DNA from: a virus | Virus record (IMG/VR): IMGVR_UViG_3300043449_001468 | Coordinates: 1 to 62,199 of that record | Length of the DNA stretch: 62,199 nucleotides | Strand: one strand, 5' to 3' | Part shown: in pieces, positions 1 through 62,199 of the stretch | Layout of the letters: every line of letters starts with the position of its first letter | Numbering within the stretch: position 1 is the stretch's first letter | Notes under the pieces: generated by a model | Database searches by the model: none | Seen by the model: the letters and a program-made list of their open reading frames with translations, nothing else | What the model was told of the DNA's origin: nothing | Translations under genes and position numbers: made by a program

Positions 1-63
1 AGTCGCACCTATCAAATAAAGGACATAATCCAATGGGAACGATTCATTTCTGGTGTGCAATGA
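1..63 (+). CDS. uvsY: UvsY recombination mediator, 3' end only
   Basis: Frame 1 is open from the window edge to a TGA at 61-63 and encodes 20 residues beginning SRTYQIKDII and ending FISGVQ. This lines up with the C-terminus of T4 UvsY as I remember it (SRGFAIKHI, then an F and a G in the same places). In T4-like phages uvsY lies directly before uvsW, as here. UvsY loads UvsX recombinase onto gp32-coated single-stranded DNA. Most of the gene is outside the window, so the call rests on a short match plus gene order. Confidence 0.65.
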   Translation, partial: SRTYQIKDIIQWERFISGVQ

Positions 64-81
64 TTCTGGGCTAACTGTAAT

Positions 82-1545
82 ATGTCCAACACACTATTAG
101 TCACCAAGAAAAACGAGGCACTCCTTCATATTGCCTGTGATGAGTCTACATCACAAGAGCTGTCGGACTATTTTGCCTTTTATGTACCGAACTATCAGTT
201 CACCCCTCTGTTCAAAAATAAAATGTGGGATGGGAAGATCCGGTTGTTCGACCGTCGATATGCGACATTGCCGGGGGGTCTGCTCAATCATCTCAAAAAA
301 TTTGCCACCGATCGCGGGTATACTCTTTCCATCGATGATGCAGTCCTATTGACCACCAGTTTCTCTATTGCGGAGGCAGAGGCCTTTGCCACAGCATTGC
401 GACTTCCCCATACCCCCTATGATTATCAAATCGAGGCATTTACCAGGGCGATTCGCAATCGACGGACCCTCATTGTGAGTCCTACGTCTTCCGGCAAATC
501 GTTGATCATCTACATGATTGTCAGATACTTACAGCAGAACCATCGTAAAGGTCTTATTATTGTTCCCACGACTTCATTGGTAGAACAACTATTTACTGAT
601 TTTATATCGTATGGCTGGGATGCAGATAAGTACGCCCATCGACTCTACGCAGGTAAGGAGAAACACACTAAACATTTTCTCACAATTTCCACATGGCAGA
701 CATTGCACCTACAATCCCCGGAGTATCTGTCGCAATTTGATTTTGTAATCGGGGATGAGGCACATTTAGCCAAGGGGAAATCGTTGTCTGCCATTCTCAC
801 CAATCTGATCAACGCAGATGTGCGAATAGGTACCACAGGGACACTCGACGGAACCACCACACATCGACTGGTCCTTGAGGGTCACTTTGGACCCGTGTAT
901 CAGGTGGCGACCACCAAAGAACTGATGGATGCTGGGCAAGTGTCCACGCTAGAGATCAAATGTCTTGTGTTGAAGTACCCTGAGGAGATGTGTAGGACTC
1001 TCAGGAAATCCGACTACAGAGAGGAATATGATACCGTCATTGCCTATGCTCCCAGAGGCAAATTCATTCGTAATCTTGCCCTTTCCCTGCATGGGAATAC
1101 TCTTATCTTATTCCAACTGGTCGACAGACATGGAAGGCCGATGTTCGAGGATCTGCGCGATTCTACCGACAAACATCAGGTATTCTTTGTGCATGGTAAA
1201 GTAGAAACTGAGGAGCGCGAGGAGGTTCGACGAATCACTGAGATCAGCGATAATGCCATCATCGTGGCCTCGTATGGCACCATGAGCACAGGCACCAATA
1301 TTAAGAAACTCCATAATGTCATCTTTGCCTCCCCCTCAAAATCCAAAATCCGCAATCTACAATCTATAGGAAGACAATTGCGATTAGCGGAAGGAAAGAA
1401 TGGAGCCACGCTGTTTGACATTGTGGACGATCTTCGCATCGGTAAACATGAGAATTACTTACTCAAGCACTTCATCGAACGGGTGAATATCTACAACGCC
1501 GAGAAATTTAGCATGAAGCACTATTACATTGACTTAAAGGGATAA
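82..1545 (+). CDS. uvsW: UvsW-like ATP-dependent DNA/RNA helicase
   Basis: This 487-residue superfamily 2 helicase is close to T4 UvsW in length. A Q-motif-like YDYQIEAF lies at about residue 113, Walker A SPTSSGKS at 133-140, the DEAH box (GDEAH) at 225-228, GTTGTLDG near 252 and the motif VI-like QSIGRQLR near 430. UvsW drives branch migration of recombination intermediates and unwinds R-loops at phage origins, which helps the switch from origin- to recombination-dependent replication. The first 90 residues match the small N-terminal DNA-binding part of the family. No clear Shine-Dalgarno sequence precedes the ATG. It follows uvsY by 18 bases. Confidence 0.93.
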   Translation: MSNTLLVTKKNEALLHIACDESTSQELSDYFAFYVPNYQFTPLFKNKMWDGKIRLFDRRYATLPGGLLNHLKKFATDRGYTLSIDDAVLLTTSFSIAEAEAFATALRLPHTPYDYQIEAFTRAIRNRRTLIVSPTSSGKSLIIYMIVRYLQQNHRKGLIIVPTTSLVEQLFTDFISYGWDADKYAHRLYAGKEKHTKHFLTISTWQTLHLQSPEYLSQFDFVIGDEAHLAKGKSLSAILTNLINADVRIGTTGTLDGTTTHRLVLEGHFGPVYQVATTKELMDAGQVSTLEIKCLVLKYPEEMCRTLRKSDYREEYDTVIAYAPRGKFIRNLALSLHGNTLILFQLVDRHGRPMFEDLRDSTDKHQVFFVHGKVETEEREEVRRITEISDNAIIVASYGTMSTGTNIKKLHNVIFASPSKSKIRNLQSIGRQLRLAEGKNGATLFDIVDDLRIGKHENYLLKHFIERVNIYNAEKFSMKHYYIDLKG

Positions 1546-1604
1546 GTCTGCTATACTAAATGGTTCTACAGACTTTCATCCTACAGGTTTATTCTAGGAG
1601 GATC

Positions 1605-2153
1605 ATGGCCCATACCCATTATGTCAATAACCAAGAACTTCTTGCGGCAATCATCGAGCATCGTAGAGCTGTCAAAGAGCACAAAAAGGAACAACTTGAC
1701 CCTCCCATGCTCAGTGACTATATCGGAACCTGTTTCTTGAAAATTGCCGAGCATCTTTCCAGAAAGCCTAATTTTGCCTCCTATACATTCAGAGAGGACA
1801 TGATTGCCGACGCTGTGGAGAATTGTATCCAGTATGTCCACAATTTCAATCCTTCTAAGTCAAAGAATCCTTTTTCCTACTTTACCCAGATCATTTATTT
1901 CGCATTTCTTCGTCGTATCAACAAGGAAAAGAAACAGCTCTATGCCAAGTACAAGGCCACCGAACAACTGGGATTACTGCAAAACAGCGAGGAGCACAAT
2001 CTAGAGGAGCTGGGCCTAGGTAACGGGAGACAGTTTCACGTCTACGAGAACATTTCGGATTTTATTCAGACCTTTGAAACTAGCCGCAAGAAACGACAAA
2101 AACCCTCCAAGCGAGCCCAGGGAGGGGTGCTCAAATTTGTGGGGGATCTATGA
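1605..2153 (+). CDS. 55: Late-transcription sigma factor gp55
   Basis: This 182-residue protein resembles gp55 of T4-like phages, a minimal sigma factor that directs host RNA polymerase to TATAAATA late promoters together with the sliding clamp. The recognisable part is a sigma region 2-like block around FNPSKSKNPFSYFTQIIYFAFLRRINKEKKQ. I chose the ATG at 1605 because TAGGAGG lies just upstream at 1595-1601; an earlier in-frame start at 1560 has no such site. The stop overlaps the start of gene 47 (ATGA). Its presence agrees with the TATAAATA octamers found elsewhere in the window. Confidence 0.88.
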   Translation: MAHTHYVNNQELLAAIIEHRRAVKEHKKEQLDPPMLSDYIGTCFLKIAEHLSRKPNFASYTFREDMIADAVENCIQYVHNFNPSKSKNPFSYFTQIIYFAFLRRINKEKKQLYAKYKATEQLGLLQNSEEHNLEELGLGNGRQFHVYENISDFIQTFETSRKKRQKPSKRAQGGVLKFVGDL

Positions 2154-3232
2154 AGCTGGCGATTATTAGTGACACTCACGCCGGGGCAAGATCCGATAAC
2201 CCCCACATCAACGACTATTTTTTTCGGTTTTGGGATAACATCTTCTTCCCCGCACTGAGAGCCCACAAGATCGACCGCGTGGTGCATCTGGGGGATGTGG
2301 TGGATCGTAGAAAATTTATCAATTTTGCGATCTGGAATAAATGGACCACATCATTTTTTGATCGTCTCAATGATGAATTCCATATGCCTATGGATATGCT
2401 CACGGGCAATCATGATGTGTACTACAGGAACACTAATGATGTCAATGCGCTTGATGAACTCCTAGGCAAATATGAGAATATCCGTATCTTTCGGGAAGTT
2501 ACGGACATGGACTATGATGGATTAACGGTCGCACTGATTCCCTGGATCAACAGCGGCAACTATGAGTCCTCTCTTGAGTACATTAAACATACCAAGGCTC
2601 CGGTCGTGTTCGGGCATCTGGAGATTTCAGGATTTGAAATGGATCCAGGAAACATCTGCCTCGGAGGACTTCATCGATCACTCTTTGAGCGATTCGACAT
2701 GGTACTCACAGGACATTTTCATCACAAATCAAGCGATGGCTGCATCTATTATCTGGGCAATCAATATGAGATGACTTGGGCAGATTATGGTGATGTTCGT
2801 GGGTTTCATATTTTTGATACCGATACACGGACGCTCACGTTCATTGAAAACCCCTATAAGATGTTTCATAAATTCACCTATGATGACCGTATCCAGACTT
2901 TCGAATTTTGGAAACAACAAGATTTCTCACACTATCAAAATAGCTATGTTAAGGTGGTGGTGGCCCACAAACAGAATCCATATCTGTTTGATACCGTGAT
3001 AGATTCCTTGCACAAAGCCACACCCGTCGATGTGACCATCGTAGAGGATTACACCGAGCAGGCGTTGGGCGGCAGCCACGACTCGGTAGACCAGGCCGAA
3101 GATACGATCACCATTGTGAGAAAGTGTGTGGATACCATGAAGCTTCCATCAGGCGTTGACAGTGACAAGTTGAAGGGTCTGTTGCAGGAATTGTACATCG
3201 AGGCCCTAAGTACCGAAACGGCGAGTCAATAA
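2150..3232 (+). CDS. 47: Recombination nuclease subunit gp47 (Mre11/SbcD-like)
   Basis: This 360-residue calcineurin-type metallophosphoesterase is the nuclease half of the gp46/gp47 complex, which resects DNA ends for recombination-dependent replication and helps degrade host DNA. The metal-binding motifs are visible in order: SDTHAG at residues 8-13, GDVVDRR near 49, TGNHD near 85, then GHLE and GHFHH further on. It overlaps gp55 by four bases and is followed two bases later by gene 46, so the two subunits are probably translated together. Confidence 0.95.
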   Translation: MKLAIISDTHAGARSDNPHINDYFFRFWDNIFFPALRAHKIDRVVHLGDVVDRRKFINFAIWNKWTTSFFDRLNDEFHMPMDMLTGNHDVYYRNTNDVNALDELLGKYENIRIFREVTDMDYDGLTVALIPWINSGNYESSLEYIKHTKAPVVFGHLEISGFEMDPGNICLGGLHRSLFERFDMVLTGHFHHKSSDGCIYYLGNQYEMTWADYGDVRGFHIFDTDTRTLTFIENPYKMFHKFTYDDRIQTFEFWKQQDFSHYQNSYVKVVVAHKQNPYLFDTVIDSLHKATPVDVTIVEDYTEQALGGSHDSVDQAEDTITIVRKCVDTMKLPSGVDSDKLKGLLQELYIEALSTETASQ

Positions 3233-3234
3233 CC

Positions 3235-4947
3235 ATGCTCATTTTCTCAACACTACGATACAAGAACTTTCTCTCATCCGGTAACTACTGGACCACCATT
3301 CAACTCAATAAGTCCCAGAATACACTGATAGTGGGAAAAAATGGTTCGGGAAAGTCGGCCGTCCTGGATGCGATTTGTTTTTCCCTCTACAACAAGCCGT
3401 TTCGTGACATTACCAAACCGGCGTTGGTGAATTCCATCAACCAAAAGGATGCTGTGGTTGAAATTGAATTCACCACGGAACATCATGCGTTCAAGGTCAT
3501 CCGTGGCATCAAACCTAATATTTTTGAGATCTATCGGGACGGAGAACTCATCAATCAAGCAGCCGATTCGCGTGACTATCAAGAATTTCTAGAGAAATTC
3601 ATTCTTAGACTCAACTACAAATCATTCATTCAGATTATTATCCTTGGCTCTGCCTCATTTACCCCATTCATGCAACTGTCTATGTCGGATCGTCGGTCGA
3701 TCATCGAAGATTTGCTAGACATCCAAATCTTCTCCCTTATGAATGCCTTGGTAAAAACGAAACAATCCGAATTGACGGCAAGGAAAAATGAGAACAAGGT
3801 CCTCATTGAAAATGCCCACGAGAAAATCTCTATGCAGAGTCGATATGCTAACGATGTGCAGCAAGACATCGCGCAACTGATGCAAGACAATATATCCGAA
3901 CAAGCGCAACACAACAAGGAGATTGAACGACTACATACGTTATGTGAGAAGACTGGGGCATCACTTGATTCGCTGAAAGCGAAGATTGTGGATAAACCAA
4001 AGATCGAGGCGACGATCAAGAAATTAACTCAACTTGAGACCCAAATCGAGCACAATCTCAACAAACATAGAAAAACCAAAACATTCTATGAGATAGAAGA
4101 GGTATGTCCCACCTGTGTTCAACCTATTCAAGCCGATTTTAAGGAGACGCAATTTACCCAGCTCACATCTAAAATAGAGGAATCAGAGTCGGGGCTCAAA
4201 CAAATCGAGGAGAAAATACGAGCCAATCAAACTAGACTAGCCGAGATTGCTGAGGTGGAGAAAGACATCACCAAGCATGAGCTGATGTACACCGAACTCA
4301 CCACGGCGAAGGCCCAGATTGGTAAATTCATACAAAAACTTAAGGACAAACTTCTACAGCTACAGGAAAAGAAACAGTCATCTGGGCGGGAAGAGGGGCG
4401 ACTTCTGGAACATAGGCAGGAGCTGGAAAAACTCGAAGCCACGAGGAAAGACACTCTGGAATCATTGGCATACTATGATGCTGCGGGCGTGTTGCTCAAA
4501 GACACAGGAATTAAGACAAAAATCATCCGTCAATATCTTCCCATCATTAATACGTTGGTCAATAAGTATCTTGCGTCAATGGATTTTTTTGTAAATTTCA
4601 ATCTCGACGAGACATTCAAAGAGACAATCAAATCCCGACATCGGGATGATTTCTCGTATGCCTCCTTCTCTGAAGGAGAAAAACAACGCATTGACATGGC
4701 TCTTATGCTCACCTGGAGATCGGTGGCCAAACTTAAAAATTCAGTGAACACCAATCTCTTGATCCTCGATGAAATATTCGATTCCTCTATGGACACCACC
4801 GGCGCCGAAGAGTTGACCAAGATTCTCCATAATCTTGATGGGGCAAACGTGTTTGTCATTTCCCATCGGGGGGACGTGCTACAAGATAAATTTCGTAGCG
4901 TACTCAAATTCGAAAAAATTCAGAATTTTAGTCACATCGCGACATAG
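3235..4947 (+). CDS. 46: Recombination nuclease ATPase subunit gp46 (Rad50/SbcC-like)
   Basis: This 570-residue SMC-like ATPase carries Walker A GKNGSGKS at residues 34-41, a coiled-coil arm, a zinc hook C291-P-T-C294 in the middle, a second coil, an ABC signature-like SFSEGEKQR and Walker B LLILDEIFD. It dimerises through the hook and with gp47 forms the end-resection nuclease. The length and domain order are normal for the T4 family. It sits directly behind gene 47. Confidence 0.95.
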   Translation: MLIFSTLRYKNFLSSGNYWTTIQLNKSQNTLIVGKNGSGKSAVLDAICFSLYNKPFRDITKPALVNSINQKDAVVEIEFTTEHHAFKVIRGIKPNIFEIYRDGELINQAADSRDYQEFLEKFILRLNYKSFIQIIILGSASFTPFMQLSMSDRRSIIEDLLDIQIFSLMNALVKTKQSELTARKNENKVLIENAHEKISMQSRYANDVQQDIAQLMQDNISEQAQHNKEIERLHTLCEKTGASLDSLKAKIVDKPKIEATIKKLTQLETQIEHNLNKHRKTKTFYEIEEVCPTCVQPIQADFKETQFTQLTSKIEESESGLKQIEEKIRANQTRLAEIAEVEKDITKHELMYTELTTAKAQIGKFIQKLKDKLLQLQEKKQSSGREEGRLLEHRQELEKLEATRKDTLESLAYYDAAGVLLKDTGIKTKIIRQYLPIINTLVNKYLASMDFFVNFNLDETFKETIKSRHRDDFSYASFSEGEKQRIDMALMLTWRSVAKLKNSVNTNLLILDEIFDSSMDTTGAEELTKILHNLDGANVFVISHRGDVLQDKFRSVLKFEKIQNFSHIAT

Positions 4948-4954
4948 GAGGTAC

Positions 4955-5680
4955 ATGATGACCAAGGACACACCTAATTTCACAGCAGCCCCAACCCCCC
5001 AAACGGATTCAGTGGGGACAGAGGTGTTTACCTATAACACCACCACACCTCCTCCTCTTGTCAAAAAACACTATGAATTACTACCACTGTATAATGAGCA
5101 TAATCCTATGCTCAAGCTGAGGCAACCTGAACTAGATTTTTCGTCTTTTCCGGCAAACATTGTTGAATTTGCCCGACAATTGGACTATACCATGAATCAC
5201 TATGGTGGGATGGGTCTCGCGGCACCTCAATGTGGATTCCCCTATAGAATGTTTGTGATGTCCGGTGGTGTGGTGTGTATCAACCCCAAGATTCTTCGCT
5301 CCGCCGACGAGACCATACGAGAAAAGGAGGGATGTCTGTCATACCCAGGACTATTCTTGCCCATTACTCGGCCACGTTCGGTCCACGTAGAATATTACAC
5401 GGTCAGTGGACAACGAGTGGAGGAGACATTCACAGGCGCCACGGCGCGAGTCTTCCAGCATGAGTGTGATCATCTCGACGGTAAAGTGTTCACCCGATAC
5501 GTGGGAACCCTCACGCTACAGATGGCCAAAAAGAAAAAGGAAAAGATGTTCAAAAAGATCAAACGTATCGTTGAGCATAAGGAAGCTCAGATTCGATACA
5601 CGGGGAGTGAACGCCGAAAAATTAACCCCGTAACTGGTCCTGAGGTAAGTAAATCTATCATCTCTCATAGGGAGAGCTAA
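4955..5680 (+). CDS. def: Peptide deformylase
   Basis: This protein of about 241 residues has the three deformylase motifs: GMGLAAPQ (GxGLAAxQ), EGCLSYPG (EGCLS) and QHECDHLDG (QHExDHLxG, with the metal-binding histidines and catalytic Glu). The enzyme removes the formyl group from new N-terminal Met. Phage copies are common in T4-like cyanophages and are thought to speed maturation of abundant phage or host proteins. An N-terminal extension of about 55 residues, rich in Pro and Thr, and a basic C-terminal tail flank the catalytic core; the role of both is unknown. TAGGAGG precedes the double ATG at 4955/4958. Confidence 0.93.
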   Translation: MMTKDTPNFTAAPTPQTDSVGTEVFTYNTTTPPPLVKKHYELLPLYNEHNPMLKLRQPELDFSSFPANIVEFARQLDYTMNHYGGMGLAAPQCGFPYRMFVMSGGVVCINPKILRSADETIREKEGCLSYPGLFLPITRPRSVHVEYYTVSGQRVEETFTGATARVFQHECDHLDGKVFTRYVGTLTLQMAKKKKEKMFKKIKRIVEHKEAQIRYTGSERRKINPVTGPEVSKSIISHRES

Positions 5681-6850
5681 ATGCAGCCTTGGCAACATGG
5701 ATTTGAATTGAGCGACCTCAAACAGCTTGAGAGCTTCTATGCTCCCCATAATCAGTATGCCCTTTCGGTGTTTGGGAAATTTAAGAAAAACGATATCGCT
5801 GCCCATCTACATGAGCAGACCCTCAAGTTATTCAATGAAACGGGCAGTGGACCTGCGGCGGCCATGGTCGTGGAACAGTCTAAGGTGCCCAGTAAGATCA
5901 CCATGTTTGGAAAGACAGTCATTGGGCATAAGATGAAAGGAGATATCACAGTGTCTCGTTTAGTGGGTGATCCTGGGATACTGAAAGACTCCCTCCATAC
6001 ACTCACGGAAGATTGTTGGCTCATCACCTACGCCGGAAATTCCCCCATCCGTCAGCTGGCCGTACAATCCGGATTTGATTATGTTGGACATAAGATCACC
6101 TCATTTTCTGAAATCTACGCTGTCTATTTTCGCAATGGATATTCAAGTACGAAACCTAGAGAACACCCCACCGTGAATCCAGCAGAGTTGGTGTCTATGG
6201 CAAAAATCTGTGACGTAGACACCGAGGTAATAGAAGCAATCCTGAATAAACTCCAACTATTGGCCCCAACATTTACCAACCATTACAGCAACTACAACAC
6301 GATGAATGCATGGTCGGCTATTGCACTGCGCGGCTATCTGCCCGATCCAGGATTTATCACCAAACCCCAGGAGATGAGTGATAAGTGGATGAGGGAGCAA
6401 AAAGAACAAGATTTTTTTATGCAGGATACCAATCTATATGCACAGTTCCCTGAGGTACGAGAACTGCTCTCATTTTTGGATGGAGATATCCATAGGGTCC
6501 GCTTTATGCGGCTCGCCCCAGGAGGAGGGGAATTGCAGCGACACACAGATCAAGTTGACAGAGACGCTGGAAATTCTCTCGGTCAACTGGCACGCCTACA
6601 TTTTCCATTGAAGACCAACAGTAAGGTATTGTTCAGCACCTGGAATGCCCAGGACGAAAAAGAAGATTATCATTATGGATTTGGGGAATGCTGGGTGATC
6701 GATACTCGGAAACCACATATGGCAGTAAATGGGGGTACCGAAGAACGGATTCATCTCGTTGTGGATACCATCGTGACCCCCAAACTCGAAAGGATGATCT
6801 GCGACAGTATGCCACTTCGTATTGGAGATCTCCATGGTTCCAACATATGA
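5681..6850 (+). CDS. GNAT-like domain fused to Asp/Asn beta-hydroxylase-like 2OG oxygenase
   Basis: This 389-residue protein appears to have two domains. Residues 1-150 end in a GNAT-like pattern (IRQLAVQSGFDYVGHKI followed by YAVYF), suggesting an N-acyltransferase fold. The C-terminal 150 residues resemble aspartyl/asparaginyl beta-hydroxylases: RLAPGGGELQRHTDQ with an HxD metal pair, then KPHMAVN and the 2-oxoglutarate-binding Arg in ERIHLVVDT. That domain would use Fe(II), O2 and 2-oxoglutarate to hydroxylate a protein or small molecule; the substrate is unknown. The start abuts the deformylase stop and its end overlaps the next gene, so it is in an operon with the PLP-fold gene and near the DNA methyltransferase. 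Confidence 0.65.
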   Translation: MQPWQHGFELSDLKQLESFYAPHNQYALSVFGKFKKNDIAAHLHEQTLKLFNETGSGPAAAMVVEQSKVPSKITMFGKTVIGHKMKGDITVSRLVGDPGILKDSLHTLTEDCWLITYAGNSPIRQLAVQSGFDYVGHKITSFSEIYAVYFRNGYSSTKPREHPTVNPAELVSMAKICDVDTEVIEAILNKLQLLAPTFTNHYSNYNTMNAWSAIALRGYLPDPGFITKPQEMSDKWMREQKEQDFFMQDTNLYAQFPEVRELLSFLDGDIHRVRFMRLAPGGGELQRHTDQVDRDAGNSLGQLARLHFPLKTNSKVLFSTWNAQDEKEDYHYGFGECWVIDTRKPHMAVNGGTEERIHLVVDTIVTPKLERMICDSMPLRIGDLHGSNI

Positions 6851-7640
6851 TGAACTAATTCGAATATATAGAAATACACTTAGCCAAAGAGGATGGCAGG
6901 ATCCAAACCCCCCAATCCAGATTGTCGAGCATGAAGGATATCTTGTGGTGCGCGACGATCTACTTGGCTATGGCAGCAAGGCACGATTTGTGGATTATAT
7001 GGTGCAAACTATGCCAGAACGGGAGATTGTCTTCGGATCATGCCCGGCTACAGGATATGCCCAGATCAGCCTTCCTGTAGTTGCGAAGCGATATGGCAAA
7101 TCAGTACATCTGTTCATGGCGCAACGAGATCTTTCTAAATTGCACCCCTATCAACAGCTAGGCGCCAAACTAGGGTCGAGGTATCATTGGGTGCCGTCTG
7201 GAATGCTCAATGTCACCAAGGCAAGGGCACGAGAGTATGCCGCAGAAGATCCTGCCAATAGAATGCTACTTCCGATTGGTCTAGAGCATCCCAGTGTGAT
7301 CGCCTCGATTATTCAGGTAGCCCATACCCAGATTCCATTCATTCCAGATCATGTGTGGTCCGTAGGATCATCAGGATGCCTGAATAGAGGACTTCAGCTC
7401 GCATGGCCGAACGCCGAGGTGCATGTGGTCAGTGTTGGGCATACCATGGGCGAGCGAGAAATTGGTCGTGCTATATATCATCGTTCTCCATATAAATTTG
7501 ATCAAATGGTCAAGAAACATGAGGCTCCCCCATTCCCAAGTGCCCCGACCTACGATGCCAAAGTGTGGGCACCGATGTGCGCCTGGTATGAGACACATCA
7601 TCGCCCAGATAAAGTATTAGTTTGGAATGTGGCCGCATAG
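6834..7640 (+). CDS. PLP-dependent (fold-type II) enzyme-like protein
   Basis: This 268-residue protein resembles the tryptophan-synthase-beta/ACC-deaminase superfamily. Features are YGSKARFVDYM near residue 46, placed like the PLP lysine region, then an FGSCPATGYAQ-type small-residue loop, an alternating VAKRYGKSVHLFM strand and AKLGSRYHWVP as in the mobile domain, and VGSSGCLNRGL as a phosphate-binding Gly/Ser loop. The reaction is unknown. The ATG at 6834 has GGAG six bases upstream; an in-frame TTG at 6822 is possible. It overlaps the upstream oxygenase gene and precedes a DNA methyltransferase, so a role in making a modified nucleobase or amino acid can be suspected but not shown. Confidence 0.5.
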   Translation: MVPTYDELIRIYRNTLSQRGWQDPNPPIQIVEHEGYLVVRDDLLGYGSKARFVDYMVQTMPEREIVFGSCPATGYAQISLPVVAKRYGKSVHLFMAQRDLSKLHPYQQLGAKLGSRYHWVPSGMLNVTKARAREYAAEDPANRMLLPIGLEHPSVIASIIQVAHTQIPFIPDHVWSVGSSGCLNRGLQLAWPNAEVHVVSVGHTMGEREIGRAIYHRSPYKFDQMVKKHEAPPFPSAPTYDAKVWAPMCAWYETHHRPDKVLVWNVAA

Positions 7641-7642
7641 GA

Positions 7643-7671
7643 TTGACATTCAACCTCAACTGTGAGATAAT
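7643..7671 (+). promoter_or_regulatory. Sigma-70-type promoter, start-adjacent
   Basis: TTGACA at 7643-7648 and GATAAT at 7666-7671 are separated by 17 bases. The expected +1, about seven bases downstream, falls at 7678-7679, exactly where the next gene's ATG lies, and no Shine-Dalgarno sequence is present. Confidence 0.75.
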
Positions 7672-7678
7672 GTAGATT

Positions 7679-9262
7679 ATGGACAAACAATGGTACTACG
7701 AGCGCAACACAGAATTAATGGCATCTCCTGTTAATCGCACCTTTGAAGAACTCCTATGGATGACACAAGACGAATTCCGTCAATGGGTCGTTGATCTTCG
7801 CAAGACCGTGGTGCAACTGTGGGACGAGAAGGGTCAACCTCCTCGTGTTGGTTACGACACCGCCGAGATCATCGAACAGTTTCAGAACATGGAACCCACG
7901 GTCGTTCAAGCATTCGAGCAACTTGACGAATATACTGGGACGAAGGATGTGATTCGATGTACCTCAAATTTAGGGAATGCGGTCAATCAATTTTTTCCTT
8001 CGATGATGGCCACCAGAATCAATTATACCAAGGATCCTAACGCAGGAAAATCTATCTATGATTATTTTGCAAGACCTGAACTCCTAGAGACATTTATCAA
8101 GTACGCCACGCGGCATTTTAAGCGCGACAGTTTCTATCATTTTTCCCGCACCCTAGGTGCATCCGACATCTCCAAATATGGGGTGTTGCCTGTTGCGGCA
8201 ACGGGGAAAGAGTGGATTCTTGAATTTGAATCTGGGCACTATCGCAGCAAAGGATGGGACTATTGGTTGGCTCCTCGTGAAGAGGATGCCACCTATACCG
8301 GCTACAACGAAGAACTCAAGGGGAAGCAATATCTTCGGGTATCCAAAGATGAGATTGAAACTCTCGGTGCCACGATTCCAGACAAATGCAAGACCAATGT
8401 GGATTGGTCCAAGGGAGAATCCTATACGATCCGTGTGTTTGAGCGAGGCAACCGAGTATTCCCCGCTGGACTCAAGGCATTTCGGGTCTCATTCAGCCAA
8501 TACGCGGTGAATTGGCCACCATTGGCCGCAAAATATATTTACGAACGCTATACCGAACCATGGAAAAAAGAATCTACCATCTACTGTTGGGACCCATCAA
8601 GTGGATGGGGAGGTCGTCTACTTGGCGCCATGTCTGTCAAGGATGATCGTCACATTACCTATCTGGGCAATGACCCCAATACCGATCATAACACCACCCC
8701 AGGAAGAACGAAATACCACGAGATCTACGATTTCTATCGAACCCATGTGCAGAAAGGTGGGCTGTTCGGCGCAGAACATACAGGCTTCAAATTCTGGCAA
8801 CTAGGCTCTGAGGTGATGCAGTTTGACCCAGACTTCCAACAGTACAAAGGGAAGTTGAGTCTGGTGTTTACCAGTCCACCGTATTTCAGTAAAGAGCGAT
8901 ATTCAGAAGATCCTGCCCAATCTTGTATCAAATTTGATACATATGAGGCGTGGCGAGACGGTTTCCTCACGGAAACACTCAGAACGGCCTATGGGTGGCT
9001 ACGACCCGGAGGAATCATAGCGTGGAACATTGCCAACGCTACATTTGGCGGAATTCGTCTACCCCTTGAAACGGACTCTTGCAGTATACTCAATTCATTG
9101 GGCATGAAACACATCGAAACCCTCAAGCTCGCGTTGGCTCAAATGCCCGGAGGAAACAGAATAGATTCAACATCAGGAATTCCGAAAACTGAACACTTTT
9201 GCAAAGTGAACAATCTCTGGCTGAAATATGAACCTATACTAATTTGGAGGAAGCCTCTTTGA
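7679..9262 (+). CDS. DNA methyltransferase (TSPPY type)
   Basis: This 527-residue protein has a SAM-dependent DNA methyltransferase core in its second half: a motif I-like WDPSSGWGGRLLGA near residue 305 and catalytic motif IV TSPPYF near 400, followed by WLRPGGIIAWNI. TSPPY is typical of N4-cytosine or N6-adenine methylases. The first 300 residues are not recognisable and may hold target recognition or another function. The order motif I then motif IV with a short C-terminus is unusual if the recognition domain is N-terminal. Its promoter places +1 at the ATG, suggesting a leaderless mRNA. The 3' end overlaps the convergent homing endonuclease gene by 29 bases. Confidence 0.8.
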   Translation: MDKQWYYERNTELMASPVNRTFEELLWMTQDEFRQWVVDLRKTVVQLWDEKGQPPRVGYDTAEIIEQFQNMEPTVVQAFEQLDEYTGTKDVIRCTSNLGNAVNQFFPSMMATRINYTKDPNAGKSIYDYFARPELLETFIKYATRHFKRDSFYHFSRTLGASDISKYGVLPVAATGKEWILEFESGHYRSKGWDYWLAPREEDATYTGYNEELKGKQYLRVSKDEIETLGATIPDKCKTNVDWSKGESYTIRVFERGNRVFPAGLKAFRVSFSQYAVNWPPLAAKYIYERYTEPWKKESTIYCWDPSSGWGGRLLGAMSVKDDRHITYLGNDPNTDHNTTPGRTKYHEIYDFYRTHVQKGGLFGAEHTGFKFWQLGSEVMQFDPDFQQYKGKLSLVFTSPPYFSKERYSEDPAQSCIKFDTYEAWRDGFLTETLRTAYGWLRPGGIIAWNIANATFGGIRLPLETDSCSILNSLGMKHIETLKLALAQMPGGNRIDSTSGIPKTEHFCKVNNLWLKYEPILIWRKPL

Positions 9263-9848
9263 GCACAGGACATTTCCATCCCTTGTGTGATTTTCTGAGC
9301 CCACGGGCGACAGACCACATATGGCCCACATTCAATCCATGAAGTTTGCAGAATCCATTCAAGTTTTTTATTTGTATGACATTCCCACTAGGAGTTACTA
9401 ACTCCCAATGTTTATCTTTTTTTCCCGATATTGACTTTCGAACTTTCTCGATATGTTCCTGGGTCTGGGCTCCTGTTTTTACTCCTTTATTCCAAGGAAT
9501 TCTTCGTTTGAACTTTGCGATGGTATCTGGGGAATGCCTGAATCCTATTTGACCTTCTCCTCCATACGACATATTATATCCCTTACCTGTAGAATAATGA
9601 CTCTGATATAATCGTATGAAATACCCCTCCATGATGTTCAATGTGAAATCTGGGTCGGATGATTCGTATTCTATCGACCACTCAAATTGATCAGCCCCAT
9701 ATTTCTTGATGGCCTGATGAAACACCACCCCTGTGGGTCGTCGTGAGGATTCCCATATATGCTGATATCTCCTATTTGGCCAAGCCGAATCGTATCCTAT
9801 GTAGATTTTCCCATTTACCTTATTCGTGGCTTTATAAATAACTGGCAT
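9234..9848 (-). CDS. GIY-YIG homing endonuclease, minus strand
   Basis: This 204-residue protein starts VIYKATNKVNGKIYIGYDS, a clear GIY-YIG nuclease core, with the conserved Arg in RRYQHI and the catalytic Glu in IMEGYFIR. The C-terminal half holds repeated NUMOD-like DNA-binding motifs (IPWNKGVKTG, TPSGNVIQIKNLNGFCK). It is the only minus-strand gene in the window, as expected for an invading mobile gene. AGGAGGA lies upstream of its ATG (9846-9848, complement), and a TATAAATA late promoter lies at 9908-9915 on the same strand. Its 3' end overlaps the methyltransferase stop. Confidence 0.92.
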   Translation of the reverse strand: MPVIYKATNKVNGKIYIGYDSAWPNRRYQHIWESSRRPTGVVFHQAIKKYGADQFEWSIEYESSDPDFTLNIMEGYFIRLYQSHYSTGKGYNMSYGGEGQIGFRHSPDTIAKFKRRIPWNKGVKTGAQTQEHIEKVRKSISGKKDKHWELVTPSGNVIQIKNLNGFCKLHGLNVGHMWSVARGLRKSHKGWKCPVLKEASSKLV

Positions 9849-9907
9849 GCTGGCGTCCTCCTGTGACGTTAGGGTGGGTGGGGTTGCTCAGACCCGCGAC
9901 TCACATC

Positions 9908-9915
9908 TATTTATA
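9908..9915 (-). promoter_or_regulatory. T4-type late promoter (TATAAATA), minus strand
   Basis: TATTTATA on the + strand reads TATAAATA on the minus strand, 60 bases upstream of the homing endonuclease start, with a matching Shine-Dalgarno sequence in between. This is the octamer recognised by gp55. The rest of the 9849-10009 gap shows no gene. Confidence 0.65.
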
Positions 9916-10009
9916 ATTTCCGATAACTCTAGGTTACGGAGTATCCGACCCTCATAGTCATGTGTATCAAATCAGATACATTCTTCATAATTATAATCCT
10001 CTAATCTTC

Positions 10010-10038
10010 TTGACCGTACCCACCGTGTATGTTAGACT
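10010..10038 (+). promoter_or_regulatory. Sigma-70 promoter with extended -10, start-adjacent
   Basis: TTGACC at 10010-10015 and TAGACT at 10033-10038 are 17 bases apart, and TGT precedes the -10 (extended TGn). The expected +1 is 10045, the A of the next gene's ATG, and there is no Shine-Dalgarno site. Confidence 0.65.
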
Positions 10039-10044
10039 ACATAC

Positions 10045-10308
10045 ATGAAAAATATCTCCATTCCAATCCCCATCGGATCAGTGGTATCACACAAGAGTCA
10101 ATATGGTATGCAGCAGCAGTCCGGCATCGTCTTAGATGATGCCGGCATTCGCTATGGTCGACACTATGTGTGGGTTGGATGGGTGATTCCTGGGACAGAA
10201 AAATCCTATCGGGCCGCATTCTGGGAGTCTGTATTGATCAAAACCTCTGAGCCACTGAAAATATTTATTGAAAGAACAGCAAAATCAATGACTTATGTAT
10301 CAAAATAA
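10045..10308 (+). CDS. Hypothetical 87-residue protein
   Basis: I do not recognise this small protein. It has a beta-rich look: a PIPIGSVVSHKS strand, a GIVLDDAGIRYGRHYVWVGWV segment and then charged residues, reminiscent of small SH3-like barrel proteins. Its promoter lies so close that transcription should start at the ATG, and no ribosome-binding site is visible. It lies between the homing endonuclease and the CobT-like gene and has its own promoter, so it is probably an early gene. Confidence 0.6.
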   Translation: MKNISIPIPIGSVVSHKSQYGMQQQSGIVLDDAGIRYGRHYVWVGWVIPGTEKSYRAAFWESVLIKTSEPLKIFIERTAKSMTYVSK

Positions 10309-10311
10309 TGC

Positions 10312-10340
10312 TTGACTTTTGCTGGATGAGTTGTTACCAT
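10312..10340 (+). promoter_or_regulatory. Sigma-70 promoter with extended -10 for the CobT-like gene
   Basis: TTGACT at 10312-10317 and TACCAT at 10335-10340 are separated by 17 bases, and TGT lies just before the -10. The leader to the ATG at 10387 is about 40 bases and contains TAGGAGA. Confidence 0.65.
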
Positions 10341-10386
10341 AACAACATGATGATTCATACCACATTGAGCACATAGGAGAATGTGA

Positions 10387-12645
10387 ATGTACACGGTAGA
10401 AACTAAGAGCATGTTGGCCAAACTCATGGCGTCTGAGAATATTCGAGTGGAACATAGAACTGCCAAGACGGCCTCGTTCAACACAGAGACTCGCACATTG
10501 ATCTGCCCAATCTGGAAAGATATGACTGGAGACATCTATGATCTTATGCTAGGGCATGAGATTTCCCATGCCCTGAACACTCCCCCCGAAGGATGGCATG
10601 ATTCTATTGTGTCTGCCGGTACGGGTGAGTCGGCAGCAAAGTCGGAACAGATGGCGTTCAAACACTTCTTGAATGTCGTGGAAGATGCCCGCATTGAAAA
10701 GCTCATTAAGCGTCAATATCCCGGCCTTCGACGCCCTATGATTATTGGATACAAGGAATTCCTGGCTCGCGATTTTTTTGGACTTTCGGCCATTTCAGAC
10801 TTCAACTCGCTCTATCTCATCGATAAGTTGAACCTGGCCGCTAAGTGCGGCACGTTGGTGAACATTCGATTCACTTCACAAGAACAACCGTACTACGATG
10901 CCCTGATGTCCACGGAAACATGGGAAGAGGTAGTCGCTCTCGCAAAGCGACTCTATGACTACAGTAAAACTGAGCAACAACAAGGCGAGAAGAAAAAGCA
11001 ACAATTGGCGGATCAACTTGTCGAGGACTTGGAAGAGGGCGAGCAAGAAGAGGACTTGGAAGAGGGCGAGCAAGAAGAGGACTTGGAAGAGGGCGAGCAA
11101 GAAGAGGACTTGGAAGAGGACGAGCAAGAAGACCCCTATCACCCCGAAGGTGAGGGAGACCTCGATATGGAGACTGGGGGTGCTAATGAGGGTGGAGAAG
11201 GGGAGGGGGACTTTATCCCCAAGGCAAAAACCGATGAGGCATTCCGAAACTCGGAGCATAAGCTTGTGGAACAGGCCGACCTTGTGACCCGTTACCTCAA
11301 TATTCCTACTCCTTCTCTTGAGCATATCGTAGTGCCCGCCGAGGTCGTCAATGCGACACTGACTCAGGCGTTCAGTTCGCACACCTCTGTTGGGAACGCT
11401 CTCTTGATGGAGTTTAAGAAGAAGAACGAGGATTATATTGCTCTGTTGGCCAAGGAATTTGAGATGAAAAAGGCCGCGGATTCCTATGCAAAATCTAAGA
11501 TTTCTGACTCTGGCGATATCGATATCAACAAACTAGCCAATTACCGACTAGAGGATAACATCTTCCGCAAGACGATCTTGGCACATAAAGGGAAATCTCA
11601 TGGACTAGTATTGTTACTCGACAAATCCTCATCTATGACCTCGCATATCAAAGGGAGCATCGAACAAATATTGGTGTTAGCGATGTTTTGTCGCAAAGTC
11701 AACATTCCGTTTGTGGCCTATGGGTTTACTTCTATATATCATAGTTACAATGTGGTCCAGGATTCTACGCAGCAATGGAGCAGAAATCCCGATGACCTCT
11801 CCATGAATGGGTGTCGCATGCGGGAGATCATCAATTCGAGAATGTCGGCCGATAAATTCAATCGGGCTCTTGCGAATCAATTGATACTCGCTGCCCATTA
11901 CGTTGGCGACCCACGAATATCCGCCTACTGGGGATCTATTCCAGAGGAGGAAAAATTACACTCCACACCACTACATCAGGCCTTGGTGGCGAGTCGAGAT
12001 CTTATTCGGCAATTCAAACGAACACATCGATTGAACATTGTCAATATGGTGATTGTGCATGATGGAGAGGCAGATTCAACATCTAAAGCAATTTCAAGCC
12101 ATGACACACGCTTCAATGTGCCCCCTATGACCTACATGTTCAATGAACGCTATGAGAGGGTAACGCTATTGGACACAAAAGAAAATCTGTCGATACCCGT
12201 GCCTCAGGAGTCCCGTGGGCTCACCATTGCCCTCATGAAGTGGGTGCAGTTGACTACTGGATGTGGGATCTTTGGGTTCTACATTACCGGAACTTCGGGG
12301 CGTAACGCGAATCGATGCATTATAGATCTTTACCAGAATAAGCATGGAGTCGCCTTGGGGAGTTCAAGTCGAATAAATGATAATAATGCTGATCGTATGC
12401 TCCTGATCGACAGTCTGAAGAAGAAATTGATCGAGGAGAAATTTCTGGAGTCATTCACCAGCGGATACACTCGGTTTTATTTCATTCCAGGAGCCAGAGA
12501 TTTGGAGATTCCCTCCTCAGGGATTCAGGACACGGGGGTCAAGTGGACTCCATCACGTTTGTTGACAGCATACAAAAAAGCTGGGCGCAAAAAGCACATT
12601 AGCCGTGTATTAGTAACACGATTCATTGACTTAATTGCAGTGTAG
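10387..12645 (+). CDS. CobT-like / metallopeptidase-VWA protein
   Basis: This 752-residue protein has three parts. Near residue 55 is LGHEISHAL, an HExxH zincin-like motif. Residues about 200-280 are extremely acidic and contain four copies of a nine-residue DLEEGEQEE unit. The last third is a von Willebrand A domain with the MIDAS motif DKSSS (LLLDKSSSMTS) and a later HDGEAD. An acidic linker followed by VWA is the plan of CobT, the cobaltochelatase partner of the AAA+ protein CobS, and an AAA+ gene follows. The HExxH motif fits the 'putative metallopeptidase plus VWA-like' (DUF2201) proteins better, so either name may apply. Such pairs act as ATP-driven chelatase or remodelling complexes. 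Confidence 0.7.
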   Translation: MYTVETKSMLAKLMASENIRVEHRTAKTASFNTETRTLICPIWKDMTGDIYDLMLGHEISHALNTPPEGWHDSIVSAGTGESAAKSEQMAFKHFLNVVEDARIEKLIKRQYPGLRRPMIIGYKEFLARDFFGLSAISDFNSLYLIDKLNLAAKCGTLVNIRFTSQEQPYYDALMSTETWEEVVALAKRLYDYSKTEQQQGEKKKQQLADQLVEDLEEGEQEEDLEEGEQEEDLEEGEQEEDLEEDEQEDPYHPEGEGDLDMETGGANEGGEGEGDFIPKAKTDEAFRNSEHKLVEQADLVTRYLNIPTPSLEHIVVPAEVVNATLTQAFSSHTSVGNALLMEFKKKNEDYIALLAKEFEMKKAADSYAKSKISDSGDIDINKLANYRLEDNIFRKTILAHKGKSHGLVLLLDKSSSMTSHIKGSIEQILVLAMFCRKVNIPFVAYGFTSIYHSYNVVQDSTQQWSRNPDDLSMNGCRMREIINSRMSADKFNRALANQLILAAHYVGDPRISAYWGSIPEEEKLHSTPLHQALVASRDLIRQFKRTHRLNIVNMVIVHDGEADSTSKAISSHDTRFNVPPMTYMFNERYERVTLLDTKENLSIPVPQESRGLTIALMKWVQLTTGCGIFGFYITGTSGRNANRCIIDLYQNKHGVALGSSSRINDNNADRMLLIDSLKKKLIEEKFLESFTSGYTRFYFIPGARDLEIPSSGIQDTGVKWTPSRLLTAYKKAGRKKHISRVLVTRFIDLIAV
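11023..11130 (+). repeat. Four tandem 27-bp units in the acidic linker
   Basis: A 27-base unit coding DLEEGEQEE is repeated four times; the first three copies are identical and the last has one change (GGC to GAC, Gly to Asp). Near-perfect DNA identity suggests recent expansion by slippage or unequal recombination. The frame is kept in all copies, so the linker length can change without breaking the protein. Confidence 0.95.
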
Positions 12646-12698
12646 TCAGAATGTACAATTTTGTACACATTAAAATTCACTAATCTTGTGGATTTATG

Positions 12699-12727
12699 TT
12701 GACATTGAAAATGTGCTATGTTATGAT
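12699..12727 (+). promoter_or_regulatory. Strong sigma-70 promoter for the CobS-like gene
   Basis: Consensus TTGACA at 12699-12704 and TATGAT at 12722-12727 have a 17-base spacer and a TGT extension before the -10. The leader to the ATG at 12769 is about 35 bases and carries AAAGGAGA. Confidence 0.85.
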
Positions 12728-12768
12728 TACACCATGATGTGCAACACAGTACAAAGGAGAATTATAGT

Positions 12769-13989
12769 ATGAGTGCAAAGTCCACGAACAGAAAGACATT
12801 CCTATCAGCCGTGGTTGCAACGGGCAAGACCCAAGTAACCACGGCAGACCTCAAAAGGATCTGTGACTCCCTGGACATGAAGGTTCCCCAGTGGTTCACC
12901 AAAGACAGAAAGAATCGTGCTGGTAGGGGGGTATACGTTGTTCCTGGCGCCTCTGCCATCCCAACCAAGGTAGTTGCCCAATCGGATGAGACGGCCACGA
13001 CCGAGTTGACGGCTCGTAGTATTAATCATGGAGGCAGAACGACACCTAGGATCACCTCCTTGATCACAGACATTGAGGACCAGGGTATTGTTCCGGCGAA
13101 ATACAAGAACTATGTGCCATTCGGGAATTTTGAGGATCTCAAATCCATTATCATGTCTCGGCAGTTCTATCCTGTGTTTATCACAGGGCCCTCTGGTAAC
13201 GGAAAAAGTATGTCCGTTGAACAGATCTGTGCCATGCTGGGGCGAGAGTATGTCTGTGTCAGTATGACCCCGGAAACCGACGAAGGAGATCTTCTCGGCA
13301 ACTATATGCTACTGGATAATCAGATGATCTGGCGAGACGGGGCGGTCACTGTCGCAGCACGTAGGGGGGCAGTGCTCTGTATCGATGAAATTGACTATGG
13401 TGCCCAAAATCTTTCGTGCCTTCAGCGGGTCCTTGAGGGGAAACCCTTTCTACTCAAGAAAAAGGGGGAGATCGTCACTCCGGCACCTGGGTTCCAGATC
13501 ATCGCAACGGCCAACACCAAAGGTAAAGGTTCTGAGGATGGTCGCTATATGTTCACCAACGTCCTCAATGAAGCGTTTCTTGAGCGGTTCCCCATTACCT
13601 TTGAACAAGAGTGGGCACCTGCCGCAACGGAGAAACGTATTATCAAGAAGGAATTGGAATCGGCCGGAAGATCGGATGATGAGTTTGCCACACATCTTGT
13701 CACATGGGCCACCGTGGTGCGAAAAGCCTACGAAGAAGAGGGTATCTCAAGCGAAGTCATCTCCACTCGTAGATTGGTACATATTGCCCGGGCATATCCG
13801 ATTTTCAATGGGGACCGCATGAAAGCGATCACCTACTGTCTCAATCGTTTCGACGAAGATACCAAGAAGGCATTCATCGACCTGTATACCAAGGTGGACA
13901 GTTCTATTGTGGCACCGAACACCATGGAGGCTGCTGCCGGTACTAGCATCGAGAATGAGACTCCCGAACCTAGTGGTGCCTGCATCTAG
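12769..13989 (+). CDS. CobS/MoxR-like AAA+ ATPase
   Basis: This 406-residue AAA+ ATPase has Walker A GPSGNGKS at about residue 143, TDEGDLLGNY as in MoxR/CobS proteins, Walker B VLCIDEID, sensor I IIATANT and an arginine-finger region FLERFP. T4-like cyanophages carry a gene usually named cobS with this architecture. CobS works with CobT as the ATPase of aerobic cobaltochelatase, which inserts cobalt into the corrin ring of vitamin B12; MoxR proteins of the same clan instead remodel protein complexes. The N-terminal 100 residues look like a separate DNA- or partner-binding domain. ATG 12769 is preferred to a GTG at 12739 because AAAGGAGA precedes it. A class II, B12-dependent reductase is encoded at 56548, which makes the chelatase idea attractive. 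Confidence 0.8.
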   Translation: MSAKSTNRKTFLSAVVATGKTQVTTADLKRICDSLDMKVPQWFTKDRKNRAGRGVYVVPGASAIPTKVVAQSDETATTELTARSINHGGRTTPRITSLITDIEDQGIVPAKYKNYVPFGNFEDLKSIIMSRQFYPVFITGPSGNGKSMSVEQICAMLGREYVCVSMTPETDEGDLLGNYMLLDNQMIWRDGAVTVAARRGAVLCIDEIDYGAQNLSCLQRVLEGKPFLLKKKGEIVTPAPGFQIIATANTKGKGSEDGRYMFTNVLNEAFLERFPITFEQEWAPAATEKRIIKKELESAGRSDDEFATHLVTWATVVRKAYEEEGISSEVISTRRLVHIARAYPIFNGDRMKAITYCLNRFDEDTKKAFIDLYTKVDSSIVAPNTMEAAAGTSIENETPEPSGACI

Positions 13990-14026
13990 GAATGTGGTAT
14001 GATAAAGACCGTCATCAAAATAACGC

Positions 14027-14055
14027 TTGACATGTACCTGGGAGTATGTTAATAT
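14027..14055 (+). promoter_or_regulatory. Sigma-70 promoter for the winged-helix gene
   Basis: TTGACA at 14027-14032 is followed after 17 bases by TAATAT (14050-14055) with a TGT extension; a perfect TATAAT overlaps at 14053-14058. The leader to the ATG at 14144 is about 85 bases and contains no other gene. Confidence 0.75.
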
Positions 14056-14143
14056 AATCGTGTTAATATGATTGTGCTATACGGCACGTTTGGAGGATGG
14101 TTGCGCTCCTAATTCTGCAACCGATCATTAGTGAGGTGTTTCG

Positions 14144-14428
14144 ATGAGTACAGTATCTAAGGTGTCGGCGAAGTCAAGGATTCTTGCGTTTTTGTCGAAG
14201 ACTTCAGGGTATAATACCTTGAGTGTGGCGCAGGCGCGGGCTCGATTTGGTATCACCAACGTGACCTCGGCTATTGCGAAGCTTCGCGCAGAGGGGTATG
14301 CGATTTATACCAACGTCAAGCGGCGAGGGGATGGCTCTAAGGTCGCCGTCTATCGCTTGGGTCGTCCGTCCACGTCCTTCGCCGAGACATGTCGCAAGAT
14401 GGGGGTTCAACCGAAGGGCGCGAACTGA
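14144..14428 (+). CDS. Winged helix-turn-helix protein
   Basis: This 94-residue basic protein has a helix-turn-helix pattern: LSVAQARARFGITNVTSAIAKLRAEGYAI, then a beta wing with VKRRGDGSKVAVYRLG. Small proteins of this type are common in T4-like and other phages and are probably DNA-binding, but the target is unknown. It is monocistronic, with a consensus promoter and a long leader before it and a strong hairpin after it, which suggests high and independent expression. Codon use leans to G and T at third positions more than in its neighbours, so it may be highly expressed or recently acquired. Confidence 0.7.
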   Translation: MSTVSKVSAKSRILAFLSKTSGYNTLSVAQARARFGITNVTSAIAKLRAEGYAIYTNVKRRGDGSKVAVYRLGRPSTSFAETCRKMGVQPKGAN

Positions 14429-14456
14429 CCTAGTTCGTTTTCAGCCTTTCCACACT

Positions 14457-14483
14457 GGGAGGCCTCTGCAATGGAGGCCTCCC
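14457..14483 (+). terminator. Terminator-like hairpin
   Basis: A perfect 10-bp stem, GGGAGGCCTC paired with GAGGCCTCCC, encloses a 7-base loop. The following ACTTCTCGTTT is only moderately T-rich, so the site is probably a terminator but could be a processing or stabilising hairpin. It ends the winged-helix transcription unit and lies 22 bases before the next ATG. Confidence 0.7.
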
Positions 14484-14505
14484 ACTTCTCGTTTCAGGAG
14501 AACAC

Positions 14506-14931
14506 ATGTTAAACACGATGTGCAGGTTCCCCAATGCAGACGATCTAGTAGTGCAAAGGGCAATGGAAGTACTTGTTGAACGTCACAAATTTTATTGTCA
14601 GTTAGACTTTCCTCTTGATCATGGTATTGCCGAAAATGCCACATTCGAATACATGATGGATCATGCCGCCAATTCCTTTCGGATTCTCATGCGGAATTAT
14701 ATGTTCAAAGGCTACAAGGAAGTTGAAACCTTCCATCATGTACCTCGAACTTGGTGGGACCATTTCAAAGAAGAGTATTTCCCGGCTTGGGCACTCAGGA
14801 AATGGCCCGTAAAGTATGCCAAACTCTGTCGGACGACCACCACTCTCTGCCCTCATGGAGTCGACCAGTGGCCTCATAGCAACCACATTCGGTTTCTCTA
14901 TTATGGAAGTGAAAAGGACGCCGCATGCTAA
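14506..14931 (+). CDS. Hypothetical 141-residue protein
   Basis: I do not recognise this protein. It is rich in aromatic residues and His, with a predicted helical middle (FEYMMDHAANSFRILMRNYMF) and a C-terminal part containing CPHGVDQWPHSNH, which could bind a metal. AGGAG precedes the ATG. Its end overlaps the dCMP deaminase start by seven bases, so the two are probably co-translated and it may act in nucleotide metabolism or simply be early accessory cargo. Confidence 0.65.
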   Translation: MLNTMCRFPNADDLVVQRAMEVLVERHKFYCQLDFPLDHGIAENATFEYMMDHAANSFRILMRNYMFKGYKEVETFHHVPRTWWDHFKEEYFPAWALRKWPVKYAKLCRTTTTLCPHGVDQWPHSNHIRFLYYGSEKDAAC

Positions 14932-15398
14932 GTAGAGGTGACGCAAACAATCGGCCTGTGGGGTATTGGGATCGTTGGTTCATCGGTCTCGCCAAATACA
15001 TTGCCACAGCGTCAAAGGATCCTTCTACTAAAGTTGGAGCCGTCATTACAGATCGTCAAAATAGAGTTATCTCTACAGGATACAACGGGTTCCCTCGTGG
15101 CGTCAAAGACTCCCCAGACCGACTCAATGATCGTGATACCAAATATTCTATGGTCGTTCATGGTGAGATCAACGCTCTTTTGTTTGCTACACAGCCTCTA
15201 GACGGCACCACACTTTATATCTGGCCATTTCTTTCATGTTCTCGGTGCACGTCTATGATCATCAACGCCGGAATTAAGCGAGTGGTTGCGCCTCTGAGCA
15301 CCAACCCTCGTTGGGCAGATTCTATTGCGCTCAGTGTTCGACTCTATCATGAGGCGGGTGTGTCTGCGGTACTGTTGGAATTACCCACAGAAAAATAG
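14925..15398 (+). CDS. dCMP / cytidine deaminase family protein
   Basis: This 157-residue zinc deaminase has HGEIN (variant of HAE, with zinc His and proton-shuttling Glu) and SCSRC (variant of PCxxC), spaced as in dCMP deaminases. STKVGAVITD and GYNGFPRGV near the N-terminus are also typical. The enzyme converts dCMP to dUMP, the substrate of thymidylate synthase, so it feeds ThyX encoded at 55843. The Ala-to-Gly and Pro-to-Ser changes in the two motifs are at non-liganding positions. Confidence 0.9.
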   Translation: MLSRGDANNRPVGYWDRWFIGLAKYIATASKDPSTKVGAVITDRQNRVISTGYNGFPRGVKDSPDRLNDRDTKYSMVVHGEINALLFATQPLDGTTLYIWPFLSCSRCTSMIINAGIKRVVAPLSTNPRWADSIALSVRLYHEAGVSAVLLELPTEK

Positions 15399-15454
15399 GA
15401 CAACTACATAGTATTATATGGAGAGTGTGGATATTATACTCATGGAGGTTTTGA

Positions 15455-16249
15455 ATGGAGATTAAAATTGATATTGAGAAGTTGAGGAAGAATAGGGTCT
15501 TTGTCAGCACGCCAATGTATGGTGGACAGTGTACCGGAATGTACATGAAAAGTTCCTTGGATCTACAGACCACATTCCAACAATACGGAATTACGTCTCG
15601 GTTCTCTTTCATATTCAATGAGTCACTGATCACCAGGGCCAGAAATTATTTGGTGGACGAATTCTTGCGTACCGACTTCACCCATCTCCTTTTCCTGGAT
15701 GCCGATATTCACTACAATCCGCAAGACATTATTGCCATGTTGGCACTCGACAAGGACGTGATTGGGGCCCCCTATCCTAAAAAATCTCTTAATTGGAATA
15801 ATATCGCAGCGGCCGCGAGGAGTCATCCTACCCTAGATCCCAAGGAGCTTGAAAATGTCGTAGGTGACTATGTGTTCAATGTGGTCAAGGGTACCGAAAA
15901 GTTCCAGGTCTCAGAGCCCCTGGAAGTCATGGAGATTGGAACTGGGTATATGTTGGTGAAGCGTGAGGTGTTTGCCAAATTTGCAGAGGCCTACCCCCAG
16001 TTAAAATACCGACCCGATCATGTTGGTCAGAAAAACTTCGATGGATCACGCTACATCCATGCGTATTTTGATTGCTACATTGATCCTAAGTCGGAACGAT
16101 ATCTCAGCGAGGACTATGCCTTCTGTCAACGATATCGAGAAATTGGCGGTCACGTCTGGCTCTGTCCATGGGTACAAACGGCGCACATTGGCACCTATAG
16201 TTTCATCGGTAATATGGCTCGCATAGCAGATTTGACGGGTAAACTCTAG
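15455..16249 (+). CDS. GT-A fold glycosyltransferase-like protein
   Basis: This 264-residue protein opens with VFVSTPMYGG and has FLDADIHY at about residue 80, a DxD metal-binding motif of GT-A glycosyltransferases, followed by VIGAPYPKK. It lies among nucleotide metabolism genes, far from the main glycan cassette, as do single glycosyltransferases in many T4-like cyanophages. The acceptor is unknown; modified phage DNA, virion proteins or host surface are all possible. ATGGAGG lies just upstream of the ATG. Confidence 0.75.
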   Translation: MEIKIDIEKLRKNRVFVSTPMYGGQCTGMYMKSSLDLQTTFQQYGITSRFSFIFNESLITRARNYLVDEFLRTDFTHLLFLDADIHYNPQDIIAMLALDKDVIGAPYPKKSLNWNNIAAAARSHPTLDPKELENVVGDYVFNVVKGTEKFQVSEPLEVMEIGTGYMLVKREVFAKFAEAYPQLKYRPDHVGQKNFDGSRYIHAYFDCYIDPKSERYLSEDYAFCQRYREIGGHVWLCPWVQTAHIGTYSFIGNMARIADLTGKL

Positions 16250-16253
16250 GAGC

Positions 16254-16610
16254 ATGATGTCGAGTAAAAAACCTTCAGGTAACAGTAAACAGATTGAATC
16301 CTATGAACGGTGGTGGGGGAATACTAAAAATGTGCCTAAGCGCACCATCAAAGATACAGAAAAATGGTGGAGGAATGTGGGGAACGTCCTACATTCTGAA
16401 TTATATTCCACCGAACCTCCTACATGGGAAACGGTTACACTTACCCCCCATCAATTGCTATATTTACTCAACACGCACCGAGATGTGATTCGTAATATGG
16501 ACGAGCTTCAGCTTAAACATGAGGCCAATATAGAGCGAATGCAGGGGATCATGGCCGCATTCGATCACTGGTGTGCCAACAGCGACGAGCATACCTCTAA
16601 TAGAGCATAG
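16254..16610 (+). CDS. Hypothetical 118-residue protein
   Basis: I do not recognise this protein. It holds a repeated motif, ERWWGNTKNV and then EKWWRNVGNV, 20 residues apart, followed by a helical stretch LTPHQLLYLLNTHRDVIRNMDELQL. The internal repeat suggests two similar helices. It sits four bases after the glycosyltransferase gene and eight bases before the dNMP kinase gene, within one operon. Start could be either of two adjacent ATG codons. Confidence 0.6.
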   Translation: MMSSKKPSGNSKQIESYERWWGNTKNVPKRTIKDTEKWWRNVGNVLHSELYSTEPPTWETVTLTPHQLLYLLNTHRDVIRNMDELQLKHEANIERMQGIMAAFDHWCANSDEHTSNRA

Positions 16611-16618
16611 GTGACTAT

Positions 16619-17242
16619 ATGATGATAGGATTAATAGGGCTGATTGGTTCTGGTAAAGGAACTGTGGGGGATATACTCAGGGATGAGCACGGATACCTAC
16701 AAGATTCCTTTGCGCGGCCACTCAAAGATGCCGTATCTGTCATTTTTGGTTGGGATCGACAGATGTTAGAGGGGGTTACCAAAGACTCACGCGAATGGAG
16801 AGAAGTCGCCGATCCATTCTGGTCGAACAAATTTGGTTATGCGTTCACTCCAAGACTCGCCCTTCAGCTCATGGGCACAGAAGCGGGTCGTGATGTCTTT
16901 CACGAGAGCATTTGGGTGACCTCATTGCTCCATCGACACCAAGGGAATGAGGATGTTGTGGTTACTGATGTGAGATTTAGGAACGAGATCGCCGCCATAC
17001 GAGATATGGGTGGCATGATCGTGAGGGTTCGACGAGGGCCCGATCCTGCATGGTTTCCTACAGCACAGTCTGCCATAGCAGGAGATCCTGAGTCTCTTCG
17101 TATCATGGCCGGCATGTCCATACACACCTCAGAATGGGACTGGGTAGGATCTACAATCGATCATACCATCTATAACGACGGCACATTGGCCGATTTGCGT
17201 CGAAATGTTCAGAGTCTAGCAGAGATGGTACGGCGCCCTTGA
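16619..17242 (+). CDS. 1: Deoxynucleoside monophosphate kinase (gp1-like)
   Basis: This 207-residue P-loop kinase has Walker A GLIGSGKGT at residues 5-13 and VVVTDVRFRNEI, a pattern typical of the T4 gp1 family of dNMP kinases. It phosphorylates dNMPs (in T4, dTMP, dGMP and 5-hydroxymethyl-dCMP) to diphosphates for the replication precursor pool. The motif LALQLMGTEAGR is also characteristic. It precedes the sliding clamp gene, whose promoter overlaps the kinase stop codon. Confidence 0.85.
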   Translation: MMIGLIGLIGSGKGTVGDILRDEHGYLQDSFARPLKDAVSVIFGWDRQMLEGVTKDSREWREVADPFWSNKFGYAFTPRLALQLMGTEAGRDVFHESIWVTSLLHRHQGNEDVVVTDVRFRNEIAAIRDMGGMIVRVRRGPDPAWFPTAQSAIAGDPESLRIMAGMSIHTSEWDWVGSTIDHTIYNDGTLADLRRNVQSLAEMVRRP

Positions 17243-17267
17243 CTTTACCCTCATATTCGTGTATACT
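17239..17267 (+). promoter_or_regulatory. Sigma-70 promoter for gene 45
   Basis: TTGACT at 17239-17244 and TATACT at 17262-17267 are separated by 17 bases. It overlaps the end of the dNMP kinase gene and gives a leader of about 25 bases before the ATG at 17298, with GTGAGGTG as ribosome-binding site. Confidence 0.8.
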
Positions 17268-17297
17268 CTCCATATTATTAATCTTGTGAGGTGAACT

Positions 17298-17981
17298 ATG
17301 CAGCTTTCAGAAAATACCCTGACTATCTTGAAGAACTTCGCGACGATCAATACCGGGCTGTTCTTCAGAAAGGGAAATGTGCTTCGCACGGTATCTCCCG
17401 GTAAAACCGTGTTGGCGGAGGCCACCATCGACGAAGACATCCCCTCTGATTTTGGGATACATGAACTCAATCAACTATTGTCGATCATCTCCCTACACAA
17501 GGAAACCCCTGAGCTTAACGTCACTGGAAACAACCTTGTCATTAAGGGACGTGACGGTCGCAGCAAGATTACCTATCGCTGCTGTGATGAATCGATGATC
17601 CGAGTCCCGCCGGAAGATAAGAAGATTACGCTACCGTCGGAAGATCTCTCATTTGTACTCACCGAATCAGACCTCAATTGGATCATGAAATCCTCTGCGG
17701 TACTGGGGGTGCCACATATCTCAGTGGTGGGTCGAAATGGAAAACTCTATATCGGTACGCTCGATATGAGCAACGATGCGGCGCATACCGATTCTTTAGA
17801 AATCGCCGACTACTCAGGAGAGCCTGTGGAATTCATTTTCAAGGTCGAGAACTGGAAGATGATTCCTGGTAGCTATCAGGTCACGATCTCCTCGGCTCCT
17901 CCCTCTAAAGGGGTGTCACTGTTCCAAAATCAGGCAAAAAAGCTGCGATACTGGATGGCACTGGAGTCTAAGAGCAATTAA
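17298..17981 (+). CDS. 45: Sliding clamp gp45
   Basis: This 227-residue protein matches T4 gp45, the trimeric processivity clamp, in length and pattern: LSENTLTILKNFATINTGLFFRKGN at the start and EYK-like clamp strands such as VEFIFKVENWKMIPGSYQVTI near the end. It tethers gp43 polymerase to DNA and also activates gp55-dependent late transcription. It has its own promoter. A long inverted repeat follows its stop, before the clamp loader genes. Confidence 0.9.
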   Translation: MQLSENTLTILKNFATINTGLFFRKGNVLRTVSPGKTVLAEATIDEDIPSDFGIHELNQLLSIISLHKETPELNVTGNNLVIKGRDGRSKITYRCCDESMIRVPPEDKKITLPSEDLSFVLTESDLNWIMKSSAVLGVPHISVVGRNGKLYIGTLDMSNDAAHTDSLEIADYSGEPVEFIFKVENWKMIPGSYQVTISSAPPSKGVSLFQNQAKKLRYWMALESKSN

Positions 17982-18006
17982 TTAGTCAGTTTCGTAGCAT
18001 GGACTA

Positions 18007-18079
18007 CACAAAACCCACAAATACCGGAATAGACCACTCTCTAGGAGCGGGGTTTATGAGGCGATTTGTGGGTTTTGTG
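18007..18079 (+). terminator. Long inverted repeat after gene 45
   Basis: A perfect 16-bp inverted repeat, CACAAAACCCACAAAT (18007-18022) and ATTTGTGGGTTTTGTG (18064-18079), encloses 41 bases and is followed by GTCTTTT. It may be a terminator with a large loop, a structured leader of gene 44 mRNA, or a protein-binding site. It separates clamp from clamp loader transcription. Confidence 0.55.
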
Positions 18080-18126
18080 GTCTTTTGCGAGAAACATGAG
18101 CTTCCCATCGTCTTTGCTCTAAAGAG

Positions 18127-18166
18127 CCGTTATACGAGCAATGTGACCGTTATACGAGCATTCTGA
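18127..18166 (+). repeat. Tandem 20-bp repeat upstream of gene 44
   Basis: CCGTTATACGAGCAATGTGA is followed at once by a second copy with three differences, then by CCGCGG. A small palindrome, GCTCTAAAGAGC, ends where the first copy starts. Iterated sites like these often bind a regulator or an initiator; none is identified. They lie 55-95 bases before the gene 44 start. Confidence 0.8.
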
Positions 18167-18220
18167 CCGCGGTTGTACACTAAATAGCAGCGTGATGACC
18201 CTTAAACTAGGAGCTATATT

Positions 18221-19165
18221 ATGGAAAAAAATCTGCGGCATTCCCTATGGACCGAGGCATATCGTCCTGCCAAGGTCTCGGACTGTATCTTACCTGAACG
18301 TCTCAAACATCCATTTGAAGAATATGTAAAGCAACAGATGATTCCTAATCTGTTACTCTGTGGAGGCGCAGGTGTGGGGAAAACCACCATCGCCAGAGCC
18401 TTGTGCCAGGAAATAGGATGTGACTACATCGTGATCAATGGATCGGACGAATCTGGTATTGATACCTTTCGCACCAAGATCAAAAATTACGCCTCTAGTC
18501 TGTCGCTGGAAGGTGGTCGCAAGGTCATCATTATCGATGAAGCGGATTATTTGAATCCCAATTCCACCCAACCTGCACTTCGAAACGCCATGGAGGAGTT
18601 TGCGGTAAACTGCTCCTTTATCTTTACCTGCAACTTCAAACAGAGGATCATCGAACCTCTGCATTCTCGATGTGCGGTGGTAGATTTCAGCCTCAAAAGC
18701 GGCGAGAAGCAGAAAATGGCCGCCGCATTCTTTGCTAGAGTGCAATTAATTCTCAAGAGCGAATCGGTACCCTATGATCAGACCGTCCTGGTGGAGTTTA
18801 TCAAGAAATTCTTCCCCGACTTCCGACGCATTCTCAATGAACTTCAGCGATATGCTCAATTTGGTAAGATCGACGCTGGGCTCCTTTCGTATCTGGGAGA
18901 TGTTGAGATCACTGAACTGGTGCGCTATCTTAAAGACAAGGACTTCGGGGAGATTCGAAAGTGGGTAGGTTCTCATGAAGTAGAACCGTCCGTATTGTAC
19001 CGTAAAATTTACGACGAAATGTATGAATTCCTAAAACCAGAGTCCATACCAGAGGTTGTGCTTTTACTTGCTGACTATCAATATAAACAGGCGTTTTGTG
19101 CTGACGGACAGATAAATGTCGTGGCATGTCTCACAGAGATAATGTTGAGTGCGAAGTTCTTATAA
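18221..19165 (+). CDS. 44: Clamp loader large subunit gp44
   Basis: This 314-residue AAA+ protein has WTEAYRPAKVSDC at its start, Walker A GGAGVGKTT near residue 48, Walker B VIIIDEADYL, and sensor/arginine-finger region NFKQRIIEPLHSRC. Four gp44 and one gp62 subunit open gp45 and load it at primer-template junctions. TAGGAG precedes the ATG. The gene is intact and ends at 19165, but a second, diverged copy of its last codons follows (19198-19251), showing that this junction has been rebuilt around the inserted GIY-YIG gene. Confidence 0.93.
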   Translation: MEKNLRHSLWTEAYRPAKVSDCILPERLKHPFEEYVKQQMIPNLLLCGGAGVGKTTIARALCQEIGCDYIVINGSDESGIDTFRTKIKNYASSLSLEGGRKVIIIDEADYLNPNSTQPALRNAMEEFAVNCSFIFTCNFKQRIIEPLHSRCAVVDFSLKSGEKQKMAAAFFARVQLILKSESVPYDQTVLVEFIKKFFPDFRRILNELQRYAQFGKIDAGLLSYLGDVEITELVRYLKDKDFGEIRKWVGSHEVEPSVLYRKIYDEMYEFLKPESIPEVVLLLADYQYKQAFCADGQINVVACLTEIMLSAKFL

Positions 19166-19251
19166 ATGCTTCCGTGGATAGAGAATCGCCGCAAAGGATC
19201 AAAATGATGGCCTGCCTCACCGAATTAATGATGGGATGTGAATTTCTATGA
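19166..19251 (+). pseudogene. Remnant: diverged duplicate of the gene 44 3' end
   Basis: After the gene 44 stop, the frame 19198-19251 reads IKMMACLTELMMGCEFL then TGA. The real gp44 ends INVVACLTEIMLSAKFL. Nine of 17 residues are identical and several others similar, and both end in a stop at the same place. The TGA overlaps the ATG of the next gene (ATGA), the junction expected for a clamp loader operon. The remnant has no start, so it is a scar, probably donor flanking sequence carried in with the GIY-YIG gene. Confidence 0.75.
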
Positions 19252-19868
19252 TACTCTTACAGCCTCGATGGATCTATGACATTGGATTTAAGAACAAGGG
19301 ATGGTTTGATTGGGATACGGCGGTCTCTGCATTCAATAAATATCCTGTAGGTCAATATGCATTTCTTTTGGCCCCCAACAAACCTGACGATACCTCGTGT
19401 CCTTGGGACCACGAAAGCACCGTGTATATTGGTATGGCAGGAGGAAACTGCTGTGAATTTCGGTTCGATGATAAGAGTGGGAAACGCAATGGTCGGGGAG
19501 GCCAAATCAAAACGTCCTTACTAGACCGATTGCTGGCCCACGGTACCTCTATGAACAAGATCACAGAGGAGATGGTGAGAAAGTTGGACCCCAACTATCA
19601 GGACTATTATTACGCACGACAAAAAAACCCCCACTATAAATTGTGGATACATTTATTTGCACCTAACGCCAATGAAAGCTCGGAGCTTACCTCAAAAATG
19701 CGACCAGATGTGTCATTGATAGAAGCGGAATCGATCTTTCTCTACAAGGCGAGATGGGGAAATGCCCCCATGATGAACCGAGCACATCGATGGGATCTGA
19801 CAACTCGCAAACCGGATTCCCTATCAGCAAAAATCATTGGCGCAATTGAGAAATCGAGGTTATTCTAA
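19248..19868 (+). CDS. GIY-YIG endonuclease-like gene between genes 44 and 62
   Basis: This 206-residue protein has a divergent GIY-YIG pattern: GQYAFLLAPN, then after an insertion TVYIGMAGG, an Arg in LLDRLLAHG, a catalytic-type Glu in LIEAESIFLY and NRAHRWD. In T4-like phages genes 44 and 62 are normally adjacent and translationally coupled, so this is an insertion. It starts inside the stop of a duplicated gene 44 tail and ends TAATG, overlapping the gene 62 start, so coupling to gene 62 is kept through the intruder. A homing endonuclease is the simplest reading; a different GIY-YIG function is possible. Confidence 0.65.
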   Translation: MILLQPRWIYDIGFKNKGWFDWDTAVSAFNKYPVGQYAFLLAPNKPDDTSCPWDHESTVYIGMAGGNCCEFRFDDKSGKRNGRGGQIKTSLLDRLLAHGTSMNKITEEMVRKLDPNYQDYYYARQKNPHYKLWIHLFAPNANESSELTSKMRPDVSLIEAESIFLYKARWGNAPMMNRAHRWDLTTRKPDSLSAKIIGAIEKSRLF

Positions 19869-20266
19869 TGAGTCCATTTGATTTTGTGAGAGAGATTCAA
19901 AGTGGGAAACGTAATCTGATGGCCGATCCTCAGTCCGAAAAGGAGTACGTGCCATTTGTGGTCAATAAAGCCCTTTCCTATGACCTAGACTGCATCATGG
20001 CTGCCAATGAAATGAATCAGCGGCATCATCTTGACAAAAGTATGCAATATGGATACCTACTAAATACAATTCGTGCCCGAAAACGACCATTCCATAAATG
20101 GATCAAGATTGAGTCTAGTGACATTATCGATGCCATCAAATTGTTCTTCGAGTGTTCGACTCCTAAAGCTCATGAAATTCTTGGTATTCTCACTCCCGAT
20201 CAACTAGCTGCGGTGAAGGAGATCACCCAAGAGGGCGGCAGAGTTACCAGAGCAACGAAGACGTAA
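19868..20266 (+). CDS. 62: Clamp loader small subunit gp62
   Basis: This 132-residue protein starts MSPFDFVREIQSGKRNL and contains YVPFVVNKALSYDLDCI and KRPFHKWIKIE, patterns of gp62 in T4-like phages. It is the single non-ATPase subunit of the clamp loader. It is shorter than T4 gp62 (187 residues) but similar to versions in marine T4-like phages. Its start overlaps the stop of the GIY-YIG gene by one base. Confidence 0.85.
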   Translation: MSPFDFVREIQSGKRNLMADPQSEKEYVPFVVNKALSYDLDCIMAANEMNQRHHLDKSMQYGYLLNTIRARKRPFHKWIKIESSDIIDAIKLFFECSTPKAHEILGILTPDQLAAVKEITQEGGRVTRATKT

Positions 20267-20293
20267 CTATGAGATACAGAAAGGGAGCATACC

Positions 20294-20731
20294 ATGGTCG
20301 ATATCTTTAGAGGGGTAGGAGTCGAAATATCCCTCATCTCTCCTGACAATTTCCTCAAGGTATGCGAAACCCTTTCTCGTATCGGGGTGTCCTCACGCAA
20401 AGACAAGATATTGTATCAATCCTGCCATATACTTCATAAACGTGAATATTCTATCCTGGAAGGAGGCGGCAAATCCTACGTGTCACGCTATGCCATCCTA
20501 CACTTCAAGGAACTATTCATTCTAGACGGCAAACCTACCGATATATGTGAAAATGACTATGGTCGCAGAAACGTCATTGCTCGACTCCTGGAAGAATGGA
20601 AACTGGTCAAGGTACTGAATGCAGGATCACTTATGCCGTTGGCACCACTACACCAAATTAAGATTATTACCCATAAAGAGAAGCCGGAATGGCAGTTGAT
20701 ACCGAAGTATACCATTGGAAAGAAAACATAA
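20294..20731 (+). CDS. regA: Translational repressor RegA
   Basis: This 145-residue protein closely follows T4 RegA: DNFLKVCETLSRIG, KDKILYQSCHILHKR, ILHFKELFILDG, RRNVIARLLEEWKL and the ending WQLIPKYTIGKK. RegA binds start regions of many early phage mRNAs and blocks translation, including its own and those of clamp loader genes. Residues 1-8 and a 12-residue insertion (REYSILEGGGKSYVSR) are additions relative to T4. AAAGGGAG precedes the ATG. Confidence 0.95.
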   Translation: MVDIFRGVGVEISLISPDNFLKVCETLSRIGVSSRKDKILYQSCHILHKREYSILEGGGKSYVSRYAILHFKELFILDGKPTDICENDYGRRNVIARLLEEWKLVKVLNAGSLMPLAPLHQIKIITHKEKPEWQLIPKYTIGKKT

Positions 20732-21039
20732 ATTTCTTGCCATATCGGCAACATTAAAATCCTCTAATGTGAAAATAAAGTTGTCTTTTTAGCCAAAATC
20801 CGGCTCCATGTGTACTATATAGTAATATACATATCCGGGACCAGAGTACCTATAGACTCATAAGTTCCTAAGTCCTAAAGATATCCAATCCAGTATCCAT
20901 CCCGGAGCGAAGCGGAGGGATGATCGAGCGAAGCGAGATGATCATTAAGGTATCTCCTGTATAACAATGACGTGGTATGGGCACCTCAAGTCTCATCATA
21001 CTATAATTAACGCGAAGCGCGTATCGAAGACGATCTCCT
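20732..21039 (+). other. 308-base gene-free region with GAA-triloop hairpins
   Basis: No gene is visible here. A TTGCC/GGCAA hairpin lies just after regA (20736-20750). Further on, GCGAAGC occurs three times, at 20907-20913, 20928-20934 and 21012-21018, each able to form a GC-GAA-GC mini-hairpin. The first two are extended by outer stems ATCCC/GGGAT and ATC/GAT across purine mismatches. It could be a terminator cluster, a replication origin or a recombination hotspot; the sequence does not decide. Confidence 0.6.
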
Positions 21040-21330
21040 ATGAATTATATAATGAAACCTGGTTGTGAATATTCCTCCTGGAACGAACACTCCACATGGA
21101 AATCCTTCTATCATGAGGAAGGACACTCCAATGGCAGCGGTCCATCCAAAACTTCACAAAAATTAGCATTATGGTATCCTGGAGTCATCACCGATTGGCC
21201 GTACCTTGCCTTATTAGGAATCACACTACAGGATATCATCGATCATTACCAATGTACCCAAGAGGAAGCCATGAAGGCGATGGAGTACATATTCCACTTT
21301 CAAGTGGATGTAGAAAGTAGGTTCAAATGA
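21040..21330 (+). CDS. Hypothetical 96-residue protein
   Basis: I do not recognise this protein. It contains YPGVITDWPYLALLGITLQDIIDHYQCTQEEAMKAMEYIFHF, which resembles a helix-turn-helix-like bundle. The start is uncertain: ATG 21040 or ATG 21052, neither with a good Shine-Dalgarno sequence. The stop overlaps the next gene (ATGA). Confidence 0.55.
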   Translation: MNYIMKPGCEYSSWNEHSTWKSFYHEEGHSNGSGPSKTSQKLALWYPGVITDWPYLALLGITLQDIIDHYQCTQEEAMKAMEYIFHFQVDVESRFK

Positions 21331-21635
21331 TACCGACACAACAAGTACCAAGGTGCGTTGGGTGTTCTTGCATCACGACATCCTACCAATATTTGGAGGG
21401 TCATGGGCTGCTGTGTACCCAGTGCTTCCCCTATTACACGTCTATACGGAATACTGTGGCGTCACGCCCTTATAAAATTCCACGAACTAGACCTAAGCAT
21501 CGTCCCACTACTTCTACGCTGAGTTCACTTAATACGAACACAACTGACAACATATCAAGAACCACCACTACCCATCACGGCCCTCCCTACAGCGACTACT
21601 TCCTCGTGTATGGTTCCAGAGGAAATAAGGCATGA
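21327..21635 (+). CDS. Hypothetical small zinc-finger protein
   Basis: This 102-residue protein has C-x2-C (CVGC) and, about 20 residues later, C-x2-C (CTQC), a likely zinc ribbon. The second half is low-complexity, rich in Thr, Ser, Asn and Pro, and probably disordered. It overlaps its neighbours on both sides by four bases. No function is evident. Confidence 0.55.
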   Translation: MIPTQQVPRCVGCSCITTSYQYLEGHGLLCTQCFPYYTSIRNTVASRPYKIPRTRPKHRPTTSTLSSLNTNTTDNISRTTTTHHGPPYSDYFLVYGSRGNKA

Positions 21636-22204
21636 TCAAGCAGATTGAGAATTTCTTTGCGTATATACATAATCGATGGGTCGACCCATGTCATCGCGTG
21701 GAAATTCGGCATCCAGACTGCCCCAAAGGAAAATACTTTGAGCCTGACGTTACGTTACTCTATGTGAACTTTCAAATCCTTGTTGATTATGTGGAACTCG
21801 AATGCGGTTCTATTTGGCCCGCAGTGCATTTTGAGTCAAGATGGCAACGATGCCATCGTACAATTAAGGATCTGCCCGTTCTACATTGGTTTGTTCGTCC
21901 TGTCCGTAATGCTAGGAGAGGTCTCCATTATCTTCGTTGGGAGATGAAAATAAAAGACTGTCCTCAGCAGGCAGTATATGCACGAGAGATGTTTCGTCTC
22001 TATAAATGGTGGAAACATACCCGAACAAGACGCGAGGATCCCTATACTCGATTCACAGCTCTTGGCCATAATTGGGAAACCCCATTGACGGCCAAGGAGA
22101 GAAAGATTCTTCTTCGTTGTGAAAAACTCTCTTCCAGATACACTCAAGAAGATACCCGAAATCTCCATGCACTGATCGATATTCGCGGAGGACTTTGGTC
22201 ATGA
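21632..22204 (+). CDS. Hypothetical 190-residue protein
   Basis: I do not recognise this protein. It is rich in Trp, Arg and His (HWFVRPVRNARRGLHYLRWEMK, YKWWKHTRTRRE) and looks mostly helical. The C-terminus LLRCEKLSSRYTQEDTRNLHALIDIRGGLW is amphipathic. It overlaps the preceding gene by four bases and the M15 peptidase start by four, so it may be co-translated with lysis or cell-wall functions, but this is only context. Confidence 0.6.
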   Translation: MIKQIENFFAYIHNRWVDPCHRVEIRHPDCPKGKYFEPDVTLLYVNFQILVDYVELECGSIWPAVHFESRWQRCHRTIKDLPVLHWFVRPVRNARRGLHYLRWEMKIKDCPQQAVYAREMFRLYKWWKHTRTRREDPYTRFTALGHNWETPLTAKERKILLRCEKLSSRYTQEDTRNLHALIDIRGGLWS

Positions 22205-22683
22205 CCCAATTATCTGAACACTTCAGCTTAGAGGAAATGATTCGATCTGATACGGCCCTGAGATTAGGTATTGACAATACGCCCAAACAAGAGTATACTG
22301 ATAACTTAATACGCCTCTGTCAGCATGTACTCGAACCAGTGCGGCTACACTTCGGTCCCGTTCATATTAATTCAGGGTATCGATCCCTGTCCTTGAATAT
22401 GAGTATTAATCCTATGACTTCGACTATTAATAAAGTCAGTCAACATTGCTATGGTCGCGCTGTGGATTTTGAAGTTCCTGGGGTGTCGAATGTGACCGTG
22501 GCCGAGTGGTGTCGCGACAATCTTCCTGAGTATGATCAGATCATCTTGGAATTCTACACACCAGGAATCCCCAATTCTGGATGGGTACACGTCTCATATT
22601 CAACAGAGTCACATAGGAAACAAGTGCTGACGGCCTCTAGAGTGGCAGGGAAGCTTCAGTATTCCATAGGTATTCATCCATAG
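22201..22683 (+). CDS. Peptidase M15-like endolysin (D-Ala-D-Ala carboxypeptidase family)
   Basis: This 160-residue protein starts TQLSEHFSLEEMIRS and has SQHCYGRAVDF (SxHxxGxAxD, zinc His and Asp) and GWVHVS (WxH). These are the metal ligands of M15A peptidases, which cleave peptidoglycan peptides; as a phage protein it is a probable endolysin or virion-associated lysin. The full set of ligands is present. I chose ATG 22201, overlapping the upstream stop. The holin-like gene lies far away at 53298, which is normal in large phages. Confidence 0.85.
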   Translation: MTQLSEHFSLEEMIRSDTALRLGIDNTPKQEYTDNLIRLCQHVLEPVRLHFGPVHINSGYRSLSLNMSINPMTSTINKVSQHCYGRAVDFEVPGVSNVTVAEWCRDNLPEYDQIILEFYTPGIPNSGWVHVSYSTESHRKQVLTASRVAGKLQYSIGIHP

Positions 22684-22694
22684 GAGATCTCAGT

Positions 22695-23069
22695 ATGAAG
22701 ATGATCCATGATGTGTTCGATTTCATGAGAGACAGTGAACAGTTGGTTGCTGGGCAGTTTCCCTCACCTCATCTGGCCGCGCTATATGAGAAGCTGGTGT
22801 CAGAGGAGTACACAGAATTCATGGATGCCACGACCGATGAAAAGAAACTCGACGGGGCACTGGATTTGATTTGGGTACTCTTGGGGTATTGTATTGCTCG
22901 TAATTGGGATGCAGTCGGAGGATGGAAGGAAGTCACTCGTTCGAACATGTCAAAACTTCAAGTAGATTCAGAGACCGGAAAAATTAAGCGCCGTGACGAT
23001 GGAAAGATTATGAAACCTGAGGGTTGGATTGGCCCCGATCTAACCCCGTTTTTGCATGGGGAACAATAA
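22695..23069 (+). CDS. MazG-like nucleotide pyrophosphohydrolase
   Basis: This 124-residue all-alpha protein has the metal-binding signature of the MazG/phosphoribosyl-ATP pyrophosphohydrolase fold: KLVSEEYTEFMDA and, about 20 residues later, DGALDLIWVLLGYC. A C-terminal part, SNMSKL to GKIMKPEGW, is typical of phage members. Such enzymes hydrolyse NTPs or dNTPs to monophosphates and may clean the dNTP pool or alter alarmone levels. Start ATG 22695 or 22701. Confidence 0.8.
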   Translation: MKMIHDVFDFMRDSEQLVAGQFPSPHLAALYEKLVSEEYTEFMDATTDEKKLDGALDLIWVLLGYCIARNWDAVGGWKEVTRSNMSKLQVDSETGKIKRRDDGKIMKPEGWIGPDLTPFLHGEQ

Positions 23070-23084
23070 CAAAGGAGGTTCTGT

Positions 23085-23423
23085 ATGGGTGAAGTGAAAT
23101 TGGTGTCGTTCAACAATGGTCTCCAGGTATTGGGCACGTATGAGAAGAAGGACGAAGAGGGGAAAGCTGTTCTTCTGTCAAAGCCTGTTCAGTTGGTCAT
23201 GGTACCGAAGAATGCGGAAACCAAGGACGGTCAGGTTGGTATGGCGTTCGCTCCATTTCTTCAATATGCGGAGGAATGGACAACAGGAGTCACCTTCTCG
23301 GTCGCCGACGTGTTGACGGTGACCACTCCAGTTCGTGATCTTCTTAATGCCTACAATTCGGCATTTGGTTCTGGTATCGTTCTACCTGGAGGGAGTCCGG
23401 ATGGTCTGAAACTGGTGCAGTAA
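23085..23423 (+). CDS. Conserved phage protein, beta-rich, 112 residues
   Basis: The protein begins VKLVSFNNGLQVLGTYEKK, with LLSKPVQLVMVP, GMAFAPFLQYAEEW and VLTVTTPVRDLLNAYNSAFGSGI. I recall very similar proteins of unknown function in T4-like cyanophages, near the DNA polymerase gene. The pattern suggests a small Sm-like beta barrel, which could bind RNA, but this is inference. AAAGGAGG precedes the ATG, a near-perfect ribosome-binding site, so expression is probably high. Confidence 0.7.
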   Translation: MGEVKLVSFNNGLQVLGTYEKKDEEGKAVLLSKPVQLVMVPKNAETKDGQVGMAFAPFLQYAEEWTTGVTFSVADVLTVTTPVRDLLNAYNSAFGSGIVLPGGSPDGLKLVQ

Positions 23424-23462
23424 ATGTTGACTGGGGCCCTGTTAGGCTAGCGGGGTTCTAGA

Positions 23463-23494
23463 GGGGATGGGGGCCTTCGTGCCCCGCGATCCCC
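23463..23494 (+). terminator. GC-rich hairpin between the small gene and gene 43
   Basis: GGGGAT (23463-23468) pairs with ATCCCC (23489-23494) around an inner stem GGGGC/GCCCC (23470-23474 with 23481-23485) and a CTTCGT loop. There is no T-run after it. It could end the upstream unit or act as an mRNA operator for gene 43, whose T4 counterpart is autoregulated through a leader hairpin. Confidence 0.6.
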
Positions 23495-23541
23495 ATCACT
23501 GGATCACTGTTACTTTATATTCGACGTGAGATGTGTATACT

Positions 23542-26151
23542 ATGAAATTCTATACCAACGTAGCCTGCTCAGGGAATTCCATCTATTATCGTGGAATCGA
23601 CAATGACCGACGGGTCAAGCTTCGGCTAGACTATTCGCCCACGCTATATGTTCCGTCTCGCGATCCTGCAACAACTTCCACATGGAAGGACCTCCATGGG
23701 AATCCTCTAGAACCTATGACCTTCCCCTCTATACGCGAGGCTCGCGACTTCCTCAAGACCTATGAGTCTGTGGAGGGATTCACGATACACGGCAATTCAA
23801 AATTTGAGTACGCCTATATCGCTGACCAACATCCAGAAGAGACGGTGGAGTGGTCAGCGGAGCATATTGTCGTTGCATTTATCGACATCGAAGTGGGATC
23901 TCAACATGGCATGCCCAGTGTAGAGACCTGCTTAAATCCTGTCACTGCCATTACGGTCAAATTATCGACATCTCCAACGTATCATGTGTTTGGGTGTGGA
24001 AACTACAAACCGCACCGAGAGGATATTCATTATACTAGATGTGAGGATGAATCGGAACTCCTTTCGAAGTTCATGGAATTCTGGACTGAGAGTGCCCCCG
24101 ATGTTGTATCAGGATGGAATATTAAAACATTCGACATTCCATACCTCGTAGGTAGAATGTGTGTCTTGCCTGACTTTGGTGAAGAGGAAGCTCGCTGGTT
24201 GTCTCCATGGGGGAAGGTGTCCCTGCGTGAAGAGAATTTTTATGGTAAAGCCCAACGAGTGTATCAATTACTGGGTTGTGCCACACTTGACTACCTCCAA
24301 TTGTTTCGCAAGTATGCCAAGAATTACAGTCAAGAATCCTATAAGTTAGATCATATTGCTCATGTTGAACTCGGAGAAAGAAAACTGGATTATTCCGACT
24401 ACGACTCACTACACAAACTCTATGTTGAAAATTATCAGTTGTTCATTGAGTATAACATCAAAGATGTAGAGTTGGTTGAGAAATTGAATGCCAAGGGTCG
24501 TTTGATCAACATGGCGCTCACGTTGGCGTATGATAACAAGACGAATTACGATGATGTGTTTAGTCAAATCCGCATGTGGGATGCCATCTGCTACAACCAT
24601 CTTCGACGCAAATGTATTGCCATTCCACCGAAGCTACATATAGAGAAAGAATCGGCCTATGAGGGTGCGTATGTCAAGGATCCACAGATTGGGCTCTTTG
24701 AGTGGATCGAGTCGGTAGACTTGGACAGTCTTTACCCGCATTTAATTATGCAATACAACCTATCCCCAGAGACATTGATTGACCCCAAAGATTACACCGA
24801 TGAGATGAGGAAGATTCTCTCTGATGGTGTCAATGTGGAATCACTGTTGGCACAGAGGATTGATTTGTCCAAGTTGAAGGGAGTCACCATTACTCCCAAC
24901 GGGCAGTTTTTTCGCACAGACAAACAGGGGTTTCTCGCAGAAATTATGGAGAGCATGTATAAGAGTCGGGTCGTCTTCAAGATAAAACAAATTGAGACGG
25001 AGAAGGAACGCGAATCATGTAAGGACCCTGTGTGGATAAAGGAATTGGATGATCGTATTTCACGTTATGAAAATCTTCAGTTGGCCAAGAAGGTAGGACT
25101 AAATTCTGCTTACGGGGCCATGGGAAATGAACACTTCCGGTATTTCGATGTTCGTATTGCCGAAGGAGTCACCCTCGCAGGCCAGTTGAGTATTCGTTGG
25201 GTGGAAGTACGAATTAACACCTATCTTAATAGTCTATTACATACCACAGGGGTGGATTATGTGCTGGCGAGTGATACAGATTCGTTGTACATTCACATGG
25301 GACCCTTGGTCAAGAAAGTGTTTGGAGACACCACCGACAAAAAGAAAATCATCGACTTCTTGGATAAGGTCCACAAAGAAAAGATCCATGGAGTCATTGT
25401 GTCGGCATACAAGGATCTTGCTGTCTATGTACATGCCTATGAACAGAAAATGAGGATGAAACGAGAGTCCTTGGCGGACAAAGGCATCTGGACAGCAAAA
25501 AAACGCTACATTCTGAATGTATGGGACAAAGAAGGTGTGCGCTATGAAAAACCGAAGCTCAAGATCCAAGGTCTAGAAGCCATCAAATCTTCGACCCCCT
25601 CTTCGTGTCGTGATAAAATTAAGGAAGCCATCCACATCATCATGACAGGGACACAAGATCAACTTATCGCACATATCGAGAAGTTCCGATCTACATTCAA
25701 ATCGCTCTCCATTGCAGATATTGCGTTTCCCCGTGGGGTCAACGGATTGGAGAAGTATAGAAATAAGGACGGCAAGACGAAAGTTCATCTGCCTGTGATT
25801 TGGGGTGATGTTGCCTACATGGGGAGCGAGATCTATGAATCTGGCACTCCCATTCACGTAAAGGGGGCGCTGATCTATAATTATTATCTGAAACGTATGG
25901 ATCTTGATAAAGAGTATGAGTTGATTCGCGAGGGTGATAAAATTAAGTTCATCTATCTGAAGGAGCCCAACAAGATGAACACTCCCGTAATCTCCTTTGT
26001 GGGGCGCATACCCAAGGAATTTTCATTAGAGTCTTTGGTAGACTACGACCTTCAGTTTAACAAAAGCTTTATCGAACCCCTGACCATTATCCTGGATGCC
26101 ATTCAATGGCAGGTTGAAAAAACCTCAACCTTGGAGGATTTTTTTGTATGA
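23542..26151 (+). CDS. 43: DNA polymerase gp43 (family B)
   Basis: This 869-residue replicative polymerase has the proofreading exonuclease motifs FIDIE (115-117), NIKTFDIPYL and YNIKDVELV, and the polymerase motifs A DLDSLYP (near 393), B KKVGLNSAYG (near 515) and C SDTDSLY (near 576). The C-terminal ending STLEDFFV resembles the clamp-binding tail of T4 gp43. It acts with gp45, gp44/62, gp41 and gp61, all in this window. The gene is continuous, without the split or introns seen in some relatives. ATG 23542 is preferred; a GTG at 23533 is in frame. Confidence 0.97.
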   Translation: MKFYTNVACSGNSIYYRGIDNDRRVKLRLDYSPTLYVPSRDPATTSTWKDLHGNPLEPMTFPSIREARDFLKTYESVEGFTIHGNSKFEYAYIADQHPEETVEWSAEHIVVAFIDIEVGSQHGMPSVETCLNPVTAITVKLSTSPTYHVFGCGNYKPHREDIHYTRCEDESELLSKFMEFWTESAPDVVSGWNIKTFDIPYLVGRMCVLPDFGEEEARWLSPWGKVSLREENFYGKAQRVYQLLGCATLDYLQLFRKYAKNYSQESYKLDHIAHVELGERKLDYSDYDSLHKLYVENYQLFIEYNIKDVELVEKLNAKGRLINMALTLAYDNKTNYDDVFSQIRMWDAICYNHLRRKCIAIPPKLHIEKESAYEGAYVKDPQIGLFEWIESVDLDSLYPHLIMQYNLSPETLIDPKDYTDEMRKILSDGVNVESLLAQRIDLSKLKGVTITPNGQFFRTDKQGFLAEIMESMYKSRVVFKIKQIETEKERESCKDPVWIKELDDRISRYENLQLAKKVGLNSAYGAMGNEHFRYFDVRIAEGVTLAGQLSIRWVEVRINTYLNSLLHTTGVDYVLASDTDSLYIHMGPLVKKVFGDTTDKKKIIDFLDKVHKEKIHGVIVSAYKDLAVYVHAYEQKMRMKRESLADKGIWTAKKRYILNVWDKEGVRYEKPKLKIQGLEAIKSSTPSSCRDKIKEAIHIIMTGTQDQLIAHIEKFRSTFKSLSIADIAFPRGVNGLEKYRNKDGKTKVHLPVIWGDVAYMGSEIYESGTPIHVKGALIYNYYLKRMDLDKEYELIREGDKIKFIYLKEPNKMNTPVISFVGRIPKEFSLESLVDYDLQFNKSFIEPLTIILDAIQWQVEKTSTLEDFFV

Positions 26152-26163
26152 TCGGAGGTAACC

Positions 26164-26370
26164 ATGAAAGAGGATTTCCACTCCATACCAATAAGTCCAC
26201 CCAAAGACTTTGGTCTGCTGCATTGTACCAGATGCAATGAGGAATTCCACTCAAGTAAGCTGATTTGTGGACATCGCACCAATGATACCCATTTACATTG
26301 GTTCTGCCCTACGAGTTCTTGCTATGGTCACATGGATAACGGTATCTATGCCGTAGAAGTTTCTGATTGA
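26164..26370 (+). CDS. Small zinc-finger-like protein
   Basis: This 68-residue protein has CTRC, a His-containing stretch CGHRTNDTHLHWFC and a further Cys, enough for one or two zinc sites. The function is unknown. TCGGAGG precedes the ATG. The promoter of the next gene overlaps its stop codon. Confidence 0.55.
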   Translation: MKEDFHSIPISPPKDFGLLHCTRCNEEFHSSKLICGHRTNDTHLHWFCPTSSCYGHMDNGIYAVEVSD

Positions 26371-26395
26371 CTACATGATGTGTTCATGTTATACT
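26367..26395 (+). promoter_or_regulatory. Sigma-70 promoter with extended -10
   Basis: TTGACT at 26367-26372 and TATACT at 26390-26395 have a 17-base spacer, and TGT precedes the -10. It should drive the RyR-like gene and uvsX. The leader is about 8 bases, with AAAGGA before the ATG at 26410. Confidence 0.85.
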
Positions 26396-26409
26396 AGAAA
26401 GGATCAACT

Positions 26410-26760
26410 ATGAGATTAACTGCTGAACAGATTGCCAAAACGGCGCATGAAGTGAATCGTGCCTATTGTCATGCCTTAGGAGACTACTCCCATCTTCCAT
26501 GGAGATTGGTGCCAGAAAATATTAAACAGTCTGCTATCAATGGAGTGGAATTTCATCTGACCAACCCCGATGCAACCCCCGAACAGTTGCATGCCAATTG
26601 GATGAAATTCAAAACAGAGGATGGATGGACATATGGTGAGATCAAGGATTCAGAAAAGAAAGAACATCCTTGCATGCTTCCATACGGAAGACTGCCCTTG
26701 GAACAGAGAGCCAAGGATTTTATGTTCGCCGCAGTGGTAGACACCCTTAAAACATTCTAA
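26410..26760 (+). CDS. RyR-domain-like protein
   Basis: This 116-residue protein fits the RyR domain pattern seen in several phages: residues WRLVPENIKQSAINGVEF, then HANWMKFKTEDGWTYGEIKDSEKKEHPCMLPYGRLPLEQRAKDF. The conserved Trp, GWxYG, HPC and PY positions are all present. What phage RyR proteins do is unknown. It has its own promoter and lies eight bases before uvsX. Confidence 0.75.
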   Translation: MRLTAEQIAKTAHEVNRAYCHALGDYSHLPWRLVPENIKQSAINGVEFHLTNPDATPEQLHANWMKFKTEDGWTYGEIKDSEKKEHPCMLPYGRLPLEQRAKDFMFAAVVDTLKTF

Positions 26761-26768
26761 GAGGTATT

Positions 26769-27794
26769 ATGTCGTTGATGGACAGACTGAAAAAAACGTC
26801 GAGTATTGAAATCGCCAACATCCTAGATGAATCTGAGGTATTTGGCGAACGTCAGATGATTCCGACCGAAGTGCCTATTATTAATATTGCACTGTCGGGA
26901 AATCTCAGAGGGGGTCTTACCTCAGGAGTCACAGAGATCGCAGGTCCTTCAAAACATTTCAAAACGGGTATTGCATTATTACTGATGCGAGCATTTCTGA
27001 ATCATCACAAAGATGGTGTAGTGTTGATGTATGATGCAGAATTCGGCACCCCAGGATCCTACTTCACTACGTTCGGTATTGATATGAAGAGGGTTTTCCA
27101 TACTCCCATCACTGATGTTGAACAACTCAAACACGACATTATGCTCCAGCTCACCGAATTGAAGCGGGGTGAGCACGTCATGATTGTGATCGACTCTATC
27201 GGTCAACTGGCATCAAAGAAGGAAGTGGATGATGCCATAGAAGGAAAATCTGTCGCCGATTTTTCACGGGCAAAGGCAATAAAGGGACTTTTTCGTATGG
27301 TCACCCCCCACCTAAGGATTAAAGATATTCCTTTGATTGTGGTGAATCATACATATAAGACGATGGAGATATACAGCAAGGATGTCACCGGAGGTGGCAC
27401 AGGTATGACATACGCCGCCGATACCATTTGGATTGTTGGTCGACAACAGGAGAAAGTGGAGGGAGCCGTTGCAGGTTTCAACTTTGTTCTTAACGTAGAA
27501 AAATCCAGGTTTGTTAAGGAGAAAACGAAACTCCCTATTATGGTGAAGTTTGATGTGGGAATTGAGCCATATTCCGGGTTATTGGAAAATGCCATAGAGG
27601 CTGGTTTCATTGAGAAGCCTAGCCCCGGCTGGTATATCAAGAAAGGTGAGAAAGTTAAGGTTCGCGAGGCAGACACAAAAACGGCTGAATTTTGGGCCGA
27701 CATTCTCGCCAACGAAGAATTCAATACTTTCATTCGCAAAAAGTATGAAATTTCATATGGGGACATCCTGGAAAAGAGTTCGGAGGCGGAATAA
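26769..27794 (+). CDS. uvsX: Recombinase UvsX (RecA-like)
   Basis: This 341-residue strand-exchange protein has Walker A AGPSKHFKTG near residue 57, MYDAEFGTP, Walker B VMIVIDSIGQL and a GGGTGMTYAADTIW loop as in T4 UvsX. UvsX forms filaments on single-stranded DNA and drives recombination-dependent replication with UvsY (partly at the left edge) and UvsW (82-1545). GAGG lies before the ATG. Its stop overlaps the next gene by one base. Confidence 0.95.
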   Translation: MSLMDRLKKTSSIEIANILDESEVFGERQMIPTEVPIINIALSGNLRGGLTSGVTEIAGPSKHFKTGIALLLMRAFLNHHKDGVVLMYDAEFGTPGSYFTTFGIDMKRVFHTPITDVEQLKHDIMLQLTELKRGEHVMIVIDSIGQLASKKEVDDAIEGKSVADFSRAKAIKGLFRMVTPHLRIKDIPLIVVNHTYKTMEIYSKDVTGGGTGMTYAADTIWIVGRQQEKVEGAVAGFNFVLNVEKSRFVKEKTKLPIMVKFDVGIEPYSGLLENAIEAGFIEKPSPGWYIKKGEKVKVREADTKTAEFWADILANEEFNTFIRKKYEISYGDILEKSSEAE

Positions 27795-28201
27795 TGATCC
27801 TTGATGGAATCTTCGAGTTGTGGGGCTTGATCGTCTCGTGGTTTCATCGGGCATTCCATCGGGATACTCCACGTCCATTATTGAAAGAGGGAGTAGACTA
27901 TACGTTCATCGAAATTCAATTGGACGAGCCGGTGGATGCGATAAAGATTACTAAAGGTCCCTTTGCCGATGTGGTCTACTATTATGGAGGAGTCAAAATA
28001 ATCCCCGAATCGAATGTGAATCGACTGGCCTACCAATATACCATATGGGATTCGGCTGGACATCCCAAGCAAGAATTGATATCTTCCTCTGAATTCCAGA
28101 CGTATATTGGGGACATCTTGGTGTCGATCATCACAGACGAACAGAATAAAGGAGTGTATGCAGCGCCTAGAATCGACGATCCTCAAGAATTTGATTCATA
28201 A
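27794..28201 (+). CDS. Hypothetical 135-residue protein between uvsX and 41
   Basis: The protein begins with a hydrophobic ILDGIFELWGLIVSWF, a possible membrane-anchoring or amphipathic helix, then a beta-rich YTFIEIQLDEPVDAIKITKGPFADVVYYYGGVKIIPE. A small gene in this position is common in T4-like cyanophages; its role is not known to me. It overlaps uvsX by one base and gene 41 by 44 bases, so the three are translationally linked. Confidence 0.65.
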   Translation: MILDGIFELWGLIVSWFHRAFHRDTPRPLLKEGVDYTFIEIQLDEPVDAIKITKGPFADVVYYYGGVKIIPESNVNRLAYQYTIWDSAGHPKQELISSSEFQTYIGDILVSIITDEQNKGVYAAPRIDDPQEFDS

Positions 28202-29558
28202 TGATGAGTATATGCGGAAAGTGCTACCTTTTCTTAGGGTTGAGTATTTCAAGGAACCTGCGGAGAAGAGTTTGTATTCGGAGATTGTTCGGTTCATCGA
28301 TGTCTACAAAAATCCTCCGACTCATGAAGCTCTGATCATTACCCTAACCGAATCAAGTGAATTGAAGGAAGAGAGGGTGCGTGAGGCAGTTGACTTATTG
28401 AACCAGATCTATAAGGATCGCAATGAGCCCACGGATATTCCATGGCTTATTGATCAAACAGAGAAGTTTTGTCAAGAATCGGCACTCTACAATGCCGTCC
28501 TTGAATCTGTACAGATCATGGACGATAAGAGCGGGAAGACTCAAAAGGGAGAGATCCCTGAGTTATTGACCAAAGCGTTGGCAGTTTCGTTTGATGCCCA
28601 TGTTGGGCATGATTACATGGCACAGGCAGAGTCTCGATATGAATTTTACCATCACAAAGAAAAGAAAATCCCTTTTGATCTTGAATTTTTGAACAAGATT
28701 ACCAGAGGAGGATTTTCTGTCAAGACGTTGAACATTTTCTTGGGTGGCACAGGAGTGGGGAAAACTCTTGTCATGGGGCACCTTGCTGCTGCGGCCATGT
28801 CACAGGGATACAATGTCTTGTATATTACGCTGGAAATGGCCGAGGAACGGATTGCCGAGCGTATCGACGCCAATCTACTTAATGTTGATATTAATACTTT
28901 GGAATCACTGTCTAAACCTGAATATGACCGGAAAGTTGCAGCACTGAGAGCTAAGACTCACGGCAAACTCATTATTAAAGAATATCCTACTGCATCTGCA
29001 TCTACCCTACATTTTCGTGCGCTCTTGAATGAATTACAACTCAAAAAAAGCTTTCGCCCCGATATTATTTTTATTGATTATCTAAACATTTGTGCGTCTT
29101 CCCGTATTCGTCCGGGGGGAAATGTCAACAGCTACACCTATATTAAAGCCATTGCAGAAGAACTCCGAGGGCTTGCGGTGGAGGCAGAAGTTCCTATCGT
29201 GAGTGCGACTCAGACCACTCGGGCAGGATTCGATAACTCCGATTTGGAGATTACAGATACATCGGAAAGTTTCGGACTTCCCGCGACTGCCGATTTCATG
29301 GCAGCGATTATCACCACAGAGGAATTGGAGCAACTCAATCAATTTATGGTTAAGCAACTCAAGAACCGCTATCAGGATAAGAGTACCAATAAGCGGTTTG
29401 TGGTAGGAGTTGATAAAAAACACATGCGACTCTATGATGTGGCCGCTTCGGCCCAATCTAATATCTCCGACTCTGGACAAACATCAGAGGATATCCCCCG
29501 TAAGCCGTTCGAGAGAACGGAACGAGCTAAACGCGATTTTACAAAATTCAAAGTCTAG
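28158..29558 (+). CDS. 41: Replicative DNA helicase gp41 (DnaB-like)
   Basis: This 466-residue helicase has a DnaB-like N-terminal helical domain, Walker A LGGTGVGKT near residue 196, YITLEMAEERIAERIDANLL, Walker B IIFIDYLNI and VSATQTTRAGFD. It unwinds the fork as a hexamer and works with primase gp61 (54785). I chose ATG 28158, inside the upstream gene with GGAG before it, because the protein then begins with QRLESTILKNLI as in the family. Length is close to T4 gp41 (475). Confidence 0.93.
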   Translation: MQRLESTILKNLIHNDEYMRKVLPFLRVEYFKEPAEKSLYSEIVRFIDVYKNPPTHEALIITLTESSELKEERVREAVDLLNQIYKDRNEPTDIPWLIDQTEKFCQESALYNAVLESVQIMDDKSGKTQKGEIPELLTKALAVSFDAHVGHDYMAQAESRYEFYHHKEKKIPFDLEFLNKITRGGFSVKTLNIFLGGTGVGKTLVMGHLAAAAMSQGYNVLYITLEMAEERIAERIDANLLNVDINTLESLSKPEYDRKVAALRAKTHGKLIIKEYPTASASTLHFRALLNELQLKKSFRPDIIFIDYLNICASSRIRPGGNVNSYTYIKAIAEELRGLAVEAEVPIVSATQTTRAGFDNSDLEITDTSESFGLPATADFMAAIITTEELEQLNQFMVKQLKNRYQDKSTNKRFVVGVDKKHMRLYDVAASAQSNISDSGQTSEDIPRKPFERTERAKRDFTKFKV

Positions 29559-29566
29559 GAGCTCCT

Positions 29567-30169
29567 ATGATTTTATCACCCAGCTTCGGTGCTTCCGCGG
29601 CGATCAGTGGGTTGCCATATGTGTCTGTGTTTGATGATGCAATTGCTCCTAGTGTTTGCCGCCAACTGATTCAGAAGTTCGAGGAGAATGTCGGGGGTGT
29701 GCAAGTGGAAACGACTTTCCCCGGAGTACGCCATTTCATGGAAGTGGATGTTTCACGACATTGGAACACTGAACATGAAATTCTAGTCAATTATGTACAG
29801 GAAGCATGGAAAGTCTACATGCAGACCCATTCAATTCAATTTGACATTCAGTGGCCGAAGCAATTTGGATACGAAAATTTTCGGATGAAACAATATCTTC
29901 CGAATGGAAGGGACGAATTTTCTCTACACACCGATGTGGGAAGCTATGCCTCGGCCCGTAGGTTTCTGTCGTTCTTGTGGTACCTTAATACAGTAGAGGA
30001 AGGAGGATCCACTCAATTTGGGTTCTCTCAAGGCAAGCCTCAGGTGACAATCCCTGCTGTGCGCGGGCGATTGTTGGTATTTCCTCCTCTGTGGACGCAT
30101 CCTCACTGGGGAAATAAACCTATTGGTGGTCCCAAGTATATAATTTCGGGTTACCTACACCTTTTGTGA
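29567..30169 (+). CDS. 2OG-Fe(II) oxygenase, prolyl-4-hydroxylase type
   Basis: This 200-residue protein has the double-stranded beta-helix metal triad: LHTDVG (HxD) near residue 122 and a distal His in THPHWG, with Lys/Arg near KYIISGYLHL as probable 2-oxoglutarate ligand. FLWYLNTVEEGGSTQF is typical of the P4Hc family. Such genes are abundant in T4-like cyanophages, with unknown substrates, possibly virion proteins. TAGGAG lies before the ATG at 29567. Confidence 0.85.
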   Translation: MILSPSFGASAAISGLPYVSVFDDAIAPSVCRQLIQKFEENVGGVQVETTFPGVRHFMEVDVSRHWNTEHEILVNYVQEAWKVYMQTHSIQFDIQWPKQFGYENFRMKQYLPNGRDEFSLHTDVGSYASARRFLSFLWYLNTVEEGGSTQFGFSQGKPQVTIPAVRGRLLVFPPLWTHPHWGNKPIGGPKYIISGYLHLL

Positions 30170-30819
30170 TGAAACTCATCCATATCTATAGATTGGTACA
30201 AGAGTTGCGCCCAGCTACTACACCTACCACCATGAGGGCGTTCCTTGCGCCTCTACGACACGCTTTCCGTCCATATCCATGGATCAAATTCGAATCCAAC
30301 TCCCTGCCCATAGAGTCCCTGTGGAAGAGTTTTCCCGCTACCGATGTGGAGTCTTTGTGTGTGTCTGGACGATTTGACCATGATTACTCCGATCGTCCTA
30401 TATGCTTCGTTACTGTAAGTAATTATTCTTCCCATCCCACAGGGAAATTCTATATTCATGGATCAGCATTCGAGAGACTAAAGTTTGATATTTTCACCAC
30501 GATTGCCCATGAACGCATACATTTGTTGCAATCAAGGAAGTCTCATGGCTGCCCTCGACTCTATAGGGTGCGGGGACCACTGCATCCGACAGTGAGGCGT
30601 GAGCACGAGTACTATGGATCTAATATTGAAATTGATGCCTATGGGCTTACCTCGGCACTTGAGGAGATGTACGGGAATACTAGCGTCACCCATGATCGGT
30701 ACAGATCGCTGTTTTCTTCCACAGACGGTCGATACAAGAGGTTTCTCAAAAAACAATGGGAATATAGACAGACCCTTCCATCCTTAGATGATATAAATAG
30801 ACTCTATAGGAAGGGGTAA
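30169..30819 (+). CDS. Putative zinc metallopeptidase
   Basis: This 216-residue protein contains IAHERIHLLQ, an HExxH zinc motif, followed about 40 residues later by EHEYYGSNIEIDAYGL, which could provide a third ligand. The N-terminal half gives no match. The start ATG overlaps the oxygenase stop (TGATG). It may be a SprT-like or virion-associated protease; I cannot say which. A TATAAATA late promoter lies inside its 3' end. Confidence 0.6.
   Translation: MKLIHIYRLVQELRPATTPTTMRAFLAPLRHAFRPYPWIKFESNSLPIESLWKSFPATDVESLCVSGRFDHDYSDRPICFVTVSNYSSHPTGKFYIHGSAFERLKFDIFTTIAHERIHLLQSRKSHGCPRLYRVRGPLHPTVRREHEYYGSNIEIDAYGLTSALEEMYGNTSVTHDRYRSLFSSTDGRYKRFLKKQWEYRQTLPSLDDINRLYRKG
30792..30799 (+). promoter_or_regulatory. 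T4-type late promoter (TATAAATA)
   Basis: A perfect TATAAATA octamer near the end of the metallopeptidase gene. Expected +1 is about 30805, giving a short leader with AAGGGG before the ATG at 30822. It should switch on 30822 and the ligase-like gene late in infection. Confidence 0.75.
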
Positions 30820-30821
30820 GT

Positions 30822-32048
30822 ATGGCGGAACAGACAGCAATACAAGAAACTGCACAGGCTCTTTTTTGTGCCATGGCAGACTTCATCGGCTCGGCAAAGT
30901 CTGATGTGGTGTTTGATCTGAAAAAATACCCAACATATCCCATATTCAAAGATAATTGGGATAGTACCTATAAGTCGGCATCTATCGATACCGTATACAA
31001 GACGAAAGTGGACGCTCCCACTGTGAGACTCGGTGAGATCGAAGGACTATTTCAGAAAGACCTTGATTGGTATAGATCTTCGGTACAGATTGCAAAAAAA
31101 CTTATTCATGAAATAGACAAAATTAGTAATAAATTCGTTCGAATTAAGTCTCCAAATTGGTCTGACCTGTTCTATGCTCGCGGCGACAAAGATGTAATGG
31201 ATAATATCGGGGCGTTGTTTAAGATCGCCAACGACACACAGAAAAAACTTCGAATGCTCAAGGACTCTCGTGCCCAGCTTCCATTTGGGAATATCAATAA
31301 GTGGTGTCCAGCTGATATCTATTTCTCTTCTCCTACCGCCAAACAAGAAATTAGACAGATGCTACAAGCCCGCAGGAATACATCAATGGAGTTTTCTGAT
31401 TTGAATAAGTTCATAGATAAACTGATCACCTCCGGGGAGTTGTTGCCCCTTTCACTCAAAAAACAACCAAAAGATGTGACGATTAAGTTGGTGAATTTCC
31501 AACCATCCCATGAAGAAAAAGAATTGTCAAAATATAAATTCGTGCGTACCAACGAATGGAAACCCTATACTCGCACCTCACCTCAGACTCGCGACTTCCA
31601 AATATTTTTTGATCCCACGAACCCAGGTCGACACATAAAAATGCGACATGACGCATCAGGAGCCATTCTAAAAGTTGAAGTGCAGGTACTTAATGTTAAG
31701 TCCAGAGAAGGGTCGATAGGATCGCCTGACATATTCGCCGAATTGATGATGTTGTCCGACCCAAAATCCCAAGGACATCGGGCTTTTCTGAAAGCGTACT
31801 TTGACGGTAACGCAATCTTCAAAAAATACGCAAACGAAAAAAGTCTCGTTCAGCTCAAAACACGCGACAGAAAGGCGTTTGATGACGCCCGAGGTGCACT
31901 AAGCGCATTGCATGTGACCAATGCATTCGTGCCTGTTCTACAGGACTGGTTCAGAGATACGAAGCGGGCCGACAGATTTGTGCGACTGCTGTTTGCATAT
32001 GTCACCTCTCGATCTTCCACGTCGAGCAAATTTGTTATCGCCAAATAA
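30822..32048 (+). CDS. Late protein of unknown function, 408 residues
   Basis: I do not recognise a domain. The sequence is mostly helical at first, has FGNINKWCPADIYF near residue 155 and a C-terminal region with AILKVEVQVLNVKSREGSIGSPDIFAELM. Proteins with the NKWCPADI pattern occur in T4-like marine phages without a known role. A perfect late promoter precedes it, so it is probably a virion or assembly protein, and it is followed 14 bases later by the capsid-targeted ligase-like gene. Confidence 0.65.
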   Translation: MAEQTAIQETAQALFCAMADFIGSAKSDVVFDLKKYPTYPIFKDNWDSTYKSASIDTVYKTKVDAPTVRLGEIEGLFQKDLDWYRSSVQIAKKLIHEIDKISNKFVRIKSPNWSDLFYARGDKDVMDNIGALFKIANDTQKKLRMLKDSRAQLPFGNINKWCPADIYFSSPTAKQEIRQMLQARRNTSMEFSDLNKFIDKLITSGELLPLSLKKQPKDVTIKLVNFQPSHEEKELSKYKFVRTNEWKPYTRTSPQTRDFQIFFDPTNPGRHIKMRHDASGAILKVEVQVLNVKSREGSIGSPDIFAELMMLSDPKSQGHRAFLKAYFDGNAIFKKYANEKSLVQLKTRDRKAFDDARGALSALHVTNAFVPVLQDWFRDTKRADRFVRLLFAYVTSRSSTSSKFVIAK

Positions 32049-32062
32049 ACCGAAGGACACTG

Positions 32063-33286
32063 ATGCAACATTTCAAACAATACATCATCGAATCGACTGA
32101 CAAAAATTTACACTTGGTGCACCTTGAGGACCAGGTTTTGGATCGGGGAGTGGACGGTGCCCGTGAGGCCATCAATTTTCTGCGTTCTTTGCGGGACATG
32201 CTCTCCGGTCATGTCGAGAAGCCGATTAATGTGACTACCAAATGGGATGGGGCTCCAGCTGTGTTTTGTGGTATCAATCCTGAGAATGGGAAATTCTTTG
32301 TGGGCACCAAAGGAGTCTTTGCGAAGACTGCCAAGTTGAACTATACAGAGAAGGACATTGATGTGAATCATCCCGGAGAGGGACTGAACCACAAGTTAAA
32401 AATGTGTCTGTGGTACTTGCCTAAATTAGGTATTAGGAGTATCCTTCAGGGTGACTTGATGTTCACACGAGGGGATGTTCACTCCCAGACCATAGATGGG
32501 GAAAAGTATATCGCGTTCACGCCCAATACCATTACCTATGCGATACCACTCCATCAGACCGCGCTTGCAGATCGTATCTTGAAGGCACAGCTGGGTATTG
32601 TGTTTCACACGGAGTATCATGGTACCGCTATGGCCTCGTTGAAGGCCTCCTACAATGTTGATCTCGGTCATTTGACTCATACCAAGGATGTATGGTTCCG
32701 AGATGCGAGTTTTGTGGACACGTCTGGTATTGCAACATTTACCGTGGCAGAGATGGAGCAAATCAACGCCCTACTCAGCCGAGCAGGAAATTTATTCAGG
32801 GCGATCAATGGGAAAATCTTGAATCAAATTGCACTTAATAGTACCTATCGCACTTGGATCAAGACATTTAATAACACGAAGGTGCGGGCGGGTACCGCAA
32901 TAGACAATACCACAACACATACCAATGAGTTTATTCGATGGTTGGATGTCAAACTATCAGCGGCAATCGCCGAGGCGAAACAACCGGACACCAAACGAAA
33001 ACGTACACAAGAAAAGACCATCACATTGGGTTTTTTCCGCGCCCATGCGGCAGAACTACGCGCCATTTTTGACTTGCAAAATGCGTTGGTATATGCTAAA
33101 CTCATGATTGTGCATAAGTTGGGACAAGTACAAGGCACCCACACATTCCTGAAAACACCCGATGGATATGTAGCGACCAGCCCCGAAGGCTTTGTGGCGG
33201 TGGATCATATCGGCAATGCAGTCAAATTGGTTGACAGACTCACTTTCTCAAAGGCCAATTTTAATGCGGCAAAGGATTGGAACTAG
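32063..33286 (+). CDS. Ligase-like nucleotidyltransferase with capsid-targeting N-terminus
   Basis: This 407-residue protein shows the motif order of covalent nucleotidyltransferases (DNA/RNA ligases): motif I K60-W-D-G in TTKWDGAPA, then FVGTKGVF, a motif III-like ILQGDLMFT near 145, motif IV-like EGFVAVD near 378 and motif V-like NAVKLVD near 387. Lys60 would be the AMP-carrying residue. The first ten residues, MQHFKQYIIE followed by S, resemble the T4 capsid-targeting sequence (MKTYQEFIAE) cleaved by gp21 protease after (I/L)xE. A late promoter at 30792 serves this operon. I infer a ligase-like enzyme packaged in the head. Confidence 0.65.
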   Translation: MQHFKQYIIESTDKNLHLVHLEDQVLDRGVDGAREAINFLRSLRDMLSGHVEKPINVTTKWDGAPAVFCGINPENGKFFVGTKGVFAKTAKLNYTEKDIDVNHPGEGLNHKLKMCLWYLPKLGIRSILQGDLMFTRGDVHSQTIDGEKYIAFTPNTITYAIPLHQTALADRILKAQLGIVFHTEYHGTAMASLKASYNVDLGHLTHTKDVWFRDASFVDTSGIATFTVAEMEQINALLSRAGNLFRAINGKILNQIALNSTYRTWIKTFNNTKVRAGTAIDNTTTHTNEFIRWLDVKLSAAIAEAKQPDTKRKRTQEKTITLGFFRAHAAELRAIFDLQNALVYAKLMIVHKLGQVQGTHTFLKTPDGYVATSPEGFVAVDHIGNAVKLVDRLTFSKANFNAAKDWN

Positions 33287-33288
33287 CT

Positions 33289-33585
33289 ATGCTTGGGAAA
33301 TATGTGAAACCATTGCACGAAGAATACGGCGCAGGAGAAGATGGATCGGAAGAAGCCTCAGTCAAGTACCAGAAAGATACCCCAGGGCAGGAAAAAGCTC
33401 ATATGCCTCTGAGAAAGAGGAAGACGTTCAAGTTACATCATGAACTTCCTGAGCAATATGGCATGGCAGGCGAGACATTACCTGAACCGTCCTTGGGAGA
33501 AAATGATCCCTCTCATTCTAAGACACTACATACTATCAAGAGATTGCTCAGAGGGAAATACAAGAAAGGTCGATCTTTTATCTAA
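33289..33585 (+). CDS. Small charged protein, 98 residues
   Basis: This protein begins MLGKYVKPLHEEYGAGEDG and is highly charged, with a basic middle (HMPLRKRKTFKLHHELPEQYG) and C-terminus. It looks disordered and could be a DNA-binding internal head protein, but nothing confirms it. It lies two bases after the ligase-like gene, in the late operon. Confidence 0.55.
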   Translation: MLGKYVKPLHEEYGAGEDGSEEASVKYQKDTPGQEKAHMPLRKRKTFKLHHELPEQYGMAGETLPEPSLGENDPSHSKTLHTIKRLLRGKYKKGRSFI

Positions 33586-33596
33586 TCACCTATAGC

Positions 33597-34490
33597 ATGA
33601 GGTATATTATGTTCCAGCGAGACTTGGTCATCGGTGCAATCACAGGCTACACATGGAAAGACATTAAATATTGGGTCAACTCCCTAGATCGATCTGGCTT
33701 TAATGGCATTAAAGCCGTCGTTGCCTATAATGTGGATTATGCCACTTGCGATGAGCTGACCAAGCGAGGATACAAAGTCCTTACCTTCCAAAAAGACGAT
33801 GCCAACGGAAGAGTTACTTATCCTAATCCAAATTTTAATATTGTAGTGGATCGGTTCTTGCATTACTATCAAATGCTTGATACTCAGGAGAACCGTAACG
33901 GTATTCGATATGTGATTGCCACAGATGTCAAGGATGTGATCTTCCAACGAAACCCCTCAGAGTATCTGGACGTTCCAGCGATACGCTGCATCGACCTGGT
34001 CATGTCCTCCGAGGGCATCCAATATAAAAACGAGGCCTGGGGTGCCAATAATCTTCGCGAATCGTTTGGCCCGTTGATGTATCACAAGCATGCTGACAAC
34101 ACGATTGTCAACTGTGGGGTCCTTGCTGGCAAGTTTGATGTGTTCCTAGGTCTCTGTAAGACCATTTATCTTCTGTGTGCCCACAATAGACAGTTCATAC
34201 CTGGAGGTGGTGGGCCTGATCAAGCGGCACTCAACTTACTCTTGAACACTCCAGTCTATGATCACATCACCAGCATTACCACGCACGAGGACCCTTGGGC
34301 TGCCCAGCTCGGCACTACGCTCGATCCTACTAAAATAAACACCTATAAACCTTTACTCACTGAACGCCAACCTATTTGGGATTGGACGGAGAACCTGATG
34401 ATCACCCCTAAGGGTAAACCGTATACCTGTGTGCATCAGTGGGACCGTGTTCCTGAAGTACGAGCCGCCGTGGAAAGGATATACGGATAA
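33597..34490 (+). CDS. Glycosyltransferase (GT-A type)
   Basis: This 297-residue protein has IATDVKDVIFQRNP near residue 108 as DxD-like metal site and FIPGGGGPDQAALNLLLNT near 200, a combination typical of nucleotide-sugar transferases with the acceptor loop GPDQ. INCG-like VNCGVLAGKFDVF also fits. It is the first gene of the 8.4 kb glycan cassette and overlaps the next glycosyltransferase by one base. The donor and acceptor are unknown. Confidence 0.75.
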   Translation: MRYIMFQRDLVIGAITGYTWKDIKYWVNSLDRSGFNGIKAVVAYNVDYATCDELTKRGYKVLTFQKDDANGRVTYPNPNFNIVVDRFLHYYQMLDTQENRNGIRYVIATDVKDVIFQRNPSEYLDVPAIRCIDLVMSSEGIQYKNEAWGANNLRESFGPLMYHKHADNTIVNCGVLAGKFDVFLGLCKTIYLLCAHNRQFIPGGGGPDQAALNLLLNTPVYDHITSITTHEDPWAAQLGTTLDPTKINTYKPLLTERQPIWDWTENLMITPKGKPYTCVHQWDRVPEVRAAVERIYG

Positions 34491-35500
34491 TGTCAGATGA
34501 TGAAACCTTAGAGTCTCCTGTATTACGCACCTTACCCACACATGCCAAGCGCATTTTGTATGTAGTCCATAGGTATGGGTATCCCGGTGGATCCGAGCAA
34601 TATACCAAAGATATGGCGGAAGAAACCCGTGCCAGGGGGCATGTGGTGGCGGTATTTGCAGGAGAGCACCAAGGAAACTTCAACGGCGTGAGGGTCTCCT
34701 CGGAGACCAAGATCCTACAGGAGCCATGGGATTTAATTGTGGTGCACGGTGGTGATGTGGCAGTCCAAGATTTTGTATTACAGCATGCCGCTAAACTGGG
34801 AGGACCTGTTCTGTATCTGCTCATTCTTCCCTCACACTCTCTCAATTGCGTGAGAGCACTACGGAACGTCCGATATATTGGATGCTCCACGTTGGCAGAT
34901 TGGAGACACGTAGAATCTTATGGGGTAAGAGACCGTTCGGTTCGTGTGCGCCACGGCATTGTCCCATCCACCTCTAAAGGGACTTCTGGGTTTCGCGAGA
35001 AATTTAATATCACAACCCCGTATATGTTTCTCTCCTCAGGAGGATACTGGCCCAATAAAGCCTTTGCTGAATTGGTAGATGCCTTCGAGAGTCTTGGTCG
35101 TACCGATGCCACGTTGGTACTCACTGGCTATGATAATCGACATGGACTGATGCCCAAGGAATCAACATATGTCAAACCGTTCCTGTTCCCCAATCGCGAG
35201 GATAGTCTTGCAGCACTCCATGCCGCAGACCTCTATATCTTGAATAGCTACACTGAGGGGTTTGGACTGGTGCTGCTGGAATCGATGCTTAATTTAACTC
35301 CTTGGTGTGCCAGAGAGATTGCGGGGGGCGAGGTCATGCGAGAGTATGGGTTTACCTATACCTCACCCGGAGAATTAAAGCTCCATCTACAATCATTCCG
35401 AGGAGTCTCCAATAGTCACCTAGAAGATGCGTATAAGTATGTCATGTCAACCCATCTGATTCGACACACCGTGGATGATATCTTGAAGGTGTTAGGATGA
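34490..35500 (+). CDS. GT4-like glycosyltransferase (GT-B fold)
   Basis: This 336-residue protein has ILYVVHRYGYPGGSEQYTKDMAEE near the N-terminus, the acceptor-side pattern of GT4 enzymes, FLSSGGYWPNKAFAELVDAF as the Rossmann donor domain and NSYTEGFGLVLLESM, with the EGFGLxxLE donor-binding motif and catalytic Glu. It should be a retaining transferase using an NDP-sugar. It overlaps its neighbours on both sides, so it is part of one operon. Confidence 0.85.
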   Translation: MSDDETLESPVLRTLPTHAKRILYVVHRYGYPGGSEQYTKDMAEETRARGHVVAVFAGEHQGNFNGVRVSSETKILQEPWDLIVVHGGDVAVQDFVLQHAAKLGGPVLYLLILPSHSLNCVRALRNVRYIGCSTLADWRHVESYGVRDRSVRVRHGIVPSTSKGTSGFREKFNITTPYMFLSSGGYWPNKAFAELVDAFESLGRTDATLVLTGYDNRHGLMPKESTYVKPFLFPNREDSLAALHAADLYILNSYTEGFGLVLLESMLNLTPWCAREIAGGEVMREYGFTYTSPGELKLHLQSFRGVSNSHLEDAYKYVMSTHLIRHTVDDILKVLG

Positions 35501-35955
35501 ATATTACATTTGGGATTTGTACTACCTATGAGGATATTCCTCGTCTGAATGAGGTGATTTCCTCTATCAAAACGTTGAATGCCCCGAATGCAGAGATCAT
35601 CGTGGTCGGATCTTATCAGCACGATTGGCGAGGGGTAGATTCTTCCGTGCAGCACATTCTTACCGATGGAGGAACCCCAGTCAAGACGAACCTTCTGGCG
35701 AAGTTTGCACGTTACGACACCCTTTGGATAACTTCCTGTCCAGATCTATTCGATCCTGTCTGGTATTCACATTGGACATTGTTTCACGAAAGTTGTGGTT
35801 GGGATGTGATAACATATCCTCGGCATCTTTGTGTTAAACGAGATTTTCTAAGGGCCACTCCGTTCAATGAGGATGTGACCCCCAGTGATAGTGAAGATCT
35901 GGATTGGTGTACTCACATTCGTGATACCGCACGAATTTTCCATCATTTTGCATGA
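35497..35955 (+). CDS. Short GT2-like protein
   Basis: This 152-residue protein begins ITFGICTTYEDIPRLNEVISSIKTL and continues with AEIIVVGS, like the first half of a GT2 family transferase. It ends with SEDLDWCTHIRD, similar to the ED-containing motif of GT2 enzymes. It resembles the following gene in sequence and is about 75 residues shorter, so it may be a shortened tandem paralogue with reduced or altered activity. Confidence 0.6.
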   Translation: MNITFGICTTYEDIPRLNEVISSIKTLNAPNAEIIVVGSYQHDWRGVDSSVQHILTDGGTPVKTNLLAKFARYDTLWITSCPDLFDPVWYSHWTLFHESCGWDVITYPRHLCVKRDFLRATPFNEDVTPSDSEDLDWCTHIRDTARIFHHFA

Positions 35956-35974
35956 TTGTGACGAAGGACATACT

Positions 35975-36658
35975 ATGACATTCACGTTTGGTATTATTTC
36001 CGATTACAGAGCACCTGAACGCCTTCAGGAGATGTATACGTCCATCCGTGCTCTTGGTATACCCCCCACTGCATATGAGATCCTGGTGATTGGCAACGCC
36101 ATATTACCTGACGAACAGGATGTGAGGCATATTCCGTTTGATGAGACGCAGAAACCGATGTGGGTTACTCGCAAGAAGAATATTTTGGATCAAGAAGCCC
36201 GATTTGAAAATCTTGTGGTGGCACATGATTACTATGTGTTCCATCCTGCATGGTATTCCAACTATCTGATGTTCGGGAATGATTGGGAAGTGTGTTCTAA
36301 TGCCCAGCATCTGATGGATGGGTCACGACATTTCTCCGATTGGGTCACTTGGGACTCCCCGTTCTATCCACGATATACCTCGCTGCCCTACGACGATTGG
36401 AGTCACACTAAGTATATGTACCAGTCGGGAGGATATATGGTAGTCAAAAAGGGTGTGTTGTCCAAATTCCCTATGAATGAAACTAAGGGGTGGGGGACTG
36501 CCGAAGATGTCGAGTGGAGTCTTATAATACGGTCCCGCCTAGTGTGGAAATGTAATGGTCGCAGTGTGGTTCGACACAATAAGGCGCATCGTGATCTGGG
36601 ACGACAAGGGTTTCCTTTCAAACAACTCATACACAATAGGACTGAATATGCCCAATAA
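35975..36658 (+). CDS. GT2-like glycosyltransferase, paralogue of the preceding gene
   Basis: This 227-residue protein begins FTFGIISDYRAPERLQEMYTSIRALGI, close to the start of the previous gene. VAHDYYVFHPAWYSNY lies where a metal-binding motif is expected, and GWGTAEDVEWSLIIRSR gives the ED motif of GT2 enzymes. I chose ATG 35975, preceded by GAAGGAC, since an earlier in-frame start lies within the upstream gene. Its end overlaps the HAD-nucleotidyltransferase start by 11 bases. Confidence 0.65.
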   Translation: MTFTFGIISDYRAPERLQEMYTSIRALGIPPTAYEILVIGNAILPDEQDVRHIPFDETQKPMWVTRKKNILDQEARFENLVVAHDYYVFHPAWYSNYLMFGNDWEVCSNAQHLMDGSRHFSDWVTWDSPFYPRYTSLPYDDWSHTKYMYQSGGYMVVKKGVLSKFPMNETKGWGTAEDVEWSLIIRSRLVWKCNGRSVVRHNKAHRDLGRQGFPFKQLIHNRTEYAQ

Positions 36659-38012
36659 ATTAGTGATATGGGACTTAGATGGTGTGCTATTGAATAGCCG
36701 CGAGATTCATTTTAAGGCATTGAATCTCGCACTTCCTCTAGAATATCAAATTAGTTGGGAGGAGCATCTTTCCAAGTATGATGGACTGCCAACCACAAAG
36801 AAACTGCGACTACTTACGGATGAAAAAGGATTGCCAGCAGATATGTATGATGACATATGGGCAGCCAAGCAATACCATACCATAGAATTATATAAAAATA
36901 TTCGCCCAGATCGTGCCTTGCTGGATATGATGTTACATTTGAAAGAGAATAATATCCGCATTGCTGTGGCGTCGAATAGTATTCGCAACACGATGGTCAT
37001 GGCACTTTCGCGATTGGGCATCATCGAACAGATTGACTACATGGTCTCTAATGAGGATGTGAAGCACCCGAAACCTTTTCCGGAGATGTATTGGCAGGCG
37101 ATGACCGCGATGAAAACATTGCCCGCACATACGGTGATTATTGAGGATTCCCATATTGGACGGGAGGCCGCATTGTCCTCTTGCGCCCACTTGATTCCAG
37201 TGCGAGATTCTACGGATCTGAACGATGATCTAATTCTAGGTATCATTAATCATTTGAATGGCGTGTCTCGTGTGCCGATTCCATGGCGCAACAAGAAAAT
37301 GAATGTTGTGATCCCTATGGCAGGACATGGTTCGAGGTTTGCTCAGGCTGGATATACGTTCCCCAAGCCTTTGATTGACGTGAACGGAAAGCCGATGATT
37401 CAGGTTGTAGTAGAAAATCTCAATATCGATGCCCACTATATATTCATAGTTCAAAAGGAGCATTATACCAAATATCAACTACAATACATGCTCAATATGA
37501 TTTCTCCTGGGTGCGACATTATTCAGGTGGAAGGAGTGACCGAGGGAGCGGCATGTACGGTACTGTTAGCCAAGGCCTTGATCGACACGGGAGATCCGCT
37601 GCTAATAGCGAACTCCGATCAATCCGTGGAATGGAATTCTAACGAATGTCTATATGCGTTTACGGCCGATGGGATTGATGGGGGTATTCTTACGTTTAAG
37701 TGTGTTCATCCTCAATACTCCTATGCAAAGTTAGACGCCGAGGGGTTTGTCTCTGAGGTGGCAGAAAAGAAAGTGATTTCAGATATTGCCACGGTGGGGG
37801 TGTATTATTGGAAACGAGGGTCTGACTTTGTGAAGTATGCCGAACAGATGATAGCTAAGAATATTCGTACCAACAATGAGTTTTATGTGTGCCCTGTGTA
37901 CAATGAAATGATTCTAGATGGGAAAAGGATACGAATCAAGAATATCCAAAAGATGTGGGGTTTGGGAACTCCCGAAGACTTGACTTACTATCTCAGGGAG
38001 CACCATCGATGA
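36648..38012 (+). CDS. HAD phosphatase fused to sugar nucleotidyltransferase
   Basis: This 454-residue protein joins two enzymes. Residues 1-215 are a HAD phosphatase: IWDLDGVLLNS (nucleophile Asp), VASNS, KHPKP and IIEDSHIG. From about residue 220 comes a nucleotidyltransferase, VVIPMAGHGSRF (GxGxR-like loop) with FPKPLIDVNGKPMI, LLIANSDQ and NNEFYVCPVYNEMI, as in enzymes that make NDP-sugars. The pair would dephosphorylate one sugar phosphate and activate another with NTP. It overlaps the cupin gene by four bases and stands just upstream of the RuBisCO-like gene. Confidence 0.85.
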   Translation: MPNKLVIWDLDGVLLNSREIHFKALNLALPLEYQISWEEHLSKYDGLPTTKKLRLLTDEKGLPADMYDDIWAAKQYHTIELYKNIRPDRALLDMMLHLKENNIRIAVASNSIRNTMVMALSRLGIIEQIDYMVSNEDVKHPKPFPEMYWQAMTAMKTLPAHTVIIEDSHIGREAALSSCAHLIPVRDSTDLNDDLILGIINHLNGVSRVPIPWRNKKMNVVIPMAGHGSRFAQAGYTFPKPLIDVNGKPMIQVVVENLNIDAHYIFIVQKEHYTKYQLQYMLNMISPGCDIIQVEGVTEGAACTVLLAKALIDTGDPLLIANSDQSVEWNSNECLYAFTADGIDGGILTFKCVHPQYSYAKLDAEGFVSEVAEKKVISDIATVGVYYWKRGSDFVKYAEQMIAKNIRTNNEFYVCPVYNEMILDGKRIRIKNIQKMWGLGTPEDLTYYLREHHR

Positions 38013-38326
38013 GGCATTCGAGACTGGAGGACTACACCAGAGGATGGTTCATTGGCGACTTTGAACCCGCATTACTACGCACCAAAGACTTTGAGGTCTC
38101 TGTCTTTGTGCGAAAGAAAGGGACTCCTCCAGATCCGCATTATCATCATGTCGCCGAGGAATATAATGTATTAATCTCCGGCAGACTGAGCATCAATGGG
38201 TATGAGTTGGTATCGGGTGATGTATTTGTCATCGAACGAGATGAAGTGACCTCATGTGTGTATCATGAGGATTGTACTATTGTGGCCGTGAAAGTTCCAT
38301 CATGTATAGGAGATAAGTATGTTTAA
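38009..38326 (+). CDS. Cupin protein
   Basis: This 105-residue single-domain cupin has DPHYHHVAEEYNVLISGRL (metal-binding His/His/Glu) and GDVFVIERDEV, with a later Cys-rich turn CVYHEDCTIVAVKVP supplying the last His. Small cupins act as isomerases, epimerases, lyases or sensors of sugar derivatives. Between the HAD-nucleotidyltransferase and the RuBisCO-like gene, it most likely works on the same sugar, but the reaction cannot be read from sequence. Confidence 0.75.
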   Translation: MRHSRLEDYTRGWFIGDFEPALLRTKDFEVSVFVRKKGTPPDPHYHHVAEEYNVLISGRLSINGYELVSGDVFVIERDEVTSCVYHEDCTIVAVKVPSCIGDKYV

Positions 38327-39539
38327 TATTTTTAGAGCATCTGAAGATTCCATCCATGAGTCGGATAATTTAGATCCAGAAAAGTACCTCATGGTTCACT
38401 ATGATCTTGAGAGTACGGTGAGTGTTGAGAAAGCGGCATTTGATCTTGCGATTGGACAAAGTGTGGGTAACCCCAACATCCGCAATCGATGGGAAACCGA
38501 TGAGTTGTTTGAGAAGTATTCTTGTAGGGTGGATACTCCTAGAGGATTTCTACGGGATAAGACACGCGCCGAGGTGACGATTGCGTTTCCTGTGATCAAT
38601 ACGGATTGGGATGGGGATGGCATCGCACATTTACTATGCCAGGTGCTCGGCGGGCAAGCTGATATCGGACATATCATCCGCTGTAGGATCAATGGCTTCA
38701 CATTTCCCCGCTCTGTGACTAGTCGATTCTCCCCGCCTCGGTTTGGCATGAGCGGGCTTCGTGCGTTCACGGGGCAAGCTGATAAGCCATTGTTCGGCGG
38801 AATCATTAAACCTAAGACTGGGCTGCCCCCCGATCAATTGCTCGATATGGTCAGGGAGTTGGTAGATGGGGGGGTGGATTTCATTAAGGAGGACGAGATT
38901 CTTTCCAATCCCGCTTTCTGTTCATTGGAGAATCGAGTCCCGCTTATTGCCAGATACATACAATCATGTGGTCGCAACGTGATTTATTGTTTCTCTATCA
39001 ATGGGGACCCACACACAATTGAACAACGAGCGATATATCTGGCCAATGAGGGGGCCAATGGGGTGCATATAAATTTTTGGAGTGGATTGGGAGCCTATCA
39101 TACCATTCGCCGACTGAACCTCCCCCTATTTCTACACTTCCAAAAGAGCGGCGATAAGGTTATTACACATAAAGGAAATGCCTTTGGTATGTCGTGGTTT
39201 GCCATGTGCCAGCTTGCCGCACTCTCCGGAGTGGACTCCATTCATGCCGGAATGTTTGGAGGTTATATGAACAGTGATACGATAGAGTTGAAGTCGGTCA
39301 TGGATCTCCTTGGGAATAGTAATGTGGTGCCCGCCTTATCCTGTGGGATGCATCCTGGGCTTGTGGAACATGTCACCAAGAATGTTGGGGTCGATTATAT
39401 GGCTAATGTCGGCGGTGCGTTGCATGGGCATCCAGGAGGCACTCTTGCCGGATGTAAGGCCATGCGACAGGCCATCGACCACAGCCACGGACTAGAATAT
39501 GAACAGGCGATTCAAACCTGGGGGTTGACCCATGAATGA
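38319..39539 (+). CDS. RuBisCO-like protein (form IV type)
   Basis: This 406-residue protein has the RuBisCO large-subunit barrel. GIIKPKTGLPPDQ gives K164 and K166 (RuBisCO K175, K177). GGVDFIKEDE gives the carbamate lysine K190 with D192 and E193 (K201, D203, E204). SIHAGMFGGYMNSD gives H309 (H327), SCGMHPG the S379 region and VGGALHGHPGG the phosphate-binding GG. The loop 6 lysine K334 is replaced (Tyr316), and the N-terminal E60-type residue is not seen, so carboxylation is unlikely. RuBisCO-like proteins act as enolases, isomerases or decarboxylases on sugar phosphates. The gene overlaps the cupin and the next glycosyltransferase, so it belongs to this cassette. Confidence 0.93.
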   Translation: MFNIFRASEDSIHESDNLDPEKYLMVHYDLESTVSVEKAAFDLAIGQSVGNPNIRNRWETDELFEKYSCRVDTPRGFLRDKTRAEVTIAFPVINTDWDGDGIAHLLCQVLGGQADIGHIIRCRINGFTFPRSVTSRFSPPRFGMSGLRAFTGQADKPLFGGIIKPKTGLPPDQLLDMVRELVDGGVDFIKEDEILSNPAFCSLENRVPLIARYIQSCGRNVIYCFSINGDPHTIEQRAIYLANEGANGVHINFWSGLGAYHTIRRLNLPLFLHFQKSGDKVITHKGNAFGMSWFAMCQLAALSGVDSIHAGMFGGYMNSDTIELKSVMDLLGNSNVVPALSCGMHPGLVEHVTKNVGVDYMANVGGALHGHPGGTLAGCKAMRQAIDHSHGLEYEQAIQTWGLTHE

Positions 39540-40323
39540 TCTATCGGTATGGATTCTAACATTCAATAGACCCTATGCGCTAAACCGACTCATTACTGAA
39601 TTGGGGCGACAAGGTATTCGTTCTAACGTACTATCAAATTATTCATCTGTACAATATACCAAAGAATCTATGTCGTATGTGGACAAGACGGTGATCAATA
39701 CGCTCAACACCGACGAGTCCAACGCATGGTGTGGGCGCAGCTGGAATAGTATCATGCTGAAGGCATTCTCTGTCTCGCCTAATCTCATCATGATTCAAGA
39801 TGACACGTTTGTGCGACCGCATTTCTCCGCATGGTTCGAGTCCAATAGGAAGAAGTATGATTTTATTTGGGGGCCAGCAGGGGATCAATTCTTCTATCTA
39901 ACCTTGAATGTGTTGCGTACTACTGGGTGGTTCGATGAGCGATTCACTTCCGGATATTGTGGCGATGCTGATTTTTTGAAGCGGGTATGTGCGTCATATC
40001 CTCTCAGTAAAATTAGCGTTGAGGAGTCCCACGACTGGGGATTCCGCCATAACCCAATCGGGACCTCTGAGGTCATCATCACCGATTTGGGTAGCAAGCA
40101 GATCGACCCCAATTATGAAAATGCCCACTGGTACATGGAACGGCTCAAGACCAAGGAAATTAACCGCAATTTGGAATATTCTCAGGGATACTTTCTTCGG
40201 AAATGGGGGCACGTTTTGAATAACAATCAGCCTGTGATAAATTCAAATGTGCGATTAATAGAGGAGATTGATTGGTATCCATGGGCCACCAAGAAATATG
40301 AGGTCACCGCATATGATCTATAA
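39532..40323 (+). CDS. Glycosyltransferase (GT-A, GT2-like)
   Basis: This 263-residue protein begins LSVWILTFNRPYALNRLITELGRQG and has IMIQDDTFVRPH near residue 85 as the metal-binding DD motif, then GWFDERFTSGYCGDADFLKRV, an acceptor loop typical of GT2-like enzymes. It overlaps the RuBisCO-like gene by eight bases and the methyltransferase by eleven. It may transfer the sugar made by the genes just upstream. Confidence 0.75.
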   Translation: MNDLSVWILTFNRPYALNRLITELGRQGIRSNVLSNYSSVQYTKESMSYVDKTVINTLNTDESNAWCGRSWNSIMLKAFSVSPNLIMIQDDTFVRPHFSAWFESNRKKYDFIWGPAGDQFFYLTLNVLRTTGWFDERFTSGYCGDADFLKRVCASYPLSKISVEESHDWGFRHNPIGTSEVIITDLGSKQIDPNYENAHWYMERLKTKEINRNLEYSQGYFLRKWGHVLNNNQPVINSNVRLIEEIDWYPWATKKYEVTAYDL

Positions 40324-40964
40324 TCTGTTCCAAAATAATATACAATTCGAATGGAACACCAAGCGATTGAATAAATTGGTGTCGCTTCTTGGTCCTAGAT
40401 GGTTTGCAGGTAAAAAAATCCTAGAAGTGGGGGCTGGCCATGGCAGCACAGGGAAGTCCTTGTTGTGGCTGGGGGCTCATGTTGTGTTTACGGATGCGCG
40501 GAGTGTTCATGTAAACCACCTCAAATCCTGCGGACTGGATGCCCATATAATGGATCAGGATTCTGAGTGGACCATCCAAGGTCCATTTGATTTGATTATC
40601 CACTGGGGGGGTGTCGTACCATCTTAGAAATTGGCAGCAAGATCTGAGGTGTGCGTTCAATCGATCCTCCTTGGTATGTTTTGAAACTGAGGTTGCGGAC
40701 TCACCTTCCGCGGACTTTGAGTCTACGCTCACCGAAATTGATCACTATGATCAGGCGTTTAATCGAGTGGGAACCTTGCTGTCTCCAGCCAGGATAGAAT
40801 CCTTCCTCGCCGAGCATAATATGACGGCGACTAGGTATGATACCCCCGATATAGACACCGGAGGGACCGCCAAATGGTATTCGTGGAAACCAGGATCCAC
40901 AACACCTGACGATGTTCGGTGCCGGCGCCTGCGGCGCTTTTGGATGATTAGGAGAAAACTATGA
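40313..40964 (+). pseudogene. SAM methyltransferase interrupted at a G7 tract
   Basis: The first frame (40313-40627) encodes a class I methyltransferase start: KKILEVGAGHGSTGKSLLWLG (SAM motif I), VVFTDARSVHV and FDLIIHWGG, then VVPS and a stop. The second frame (up to 40964) continues YHLRNWQQDLRCAF and SLVCFETEVADS, exactly what follows HWG in such enzymes. Removing one G from the seven-G run at 40605-40611 joins them into about 216 residues (HWGVSYHLRNW). So the gene is off by one base: a phase-variable tract, a frameshift-translated gene, a real inactivation or a sequencing error. It would methylate a sugar of the phage or host glycan. Confidence 0.8.
40605..40611 (+). repeat. Homopolymer G7 at the frameshift
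   Basis: Seven consecutive G at the point where the methyltransferase frame is lost. Six or nine G would restore one reading frame. Long G runs are classic slip sites in phase-variable surface-sugar genes. Confidence 0.9.
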
Positions 40965-41491
40965 AGATAATCGTTGAAATTGGGGCACATACAGGCATGG
41001 AGACCCTCAAGTTTTTGGCAGATCCTGATGCCCAGGTCTATGCGTTTGAGCCGGAACAGCATCTATTTGCTCAACTCTATCAGCGATACGGATCGTACCC
41101 ACGACTCACGGTGCTCCCTTTCGCGGTGGACATCGGGGACAATCAAGGACCACTCTTCCACTACGGCGATGGCAAGAGTACATTAGATCCTCCCATGTTC
41201 GGAGGCCCTCAGGCTGCATTTACGATGACGTGGACCATTAGACTCGACACCTTTATGCGACTCTATGACATCGAGAAGATTGATTATCTTCGTATCGATG
41301 CTCCATGGCGAGAGGAAATGTGCCTTGAAAGTCTTGGGGATCGTGTAAAAGACGTTGAGCGTGGGCGCATTCGGAGATATGACCCCAAGGGACCTGTCCC
41401 TGCGTGGCTCTATGATCATGGGTTTTCTATGCAACTAGATAGTTTAGTGGATCGCATAACTGAGCCGGACATTAGGTTTTGGCGTCAATAG
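40961..41491 (+). CDS. FkbM-family methyltransferase
   Basis: This 176-residue protein has VEIGAHTGMETLKFL (SAM motif I), VYAFEPEQHLFAQL and LPFAVDIGDNQG, then TIRLDTFMRLYDIEKIDYLRIDA, the succession of motifs in FkbM-type O-methyltransferases. It is on the short side for the family. It overlaps the broken methyltransferase by four bases. Likely substrate: a hydroxyl on a sugar or side group of the glycan made by the cassette. Confidence 0.8.
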   Translation: MKIIVEIGAHTGMETLKFLADPDAQVYAFEPEQHLFAQLYQRYGSYPRLTVLPFAVDIGDNQGPLFHYGDGKSTLDPPMFGGPQAAFTMTWTIRLDTFMRLYDIEKIDYLRIDAPWREEMCLESLGDRVKDVERGRIRRYDPKGPVPAWLYDHGFSMQLDSLVDRITEPDIRFWRQ

Positions 41492-41523
41492 GTATAGATG
41501 GGTGATACATATAGGAGAAACCT

Positions 41524-41994
41524 ATGATTCTCATCTCCCATAGAGGAAATATCGAAGGGGCTGATACATGGTTAGAAAACACCCCCAACTATATCGACAA
41601 TGCTATTGCGCTTGGGTATCAGGTGGAAGTGGATGTATGGGGAGAGGACGGTGTATTGTGGTTGGGGCATGATCGCCCCATGTACAAAATCACTCCTGAG
41701 TGGTTGGACCAACGCGGCGATGTGTTGTGGTTACACTGCAAGAATGTCCACGCTCTGAGTATTCTCATGCAGGACTTTCCATGGATTCGCTACTTTCTCC
41801 ATAACAAAGATCCATATGCGATGGTGAATTTGGGGTATATTTGGTGCTATCCTTCTGCCCCACCTCCAGTATCCAAGGGTATTATTGTGCTTCCTGAGAC
41901 ATGGCTCTCCAAGGAGGAGACCTCTTCATATGTTTCCTCTCATCACGCTGAGGGAATTTGCTCAGATTATATCGCAAGATACCAGAACATATAA
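41524..41994 (+). CDS. Glycerophosphodiester phosphodiesterase-like protein
   Basis: This 156-residue protein begins ILISHRGNIEGADTWLENTPNYIDNAIALGYQVEVDVWGEDGVLWLGHD, matching the HRG, ENT, ExDV and GHD motifs of the GDPD/PI-PLC-like barrel. It is shorter than full GDPD enzymes (about 230-250), lacking part of the barrel. Similar proteins occur in polysaccharide loci, so it may act on phosphodiester-linked glycans. It ends the cassette; a late promoter overlaps its stop. Confidence 0.75.
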   Translation: MILISHRGNIEGADTWLENTPNYIDNAIALGYQVEVDVWGEDGVLWLGHDRPMYKITPEWLDQRGDVLWLHCKNVHALSILMQDFPWIRYFLHNKDPYAMVNLGYIWCYPSAPPPVSKGIIVLPETWLSKEETSSYVSSHHAEGICSDYIARYQNI

Positions 41995-41997
41995 ATA
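41990..41997 (+). promoter_or_regulatory. T4-type late promoter (TATAAATA)
   Basis: A perfect TATAAATA overlapping the end of the GDPD-like gene. Expected +1 is about 42003, 31 bases before the ATG at 42034, with AGAGGGA between. It should drive the large late genes that follow. Confidence 0.8.
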
Positions 41998-42033
41998 GAT
42001 AACTAGACATCATACTCCTGTAGAGGGACTTTC

Positions 42034-44442
42034 ATGATACCACTGCATCTACCCAAACATGGGCTCAATCTCGACAGATCTTCGCTGCCCCAGGTCTCCT
42101 CAAAAGACGTTCCTGACTATCTCTCGTGGCTCAGAACGCACAAACACATCTCCTCCAATCGCACCGAAATGCCTGTCAACTCTTTGTTTTCATCCCAAGG
42201 TAACTTCAATGCCACAAAGATTCGGGCCCTGATGACCCATAAGCGGGAGGAACTCAGGAAACCCATTATTGTGTCGGGGGACCATTATGTGGTGGATGGG
42301 CATCATAGATGGATAGCATTGTGTAATCTTGATCCCACTGATACGATTCCTGTGGTTCTGGTGCATGCCAAGATCCTAGATCTCCTTGCGGCCACCAAGG
42401 AGTACCCCAAGTCATTTACCAAGACTGTCGTGGAATCGTTCAGCACAATCACGGAAGCCGCCGAGAAGCATGCCGTTCTTGCGTTTGGAAGACTCAATCC
42501 TCCCACCTCAGGGCACGCCAAATTGGTAGATAAAGTCCATGATGTGGCAGAACGCCATGGTGCGCGCCATGAAGTAGTAATGTCGCATACGCAGGACTCC
42601 AAGAAAAACCCTCTGTCTGGGGCGCAAAAACTCAAGCATGCCAAACGATTCTTTCCAGATACCAATCTATCGGTGTCCACAGCACAGGCGCCATCAATTT
42701 TCCATCATGCCGCCAAACTCTATAAGGCCGGGCATCAACATCTACATGTGGTCGCAGGAGCTGATAGACTCAAAGAATTTGGCACCGAACTTCATAAATA
42801 TAACGGTCACTTTGACAAAGACGGACATGGCTACAAGTTCAAATCAATTACCATGCATTCTGCTGGGGCGAGAGACCCAGAATCAGAGGGGGTCGAGGGC
42901 ATGTCTGCTGGCAAGTTGCGACATCTTGCTTCTATCGGAAACTTCAAAGAATTCAAAAAAGGGGTTCCTGCCCATGTATCTCAGACTCATGCCAAGGAAC
43001 TCTATCAGGATGTTCGCAAAGGAATGGGACATATGAACGAGCAAGTGGATCTGTTGAGTGAAGGAGTACATGATTCGTCAATATTCAAAGCCATATTCGT
43101 GACGGGGGCCCCAGGTTCAGGTAAAGACTTTGTGCTCAAGAAGTCACTCAATGGACATGGGCTTACTGAGATTAATTCGGATCATGCGCTCGAATTTCTC
43201 ATGGACAAGAACAAGCTGGACAAGAAAATGCCAGAATCTGAGCAAGAGAAGCGCGGGGTGATTCGCGATAAAGCCAAATCACTCACTGAACTTCGGCAAC
43301 GTCTTGCTTTGTCTGGGCGCAACGGATTAATCGTTAATTCCACAGGCGCAAAACTTGAGCAGATCAAAAAAATAAAAGACAAGCTCGAAGAACTTGGCTA
43401 CGATACCAAGATGGTATTTGTAGACGTATCGGATAATGTTAGTCGGAACCGCAATGTCGAACGCGGCCAACGTGGCGGTCGCATGATTCCTGAGAAGATC
43501 AGGGCCGAGAAATGGCGCCAGGCGCAAGACTCTCGTGTTCAGTTTTCCAAGGTGTTTGGTGCTGAACATTATCACGAATTTAACAACGAAGAAGATTTAC
43601 GACACAACGCAGATCCTGAGGTTGCGGGTCAAAAACACAAAGAACTTGATGCACTCTTCAAGACGGTGCGTAAATTTACACAGCAACCTCCAAAATCTGA
43701 GGTGGCGCACGAATGGATTCATACCAATTTGGGTAAGCTGGCCAAGCAACCCATCGGCAACAAGATACAGCAGACGAAGGCCTCACAAACGCCCCCCGCC
43801 TCAGATTCCCAAGCGGCAGAGGAAGCTAGAAAACTAGGGCTCCAATACTACGGATATGGTCGATATGGTAAGAACGGGCATGTGACCCATTTTTCACTTC
43901 ATGGTAGATTAGTCGAAAAGAAAAAAGCATTAATTCCCCCAAAACCCCAAACCCCCAATGTGCCTAAGAAGCTCAACGAAGCATTTGAGGAACTATTCAA
44001 CAAGGAGAACGATGATGTCAATCTACGACTGGAGCATTACCTGGAAAATTCTGTGCTGGTGGGAAGACCTGAAGTTCCACACTCGCCGCGTACTTTCGCG
44101 GAAACCAGAGAAGTGTTGCGAGAACGATTCGCTGTGTCAGGGGGACGATACGGAGACCATCATGACATTCGAGGAGCCTCCCAAGAGGAAGGTCTCCAAG
44201 AAGAAGTCTCCAGTCAAAAAGACCGCGAAGAAAGTAAAAAAGTCAGCTTCCAAGGATTTAGGCGACAACTGGTAACACTCACTGAAGGTGAACCTGTCTT
44301 GGGAGGCGGCGAAGAGGACCAGGGCTCTGTGCTTTCGTCTAATTCAAGCAAAGAGGCCATCGGAGGAGGATTGACCTCCGATAAACCCGTGACTACGCCA
44401 CGCCGCAAGAAATTGTTTTCAGATCTCAAGCGGGGGAAATAA
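42034..44442 (+). CDS. Large late protein: ParB-like, NMNAT-like nucleotidyltransferase and P-loop kinase domains
   Basis: This 802-residue protein has at least four parts. Residues 1-125 carry PIIVSGDHYVVDGHHRWIAL, a ParB/sulfiredoxin-like fold. Residues about 145-325 form a cytidylyltransferase-type nucleotidyltransferase: AFGRLNPPTSGH (TxGH motif) and EGMSAGKLRHLA (SxxxxR-like). Residues about 345-530 are a P-loop kinase, VTGAPGSGKDFVLKK with NVERGQRGGRMIPEKI. The remaining 270 are low-complexity with YYGYGRYGKNGHVTHFSLHGRL and LNEAFEELF linkers. A nucleotidyltransferase next to a kinase resembles NadR, but late expression argues for a virion role. Confidence 0.7.
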   Translation: MIPLHLPKHGLNLDRSSLPQVSSKDVPDYLSWLRTHKHISSNRTEMPVNSLFSSQGNFNATKIRALMTHKREELRKPIIVSGDHYVVDGHHRWIALCNLDPTDTIPVVLVHAKILDLLAATKEYPKSFTKTVVESFSTITEAAEKHAVLAFGRLNPPTSGHAKLVDKVHDVAERHGARHEVVMSHTQDSKKNPLSGAQKLKHAKRFFPDTNLSVSTAQAPSIFHHAAKLYKAGHQHLHVVAGADRLKEFGTELHKYNGHFDKDGHGYKFKSITMHSAGARDPESEGVEGMSAGKLRHLASIGNFKEFKKGVPAHVSQTHAKELYQDVRKGMGHMNEQVDLLSEGVHDSSIFKAIFVTGAPGSGKDFVLKKSLNGHGLTEINSDHALEFLMDKNKLDKKMPESEQEKRGVIRDKAKSLTELRQRLALSGRNGLIVNSTGAKLEQIKKIKDKLEELGYDTKMVFVDVSDNVSRNRNVERGQRGGRMIPEKIRAEKWRQAQDSRVQFSKVFGAEHYHEFNNEEDLRHNADPEVAGQKHKELDALFKTVRKFTQQPPKSEVAHEWIHTNLGKLAKQPIGNKIQQTKASQTPPASDSQAAEEARKLGLQYYGYGRYGKNGHVTHFSLHGRLVEKKKALIPPKPQTPNVPKKLNEAFEELFNKENDDVNLRLEHYLENSVLVGRPEVPHSPRTFAETREVLRERFAVSGGRYGDHHDIRGASQEEGLQEEVSSQKDREESKKVSFQGFRRQLVTLTEGEPVLGGGEEDQGSVLSSNSSKEAIGGGLTSDKPVTTPRRKKLFSDLKRGK

Positions 44443-44443
44443 T

Positions 44444-46729
44444 ATGAGTGGCGAACCGAAATTTATACGTGCCACAAAAACTTCGCATCACTATCAAGGG
44501 CAGATCAACGGAAAACCGTATGTGGTGCCCCACTCATATGGAGAAAAAGGTATACCGATACGGCATGCCATTATTACAGCAAGGGCCTTTGTAGCGCACC
44601 ACAACCCAGATCTGACTCCGGAAGAACTTGCGCGGGTCCATTCGCATATTAACGGTATACACGGAGGCCAAGAGATGTACGAATCATATGCAACTAGGCC
44701 AGACGTTGGCCGCGGGCACTCACAGCACGAGGTGTATGTGCATAAGAATCACGCTATACGGCGTTTAGAAGGATTATATCACATTTATCCCCCTGGATCT
44801 CCCCATGAATCTATCGATGCAGGAGTCTCGCTGCAACATGCGAAGTCGATCATCGACAAGCTACCGAAGACGGTTAAGGAAGAAGAGGACCCTATGATCA
44901 CAGAAAAGAAGTTGACTGCCCCTGAGGTCACAAAGAAGGAAGAGATTGTTCGTGGCATGAAGAAAAACCTCCAGGGATTTAAGGAACGCTATGGGAAACG
45001 GGCGAAAGAGGTGATGCATGCTACGGCAGCTAAAAAGGCTAAAGAGCTGGCAGAGGGCCATAAGTATGATAATGCCATGAGTGGTCGATTACCGGCCCAT
45101 CTTACATATGATCCAAAATCTGAGGATATTCAGGTGGGAGACAAGGTTCATCTGGGATTTGGACACAGAGGTGGAGCCGGATATACTGGCACAGTGCATA
45201 AGATCGAAGGAAATCAAGTACATGTGAAAACAGGAGATGCCCGAATCGTTGTGGGACCCCGCAAGCATGTGACACTAGATGAAGAAGTCTCTTACCACAA
45301 TGAATCCTCCAAGTTCATGAGCACCTATCGACGCAACGAGTCCCAAAATCGTCATACGGCGAATATTCTACATCTAGCCACGCATTTTGGTAGCAAGGCA
45401 GACCAAGAGCAAGCAAAGTTTTTTCATGCTGAACTCAAGAAACATGGACACCAACCCCATCACGAAGAGGCCTATGCGCTCCACCAGAAATTGTGGCCCA
45501 AGGCCGTCAAGGCGCATGAGTTGACAGAGGAGCTAAAGTTCAAAAGAGCAGGAAGTGCATATGAAGCCATGGAAAAAAAGGTGAGAAAAAATGACAAGAA
45601 TTTTGTTCCGAGTTTTGAGCACTGGAAAAAGTTAGCTCCTCATTCTGCTCTTTTGAAGAAGAGTGTCACAAAGAAATCTACCCCCAATAAGACCAACGAA
45701 CTCTCCGAAGAGGTCGAGCAATTAGATGAAGTCATGACCCCGGAGCATCTTCACTACATTTTCAGTAAGGCTGAACATCCAAAGGACGCGAAAAAGGCGG
45801 AGAACAAGGGTGCCGTGAAGAGCAAATTTGATTACAAGAAGTTCTCTAAGGATCGACAAAAGAACCCACATAAATTTATTGCCGGATTAAAAGAAGAAGC
45901 GGAACAGCTCGATGAACTCAAGAAACATGGGCATCAACCCCATCACGAAGCCGCCTATAAGTTGCATGAAAAACTCTGGTCATCCGCTGTGGCCGCTCAT
46001 AACCATGTGAAGGAACCGGGGGAAGCGATGCCCCCTCCTCGCCGTGGTGAGAATTTCAGCGAAGCCAAGATGAGCCAAATCGAGAAATACCCCTTTGCAT
46101 TTTCTAAGGGCGCCCGTAAAGACTTTGCCCTCGAAAAGAAAAAAGCCAAGAAGTTGTGGCCAAAGGCGCAGAAGGAGCATGAATTGACAGAGAGTACCCA
46201 GTTAGATAAATCTTCGGAGTCATTGTTCGTTCATCACAAACGACACTTCGACAAGTATGACAAGGAACTCGATGATGTGGACCCCAAGTATCGTGCTGAA
46301 GTACGACGAATGAGAGCCCATCATGAAAATGAAATGAATCATCATTATTCACAGATGACACCTAAGCAGAAATCGAAACATGGACCTCATTTCAGACCCA
46401 TGCAGGAAGAGGTGGAGCAGTTGGATGAACTCAAAAAGTCCACACTCAAAAGCTACATCAAAAAAGCGGCACATGAGATTCCACAACACGAACGTAACGC
46501 ACAACGGATGATGACGTATGCTCAATTGGCCCGAAGTCGCCAGGCAGCGAAACGCTACGATCAGGTTGCCGACAAGGCATTCTCTAAAGTTGAGAAGCGC
46601 GAGCGGGGTATTAAACAGGCCGCGGATAAATTAGAAGAATCTCAGCCTAATGGCACATTCGAGACAGTCAAATCAGTCATTGCTGAGGCTATAGCAAAAA
46701 AGAAGTATAGAACAGAAGGATCCAAGTAG
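44444..46729 (+). CDS. Large modular late protein with LDE/HQPHHE repeats
   Basis: This 761-residue, His/Lys/Glu-rich protein is made of short modules. ELKKHGHQPHHE followed by YxLHxKLW appears twice (45431 and 45914) with near-identical DNA. EEVEQLDEV, EEAEQLDEL and EEVEQLDEL occur as linkers. LWPKA-x5-HELTE occurs twice. A KLTAPEVTKKEEIVRGMKKNLQGFKERYGKRAKEVMHATA segment and a C-terminal LKKSTLKSYIKKAAHEI segment both recall repeated domains of T4-like marine phage virion proteins. It follows the previous gene by one base under the late promoter. Its many (L/I)xE sites could be cleaved by the head protease. Confidence 0.65.
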   Translation: MSGEPKFIRATKTSHHYQGQINGKPYVVPHSYGEKGIPIRHAIITARAFVAHHNPDLTPEELARVHSHINGIHGGQEMYESYATRPDVGRGHSQHEVYVHKNHAIRRLEGLYHIYPPGSPHESIDAGVSLQHAKSIIDKLPKTVKEEEDPMITEKKLTAPEVTKKEEIVRGMKKNLQGFKERYGKRAKEVMHATAAKKAKELAEGHKYDNAMSGRLPAHLTYDPKSEDIQVGDKVHLGFGHRGGAGYTGTVHKIEGNQVHVKTGDARIVVGPRKHVTLDEEVSYHNESSKFMSTYRRNESQNRHTANILHLATHFGSKADQEQAKFFHAELKKHGHQPHHEEAYALHQKLWPKAVKAHELTEELKFKRAGSAYEAMEKKVRKNDKNFVPSFEHWKKLAPHSALLKKSVTKKSTPNKTNELSEEVEQLDEVMTPEHLHYIFSKAEHPKDAKKAENKGAVKSKFDYKKFSKDRQKNPHKFIAGLKEEAEQLDELKKHGHQPHHEAAYKLHEKLWSSAVAAHNHVKEPGEAMPPPRRGENFSEAKMSQIEKYPFAFSKGARKDFALEKKKAKKLWPKAQKEHELTESTQLDKSSESLFVHHKRHFDKYDKELDDVDPKYRAEVRRMRAHHENEMNHHYSQMTPKQKSKHGPHFRPMQEEVEQLDELKKSTLKSYIKKAAHEIPQHERNAQRMMTYAQLARSRQAAKRYDQVADKAFSKVEKRERGIKQAADKLEESQPNGTFETVKSVIAEAIAKKKYRTEGSK

Positions 46730-46747
46730 TTTATTGGGAGATATACT

Positions 46748-46963
46748 ATGGTGTTACTATTTCCTCTCATCGCGCTCTTGGTGTTTGGTGGTGTCGGGAT
46801 TGATAAGTATCTACATACCCAAAAGGGAGACCAATGGTGCCTTTTTGGTGGAACAAACGTCGAGTCACGTATCACGGTATTTTGCATAGGAGAAAAGGAA
46901 TCACACAATGAAGAAATTCAAGTCCCTCTCAAGGACAGTCCCATCGAAGATTCCCCTCAATGA
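46748..46963 (+). CDS. Small membrane protein, 71 residues
   Basis: The first 20 residues, VLLFPLIALLVFGGVGI, form one membrane segment or signal anchor, followed by a short hydrophilic tail. GGGAGA precedes the ATG. Its last 56 bases overlap the next large gene in another frame. Function unknown; small membrane proteins near lysis or late genes are common. Confidence 0.5.
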   Translation: MVLLFPLIALLVFGGVGIDKYLHTQKGDQWCLFGGTNVESRITVFCIGEKESHNEEIQVPLKDSPIEDSPQ

Positions 46964-49460
46964 ATCGACGTGGAGCGCCTATCGTGCTCGTGCTATCAAC
47001 GAAGCTCTCGACGATGCACCGTTGGACGTAAAGACGCTTGGTGTCGAACAGATTGCCAAGAAACATGGAAAGTCTGTGGAATATATCGAGAATCAACTCA
47101 AGAGGGGAATAGAAGTTGAGAAAGAACATACGTCCCACCCCGATAAAGCGCGGGAGATTGCCCTCGATCACCTTGGGGAGATTCCCGATTACTATAGCAA
47201 ACTCAAGACACATGTGGAGCCGGATGCCAAGAAGTTAGATGAAGCCTCCTCTTCCGGTAAACACATGCAGGACCATCCCTCATATGGAAATAAGGGGATA
47301 ATTTCTCCTGCATGGCCTAAAGGAACAAAGGTGCACATTCCTCATAATGGAAAAATGGTACATGGTAAAATAGTTCGGTATGATAAAGGAGAGAAACACG
47401 GATCTCCGTTTTATGTGGTGGACCACGGAGCTCCTGAATCTAAGAAAGTCCCTTTGCACCAGATACGTCTTGCTGAATCGATGGAACCGGATCCCGGGCA
47501 TGAGCTGAATTTTAGTGATCACACTGAACATGGGTTTCATGGATATAGTGCAGCCAAAGCACAGCGCGATGCCTACGCCAAGCATTTACAATCATTGGGG
47601 CACAAAGTTCGGAAACATAGTACATCGAATCAACTTCTACATGGTAGGTATGGTAACGTATACAAGGTGAGCTATAATCCAAAACACATTAATGAATCCG
47701 AGATAGCATTCGACGAAAGTGGCCATGAGGGATACAAAGCCAAACTGGAAGAGGGGCATGATCCTTACACTGATTCAACGGGAGAACTGTTCCATCAGCT
47801 ACGCCATAAGAAACTTAAAAAACAGCCTGATGTTCATCAACGATTAGGTGTCCTATTACAATGGCATAAAACGGGTACCATTAAGACCTACGAACTTCAT
47901 CGCCACCTACAAGATTTGTATGGAAAAGACGATCTCCACGAAGAATATGCTCCAGGGCGAGGTCATGAGGGCATGTCCTTGCAACAAGCTGTGGCACACG
48001 CCAAGGAACATGGGCATAGGGTGGCCTATGGAACATCTTCTCGAAAATGGCATTCTATTGGTCCTGCCGATAGAGATTTTGCGTCTCCCTTTTCATATGA
48101 CCCACATGATACCAAAGCAATTAAAAATGCCGCAAAATTTTGGGACCCCAAGACATTAGGCGAATCCTGGCGTCCGGCGTTAGGTCACACATTTCATTCA
48201 AAAACGAATGATGAATTGCGTAAACTTGTCGAGTTACACACCTCTAAGGCTAACGCCATAAAGATCCATGATCCTAATTCATATGAAGCCTCACGGCATA
48301 TGATGTATGCCGATATTGCAAAGAAAATACATGATTGGCGTCAAACAAGAAAAGAGCGACTGGAGGAATCTGAGATTGCGTTCGATGAGAGTGGTCATGA
48401 GGGATACAAAGTCGGAGACTTGGTGGTACCTAAGATAGGACCTCATAAAGGGCAGGTGCATACGGTCATTCATGTTCATCCGACAGGGCATCTCAATATC
48501 AAACCTAATGTGCATGCCTCGCGCAACAAGTATCATTTGGGTGCCGCAAAGGCTGACCCCAAGGACGTGGAGCCACATCGTGATAAGAAGATCCATGAAT
48601 CGTCTGGTATCACAGAGGCCAAAGTACCTATGCCATTAAAGGGGCATCCATATCATCACAAAACGGACGCGGAGTTGAGGTACATTGCAAAAGATGCGAG
48701 GGAAGCCGAAGAAGCTATGGCTGGTCATGACCAGAAGGCAATGCACAAGTATGCCGATCAAAAATGTGATGCATCTACGGTATTGGGGTACCGTCAACGG
48801 GGAGGAACGAGAATTCCCCACCCACTATCTGAATCCTATCAAGTGGGGGATCATGTAATACCTAAGATGGGCCCACACAAAGGACAAACTCACAAGGTCA
48901 TACATGTGTATACTAGCGGTCATGTGAATATTACTCCTACTAAACCTGGAAAGAATCGCTATGCTTTGGGTGCGGCAAAGGCTCATCCAGATGATATTGA
49001 GCGATCCCCAATGAAAGAAGCCAAAGAGAATTCATATTTTTCCAAGCGCCGACACGAAAAAGAAGCAGAATTACGAACTCCCAAACCGCAACGTAAAGTC
49101 AAGACGAATAGCTATTTCCTTGATCGTGCAAAACGGAAAAAACAGGGACTCGATGAAACACGGAGCATAGGCGGGGTGAATCGCACGACGATACAGGAAG
49201 TGTACCAGGCTGCAAAAGATAAACTTAAAGACGCAGATTTTAAGGACGATAAGGCTCTTAGGTCTCGCGGGGACCAGGATCCACAACAAGCTCCCGTGGA
49301 TGCCACGAAACCAGAAAAGACATCTAATGCGCCACCGGCGCCAAAAAACAGCAGAAAGATTCAAGTAAAGGGCCCTGGATCCGAAGATGCCTTTCAGAAA
49401 GATCCTATTGTCACCCCATTGACCACAATGCCGAATCAGAGCCCAGGGATGAAGTCCTAG
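46908..49460 (+). CDS. Large modular late protein with DUF5661-like and KOW-like modules
   Basis: This 850-residue protein is a chain of small modules. Residues 40-110 resemble DUF5661: GVEQIAKKHGKSVEYIENQL, VEKEHTSHPDKAREIALDHLGEIPDYY. ESEIAFDESGHEGYK occurs twice (about 47695 and 48367). A KOW/SH3-like module, VGDxVxPKxGPHKGQxHxVIHV, occurs twice (48412 and 48844), and HHKTDAELR or HSKTNDELR modules twice. The C-terminal 100 residues are disordered. Modules are joined by LDE, LAE and LEE linkers. It is probably an internal head or other virion protein; AAAAGGA precedes the ATG. Confidence 0.65.
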   Translation: MKKFKSLSRTVPSKIPLNESTWSAYRARAINEALDDAPLDVKTLGVEQIAKKHGKSVEYIENQLKRGIEVEKEHTSHPDKAREIALDHLGEIPDYYSKLKTHVEPDAKKLDEASSSGKHMQDHPSYGNKGIISPAWPKGTKVHIPHNGKMVHGKIVRYDKGEKHGSPFYVVDHGAPESKKVPLHQIRLAESMEPDPGHELNFSDHTEHGFHGYSAAKAQRDAYAKHLQSLGHKVRKHSTSNQLLHGRYGNVYKVSYNPKHINESEIAFDESGHEGYKAKLEEGHDPYTDSTGELFHQLRHKKLKKQPDVHQRLGVLLQWHKTGTIKTYELHRHLQDLYGKDDLHEEYAPGRGHEGMSLQQAVAHAKEHGHRVAYGTSSRKWHSIGPADRDFASPFSYDPHDTKAIKNAAKFWDPKTLGESWRPALGHTFHSKTNDELRKLVELHTSKANAIKIHDPNSYEASRHMMYADIAKKIHDWRQTRKERLEESEIAFDESGHEGYKVGDLVVPKIGPHKGQVHTVIHVHPTGHLNIKPNVHASRNKYHLGAAKADPKDVEPHRDKKIHESSGITEAKVPMPLKGHPYHHKTDAELRYIAKDAREAEEAMAGHDQKAMHKYADQKCDASTVLGYRQRGGTRIPHPLSESYQVGDHVIPKMGPHKGQTHKVIHVYTSGHVNITPTKPGKNRYALGAAKAHPDDIERSPMKEAKENSYFSKRRHEKEAELRTPKPQRKVKTNSYFLDRAKRKKQGLDETRSIGGVNRTTIQEVYQAAKDKLKDADFKDDKALRSRGDQDPQQAPVDATKPEKTSNAPPAPKNSRKIQVKGPGSEDAFQKDPIVTPLTTMPNQSPGMKS

Positions 49461-49472
49461 GGTCTGGAAAGA

Positions 49473-49480
49473 TATAAATA
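49473..49480 (+). promoter_or_regulatory. T4-type late promoter octamer (TATAAATA)
   Basis: A perfect TATAAATA four bases before the ATG at 49485. A normal +1 (about 49486) would fall inside that start codon, so it more likely serves the structural gene at 50019, or the next gene uses another start. Confidence 0.6.
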
Positions 49481-49484
49481 GGGT

Positions 49485-50000
49485 ATGATCAGAGATTCAC
49501 GAGCAATCATCTATAGCGACTCCGATGGGGTTATCGCAGACTTTCTGGCCGGCGCCGCTAAGGTATTAGGGCATGCATGGGATAGCCATCATGCGGATCA
49601 TCCTAGCAAGGACGAGCGGGGGCGTATTCTGAACCGTCACGAGACGTTTTGGGAAACGCTTCCTCCTATGCCCGACTGGCAGGTCTATTGGAATTTTATC
49701 AAAAAATATGATCCCATGATCTTAACTGCGGTTCCTTCATGGGATCACAACTTTGCTGAAGTGGAGGCAGGAAAGCGCGAATGGTATCGAAGACACATTC
49801 CTTCGCTTCCATCAAACAGAATTCTGGTGGTACATCGCCAAGATAAACAACGCTATGCGATGCATGGGCAAGTTCGGAACATACTGATAGACGATCACGC
49901 CAAGAATTGTCAGGAGTTTGAGGCAGCAGGAGGGATAGCGATCCTTCATCACAATGCAAAGTCAACTATTATCCTACTCAAATCATTAGGATATCACTAA
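49485..50000 (+). CDS. HAD-family 5'(3')-deoxyribonucleotidase-like protein
   Basis: This 171-residue protein has YSDSDGVIADF near its start (the HAD DxDGV motif with both catalytic Asp), ILTAVPSWD (motif II-like Thr) and ILIDDHAKNCQEFEAAGG (motif IV acidic pair). This set fits the small phage 5' nucleotidase C family, which dephosphorylates dNMPs. A polynucleotide phosphatase is the alternative. Only eight residues precede the first motif, so the start cannot be much further downstream. Confidence 0.75.
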   Translation: MIRDSRAIIYSDSDGVIADFLAGAAKVLGHAWDSHHADHPSKDERGRILNRHETFWETLPPMPDWQVYWNFIKKYDPMILTAVPSWDHNFAEVEAGKREWYRRHIPSLPSNRILVVHRQDKQRYAMHGQVRNILIDDHAKNCQEFEAAGGIAILHHNAKSTIILLKSLGYH

Positions 50001-50018
50001 CAAAAGGGAGATACTACT

Positions 50019-50822
50019 ATGTCACTTTGGTCAGCAACCGATGCCAATACTGGCGCACCAAAATTTGCCCCTCTCGCTGGTCATGGAATTTCTGCCAACG
50101 GAGATGTGTTATTTGACAATGTGACCGTGGGGGTATTTAAGTCTAATGTCGCGGTTGGAATCTTTGGGGTAGATGCCTCAGAAGCGGCCAACACGAGTAT
50201 GGAAGGTCACCGCGGATATCATGCCGGCTGGGTCACTCGCATGCAGGGTACAGGTCCTGTGCAGAGCATCGCGATTGTTTCTGGAGGTAAAGGATATACT
50301 GATGGGTATTTGACCATCACGGGCGGTGGCACCGGAAACAATGCCGCCAATGCCTCATTTACGGTTCGGGCCAATGGCTCTGTGGACGGCATTACAGTTG
50401 GTACTCCTGGCGCGGGGTATTCCAACGGCTATCTGACCATCACAGGGGGTGGCACTGGTAACGTGGCCGCCAATGCGTCTTATACCGTCAACGCCGCTGG
50501 CAATATTGTCAGTGTGGTCATTCATTCAGGTGGATCAAACTATGATTCTGTGCCTACAGTGGTTGCACTGGGTGCCAACACTGAAACTGCGGTGCTTACG
50601 GCTACCTGTAACACTGGCGTGATTACCGCGATTACCTTGGGAACCCCAGGATCGAATTATGTCACGACCCCAGCGGCCGCTGCACTGGGTGCCAATAATG
50701 CAACAGCAACATTTGCCGTTACGATGGGCGGTCGCGCCAATCGTGTTGCCTATGAAACAATTGCCGCACTGGGAAGCATCGCTGCCGATGCTGGAGCCGA
50801 TGACGCGGTGTTTGGCGTCTAA
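50019..50822 (+). CDS. Virion structural protein with internal beta repeats
   Basis: This 267-residue protein begins LWSATDANTGAPKF and ends RANRVAYETIAALGSI, with FGVDASEA and GHRGYHAGWVTRMQGTG; I recall T4-like cyanophage structural proteins with the same start and end. Between them is an insertion of three related units: VSGGKGYTDGYLTITGGGTGN, TPGAGYSNGYLTITGGGTGN and HSGGSNYDSVPTV, beta-roll-like repeats rich in Gly, Thr and Asn. The insertion may be a surface-exposed decoration. A late promoter lies upstream at 49473. Confidence 0.75.
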   Translation: MSLWSATDANTGAPKFAPLAGHGISANGDVLFDNVTVGVFKSNVAVGIFGVDASEAANTSMEGHRGYHAGWVTRMQGTGPVQSIAIVSGGKGYTDGYLTITGGGTGNNAANASFTVRANGSVDGITVGTPGAGYSNGYLTITGGGTGNVAANASYTVNAAGNIVSVVIHSGGSNYDSVPTVVALGANTETAVLTATCNTGVITAITLGTPGSNYVTTPAAAALGANNATATFAVTMGGRANRVAYETIAALGSIAADAGADDAVFGV

Positions 50823-51232
50823 TGCAACCGTTTAAGCAATACATGCAAGAATGCCTAGATGGCGGGGAATCACTCCCTGCCATCATGGGCACATCATATG
50901 CAGCAGATCTTCATGATGCGATCATGCGAGAAAGTATTAATTTCGCGATGCTTGATATCGTAGATACGACCGAGCATCCTGAGGTTGCCTATGAACGGAT
51001 CCGTGAAATTCTCACTGATGTTGGATATGAATTACCTCCAGCCTCTAGTCTGTCTGAGATCTTTGGACAAGAATCTGGAGAAGAGGTATTTGCTCTTGGA
51101 ATGAATACCCCGAACGCCCCCATGATATATCTATACTTTGCGTATAGTATCGACGAATCGGGGGGAGTTGAGATCTTAGCGGAACTGCTCACAGAGGATG
51201 AATTGGAAGAGTTAATCTCGAATGAGGACTAA
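50822..51232 (+). CDS. Small acidic protein with capsid-targeting-like N-terminus
   Basis: This 136-residue acidic protein starts MQPFKQYMQE followed by C, close to MQHFKQYIIE of the ligase-like protein and to the T4 capsid-targeting sequence. If cut by the head protease after the Glu, the mature protein would lack the first ten residues. The rest (YERIREILTDVGYELP, EILAELLTEDELEELI) is helical and unrecognised. It overlaps both neighbours by one base (TAATG). Confidence 0.65.
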   Translation: MQPFKQYMQECLDGGESLPAIMGTSYAADLHDAIMRESINFAMLDIVDTTEHPEVAYERIREILTDVGYELPPASSLSEIFGQESGEEVFALGMNTPNAPMIYLYFAYSIDESGGVEILAELLTEDELEELISNED

Positions 51233-51660
51233 TGTTTGATAATCTACACCGTGATAATGTTCTTTTGTTTGCCATAAAATCATATGACAAACCCAATTGT
51301 GTACTCAGTGAATTGGATGAGGATATTAAACATTTTAGTTATGTAAAAAGATTGTTTCGCCGATACCTCATACAGGGAGAACTAAAGGAACGACTCATAC
51401 TCAATCATCTGATGATACTCTATAATTTATTTGGGCCAGCGGCGACTCGGCTGCTCTTTTATCATAGCAAACCAGACGAATATGCGGCACTCAAGACTTT
51501 TTTGTTGTTTTTGAATTATCTACCTGATCGAATTGACGGGATACGAGGCACCACTATAGTATCATCAGATATACCGATTGACCCTGGCATCGTTCGCGCA
51601 CTACGAAAGTTAATGTCCAATGGAAGCCTTGCTCAAACTGTTGACCAAATTGAACCCTAA
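51232..51660 (+). CDS. Conserved phage protein, 142 residues
   Basis: The protein begins MFDNLHRDNVLLFAIKSYDKPNC and has HFSYVKRLFRRYLIQGELKERLILNHLMILYNLFGP, ATRLLFYHS and FLLFLNYLPD. I recall this pattern from many T4-like marine phages, next to small tail or head genes, without known function. It is helical and basic. Its end overlaps the next gene by 41 bases. Confidence 0.7.
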   Translation: MFDNLHRDNVLLFAIKSYDKPNCVLSELDEDIKHFSYVKRLFRRYLIQGELKERLILNHLMILYNLFGPAATRLLFYHSKPDEYAALKTFLLFLNYLPDRIDGIRGTTIVSSDIPIDPGIVRALRKLMSNGSLAQTVDQIEP

Positions 51661-51928
51661 GGCACACAATTCGTTTGCCTATAAAGTAATGGAATGGATT
51701 GTCATGATTACGATGATCTATGGTGTCTATGCGTCAGGTTCGGCAAGTCTCAATGCCGCAAAGTCAAACCGAGACGAACAACTTAGGGGATATGCGGTAC
51801 AGATGGGTATTAATCATGCCGAGATTTATGCCCTGAAAGAAGATGCTGAACAACTTCGTGCATGGAATAGAGCCCTCTCGGCGCGAATTAACCGACTTGA
51901 AGATATTGCACTGCGAAAGGTCAAATAA
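51620..51928 (+). CDS. Membrane protein with coiled coil (possible i-spanin-like)
   Basis: This 102-residue protein has one membrane segment near residues 22-42 (VMEWIVMITMIYGVYASG) followed by a coiled coil (EIYALKEDAEQLRAWNRALSARINRLEDIAL). An N-terminal anchor with a periplasmic coil is the plan of an inner spanin, which would fuse the membranes at lysis, and a holin-like gene lies nearby. A tail or head accessory role is equally possible. The start overlaps the upstream gene. Confidence 0.5.
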   Translation: MEALLKLLTKLNPKAHNSFAYKVMEWIVMITMIYGVYASGSASLNAAKSNRDEQLRGYAVQMGINHAEIYALKEDAEQLRAWNRALSARINRLEDIALRKVK

Positions 51929-52506
51929 TGCACCTCATCATTGAATCTGTAGCACCGCGTTTGGATGAGTATCTGCATACATTTTGCACGTTTGTGTGTG
52001 ATAAACTTGGTATCCTCACATGCCCCCCACTTTCTTTTGTGGAGAAAACTGGACACTCTTCGTTTGGCTCATATCATCCATCGAAAGGTACGGTCATCGT
52101 GGCCACCGGAGGTCGTCATGTGGCTGATATTCTGAGGACCTTGGCCCATGAACTGGTGCACGATGCACAGATCACTCAGAATTCTCCTCTAGATCTCGAA
52201 GGACTAGAATATGAGGCTAACGCAATTTCGGGTATGTTATTGCGGGATTGGAATCGAGCACATCCTGAGTTATATGGAGCCACGGAACCTGGTGTTGGGT
52301 CCGATGAAGAAGGAGAATCGCAAGGAGTCACATTCCCTGACACCACGAGACCTAGCGGGCCCATTGAATTTGTAGAAGAGATGACGGCTGGAGCGGGAGA
52401 TGTCGCTGGTATTGGGATTGGGCCTCAGGGAGAACCTCCTGTACGAAAATCTAGAATGCTGCGACGGGTGCCCAAGACCTTGAAGCAATTTGTAGGGAGG
52501 ACATGA
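51928..52506 (+). CDS. Putative zinc metallopeptidase
   Basis: This 192-residue protein has LAHELVHDAQ (HExxH) near residue 71 and LEYEANAISGMLLRDW about 22 residues later, whose Glu could be the third ligand (gluzincin type). The C-terminal third, with VEEMTAGAGDVAGIGIG, is flexible and has a pattern seen in other phage proteins. T4-like marine phages often carry such a gene in this position. It could process a virion protein or cell wall. Confidence 0.65.
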   Translation: MHLIIESVAPRLDEYLHTFCTFVCDKLGILTCPPLSFVEKTGHSSFGSYHPSKGTVIVATGGRHVADILRTLAHELVHDAQITQNSPLDLEGLEYEANAISGMLLRDWNRAHPELYGATEPGVGSDEEGESQGVTFPDTTRPSGPIEFVEEMTAGAGDVAGIGIGPQGEPPVRKSRMLRRVPKTLKQFVGRT

Positions 52507-52507
52507 T

Positions 52508-52582
52508 ATGAGTGGACCTGGAGATTTTTTCAAAGCGGCTGGTGGTATTCTGGCTCAGATTGCTCCAACTATTTCCCATTGA
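52508..52582 (+). pseudogene. Remnant: diverged 5' end of the holin-like gene
   Basis: A short frame encodes MSGPGDFFKAAGGILAQIAP, then TISH and a stop, 24 residues. It aligns with the start of the holin-like protein encoded after the endonuclease (TNTAKSILSAVAPTMA): the APT and the preceding hydrophobic helix match. It therefore looks like the cut-off 5' end of another allele of that gene, left beside the GIY-YIG insertion. It might still be translated, since GATATG follows AGGACATG closely. Confidence 0.6.
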
Positions 52583-52596
52583 GATAGGAATTTAAT

Positions 52597-53301
52597 GTGT
52601 TTACTATCTATACGATAACGAACGTGTTGAATGGAGAATTCTATATTGGATTTACCACCAAGAGCCCACATACTAGGTTCACTCAACATTGCGAGCCTGG
52701 TAATAAGAAGAATAACCATTTCCACAATGCCATCCATAAATATGGAAAACAAAATTTTACAGTAACTGTACTCGAAATGGGAGAAAATAGAGAGTATGGC
52801 AAAAATGTTGCCGAGAAATTATATATTAAATGGTTGAAGCCGCAGTACAATAAGACAGAAGGTGGGGATGGAGTTCTCGGACAAGCAGGAACAAAGAATC
52901 CATTTTATGGAAAAAGACACACAGAAGAGACACGGAAATTACTAAGTCAGAAATGTAAAGGCAGAAAACACACACCAGAGGAACGGGCAAAACAAAGCCT
53001 TGCTCAAATTGGAAAACCTCGCAAAAAGTCAAAGCCCCCTTGGAACAAAGGCATAAAAACTGGGCCCATTTCAGATGAGCACAGAGCTAAATTGAAGGGA
53101 AGGATTGTGTGGAATAAAGGAATTAAAACTGGTATGTTGCATTCCGAAGAATGGAAACAATACATGTCGGCAAAAATGACAGGTCGAGCGCAACGCCGAA
53201 CACAAACAAGATGCCCGCATTGCCAAAAAGTCGGGTCTACATCTAACATGAAGCGGTATCATTTCGACAAGTGTAAAAAGCCACTGGAGACGCACATATG
53301 A
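52597..53301 (+). CDS. GIY-YIG homing endonuclease
   Basis: This 234-residue protein begins FTIYTITNVLNGEFYIGFTTKSPHTRFTQH, a GIY-YIG core, with the catalytic Glu in VAEKLYIKWL, several NUMOD3-like motifs (NPFYGKRHTEETRKLLSQ, PPWNKGIKTGPISDEHRAKL, RIVWNKGIKTG) and a C-terminal zinc finger CPHCQKVGSTSNMKRYHFDKC. It uses GTG as start because the only nearby ATG is in another frame; AGGAA precedes it. It is inserted between a remnant of the holin-like gene and the intact gene. Its TGA overlaps the next ATG. Confidence 0.92.
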   Translation: MFTIYTITNVLNGEFYIGFTTKSPHTRFTQHCEPGNKKNNHFHNAIHKYGKQNFTVTVLEMGENREYGKNVAEKLYIKWLKPQYNKTEGGDGVLGQAGTKNPFYGKRHTEETRKLLSQKCKGRKHTPEERAKQSLAQIGKPRKKSKPPWNKGIKTGPISDEHRAKLKGRIVWNKGIKTGMLHSEEWKQYMSAKMTGRAQRRTQTRCPHCQKVGSTSNMKRYHFDKCKKPLETHI

Positions 53302-53834
53302 ATATGTCAGATATCACCAATACCGCCAAGAGTATACTATCTGCCGTTGCTCCAACGATGGCATCAGCATTTTTAGGTCCAATGGGTGGTATCGCTACAC
53401 AAAAGCTCATTAGTGCCCTTGGGCTTGCTCCTGACTCGACACATGAACAAACCATGCAAGCTCTTGCTGGAGCAACTCCAGATCAATTACTGGAAATTAA
53501 AAAAGCCGAGCAAGAGTTTATTGTGGACATGAAGCGATTGGATGTGGATATCCTGCGACTGGAAGCTGAAGATAAGGACTCAGCCAGGCGTCGAGAGGTG
53601 GAAACACAAGATTGGACGCCACGAGTCATTGCCGCATTAATCCTTGGCCTTTATGTTACAGTGCAATGGTATATCCTTGGAAATGTCATCGAGGCAAGTA
53701 TGAGAGAAATTGTCCTCAGATCCATGGGGACCCTAGACGCGGCCGTAGGGTTGGTGTTGGGTTATTATTTTGGTTCGTCCATTGGTTCACATGCCAAAGA
53801 TAAAACCATAGAAAGCATGCAAGGGAAATCCTAA
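53298..53834 (+). CDS. Holin-like membrane protein
   Basis: This 178-residue protein starts with an amphipathic KSILSAVAPTMASAFLGPMGG segment, has a charged middle (KKAEQEFIVDMKRL, DKDSARRREVETQDWTPR) and two membrane segments in the second half (VIAALILGLYVTVQWYIL and DAAVGLVLGYYFGSSIG). This matches the widespread phage 3TM-holin-like family, which forms membrane lesions that let endolysin out. Its start overlaps the homing endonuclease stop, which may make expression depend on translation of the intruder. Confidence 0.75.
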   Translation: MNMSDITNTAKSILSAVAPTMASAFLGPMGGIATQKLISALGLAPDSTHEQTMQALAGATPDQLLEIKKAEQEFIVDMKRLDVDILRLEAEDKDSARRREVETQDWTPRVIAALILGLYVTVQWYILGNVIEASMREIVLRSMGTLDAAVGLVLGYYFGSSIGSHAKDKTIESMQGKS

Positions 53835-54274
53835 TGGCACCAGAGATGGATGTTCTACCAGAGTGCCAAAAAGGATTCACCGACATTAGGCTTGCCGTCG
53901 GGCTGATGGAACGAGATATTCTCACGCACGGAAAGGTTCTCGATAAACTAACCGAAGCTGTCGAGAAGATTCAGGAGATGAATGCCTCATTGGTACGCAT
54001 GATTGACCTCCAAGAACTCAAGCATGATGGGCATGTGAAATTTGAGGATACCACAACGGAAGAGTTAAAGGAAATCTCAACTCGTATCGATGTGGTACAC
54101 AAGGCGGTCTTTGAAGTGGCCTCTGGTGTTCCCACTCAACCAAATGAGGATGTCAATGCAACCCTCAAAGAACTTAATAAATGGCGATGGATCCTTGTGG
54201 GTATGGTATTCATACTGGGATGGTTAATTGCCCATATCAAATGGTCTGTGCTGGCCCAATTGTTCGGAGGATAA
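53834..54274 (+). CDS. Coiled-coil protein with C-terminal membrane anchor
   Basis: This 146-residue protein is a long helix/coiled coil (RLAVGLMERDILTHGKVLDKLTEAVEKIQEMNASL) ending in a single membrane segment, WRWILVGMVFILGWLIAHI. Tail-anchored small proteins of this kind follow holin genes and may act as antiholin or spanin partner. It overlaps the holin-like gene by one base. Confidence 0.6.
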   Translation: MAPEMDVLPECQKGFTDIRLAVGLMERDILTHGKVLDKLTEAVEKIQEMNASLVRMIDLQELKHDGHVKFEDTTTEELKEISTRIDVVHKAVFEVASGVPTQPNEDVNATLKELNKWRWILVGMVFILGWLIAHIKWSVLAQLFGG

Positions 54275-54276
54275 AC

Positions 54277-54339
54277 ATGTCTAATCTTATCCTTCGTCGA
54301 TTATACCCCGAACCCTTCATTGTAAACTGTGGCTGGTAA
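54277..54339 (+). CDS. Possible 20-residue peptide
   Basis: A short frame starting MSNLILRRLYPEPFIVNCGW follows GGAGG by six bases. It may be a real micropeptide, or a remnant. The rest of the interval up to 54383 shows nothing else. Confidence 0.25.
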   Translation: MSNLILRRLYPEPFIVNCGW

Positions 54340-54383
54340 TAGTCGATACTAACTACCTGCAACACTTTTATAGATTGGGAAAT

Positions 54384-54743
54384 ATGAAAACACTTATAGA
54401 GTTTATCGGCGAATCCAAACAATCCAAACATCCTATATTTGCGGGATTAAAACTTCCCAGTGGCCGTGAATCCAGTTATGACCACGTAAAAGGCGAATAT
54501 CGCTGGGTCAAGCATGGAGGATATGCAGATGCGCCGATAAAAAGTCTTTCTGATTCTATAGACAAGCAACGATGGAAAAAGCTTGATCCCACCGACCACT
54601 CCTCTCCAGATGGAAACGTGATGGGGCTCGGAACTCATTATCGTAATGGTGAACATGTGCTATCCATGCATTCCCTGTATGGTAGCACAAAACATAACAA
54701 CTACCATACTATTTCACTTGTCCACAAGCCCGTTAAGAAATAA
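54384..54743 (+). CDS. Small protein with capsid-targeting-like N-terminus
   Basis: This 119-residue basic protein starts MKTLIEFIGE followed by S, very close to the T4 capsid-targeting sequence MKTYQEFIAE, and carries IGE as an (I/L)xE cleavage site. The mature part is His- and Lys-rich (SKQSKHP, DHVKGEYRWVKHGGYAD) with LSMHSLYGSTKHNNYHTISLVH at the end. It could be an internal head protein injected with DNA. GGGAAA precedes the ATG. Confidence 0.6.
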   Translation: MKTLIEFIGESKQSKHPIFAGLKLPSGRESSYDHVKGEYRWVKHGGYADAPIKSLSDSIDKQRWKKLDPTDHSSPDGNVMGLGTHYRNGEHVLSMHSLYGSTKHNNYHTISLVHKPVKK

Positions 54744-54746
54744 GTC

Positions 54747-54775
54747 TTGCATTCTCCTTTGTTTTGATATATACT
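54747..54775 (+). promoter_or_regulatory. Sigma-70-like promoter for primase
   Basis: TATACT at 54770-54775 is preceded after 17 bases by TTGCAT (54747-54752), a weak -35. The expected +1, near 54782, is about three bases before the ATG at 54785, and no Shine-Dalgarno sequence lies between. Confidence 0.55.
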
Positions 54776-54784
54776 AGATACACT

Positions 54785-55846
54785 ATGTCTCTTCATGTAG
54801 ATTTGAAATATGCCAGTTTACTTGCCTGCCATCTGGAAAAATTCACCCGCAAGGGAGATTATCTCTTCAATTTCAGGTGCCCTCTTTGTGGGGACTCTCA
54901 AACCAAAAAAACAAAGTGTCGTGGCTACATATATCGAGCACGTCAGCGCCTGAAATTCAAATGCCACAATTGCCTTGAAAATCAATGGCTCGGCGCGATT
55001 ATTAAACAGGTCGCGCCAACCCTCTATAAGGAATATATACTTGAGACGTTCTTGGGCACGCCATCTGTCCTAGCACCTCCACAAAGTCGAAGTATTGTGC
55101 AAGGCCCCGATACGGGCATGAGATTTGGCCTCGTTGAGCCTCAAATCTATCAGCATGCAGAAAAGATTTCTGATCTGCCAGAAGCGCACTATTGCCGTCA
55201 GTATGTAAAGTCGCGTCAAATACCCGTTCAGTTCTGGAATAAACTATACTTTACGGCACACTATAAAGATTTTTTGGATGAGGTGTTTCCCGAACATGGG
55301 AAACCAGTCAAAGACGATGCGCGACTGGTGATCCCATACTACTCACCATATGGGGAAGTTGTTGCGGTTACAGGGCGTGCCCTGGAAAATGGCAATAACA
55401 AAATTCGATATGTCACGGTGCGAGCACCCCAAGATACCCATAAGCTGATCTATGGGCTGGATCGTGTCGATCAAGGTAAGCGGGTATTGGTGGTCGAAGG
55501 TCCATTGGATTCATTGTTTCTCGACAACGCGGTGGCATCCGGGGACGCCAATCTGATCGCCGTGGAAGCCTCATTGTCGGCCGCTCAAGTGACCCTCATC
55601 TACGATAACGAAAAACGCAATGCGGATATCGTGCGCCAGATGGAACGTGCCATCAATATGGGTCATTCGGTGGTCATCTGGCCTGACTGGCTGAAAGAAA
55701 AAGATATCAATGCAATGATCCTGGCTGGAAATTCGCAAGCGGTCATACACAGTATTATACATAGTCATACATATTCAGGATTGAGAGCGTTGGTGCATCT
55801 TAACAATTGGAAGAAAACTCCAAGCAGAAAGGAAATGTTGGTATGA
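54785..55846 (+). CDS. 61: DNA primase gp61
   Basis: This 353-residue primase has an N-terminal zinc ribbon, CPLCGDSQTKK and FKCHNC, as in gp61 and DnaG. The TOPRIM-type core shows RLVIPYYSPYGEVVAVTGRAL and RVLVVEGPLDSLFLDNA (catalytic Glu), then VTLIYDNEKRN. It makes RNA primers at the fork with helicase gp41. I chose ATG 54785 because SLHVDLKYASLL starts the protein naturally; the near-adjacent promoter suggests a leaderless mRNA. Its stop overlaps the thyX start. Confidence 0.88.
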   Translation: MSLHVDLKYASLLACHLEKFTRKGDYLFNFRCPLCGDSQTKKTKCRGYIYRARQRLKFKCHNCLENQWLGAIIKQVAPTLYKEYILETFLGTPSVLAPPQSRSIVQGPDTGMRFGLVEPQIYQHAEKISDLPEAHYCRQYVKSRQIPVQFWNKLYFTAHYKDFLDEVFPEHGKPVKDDARLVIPYYSPYGEVVAVTGRALENGNNKIRYVTVRAPQDTHKLIYGLDRVDQGKRVLVVEGPLDSLFLDNAVASGDANLIAVEASLSAAQVTLIYDNEKRNADIVRQMERAINMGHSVVIWPDWLKEKDINAMILAGNSQAVIHSIIHSHTYSGLRALVHLNNWKKTPSRKEMLV

Positions 55847-56538
55847 ATGTTGGTATGAATGATGCGGTTAAATTATTGGACCATGGGCATGTGCGATTGG
55901 TGGATCATATGGGCTCTGACCTCTCGATTGTTCGATCTGCCCGGGTGAGTTATAACGCCGAATGGCGCTCAGGTGAAGATGAAGGTAAAGATTCCAAGTT
56001 GATCAATTATCTGATCAAGAATCGACACACCACACCTTTTGAATCGGTAACATTTACCTTTGAGGTGAAGGCGCCTATCATGGTCTTTCGCCAATGGCAC
56101 CGCCACAGAACGTGGGCATATAATGAGGTCTCCGCACGATACACAGAGTTGCCTGAGGAATACTATATCCCTGCCCTAGAGGTAATCACTTTACAGTCGG
56201 CGAGCAATAAACAAATGCGAACTGATGAATTGCATCCCCAGGGAGAACTGATTCGCAAGATCATGCGAGAATCAAACGAGCGATCCTTTGCGGCCTATAA
56301 ACAATTATTGGGTATTGGGTGCCCCAGAGAACTGGCGCGTTCGGTATTGCCCGTGGCTACATACTCACATATGTTTGCCACCACAAATTTACACAACATG
56401 CTGCATTTCCTGGGTCTCAGATGCCATACCCATGCTCAACATGAAATCCGAGTCTATGCAGTCGCCATGTTAGAACTCATTCGCCCAATTGTCCCTGTGA
56501 CGATTGCGGCATGGGAAGAACATTACAACAAGAAGTAA
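55843..56538 (+). CDS. thyX: Flavin-dependent thymidylate synthase ThyX
   Basis: This 231-residue enzyme has the ThyX signature RHRTWAYNEVSARY (RHRxxSxNExSxRY with the Ser replaced by Ala) after APIMVFRQWH, plus HTTPFESVTFTF. It methylates dUMP to dTMP using methylene-tetrahydrofolate and FAD, and is fed by the dCMP deaminase at 14925. The start region is a tandem 12-bp duplication (ATGTTGGTATGA twice), giving two possible starts, 55843 and 55855. It overlaps the primase stop. Confidence 0.93.
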   Translation: MNVGMNDAVKLLDHGHVRLVDHMGSDLSIVRSARVSYNAEWRSGEDEGKDSKLINYLIKNRHTTPFESVTFTFEVKAPIMVFRQWHRHRTWAYNEVSARYTELPEEYYIPALEVITLQSASNKQMRTDELHPQGELIRKIMRESNERSFAAYKQLLGIGCPRELARSVLPVATYSHMFATTNLHNMLHFLGLRCHTHAQHEIRVYAVAMLELIRPIVPVTIAAWEEHYNKK

Positions 56539-56547
56539 GGAACATTC

Positions 56548-58329
56548 ATGGATACACCACTCTACGAACCAACAGGATTTTCACTCAAGATTTTCAAGGA
56601 TCGCTATGCCTTCACTCCGGAAGAATCGTGGGCCGAAGCCTGCGAACGTGTGGCGCGCCAGATGTCGGTCGCCGAGACGCCAGAAAAACAAAGGACTTAT
56701 GTGGAAAAGTTTTATACGATCCTATCGTCGAATTTATTTGTGCCCGGTGGTAGAATTTGGTACAACTCAGGGCGACCGAACCCACAGCTCCTCAACTGCT
56801 TTGTGCTAAACCCCAACAAAGATAGCAAGGAAGGATGGGGAGAGTCGGCAAGAAACATGATCATCACGTCCATGACGGGCGGTGGATGTGGAGATGATTT
56901 TTCCGATGTGCGGCCCAAAGGTGCCAGCATTGCAGGTCAACGAGGTGCCGCTCCAGGGGCCGTAGAGTTGATGCGACTGATTGATAATTGTGCTGGTCCT
57001 ATCAGGAATGGGGGCCAACGCCGAGTCGCACTCATGTTTTCTCTGGACCTGGATCATCCTGACATTGAAGAATTCCTGAGTGCCAAATTGACCAAAGGAG
57101 AGTTGACCCATGCGAATGTGTCGGTACGCTCCAAGCATACCAAAGCCTTCATCAAAGCCGTCAAAGAGGATGGGGATTGGGAACTGCATTGGAAGGGTCA
57201 ATACAAGAAGACAATCAAGGCCCGGACTTTGTGGGATACCATCGTCAGGAATGCCTACAATTCTGCGGAGCCTGGGTTCCTCAATTGGGAATTGGTCGAA
57301 CATGAATCGAATATTTATTATATCGAGCCATTGTGTACCACGAATCCATGCGGCGAAATTGCCCTGGAACCGTTCGGCAACTGCTGTCTAGGGCATATCG
57401 TATTGTCGAGGTTTGTCGAAGATGGTGCGATTAACTATGCAAAACTAGGCGATACAATCAGATTGGGGGTTCGATTCTTGGACAATGTGCTCTCCGTGAA
57501 TCACTATCCCCTTCCAGAGATGAAGATCAAGGCCAACAATCTTCGGCGCGTTGGTTTGGGTACCACGGCACTCGCCGATACCCTTGCTCTCTTGGGATAT
57601 CGTTATGGTTCTGAAGAAGGTAATAAAGTTGTGGATAAACTCTATCGATTTATCTCCAAAGCGGCCTATGAGGCCTCGATTCTCTTGGCCGTAGAAAAAG
57701 GTCCATTTCCTCTTTGTGATCCCGCGAAGCACGTTGAATCCGGATTCATCTCTCGCATGCCCAGTAAGACCAAGAGTCTGATACTCGAACATGGTATCCG
57801 TAACTGCATGCTCTTGACCCAAGCGCCTACTGGTACTGTGAGCATACTTAGTGAGAATTGCAGTGCGGGCATAGAACCATTATTTTCGCCTGCCTATGAG
57901 CGCAGATATTGGGAAGGAGAGACACGCAAAACGGAATTGGTTTTTCATCCCCTCTTTGAGCGATTCATGCGGGAAGGGAAAACGGTCGATCATTTTGTGG
58001 GCTCTCGTGATCTATCGGTGCGGGATCATCTTGAGCTCCAAAAGATTGTACAGAAGCATGTGGATAACGCCGTTTCGAAAACCATCAACATTCCCCATGA
58101 CTATCCCATCGAGGACATGGAGAAAGCGTGGCTCGAATACCTACCCTATCTCAAGGGCACCACGTTCTATCGGGAATCAACTCGTGGATTTATTAATGCC
58201 GCGGGAGATGTGGAACTACCACCACTGTCGGCGATTCCTTTGAAAGATGCCAAACGTCGATTCAAAGAAACTCACACCACAGGCACCGAAGGTACCATGG
58301 AATGTCCATCAGGTGTGTGTCAGATCTAG
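56548..58329 (+). CDS. nrdJ: Class II (adenosylcobalamin-dependent) ribonucleotide reductase
   Basis: This 593-residue reductase has LLNCFVLN, an early active-site Cys region, TSMTGGGCGDDFSDVRP, the thiyl-bearing TTNPCGEIALEPFGNC, APTGTVSILSENCSAGIEPLF and a C-terminal redox pair in ECPSGVCQI. Its single-chain form and lack of a nrdB partner, with APTGTVS, fit the class II NrdJ type rather than class I. It converts ribonucleotides to deoxyribonucleotides using coenzyme B12. This links it to the CobT/CobS-like pair at 10387-13989. It precedes small genes and follows thyX. Confidence 0.88.
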   Translation: MDTPLYEPTGFSLKIFKDRYAFTPEESWAEACERVARQMSVAETPEKQRTYVEKFYTILSSNLFVPGGRIWYNSGRPNPQLLNCFVLNPNKDSKEGWGESARNMIITSMTGGGCGDDFSDVRPKGASIAGQRGAAPGAVELMRLIDNCAGPIRNGGQRRVALMFSLDLDHPDIEEFLSAKLTKGELTHANVSVRSKHTKAFIKAVKEDGDWELHWKGQYKKTIKARTLWDTIVRNAYNSAEPGFLNWELVEHESNIYYIEPLCTTNPCGEIALEPFGNCCLGHIVLSRFVEDGAINYAKLGDTIRLGVRFLDNVLSVNHYPLPEMKIKANNLRRVGLGTTALADTLALLGYRYGSEEGNKVVDKLYRFISKAAYEASILLAVEKGPFPLCDPAKHVESGFISRMPSKTKSLILEHGIRNCMLLTQAPTGTVSILSENCSAGIEPLFSPAYERRYWEGETRKTELVFHPLFERFMREGKTVDHFVGSRDLSVRDHLELQKIVQKHVDNAVSKTINIPHDYPIEDMEKAWLEYLPYLKGTTFYRESTRGFINAAGDVELPPLSAIPLKDAKRRFKETHTTGTEGTMECPSGVCQI

Positions 58330-58341
58330 AGGAGGCACATA

Positions 58342-58725
58342 ATGAAAACGATTTTAGTGACAGTCATGATCCTGATGCTCTCAGGATGTTCTCTCTTCTT
58401 CATTCCTGTTTTTGATTCCAAGGAGTACGATACGCTTATTGAGATTGCCGCCAGCAGCTCTAGAGGCACCTGCACAACAGAAGAGACCGCGCATTTGGCA
58501 CGGCTGACAAATTATTTGCGATATTACACCGAATATCTTCCTCATAATGACCGCATTCATCTGGGGGTCATGGAACTCCAGCACACCGTCGATTCACTCC
58601 ATGCACAGACACTTAGGGAGTCCCTGGATCTTCCGATCACACCCACCTATTGTGCGTTGCGCCTTCGGGTCATCCATCGCATGGCGACGACCTTGGCCTT
58701 CGCCGCAGGGAGTAAAGCCTCATGA
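58342..58725 (+). CDS. Lipoprotein, 127 residues
   Basis: The N-terminus MKTILVTVMILMLSGCSLFF is a lipoprotein signal peptide with lipobox LSGC, so Cys16 would be lipidated. The mature part is helical with two further Cys (GTCTTEET, TYCALRL). It may be an outer spanin, a superinfection protein or an unknown envelope protein. GAGGAGG lies close before the ATG. It overlaps the next gene by four bases. Confidence 0.65.
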   Translation: MKTILVTVMILMLSGCSLFFIPVFDSKEYDTLIEIAASSSRGTCTTEETAHLARLTNYLRYYTEYLPHNDRIHLGVMELQHTVDSLHAQTLRESLDLPITPTYCALRLRVIHRMATTLAFAAGSKAS

Positions 58726-58967
58726 GTATTGCCACCCTGTTGACCTCACATGATACCAGCGCACAGGATCTCGGGTATCTACTTTCGGATATCGAAACGG
58801 CACTCAAGAGCAAGGCGTTGACGCAACAAGAATATGTGATCCTGATGGGTGATGTGGAGAGACTCCGCTTAATCGTAAAGTCCTCTAATAATCTCCAGCT
58901 TGATCAGGCGGCCCATGAGGCTATCGTGGGGGTGATTTCGCTGGCCAGTCTACTCAAGGTTCTCTGA
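58722..58967 (+). CDS. Hypothetical 81-residue protein
   Basis: A small helical protein (DLGYLLSDIETALKSKALTQQEYVILMGDVERLRLIV) with a hydrophobic C-terminus. Not recognised. It overlaps the lipoprotein gene by four bases and the DUF1353-like gene by one, so the three are co-translated; a link to lysis or a tail function is possible. Confidence 0.6.
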   Translation: MSIATLLTSHDTSAQDLGYLLSDIETALKSKALTQQEYVILMGDVERLRLIVKSSNNLQLDQAAHEAIVGVISLASLLKVL

Positions 58968-59386
58968 TGGGGATTGTCTATAAATCTGGCTATAAGTATC
59001 AACTCTGCGCTCCCTATGAATATCAATTGCCGACGTATTTTCCTCCAGTGGCAGAGGAAATCGATACAGACTTTATATTCCTGGGCCAGGACAACCTGTT
59101 GATACTTGAAAAGGGTTATGCATGTGATGGTCCTTCGGGCCCCACCATTGATACAAAAAATTTCATGCGAGGCGCCTTTATTCACGACTGTCTCTATCAA
59201 CTCTGCCGAGAAGGATACCTTGAGAAGAACATCTATCGTCCTATTGCCGATCGTATTCTCTATGATGTGATTCGAGAAGATGGCATGTCGTGGCTCCGTG
59301 CGACATATATATACTATGGAGTCCGTTGGTGTGCTGTGCTCTTTGCTCGTAAAGGTACCGAAAAACCTCCACAGACTGCCCCCTAG
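58967..59386 (+). CDS. DUF1353-like protein
   Basis: This 139-residue protein has ACDGPSGPTIDTKNFMRGAFIHDCLYQLCREG and ADRILYDVIREDGM, the core pattern of DUF1353 proteins, which are common in phages. The conserved Asp, His and Asp suggest a hydrolase, but no activity is assigned. A hydrophobic segment near the end (YIYYGVRWCAVLFA) may be membrane-associated. Confidence 0.7.
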   Translation: MGIVYKSGYKYQLCAPYEYQLPTYFPPVAEEIDTDFIFLGQDNLLILEKGYACDGPSGPTIDTKNFMRGAFIHDCLYQLCREGYLEKNIYRPIADRILYDVIREDGMSWLRATYIYYGVRWCAVLFARKGTEKPPQTAP

Positions 59387-59396
59387 GAGAGTGTCT

Positions 59397-59591
59397 ATGT
59401 TAGTTGCCTATTTTATCCTCATCATGATCTCTTCACAAGAGTGGCCCATGATGGCTGGGCCGTATACATATGAAGAGTGTTTGAGTGTCAAAGAGTTTTT
59501 GATTCGTCGAGACTATGATGTGAGTGGATGTGAACTGCTCCCACTACCCCAGGTCGATGCCGTGTCACTTGAAATTCCCTCGTTACCCTAA
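59397..59591 (+). CDS. Small protein with N-terminal hydrophobic segment
   Basis: This 64-residue protein begins LVAYFILIMISS, a signal-peptide-like or anchoring segment, followed by EECLSVKEFLIRRDYDVSGCELLPLP, with two Cys that could form a disulfide. TAGGAGA precedes the ATG. Function unknown. Confidence 0.55.
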   Translation: MLVAYFILIMISSQEWPMMAGPYTYEECLSVKEFLIRRDYDVSGCELLPLPQVDAVSLEIPSLP

Positions 59592-59602
59592 TAAGGAGTC
59601 CT

Positions 59603-59788
59603 ATGATTTACAAGTATGTCTGTAGTTCGTGTGGGCATAGTGCCACGATCTCCTGTCACAGCTCCGATTCAACAATACTGTTTTGTCCATTTTGTGCCGA
59701 ATCGATTGATGAAGGAGACTCCGCTGTAGAACTCGATTATCGAGACGAATTTGAGGCAGACGTGCAGGACTCTGAGTATGACTACTGA
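59603..59788 (+). CDS. Small zinc-ribbon protein
   Basis: This 61-residue protein has CSSC near residue 8 and CPFC near 28, a likely zinc ribbon, followed by a very acidic tail (ELDYRDEFEADVQDSEYDY). AAGGAG precedes the ATG. It overlaps the GIY-YIG gene that follows by 11 bases. Function unknown. Confidence 0.6.
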   Translation: MIYKYVCSSCGHSATISCHSSDSTILFCPFCAESIDEGDSAVELDYRDEFEADVQDSEYDY

Positions 59789-60194
59789 ATGGACCTATCG
59801 AGGGGAACCATTCACAGATCCAGGTGCCCATTGGGGATTTGTCTATCGCATTACCTGTCTGACCAATGGTAAGCAATACATTGGAAGGAAAATATTCTCA
59901 ACGTCCAAGTCTCGCCAAGTCAAGAAGAAGCGCAAGAAGTACCGCGTCGAATCTGACTGGAAAACCTATTGGAGTAGTTCACAGGATGTTCAAGACGAGG
60001 TGGCACGACTGGGAGAAGCGCAGTTTACTCGTGAGATCCTGAGACTCTGTGATTCCAAGTCCTCTCTGGCCTACTGGGAAACCTATTACATTTTCCACTA
60101 TCATGCCCTCATTCATCCCAATTGGTATAATCAGTGGGTGTCCTGCCGAATCCGTCGATCCAATCTCAGAGCTACCGATATAGAAAACACTTGA
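59778..60194 (+). CDS. GIY-YIG domain protein (resident type)
   Basis: This 138-residue protein contains GFVYRITCLTNGKQYIGRKIF and VESDWKTYWSSSQDVQDEVARLG, then an ETYYIF catalytic-type Glu. Small GIY-YIG proteins of exactly this layout are widespread in T4-like phages and behave as ordinary resident genes, unlike the three insertion-type copies in this window. It may be a resident nuclease. No NUMOD DNA-binding repeats are seen. The following promoter overlaps its stop. Confidence 0.8.
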   Translation: MTTEWTYRGEPFTDPGAHWGFVYRITCLTNGKQYIGRKIFSTSKSRQVKKKRKKYRVESDWKTYWSSSQDVQDEVARLGEAQFTREILRLCDSKSSLAYWETYYIFHYHALIHPNWYNQWVSCRIRRSNLRATDIENT

Positions 60195-60220
60195 CATGAT
60201 AGCATCTATCGTGTTATAGT
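60191..60220 (+). promoter_or_regulatory. Sigma-70 promoter with extended -10
   Basis: TTGACA at 60191-60196, 18-base spacer, TATAGT at 60215-60220 with TGT before it. It should drive the two small membrane protein genes; AAGGAGGTA lies before the ATG at 60248. Confidence 0.75.
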
Positions 60221-60247
60221 GATGTATAATTACAAGGAGGTACTGTG

Positions 60248-60475
60248 ATGCTTGATATTCTGTTCTGGGCGCTCTGTCTCATTGCGTTGGTGGTTGCGCT
60301 CTGTGTGGCATTGTTAGCGGGGATTGCCTGCTGGGTCCTGTTGCTGTATGTCATGGTCTTCTTGTTTGCCTTTGTGGTCACGGGTGTGGTAGCGGTCGTC
60401 GCCGGATTCGTATGGTGCTATGAAGCCAGTGTGAAGTTATATACCCGTGTGAAAAACACATTCAGGAGATCATAA
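60248..60475 (+). CDS. Small hydrophobic membrane protein
   Basis: This 75-residue protein is almost entirely hydrophobic, with two or three membrane segments (LFWALCLIALVVALCVALLAGIACWVLLLYVMVFLFAFVVTGVVAVVAGFVW) and a short basic tail. AAGGAGGTA gives an excellent ribosome-binding site. Its role is unknown; an early membrane protein that alters the host envelope is one possibility. An in-frame GTG at 60245 is an alternative start. Confidence 0.65.
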   Translation: MLDILFWALCLIALVVALCVALLAGIACWVLLLYVMVFLFAFVVTGVVAVVAGFVWCYEASVKLYTRVKNTFRRS

Positions 60476-60476
60476 T

Positions 60477-60599
60477 ATGCTCTATCCCATGAAATTCATC
60501 TTTGCCATCCTGATAGGGATTCCAAGTCTGTTGGACTATCTCTATGCACGGGGAAACTTGACGTGTGCGTTGTGGCCCAACACCGTGGGATGTCAATAG
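60477..60599 (+). CDS. Small membrane protein, 40 residues
   Basis: A short frame begins MLYPMKFIFAILIGIPSLLD with one membrane segment, then YLYARGNLTCALWPNTVGCQ with two Cys. AGGAGA precedes the ATG by eight bases and it follows the previous gene by one base, so it is probably real. Function unknown. Confidence 0.5.
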   Translation: MLYPMKFIFAILIGIPSLLDYLYARGNLTCALWPNTVGCQ

Positions 60600-60662
60600 T
60601 AAGTGGCACAGGGTTCTGAAGAAGCCCTCGTGATATCAAATACTTCGATGTCAAAATACTTC

Positions 60663-60697
60663 TTGACATGGTGATGGTGATGTCGATGTGTTAGAGT
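60663..60697 (+). promoter_or_regulatory. Weak promoter candidate before the PRPP-synthetase-like gene
   Basis: TTGACA at 60663-60668 and an extended -10-like TGTTAGAGT at 60689-60697 are present, but the spacer is about 23 bases, too long for sigma-70. The extended -10 alone might suffice. A short direct repeat (TCAAATACTTC/TCAAAATACTTC) precedes it. Confidence 0.35.
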
Positions 60698-60742
60698 GGA
60701 GACACCAGCTACACTCTTATACTATGAAAGGTGCTATCTACT

Positions 60743-61546
60743 ATGATTAGAGGGAGTATCCCACACAAAACGTTTTGTTTCCCCGTAGGTGAAATGCAAG
60801 TCGATCTCGATTTGTCTTATACGTTGCAACTCAGCGAGGCAAATGTACTGTTTACCTTTGAGAAAAACGAGGATATCATCGAATTATTGCTCTATTGTGA
60901 TGCGGTGACTCGCACCGGCATCCCTCTAGGCACACTCACGATGCCTTATGTGCCCTTTGGTCGACAGGATCGAGTGCGACAGGGTCAAGCGTTTTCTCTT
61001 GCGGTGTTTGCCACGCTGATCAATGCACTAGGTTTCCGTCAGGTCGTTATCAACGATCCACATTCCGATGTGACGCCCGCCCTGATTCATAATTGTCGAG
61101 TGATCGAACAATGGGAACCGATCTCTGAATTGATCCACACGAACGTGAGGGCTCCTTTTTGGTTGGTGAGTCCTGATGCCGGGGCACTCAAGAAAACCCA
61201 TAAACTGGCACAGATGATGTTGACGGTCTTTCCGATGCAACACATCCTTGCGCCTTGCCTAGGGGTCGTGGAGGCCAGCAAACAGCGAAATATGATGAAT
61301 GGTGACATTACGGGTACCGTGGTACATATAGATGCATGCGACCCCCAGGCAACCTATTGTATCGTGGATGATATCTGCGATGGTGGCCGCACGTTTATTG
61401 AGTTGGCGAGAGCCTTGCGAGTCAAGGGGGCCAAGACCATTCATCTCTATGTGACCCATGGTTTTTTCACCAAAGGTACACAAGTCTTTGCCGGTATCAT
61501 TGATCGGGTCTATGCCGTGCATGACCACTCAGCACGTTTTGTCTAA
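60743..61546 (+). CDS. PRPP-synthetase-like enzyme (possible Adps)
   Basis: This 267-residue protein follows the ribose-phosphate pyrophosphokinase fold: PYVPFGRQDR (for PYFGYARQDR), INDPHSDV, VSPDAGALKKTHKLAQ, EASKQRN and CIVDDICDGGRTFIELA, a PRPP-loop with both acidic residues. It is about 50 residues shorter than bacterial Prs and deviates in the first catalytic loop. With the NAMPT-like gene after it, it could supply PRPP for NAD+ salvage, or, like phage Adps, pyrophosphorylate ADP-ribose. AAAGGTG lies before the ATG. Confidence 0.8.
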   Translation: MIRGSIPHKTFCFPVGEMQVDLDLSYTLQLSEANVLFTFEKNEDIIELLLYCDAVTRTGIPLGTLTMPYVPFGRQDRVRQGQAFSLAVFATLINALGFRQVVINDPHSDVTPALIHNCRVIEQWEPISELIHTNVRAPFWLVSPDAGALKKTHKLAQMMLTVFPMQHILAPCLGVVEASKQRNMMNGDITGTVVHIDACDPQATYCIVDDICDGGRTFIELARALRVKGAKTIHLYVTHGFFTKGTQVFAGIIDRVYAVHDHSARFV

Positions 61547-61561
61547 CAAGGAGTCTATAGC

Positions 61562-62199
61562 ATGAACCTTCCTGCGATTCATATGTCGGATATGTACAAG
61601 GTCGATCATCGAAGACAATACCCTGCGGGTACCCAGAGTGTCTATTCGAACATGACGGCCCGCGGCTCACGGATTCCTGAGATTGACAGGGTCGTGGTGT
61701 TCGGACTCCAGTATTTTGTGCATGAATACTTGATGAGGCGCTTTAATCAAGACTTTTTCTGGCAACCCAAAGACGAAGTGATTGCCCAATACAAACGGCG
61801 ACTGGATGCCGCACTCGGCCCGAATGCCGTGTCGATGAAGCATATGGAGGCGCTCCACACGCTGGGCTATCTTCCCGTTCATATCAAAGCGTTGCCAGAG
61901 GGATCCCGATGCCCTTTGCGTGTGCCGTTTGTGACGATCACCGAGACGAAGGAAGAGTTTTTTTGGCTGACCAATTTCCTTGAAACCATTCTGTCCAATG
62001 TCGTATGGCATCCTATTACGTCCGCCACGATTGCGTATCACTATCGGGAGCTCCTGGATGCCGCGGCCGCCACGTCTTCGGATATTCCAGAGTTTGTCTC
62101 GTGGCAAGGGCATGACTTTAGTATGCGCGGCCATTCCAGCTTTGAGTCGAGTTGTGTGAGTGGCATGGCCCATCTCCTCAGTTTCACGGGTACCGATAC
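61562..62199 (+). CDS. Nicotinamide phosphoribosyltransferase-like (possible Namat), 3' end outside window
   Basis: The open frame of 212 codons runs off the right edge. It begins NLPAIHMSDMYKVDHRRQYP and continues with QSVYSNMTARGSR, WLTNFLETILSNVVWHPITSATIA and the active-site region GHDFSMRGHSSFESS, then GTD. These match NAMPT/NadV (LxxDSYKxxHxxQYP, HDFGYRGVSSQE, FKGTD). The enzyme makes NMN from nicotinamide and PRPP, or NAD+ from nicotinamide and ADP-ribose pyrophosphate in NARP1-type systems. Its start is 15 bases after the Prs-like gene; AAGGAG precedes it. Confidence 0.85.
   Translation, partial: MNLPAIHMSDMYKVDHRRQYPAGTQSVYSNMTARGSRIPEIDRVVVFGLQYFVHEYLMRRFNQDFFWQPKDEVIAQYKRRLDAALGPNAVSMKHMEALHTLGYLPVHIKALPEGSRCPLRVPFVTITETKEEFFWLTNFLETILSNVVWHPITSATIAYHYRELLDAAAATSSDIPEFVSWQGHDFSMRGHSSFESSCVSGMAHLLSFTGTD

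Follow-up and report, generated by a model that had tools for sequence, protein, structure and literature searches.

The cassette and its phage

The window analyzed here is a 62,199-nucleotide stretch of viral DNA, IMG/VR record IMGVR_UViG_3300043449_001468. We describe a gene in it for a RuBisCO-like protein (RLP) and the cassette around this gene, whose features are as follows.

33597..34490, plus strand: glycosyltransferase-like gene (phrog_1579), kept in window-like relatives
34490..35500, plus strand: GT4-type glycosyltransferase (PF00534, 3.8e-10)
36555..38012, plus strand: HAD domain (beta-phosphoglucomutase-like) fused to a sugar-1-phosphate nucleotidyltransferase (PF13419, 5e-27; PF00483, 8e-11)
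38009..38326 (open reading frame opens at 37955), plus strand: small cupin of about 105 aa with a GWFIGDFEP motif and an HxH...E metal motif (phrog_24762, 2.5e-28; alignment)
38319..39539, plus strand: RLP gene, 406 aa (PF00016, 2e-39; structure; 277 viral relatives)
38808..38816, plus strand: codons of K164-P165-K166 (RuBisCO K175 and K177), invariant in 81 viral sequences
38886..38897, plus strand: codons of K190-E191-D192-E193 (predicted carbamate Lys and Mg ligands; KEDE, not KDDE)
39141..39146, plus strand: codons of Q275-K276 (RuBisCO H294-R295 sites), Q275 in 28/28 family rows
39264..39266, plus strand: codon of Y316 (loop-6 K334 site), Tyr in 28/28 family and 81/81 viral rows
39532..40323, plus strand: putative glycosyltransferase overlapping the RLP stop (no Pfam match; cluster 10)
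40961..41491, plus strand: FkbM-family methyltransferase (PF05050, 5.5e-6)
41524..41994, plus strand: compact GDPD-like protein with HRG, ExD, and GHD catalytic motifs (alignment; PDB GDPD, 3e-4)

The RLP open reading frame (ORF) is complete, with an AGGAG ribosome-binding site directly 5′. At each end it shares 8 nt with the neighboring gene, the cupin (stop at 38326) on one side and the glycosyltransferase (start at 39532) on the other; the initial annotation had noted both overlaps. The model of the GDPD-like protein has a pLDDT of 95, and its top Foldseek matches are GDPDs, at modest TM scores. The alignment of these GDPD-like proteins contains no segment of sufficient conservation to serve as a scan query. 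At positions 40268 to 40964, a methyltransferase is broken into two ORFs (119 and 117 aa) that overlap, where relatives have a single ORF of about 216 to 221 aa (cluster 17); the split is probably a frameshift, either real or an assembly error. A promoter scan of the window returned 27 sites, with 26.7 expected.

The window also encodes a T4-type DNA polymerase, a DnaB-like replicative helicase, and an SbcC/gp46-like protein and has baseplate-type matches (phrog_262, phrog_19, and phrog_77 all lie in this contig), and the T4-type replication proteins bear out its description as a T4-like phage. Twelve other long contigs with an RLP, possibly fragments, include five with a T4-type polymerase. 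At 12739 to 13989 lies a gene for a CobS-like protein (phrog_249, "porphyrin biosynthesis"); T4-like cyanophages are known to have such proteins. An assembly chimera at the cassette, a possibility raised in the initial annotation, is unlikely because independent contigs (L002, L003, L004, and L011) share cassette-flanking genes with the window on one or both sides.

Fold, active site, and phylogeny

The catalytic-domain profile of the RuBisCO superfamily, PF00016, matches the protein at an E value of 2e-39. An AlphaFold model computed from an alignment of 26 family members (pLDDT, 90.1; pTM, 0.90) has as its top Foldseek match 2d69, a type III RuBisCO (E = 2.7e-31; TM, 0.84). Profile and fold thus place the protein in the superfamily and uphold its first identification as a RuBisCO-like protein. 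The closest PDB match by sequence is 3nwr, the B. fungorum RLP. Relative to the window copy, pN is about 0.15 to 0.23 with synonymous sites near saturation, and the gene evolves under strong purifying selection.

Among 81 aligned viral RLPs, K164, K166, K190, E191, D192, E193, Y316, S341, G343, G365, and G366 are invariant. K190 corresponds to the carbamate lysine of RuBisCO, K201, and is predicted to be carbamylated; with D192 and E193 it makes up the Mg center of the superfamily. S341, G343, G365, and G366 are retained phosphate-site residues. The lysine pair, Mg-center triad, and glycine pair that were initially read as a conserved barrel signature are thereby confirmed, and H309 is not invariant: this position (RuBisCO H327) is His in 57 and Gln in 24 of the 81 sequences.

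In true RuBisCO, K334, H294, N123, E60, and R295 are catalytic or substrate-binding residues. All 28 family rows of the tree set described below share the substitutions H294 to Q275, K334 to Y316, N123 to G112, E60 to G46, D202 to E191, and G380 to C342, together with the further distinctive residues H250 and N51-P52. The loss of the loop-6 lysine to Tyr316, already reported for the window, thus holds throughout the family. In the other superfamily groups, position 275 is His with few exceptions; the R295 equivalent is mostly Lys, and Lys or Ser across the family. K166, equivalent to K177, is retained here and lost from the sampled MtnW, OiaX, and tetronate RLPs. With Tyr, Gln, Gly, and Gly for K334, H294, N123, and E60, the protein does not have the residues of a carboxylating form I to III RuBisCO, and residue comparison makes it a form IV RLP in the broad sense, a RuBisCO homolog without carboxylation residues. 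Judged by its sequence, it is not a carboxylase. Established RuBisCO enzymology suggests that this pattern would fit an enzyme still able to bind Mg2+ and enolize a phosphorylated ketose, short of several carboxylation residues.

A maximum-likelihood tree of 71 proteins, of the kind proposed in the initial annotation, resolves the RLP family as one clade with 100/100 support. Outside this clade fall forms I and III, CPR and archaeal RuBisCO, MtnW, MtnW-like proteins, OiaX, and the RLPs linked to four-carbon acid sugar kinases (tetronate-kinase-linked RLPs). The form IV assignment of the initial annotation therefore stands in the broad sense and fails in the narrow one, as the clade lies outside every form IV group sampled (MtnW, MtnW-like, OiaX, tetronate-kinase-linked, and an alphaproteobacterial RLP group). 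Q275, Y316, G112, E191, C342, H250, and N51-P52 serve as markers of this phage/SAR11 clade. A profile built from the viral RLPs separates the two sets: no family member scores below 287 bits, and no other sampled superfamily member above 202.

Distribution

Relatives in IMG/VR numbered 224 in a first scan and 277 in an alignment-based scan, and the best 80 of 224 and the best 80 of 277 were retained. No relatives were found among 50,697 INPHARED phage records, in PHROGs, or, by fold, in BFVD. Across the genomes of 84,980 bacterial and archaeal species, 33 matches were obtained, about 20 of which score as the true RLP family. The cellular carriers are several SAR11 single-cell genomes, Verrucomicrobiia, Elusimicrobia, Azospirillum, three Legionella species, and DPANN archaea. 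Far from being peculiar to this phage, the RLP occurs on viral contigs by the hundred and in certain bacteria and archaea. Two candidate cellular loci were set aside as probable phage DNA in bins: L082, which is identical to the viral locus L017, and L099, which has phage-like genes. The cellular loci relied on are L085, L086, L091, L092, L097, L098, and L100 to L102; L091 and L092 include what we take, from sequence, to be SAR11 housekeeping genes (hflK/hflC-like, pheST-like, lepA, and gyrB).

Neither form I/III RuBisCO motifs nor OiaX/tetronate RLP motifs found any relatives when scanned against IMG/VR; these scans use short motifs that can miss divergent forms, and form II and MtnW lie outside their design. 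Set against the 277 RLPs, these empty scans suggest that most viral RuBisCO homologs in IMG/VR belong to this family.

Gene neighborhood

Around the RLP gene in 48 distinct viral loci with sufficient flank, a sugar-1-phosphate nucleotidyltransferase is nearby in 47, a small cupin in 40, and a GDPD-like gene in 38; 32 of the loci have all three. Counted from the cupin instead, three scans gave 106 distinct cassettes, with a nucleotidyltransferase in 104, a GDPD in 81, and an RLP in 78. Some RLP loci lack the cupin, and some the GDPD. In cells, a linked sugar nucleotidyltransferase also accompanies the RLP in Legionella, Elusimicrobia, Azospirillum, and Verrucomicrobiia, and Azospirillum oleiclasticum has the operon GDPD-RLP-cupin-nucleotidyltransferase. 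An apparent 706-aa RLP-nucleotidyltransferase fusion in Azospirillum (L098) was rejected, the long ORF being out of frame and the genes separate. No cupin was found in the SAR11 and Legionella genomes tested.

O-antigen-type loci hold the RLP in two alphaproteobacterial contigs, one of them SAR11. In an alphaproteobacterial single cell (L086), nucleotidyltransferase, cupin, RLP, and GDPD are followed by a dehydratase, an RmlA-type protein, DegT, and a Wzx-type flippase; in SAR11 SAG-MED47 (L085), the neighbors of the cassette are two Wzy_C proteins and a WecA-type transferase (Glycos_transf_4). The RLP and nucleotidyltransferase pair of three Legionella species (L100 to L102) lies beside LicD (PF04991, 1e-42 in L100), which was looked for and not found in phage RLP loci. 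Because of the linkage to nucleotidyltransferase, cupin, and GDPD and of these O-antigen-type and LicD loci in cells, the context of the RLP is surface-glycan synthesis. The glycan-cassette setting of the initial annotation is thus substantiated, except that the adjacent glycosyltransferase it singled out varies between loci; the relevant partners are the nucleotidyltransferase, the cupin, and the GDPD-like protein.

Other neighbors were recorded in particular groups of loci. In eight related viral loci (L026, L027, L036, L038, L040, L041, L053, and L055), a kinase-like gene, a 3-dehydroquinate-synthase-like cyclase (PF01761, 6e-36), and an SDR lie 3′ of the RLP, with a radical-SAM-like gene also 3′ in most of them; these loci suggest a phage cyclitol pathway. 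In three SAR11 loci (L087, L091, and L093), a ThyX-like gene (cluster 20) lies directly 5′ of a GDPD-nucleotidyltransferase-RLP cassette, and a gene of this cluster is also present in the window at 55807 to 56538. In SAR11, the RLP is flanked by two different nucleotidyltransferase-like genes.

Cupin cassettes differ in their content of HAD-fold genes of sugar-phosphate type. Of those without an RLP, 26/28 have such a gene, 12 of them with a PF03332-like phosphomannomutase; of those with an RLP, 13/78 have one and 65/78 have none. The kinds seen in RLP-less cassettes are eukaryotic-type phosphomannomutase (PF03332), beta-phosphoglucomutase-like HAD, and nucleotidyltransferase with a C-terminal HAD. 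In five phage cassettes (L202, L208, L213, L223, and L225), the phosphomannomutase-like protein adjoins the nucleotidyltransferase, cupin, and GDPD. This distribution suggests that the nucleotidyltransferase can receive its sugar phosphate by way of either an RLP or a HAD. The exclusion has a Fisher p of 2.6e-6, but this value is not taken at face value because the cupin tree holds just 1 to 6 phylogenetically independent pairs. Nor is replacement of HAD by RLP strict, as the window clade has both an RLP and a HAD domain fused to the nucleotidyltransferase. Fusions of the window type are common in viral glycan cassettes without an RLP (79/80 loci, L247 to L326, of which 53/80 have a GDPD-like gene), and so the fused gene may serve another sugar in the window.

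Proposed function

We consider it fairly probable that the RLP represents a distinct, mainly phage-borne family serving the synthesis of nucleotide sugars for glycans rather than the fixation of carbon; the enzyme probably helps build an unusual surface sugar. Known RLPs catalyze MTRu-1-P isomerization as well as enolization (PMC6302742). The RLP would act as a Mg2+-dependent, non-carboxylating isomerase or enolase on a phosphorylated ketose, and its product would be the sugar phosphate that enters nucleotide activation and glycan assembly. Carbamylated K190, with D192 and E193, would hold Mg2+, which would chelate the carbonyl and hydroxyl of the ketose; a lysine of the K164-P-K166 motif would shift a proton to give an enediolate, whose reprotonation at another carbon or face would yield an isomerized or epimerized sugar phosphate. 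By homology, Q275, His or Gln at 309, and Y316 would line the active site. The cupin, as a partner sugar isomerase or epimerase, may complete the isomerization, the nucleotidyltransferase would convert the product to an NDP-sugar, and the neighboring glycosyl- and methyltransferases would install the sugar on a glycan of the host surface or the virion. The catalytic motifs and structural matches of the GDPD-like enzyme indicate that a phosphodiester may be involved, which would probably be cleaved or transferred by this enzyme within the pathway.

The RLP could instead follow the activation step and epimerize, dehydrate, or isomerize the NDP-sugar, an order for which the nucleotidyltransferase linkage in 47/48 loci would be equally expected. 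This is unlikely, since the substrates of the known RLPs cited are phosphorylated ketoses or acids, the phosphate-site residues are retained, and RLP-less cassettes put a phosphosugar mutase or phosphatase-type HAD in the place of the RLP.

Extending the proposal of an RLP acting before activation, phages and some marine or host-associated microbes may have in common a nucleotide-sugar pathway not yet described, whose sugar phosphate comes from a RuBisCO-superfamily enzyme through chemistry so far unseen in the superfamily, with most viral RuBisCO homologs being this glycan enzyme and not a carbon-fixation gene; we put this forward tentatively, at a little under even odds. Superfamily members have so far been linked to the fixation of carbon, the salvage of nucleotides and of methionine, and the catabolism of sugar acids; a part in making surface glycans, if true, would add a new branch. 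The cassettes common to phages and SAR11 surface-polysaccharide loci point to a glycan relevant to phage-host interaction, and the function of the RLP and nucleotidyltransferase pair is directly testable through the NDP-sugar made.

Comparison with known systems

OiaX, the 3-oxo-isoapionate-4-phosphate decarboxylase, shares with the RLP the fold, the Mg site, and Gly at the N123 position. The RLP might accordingly decarboxylate or transcarboxylate a sugar-acid phosphate (branched or keto) in the manner of OiaX, giving the glycan an apiose- or tetrose-like unit, and the match to OiaX model NF042437 (5e-47) and the top PDB sequence match to 3nwr agree with this. We nevertheless regard it as quite unlikely: the score of 160.6 bits lies far from the equivalog cut-off of 700, OiaX and the tetronate RLPs form another clade, and no acid-sugar kinase was seen in the RLP cassettes. 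The K177 position is Lys in the RLP and Ala or Ser in OiaX, the K334 position Tyr in the RLP and Lys in OiaX, and Q275 and C342 also differ; the neighbors of OiaX are catabolic.

MtnW, the 2,3-diketo-5-methylthiopentyl-1-phosphate enolase, resembles the RLP in the loss of E60 (Gly) and K334 and in a likely proton-transfer chemistry. The R. rubrum RLP, an MTRu-1-P isomerase likened here by description and not by sequence, has a cupin partner and the isomerase-type chemistry of our model. A methionine-salvage RLP of either type, whose cupin partner would be the methylsulfurylase of the MTA-isoprenoid shunt, would match the pairing of RLP and cupin in the R. rubrum pathway (PMC10663253), but is very improbable. 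Scores on the MtnW models are 139 bits against a cut-off of 409 (NF007095) and 108 against 514 (TIGR03332), the MtnW Lys at window position 112 is Gly, and MtnW forms a separate clade, in agreement with the initial annotation that this is not MtnW. The partners here are sugar-nucleotide genes (nucleotidyltransferase, GDPD, and glycosyltransferases) where those in R. rubrum are methylthio-salvage genes, and no methionine-salvage genes were seen in the loci inspected. The RLP is thus real, neither MtnW nor OiaX, new within the RuBisCO superfamily, and found in a consistent glycan-biosynthesis setting.

Marine homologs from the GOS survey were reportedly named form IV-GOS by Tabita in 2007. As far as the available text of the survey goes, it describes 65 RuBisCO homologs outside all known forms and no cassette or viral origin for them (PMC1821046). 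Likened by description only, as marine, uncultured, and outside the known forms, these may be the same family as the SAR11 and marine-phage RLPs.

Type III RuBisCO of Pyrococcus horikoshii (2d69/2cwx) shares with the RLP its fold (TM, 0.84) and the equivalents of K175, K177, K201, D203, E204, S379, G403, and G404. From such likeness the RLP could be read as a carbon-fixation auxiliary gene (rbcL) carboxylating ribulose bisphosphate for the infected host. Viral rbcL or "RbcL-like" auxiliary metabolic genes (AMGs) have been so annotated (PMC8506154, PMC12607003, and PMC13390420), and a soil viral rbcL co-expressed with rbcS is reported to have measured carboxylation activity (PMC12615777), according to the text available from these papers. 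For the RLP this role is scarcely credible: K334, H294, N123, and E60 are Tyr, Gln, Gly, and Gly, and R295 is Lys or Ser across the family; the clade is separate from forms I to III, with 173 bits on the type III model TIGR03326 against a cut-off of 497; and its partners are glycan genes, with no Calvin-cycle genes seen beside it in the loci inspected. The initial annotation knew of no RLP in such a phage pathway. This holds for the family and its cassette, of which we found no description in the available text of the viral rbcL AMG literature (likened by description, not sequence), although not for viral rbcL AMGs as such, already reported in the four papers cited above.

Viral "rbcL" matches are being published as evidence of virus-boosted CO2 fixation. 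Since the IMG/VR scans gave 277 RLPs and no form I/III relatives, such claims need their loop-6 and H294 residues checked. The RLP family is large, previously uncharted, viral and bacterial, and travels with sugar-activating genes, with which it probably helps build a surface sugar; viral "rbcL" genes of this family should therefore not be counted as carbon fixation. The AMG reports, in the parts available, concern RuBisCO-superfamily genes on viral contigs, as we do here, and read them as carbon fixation.
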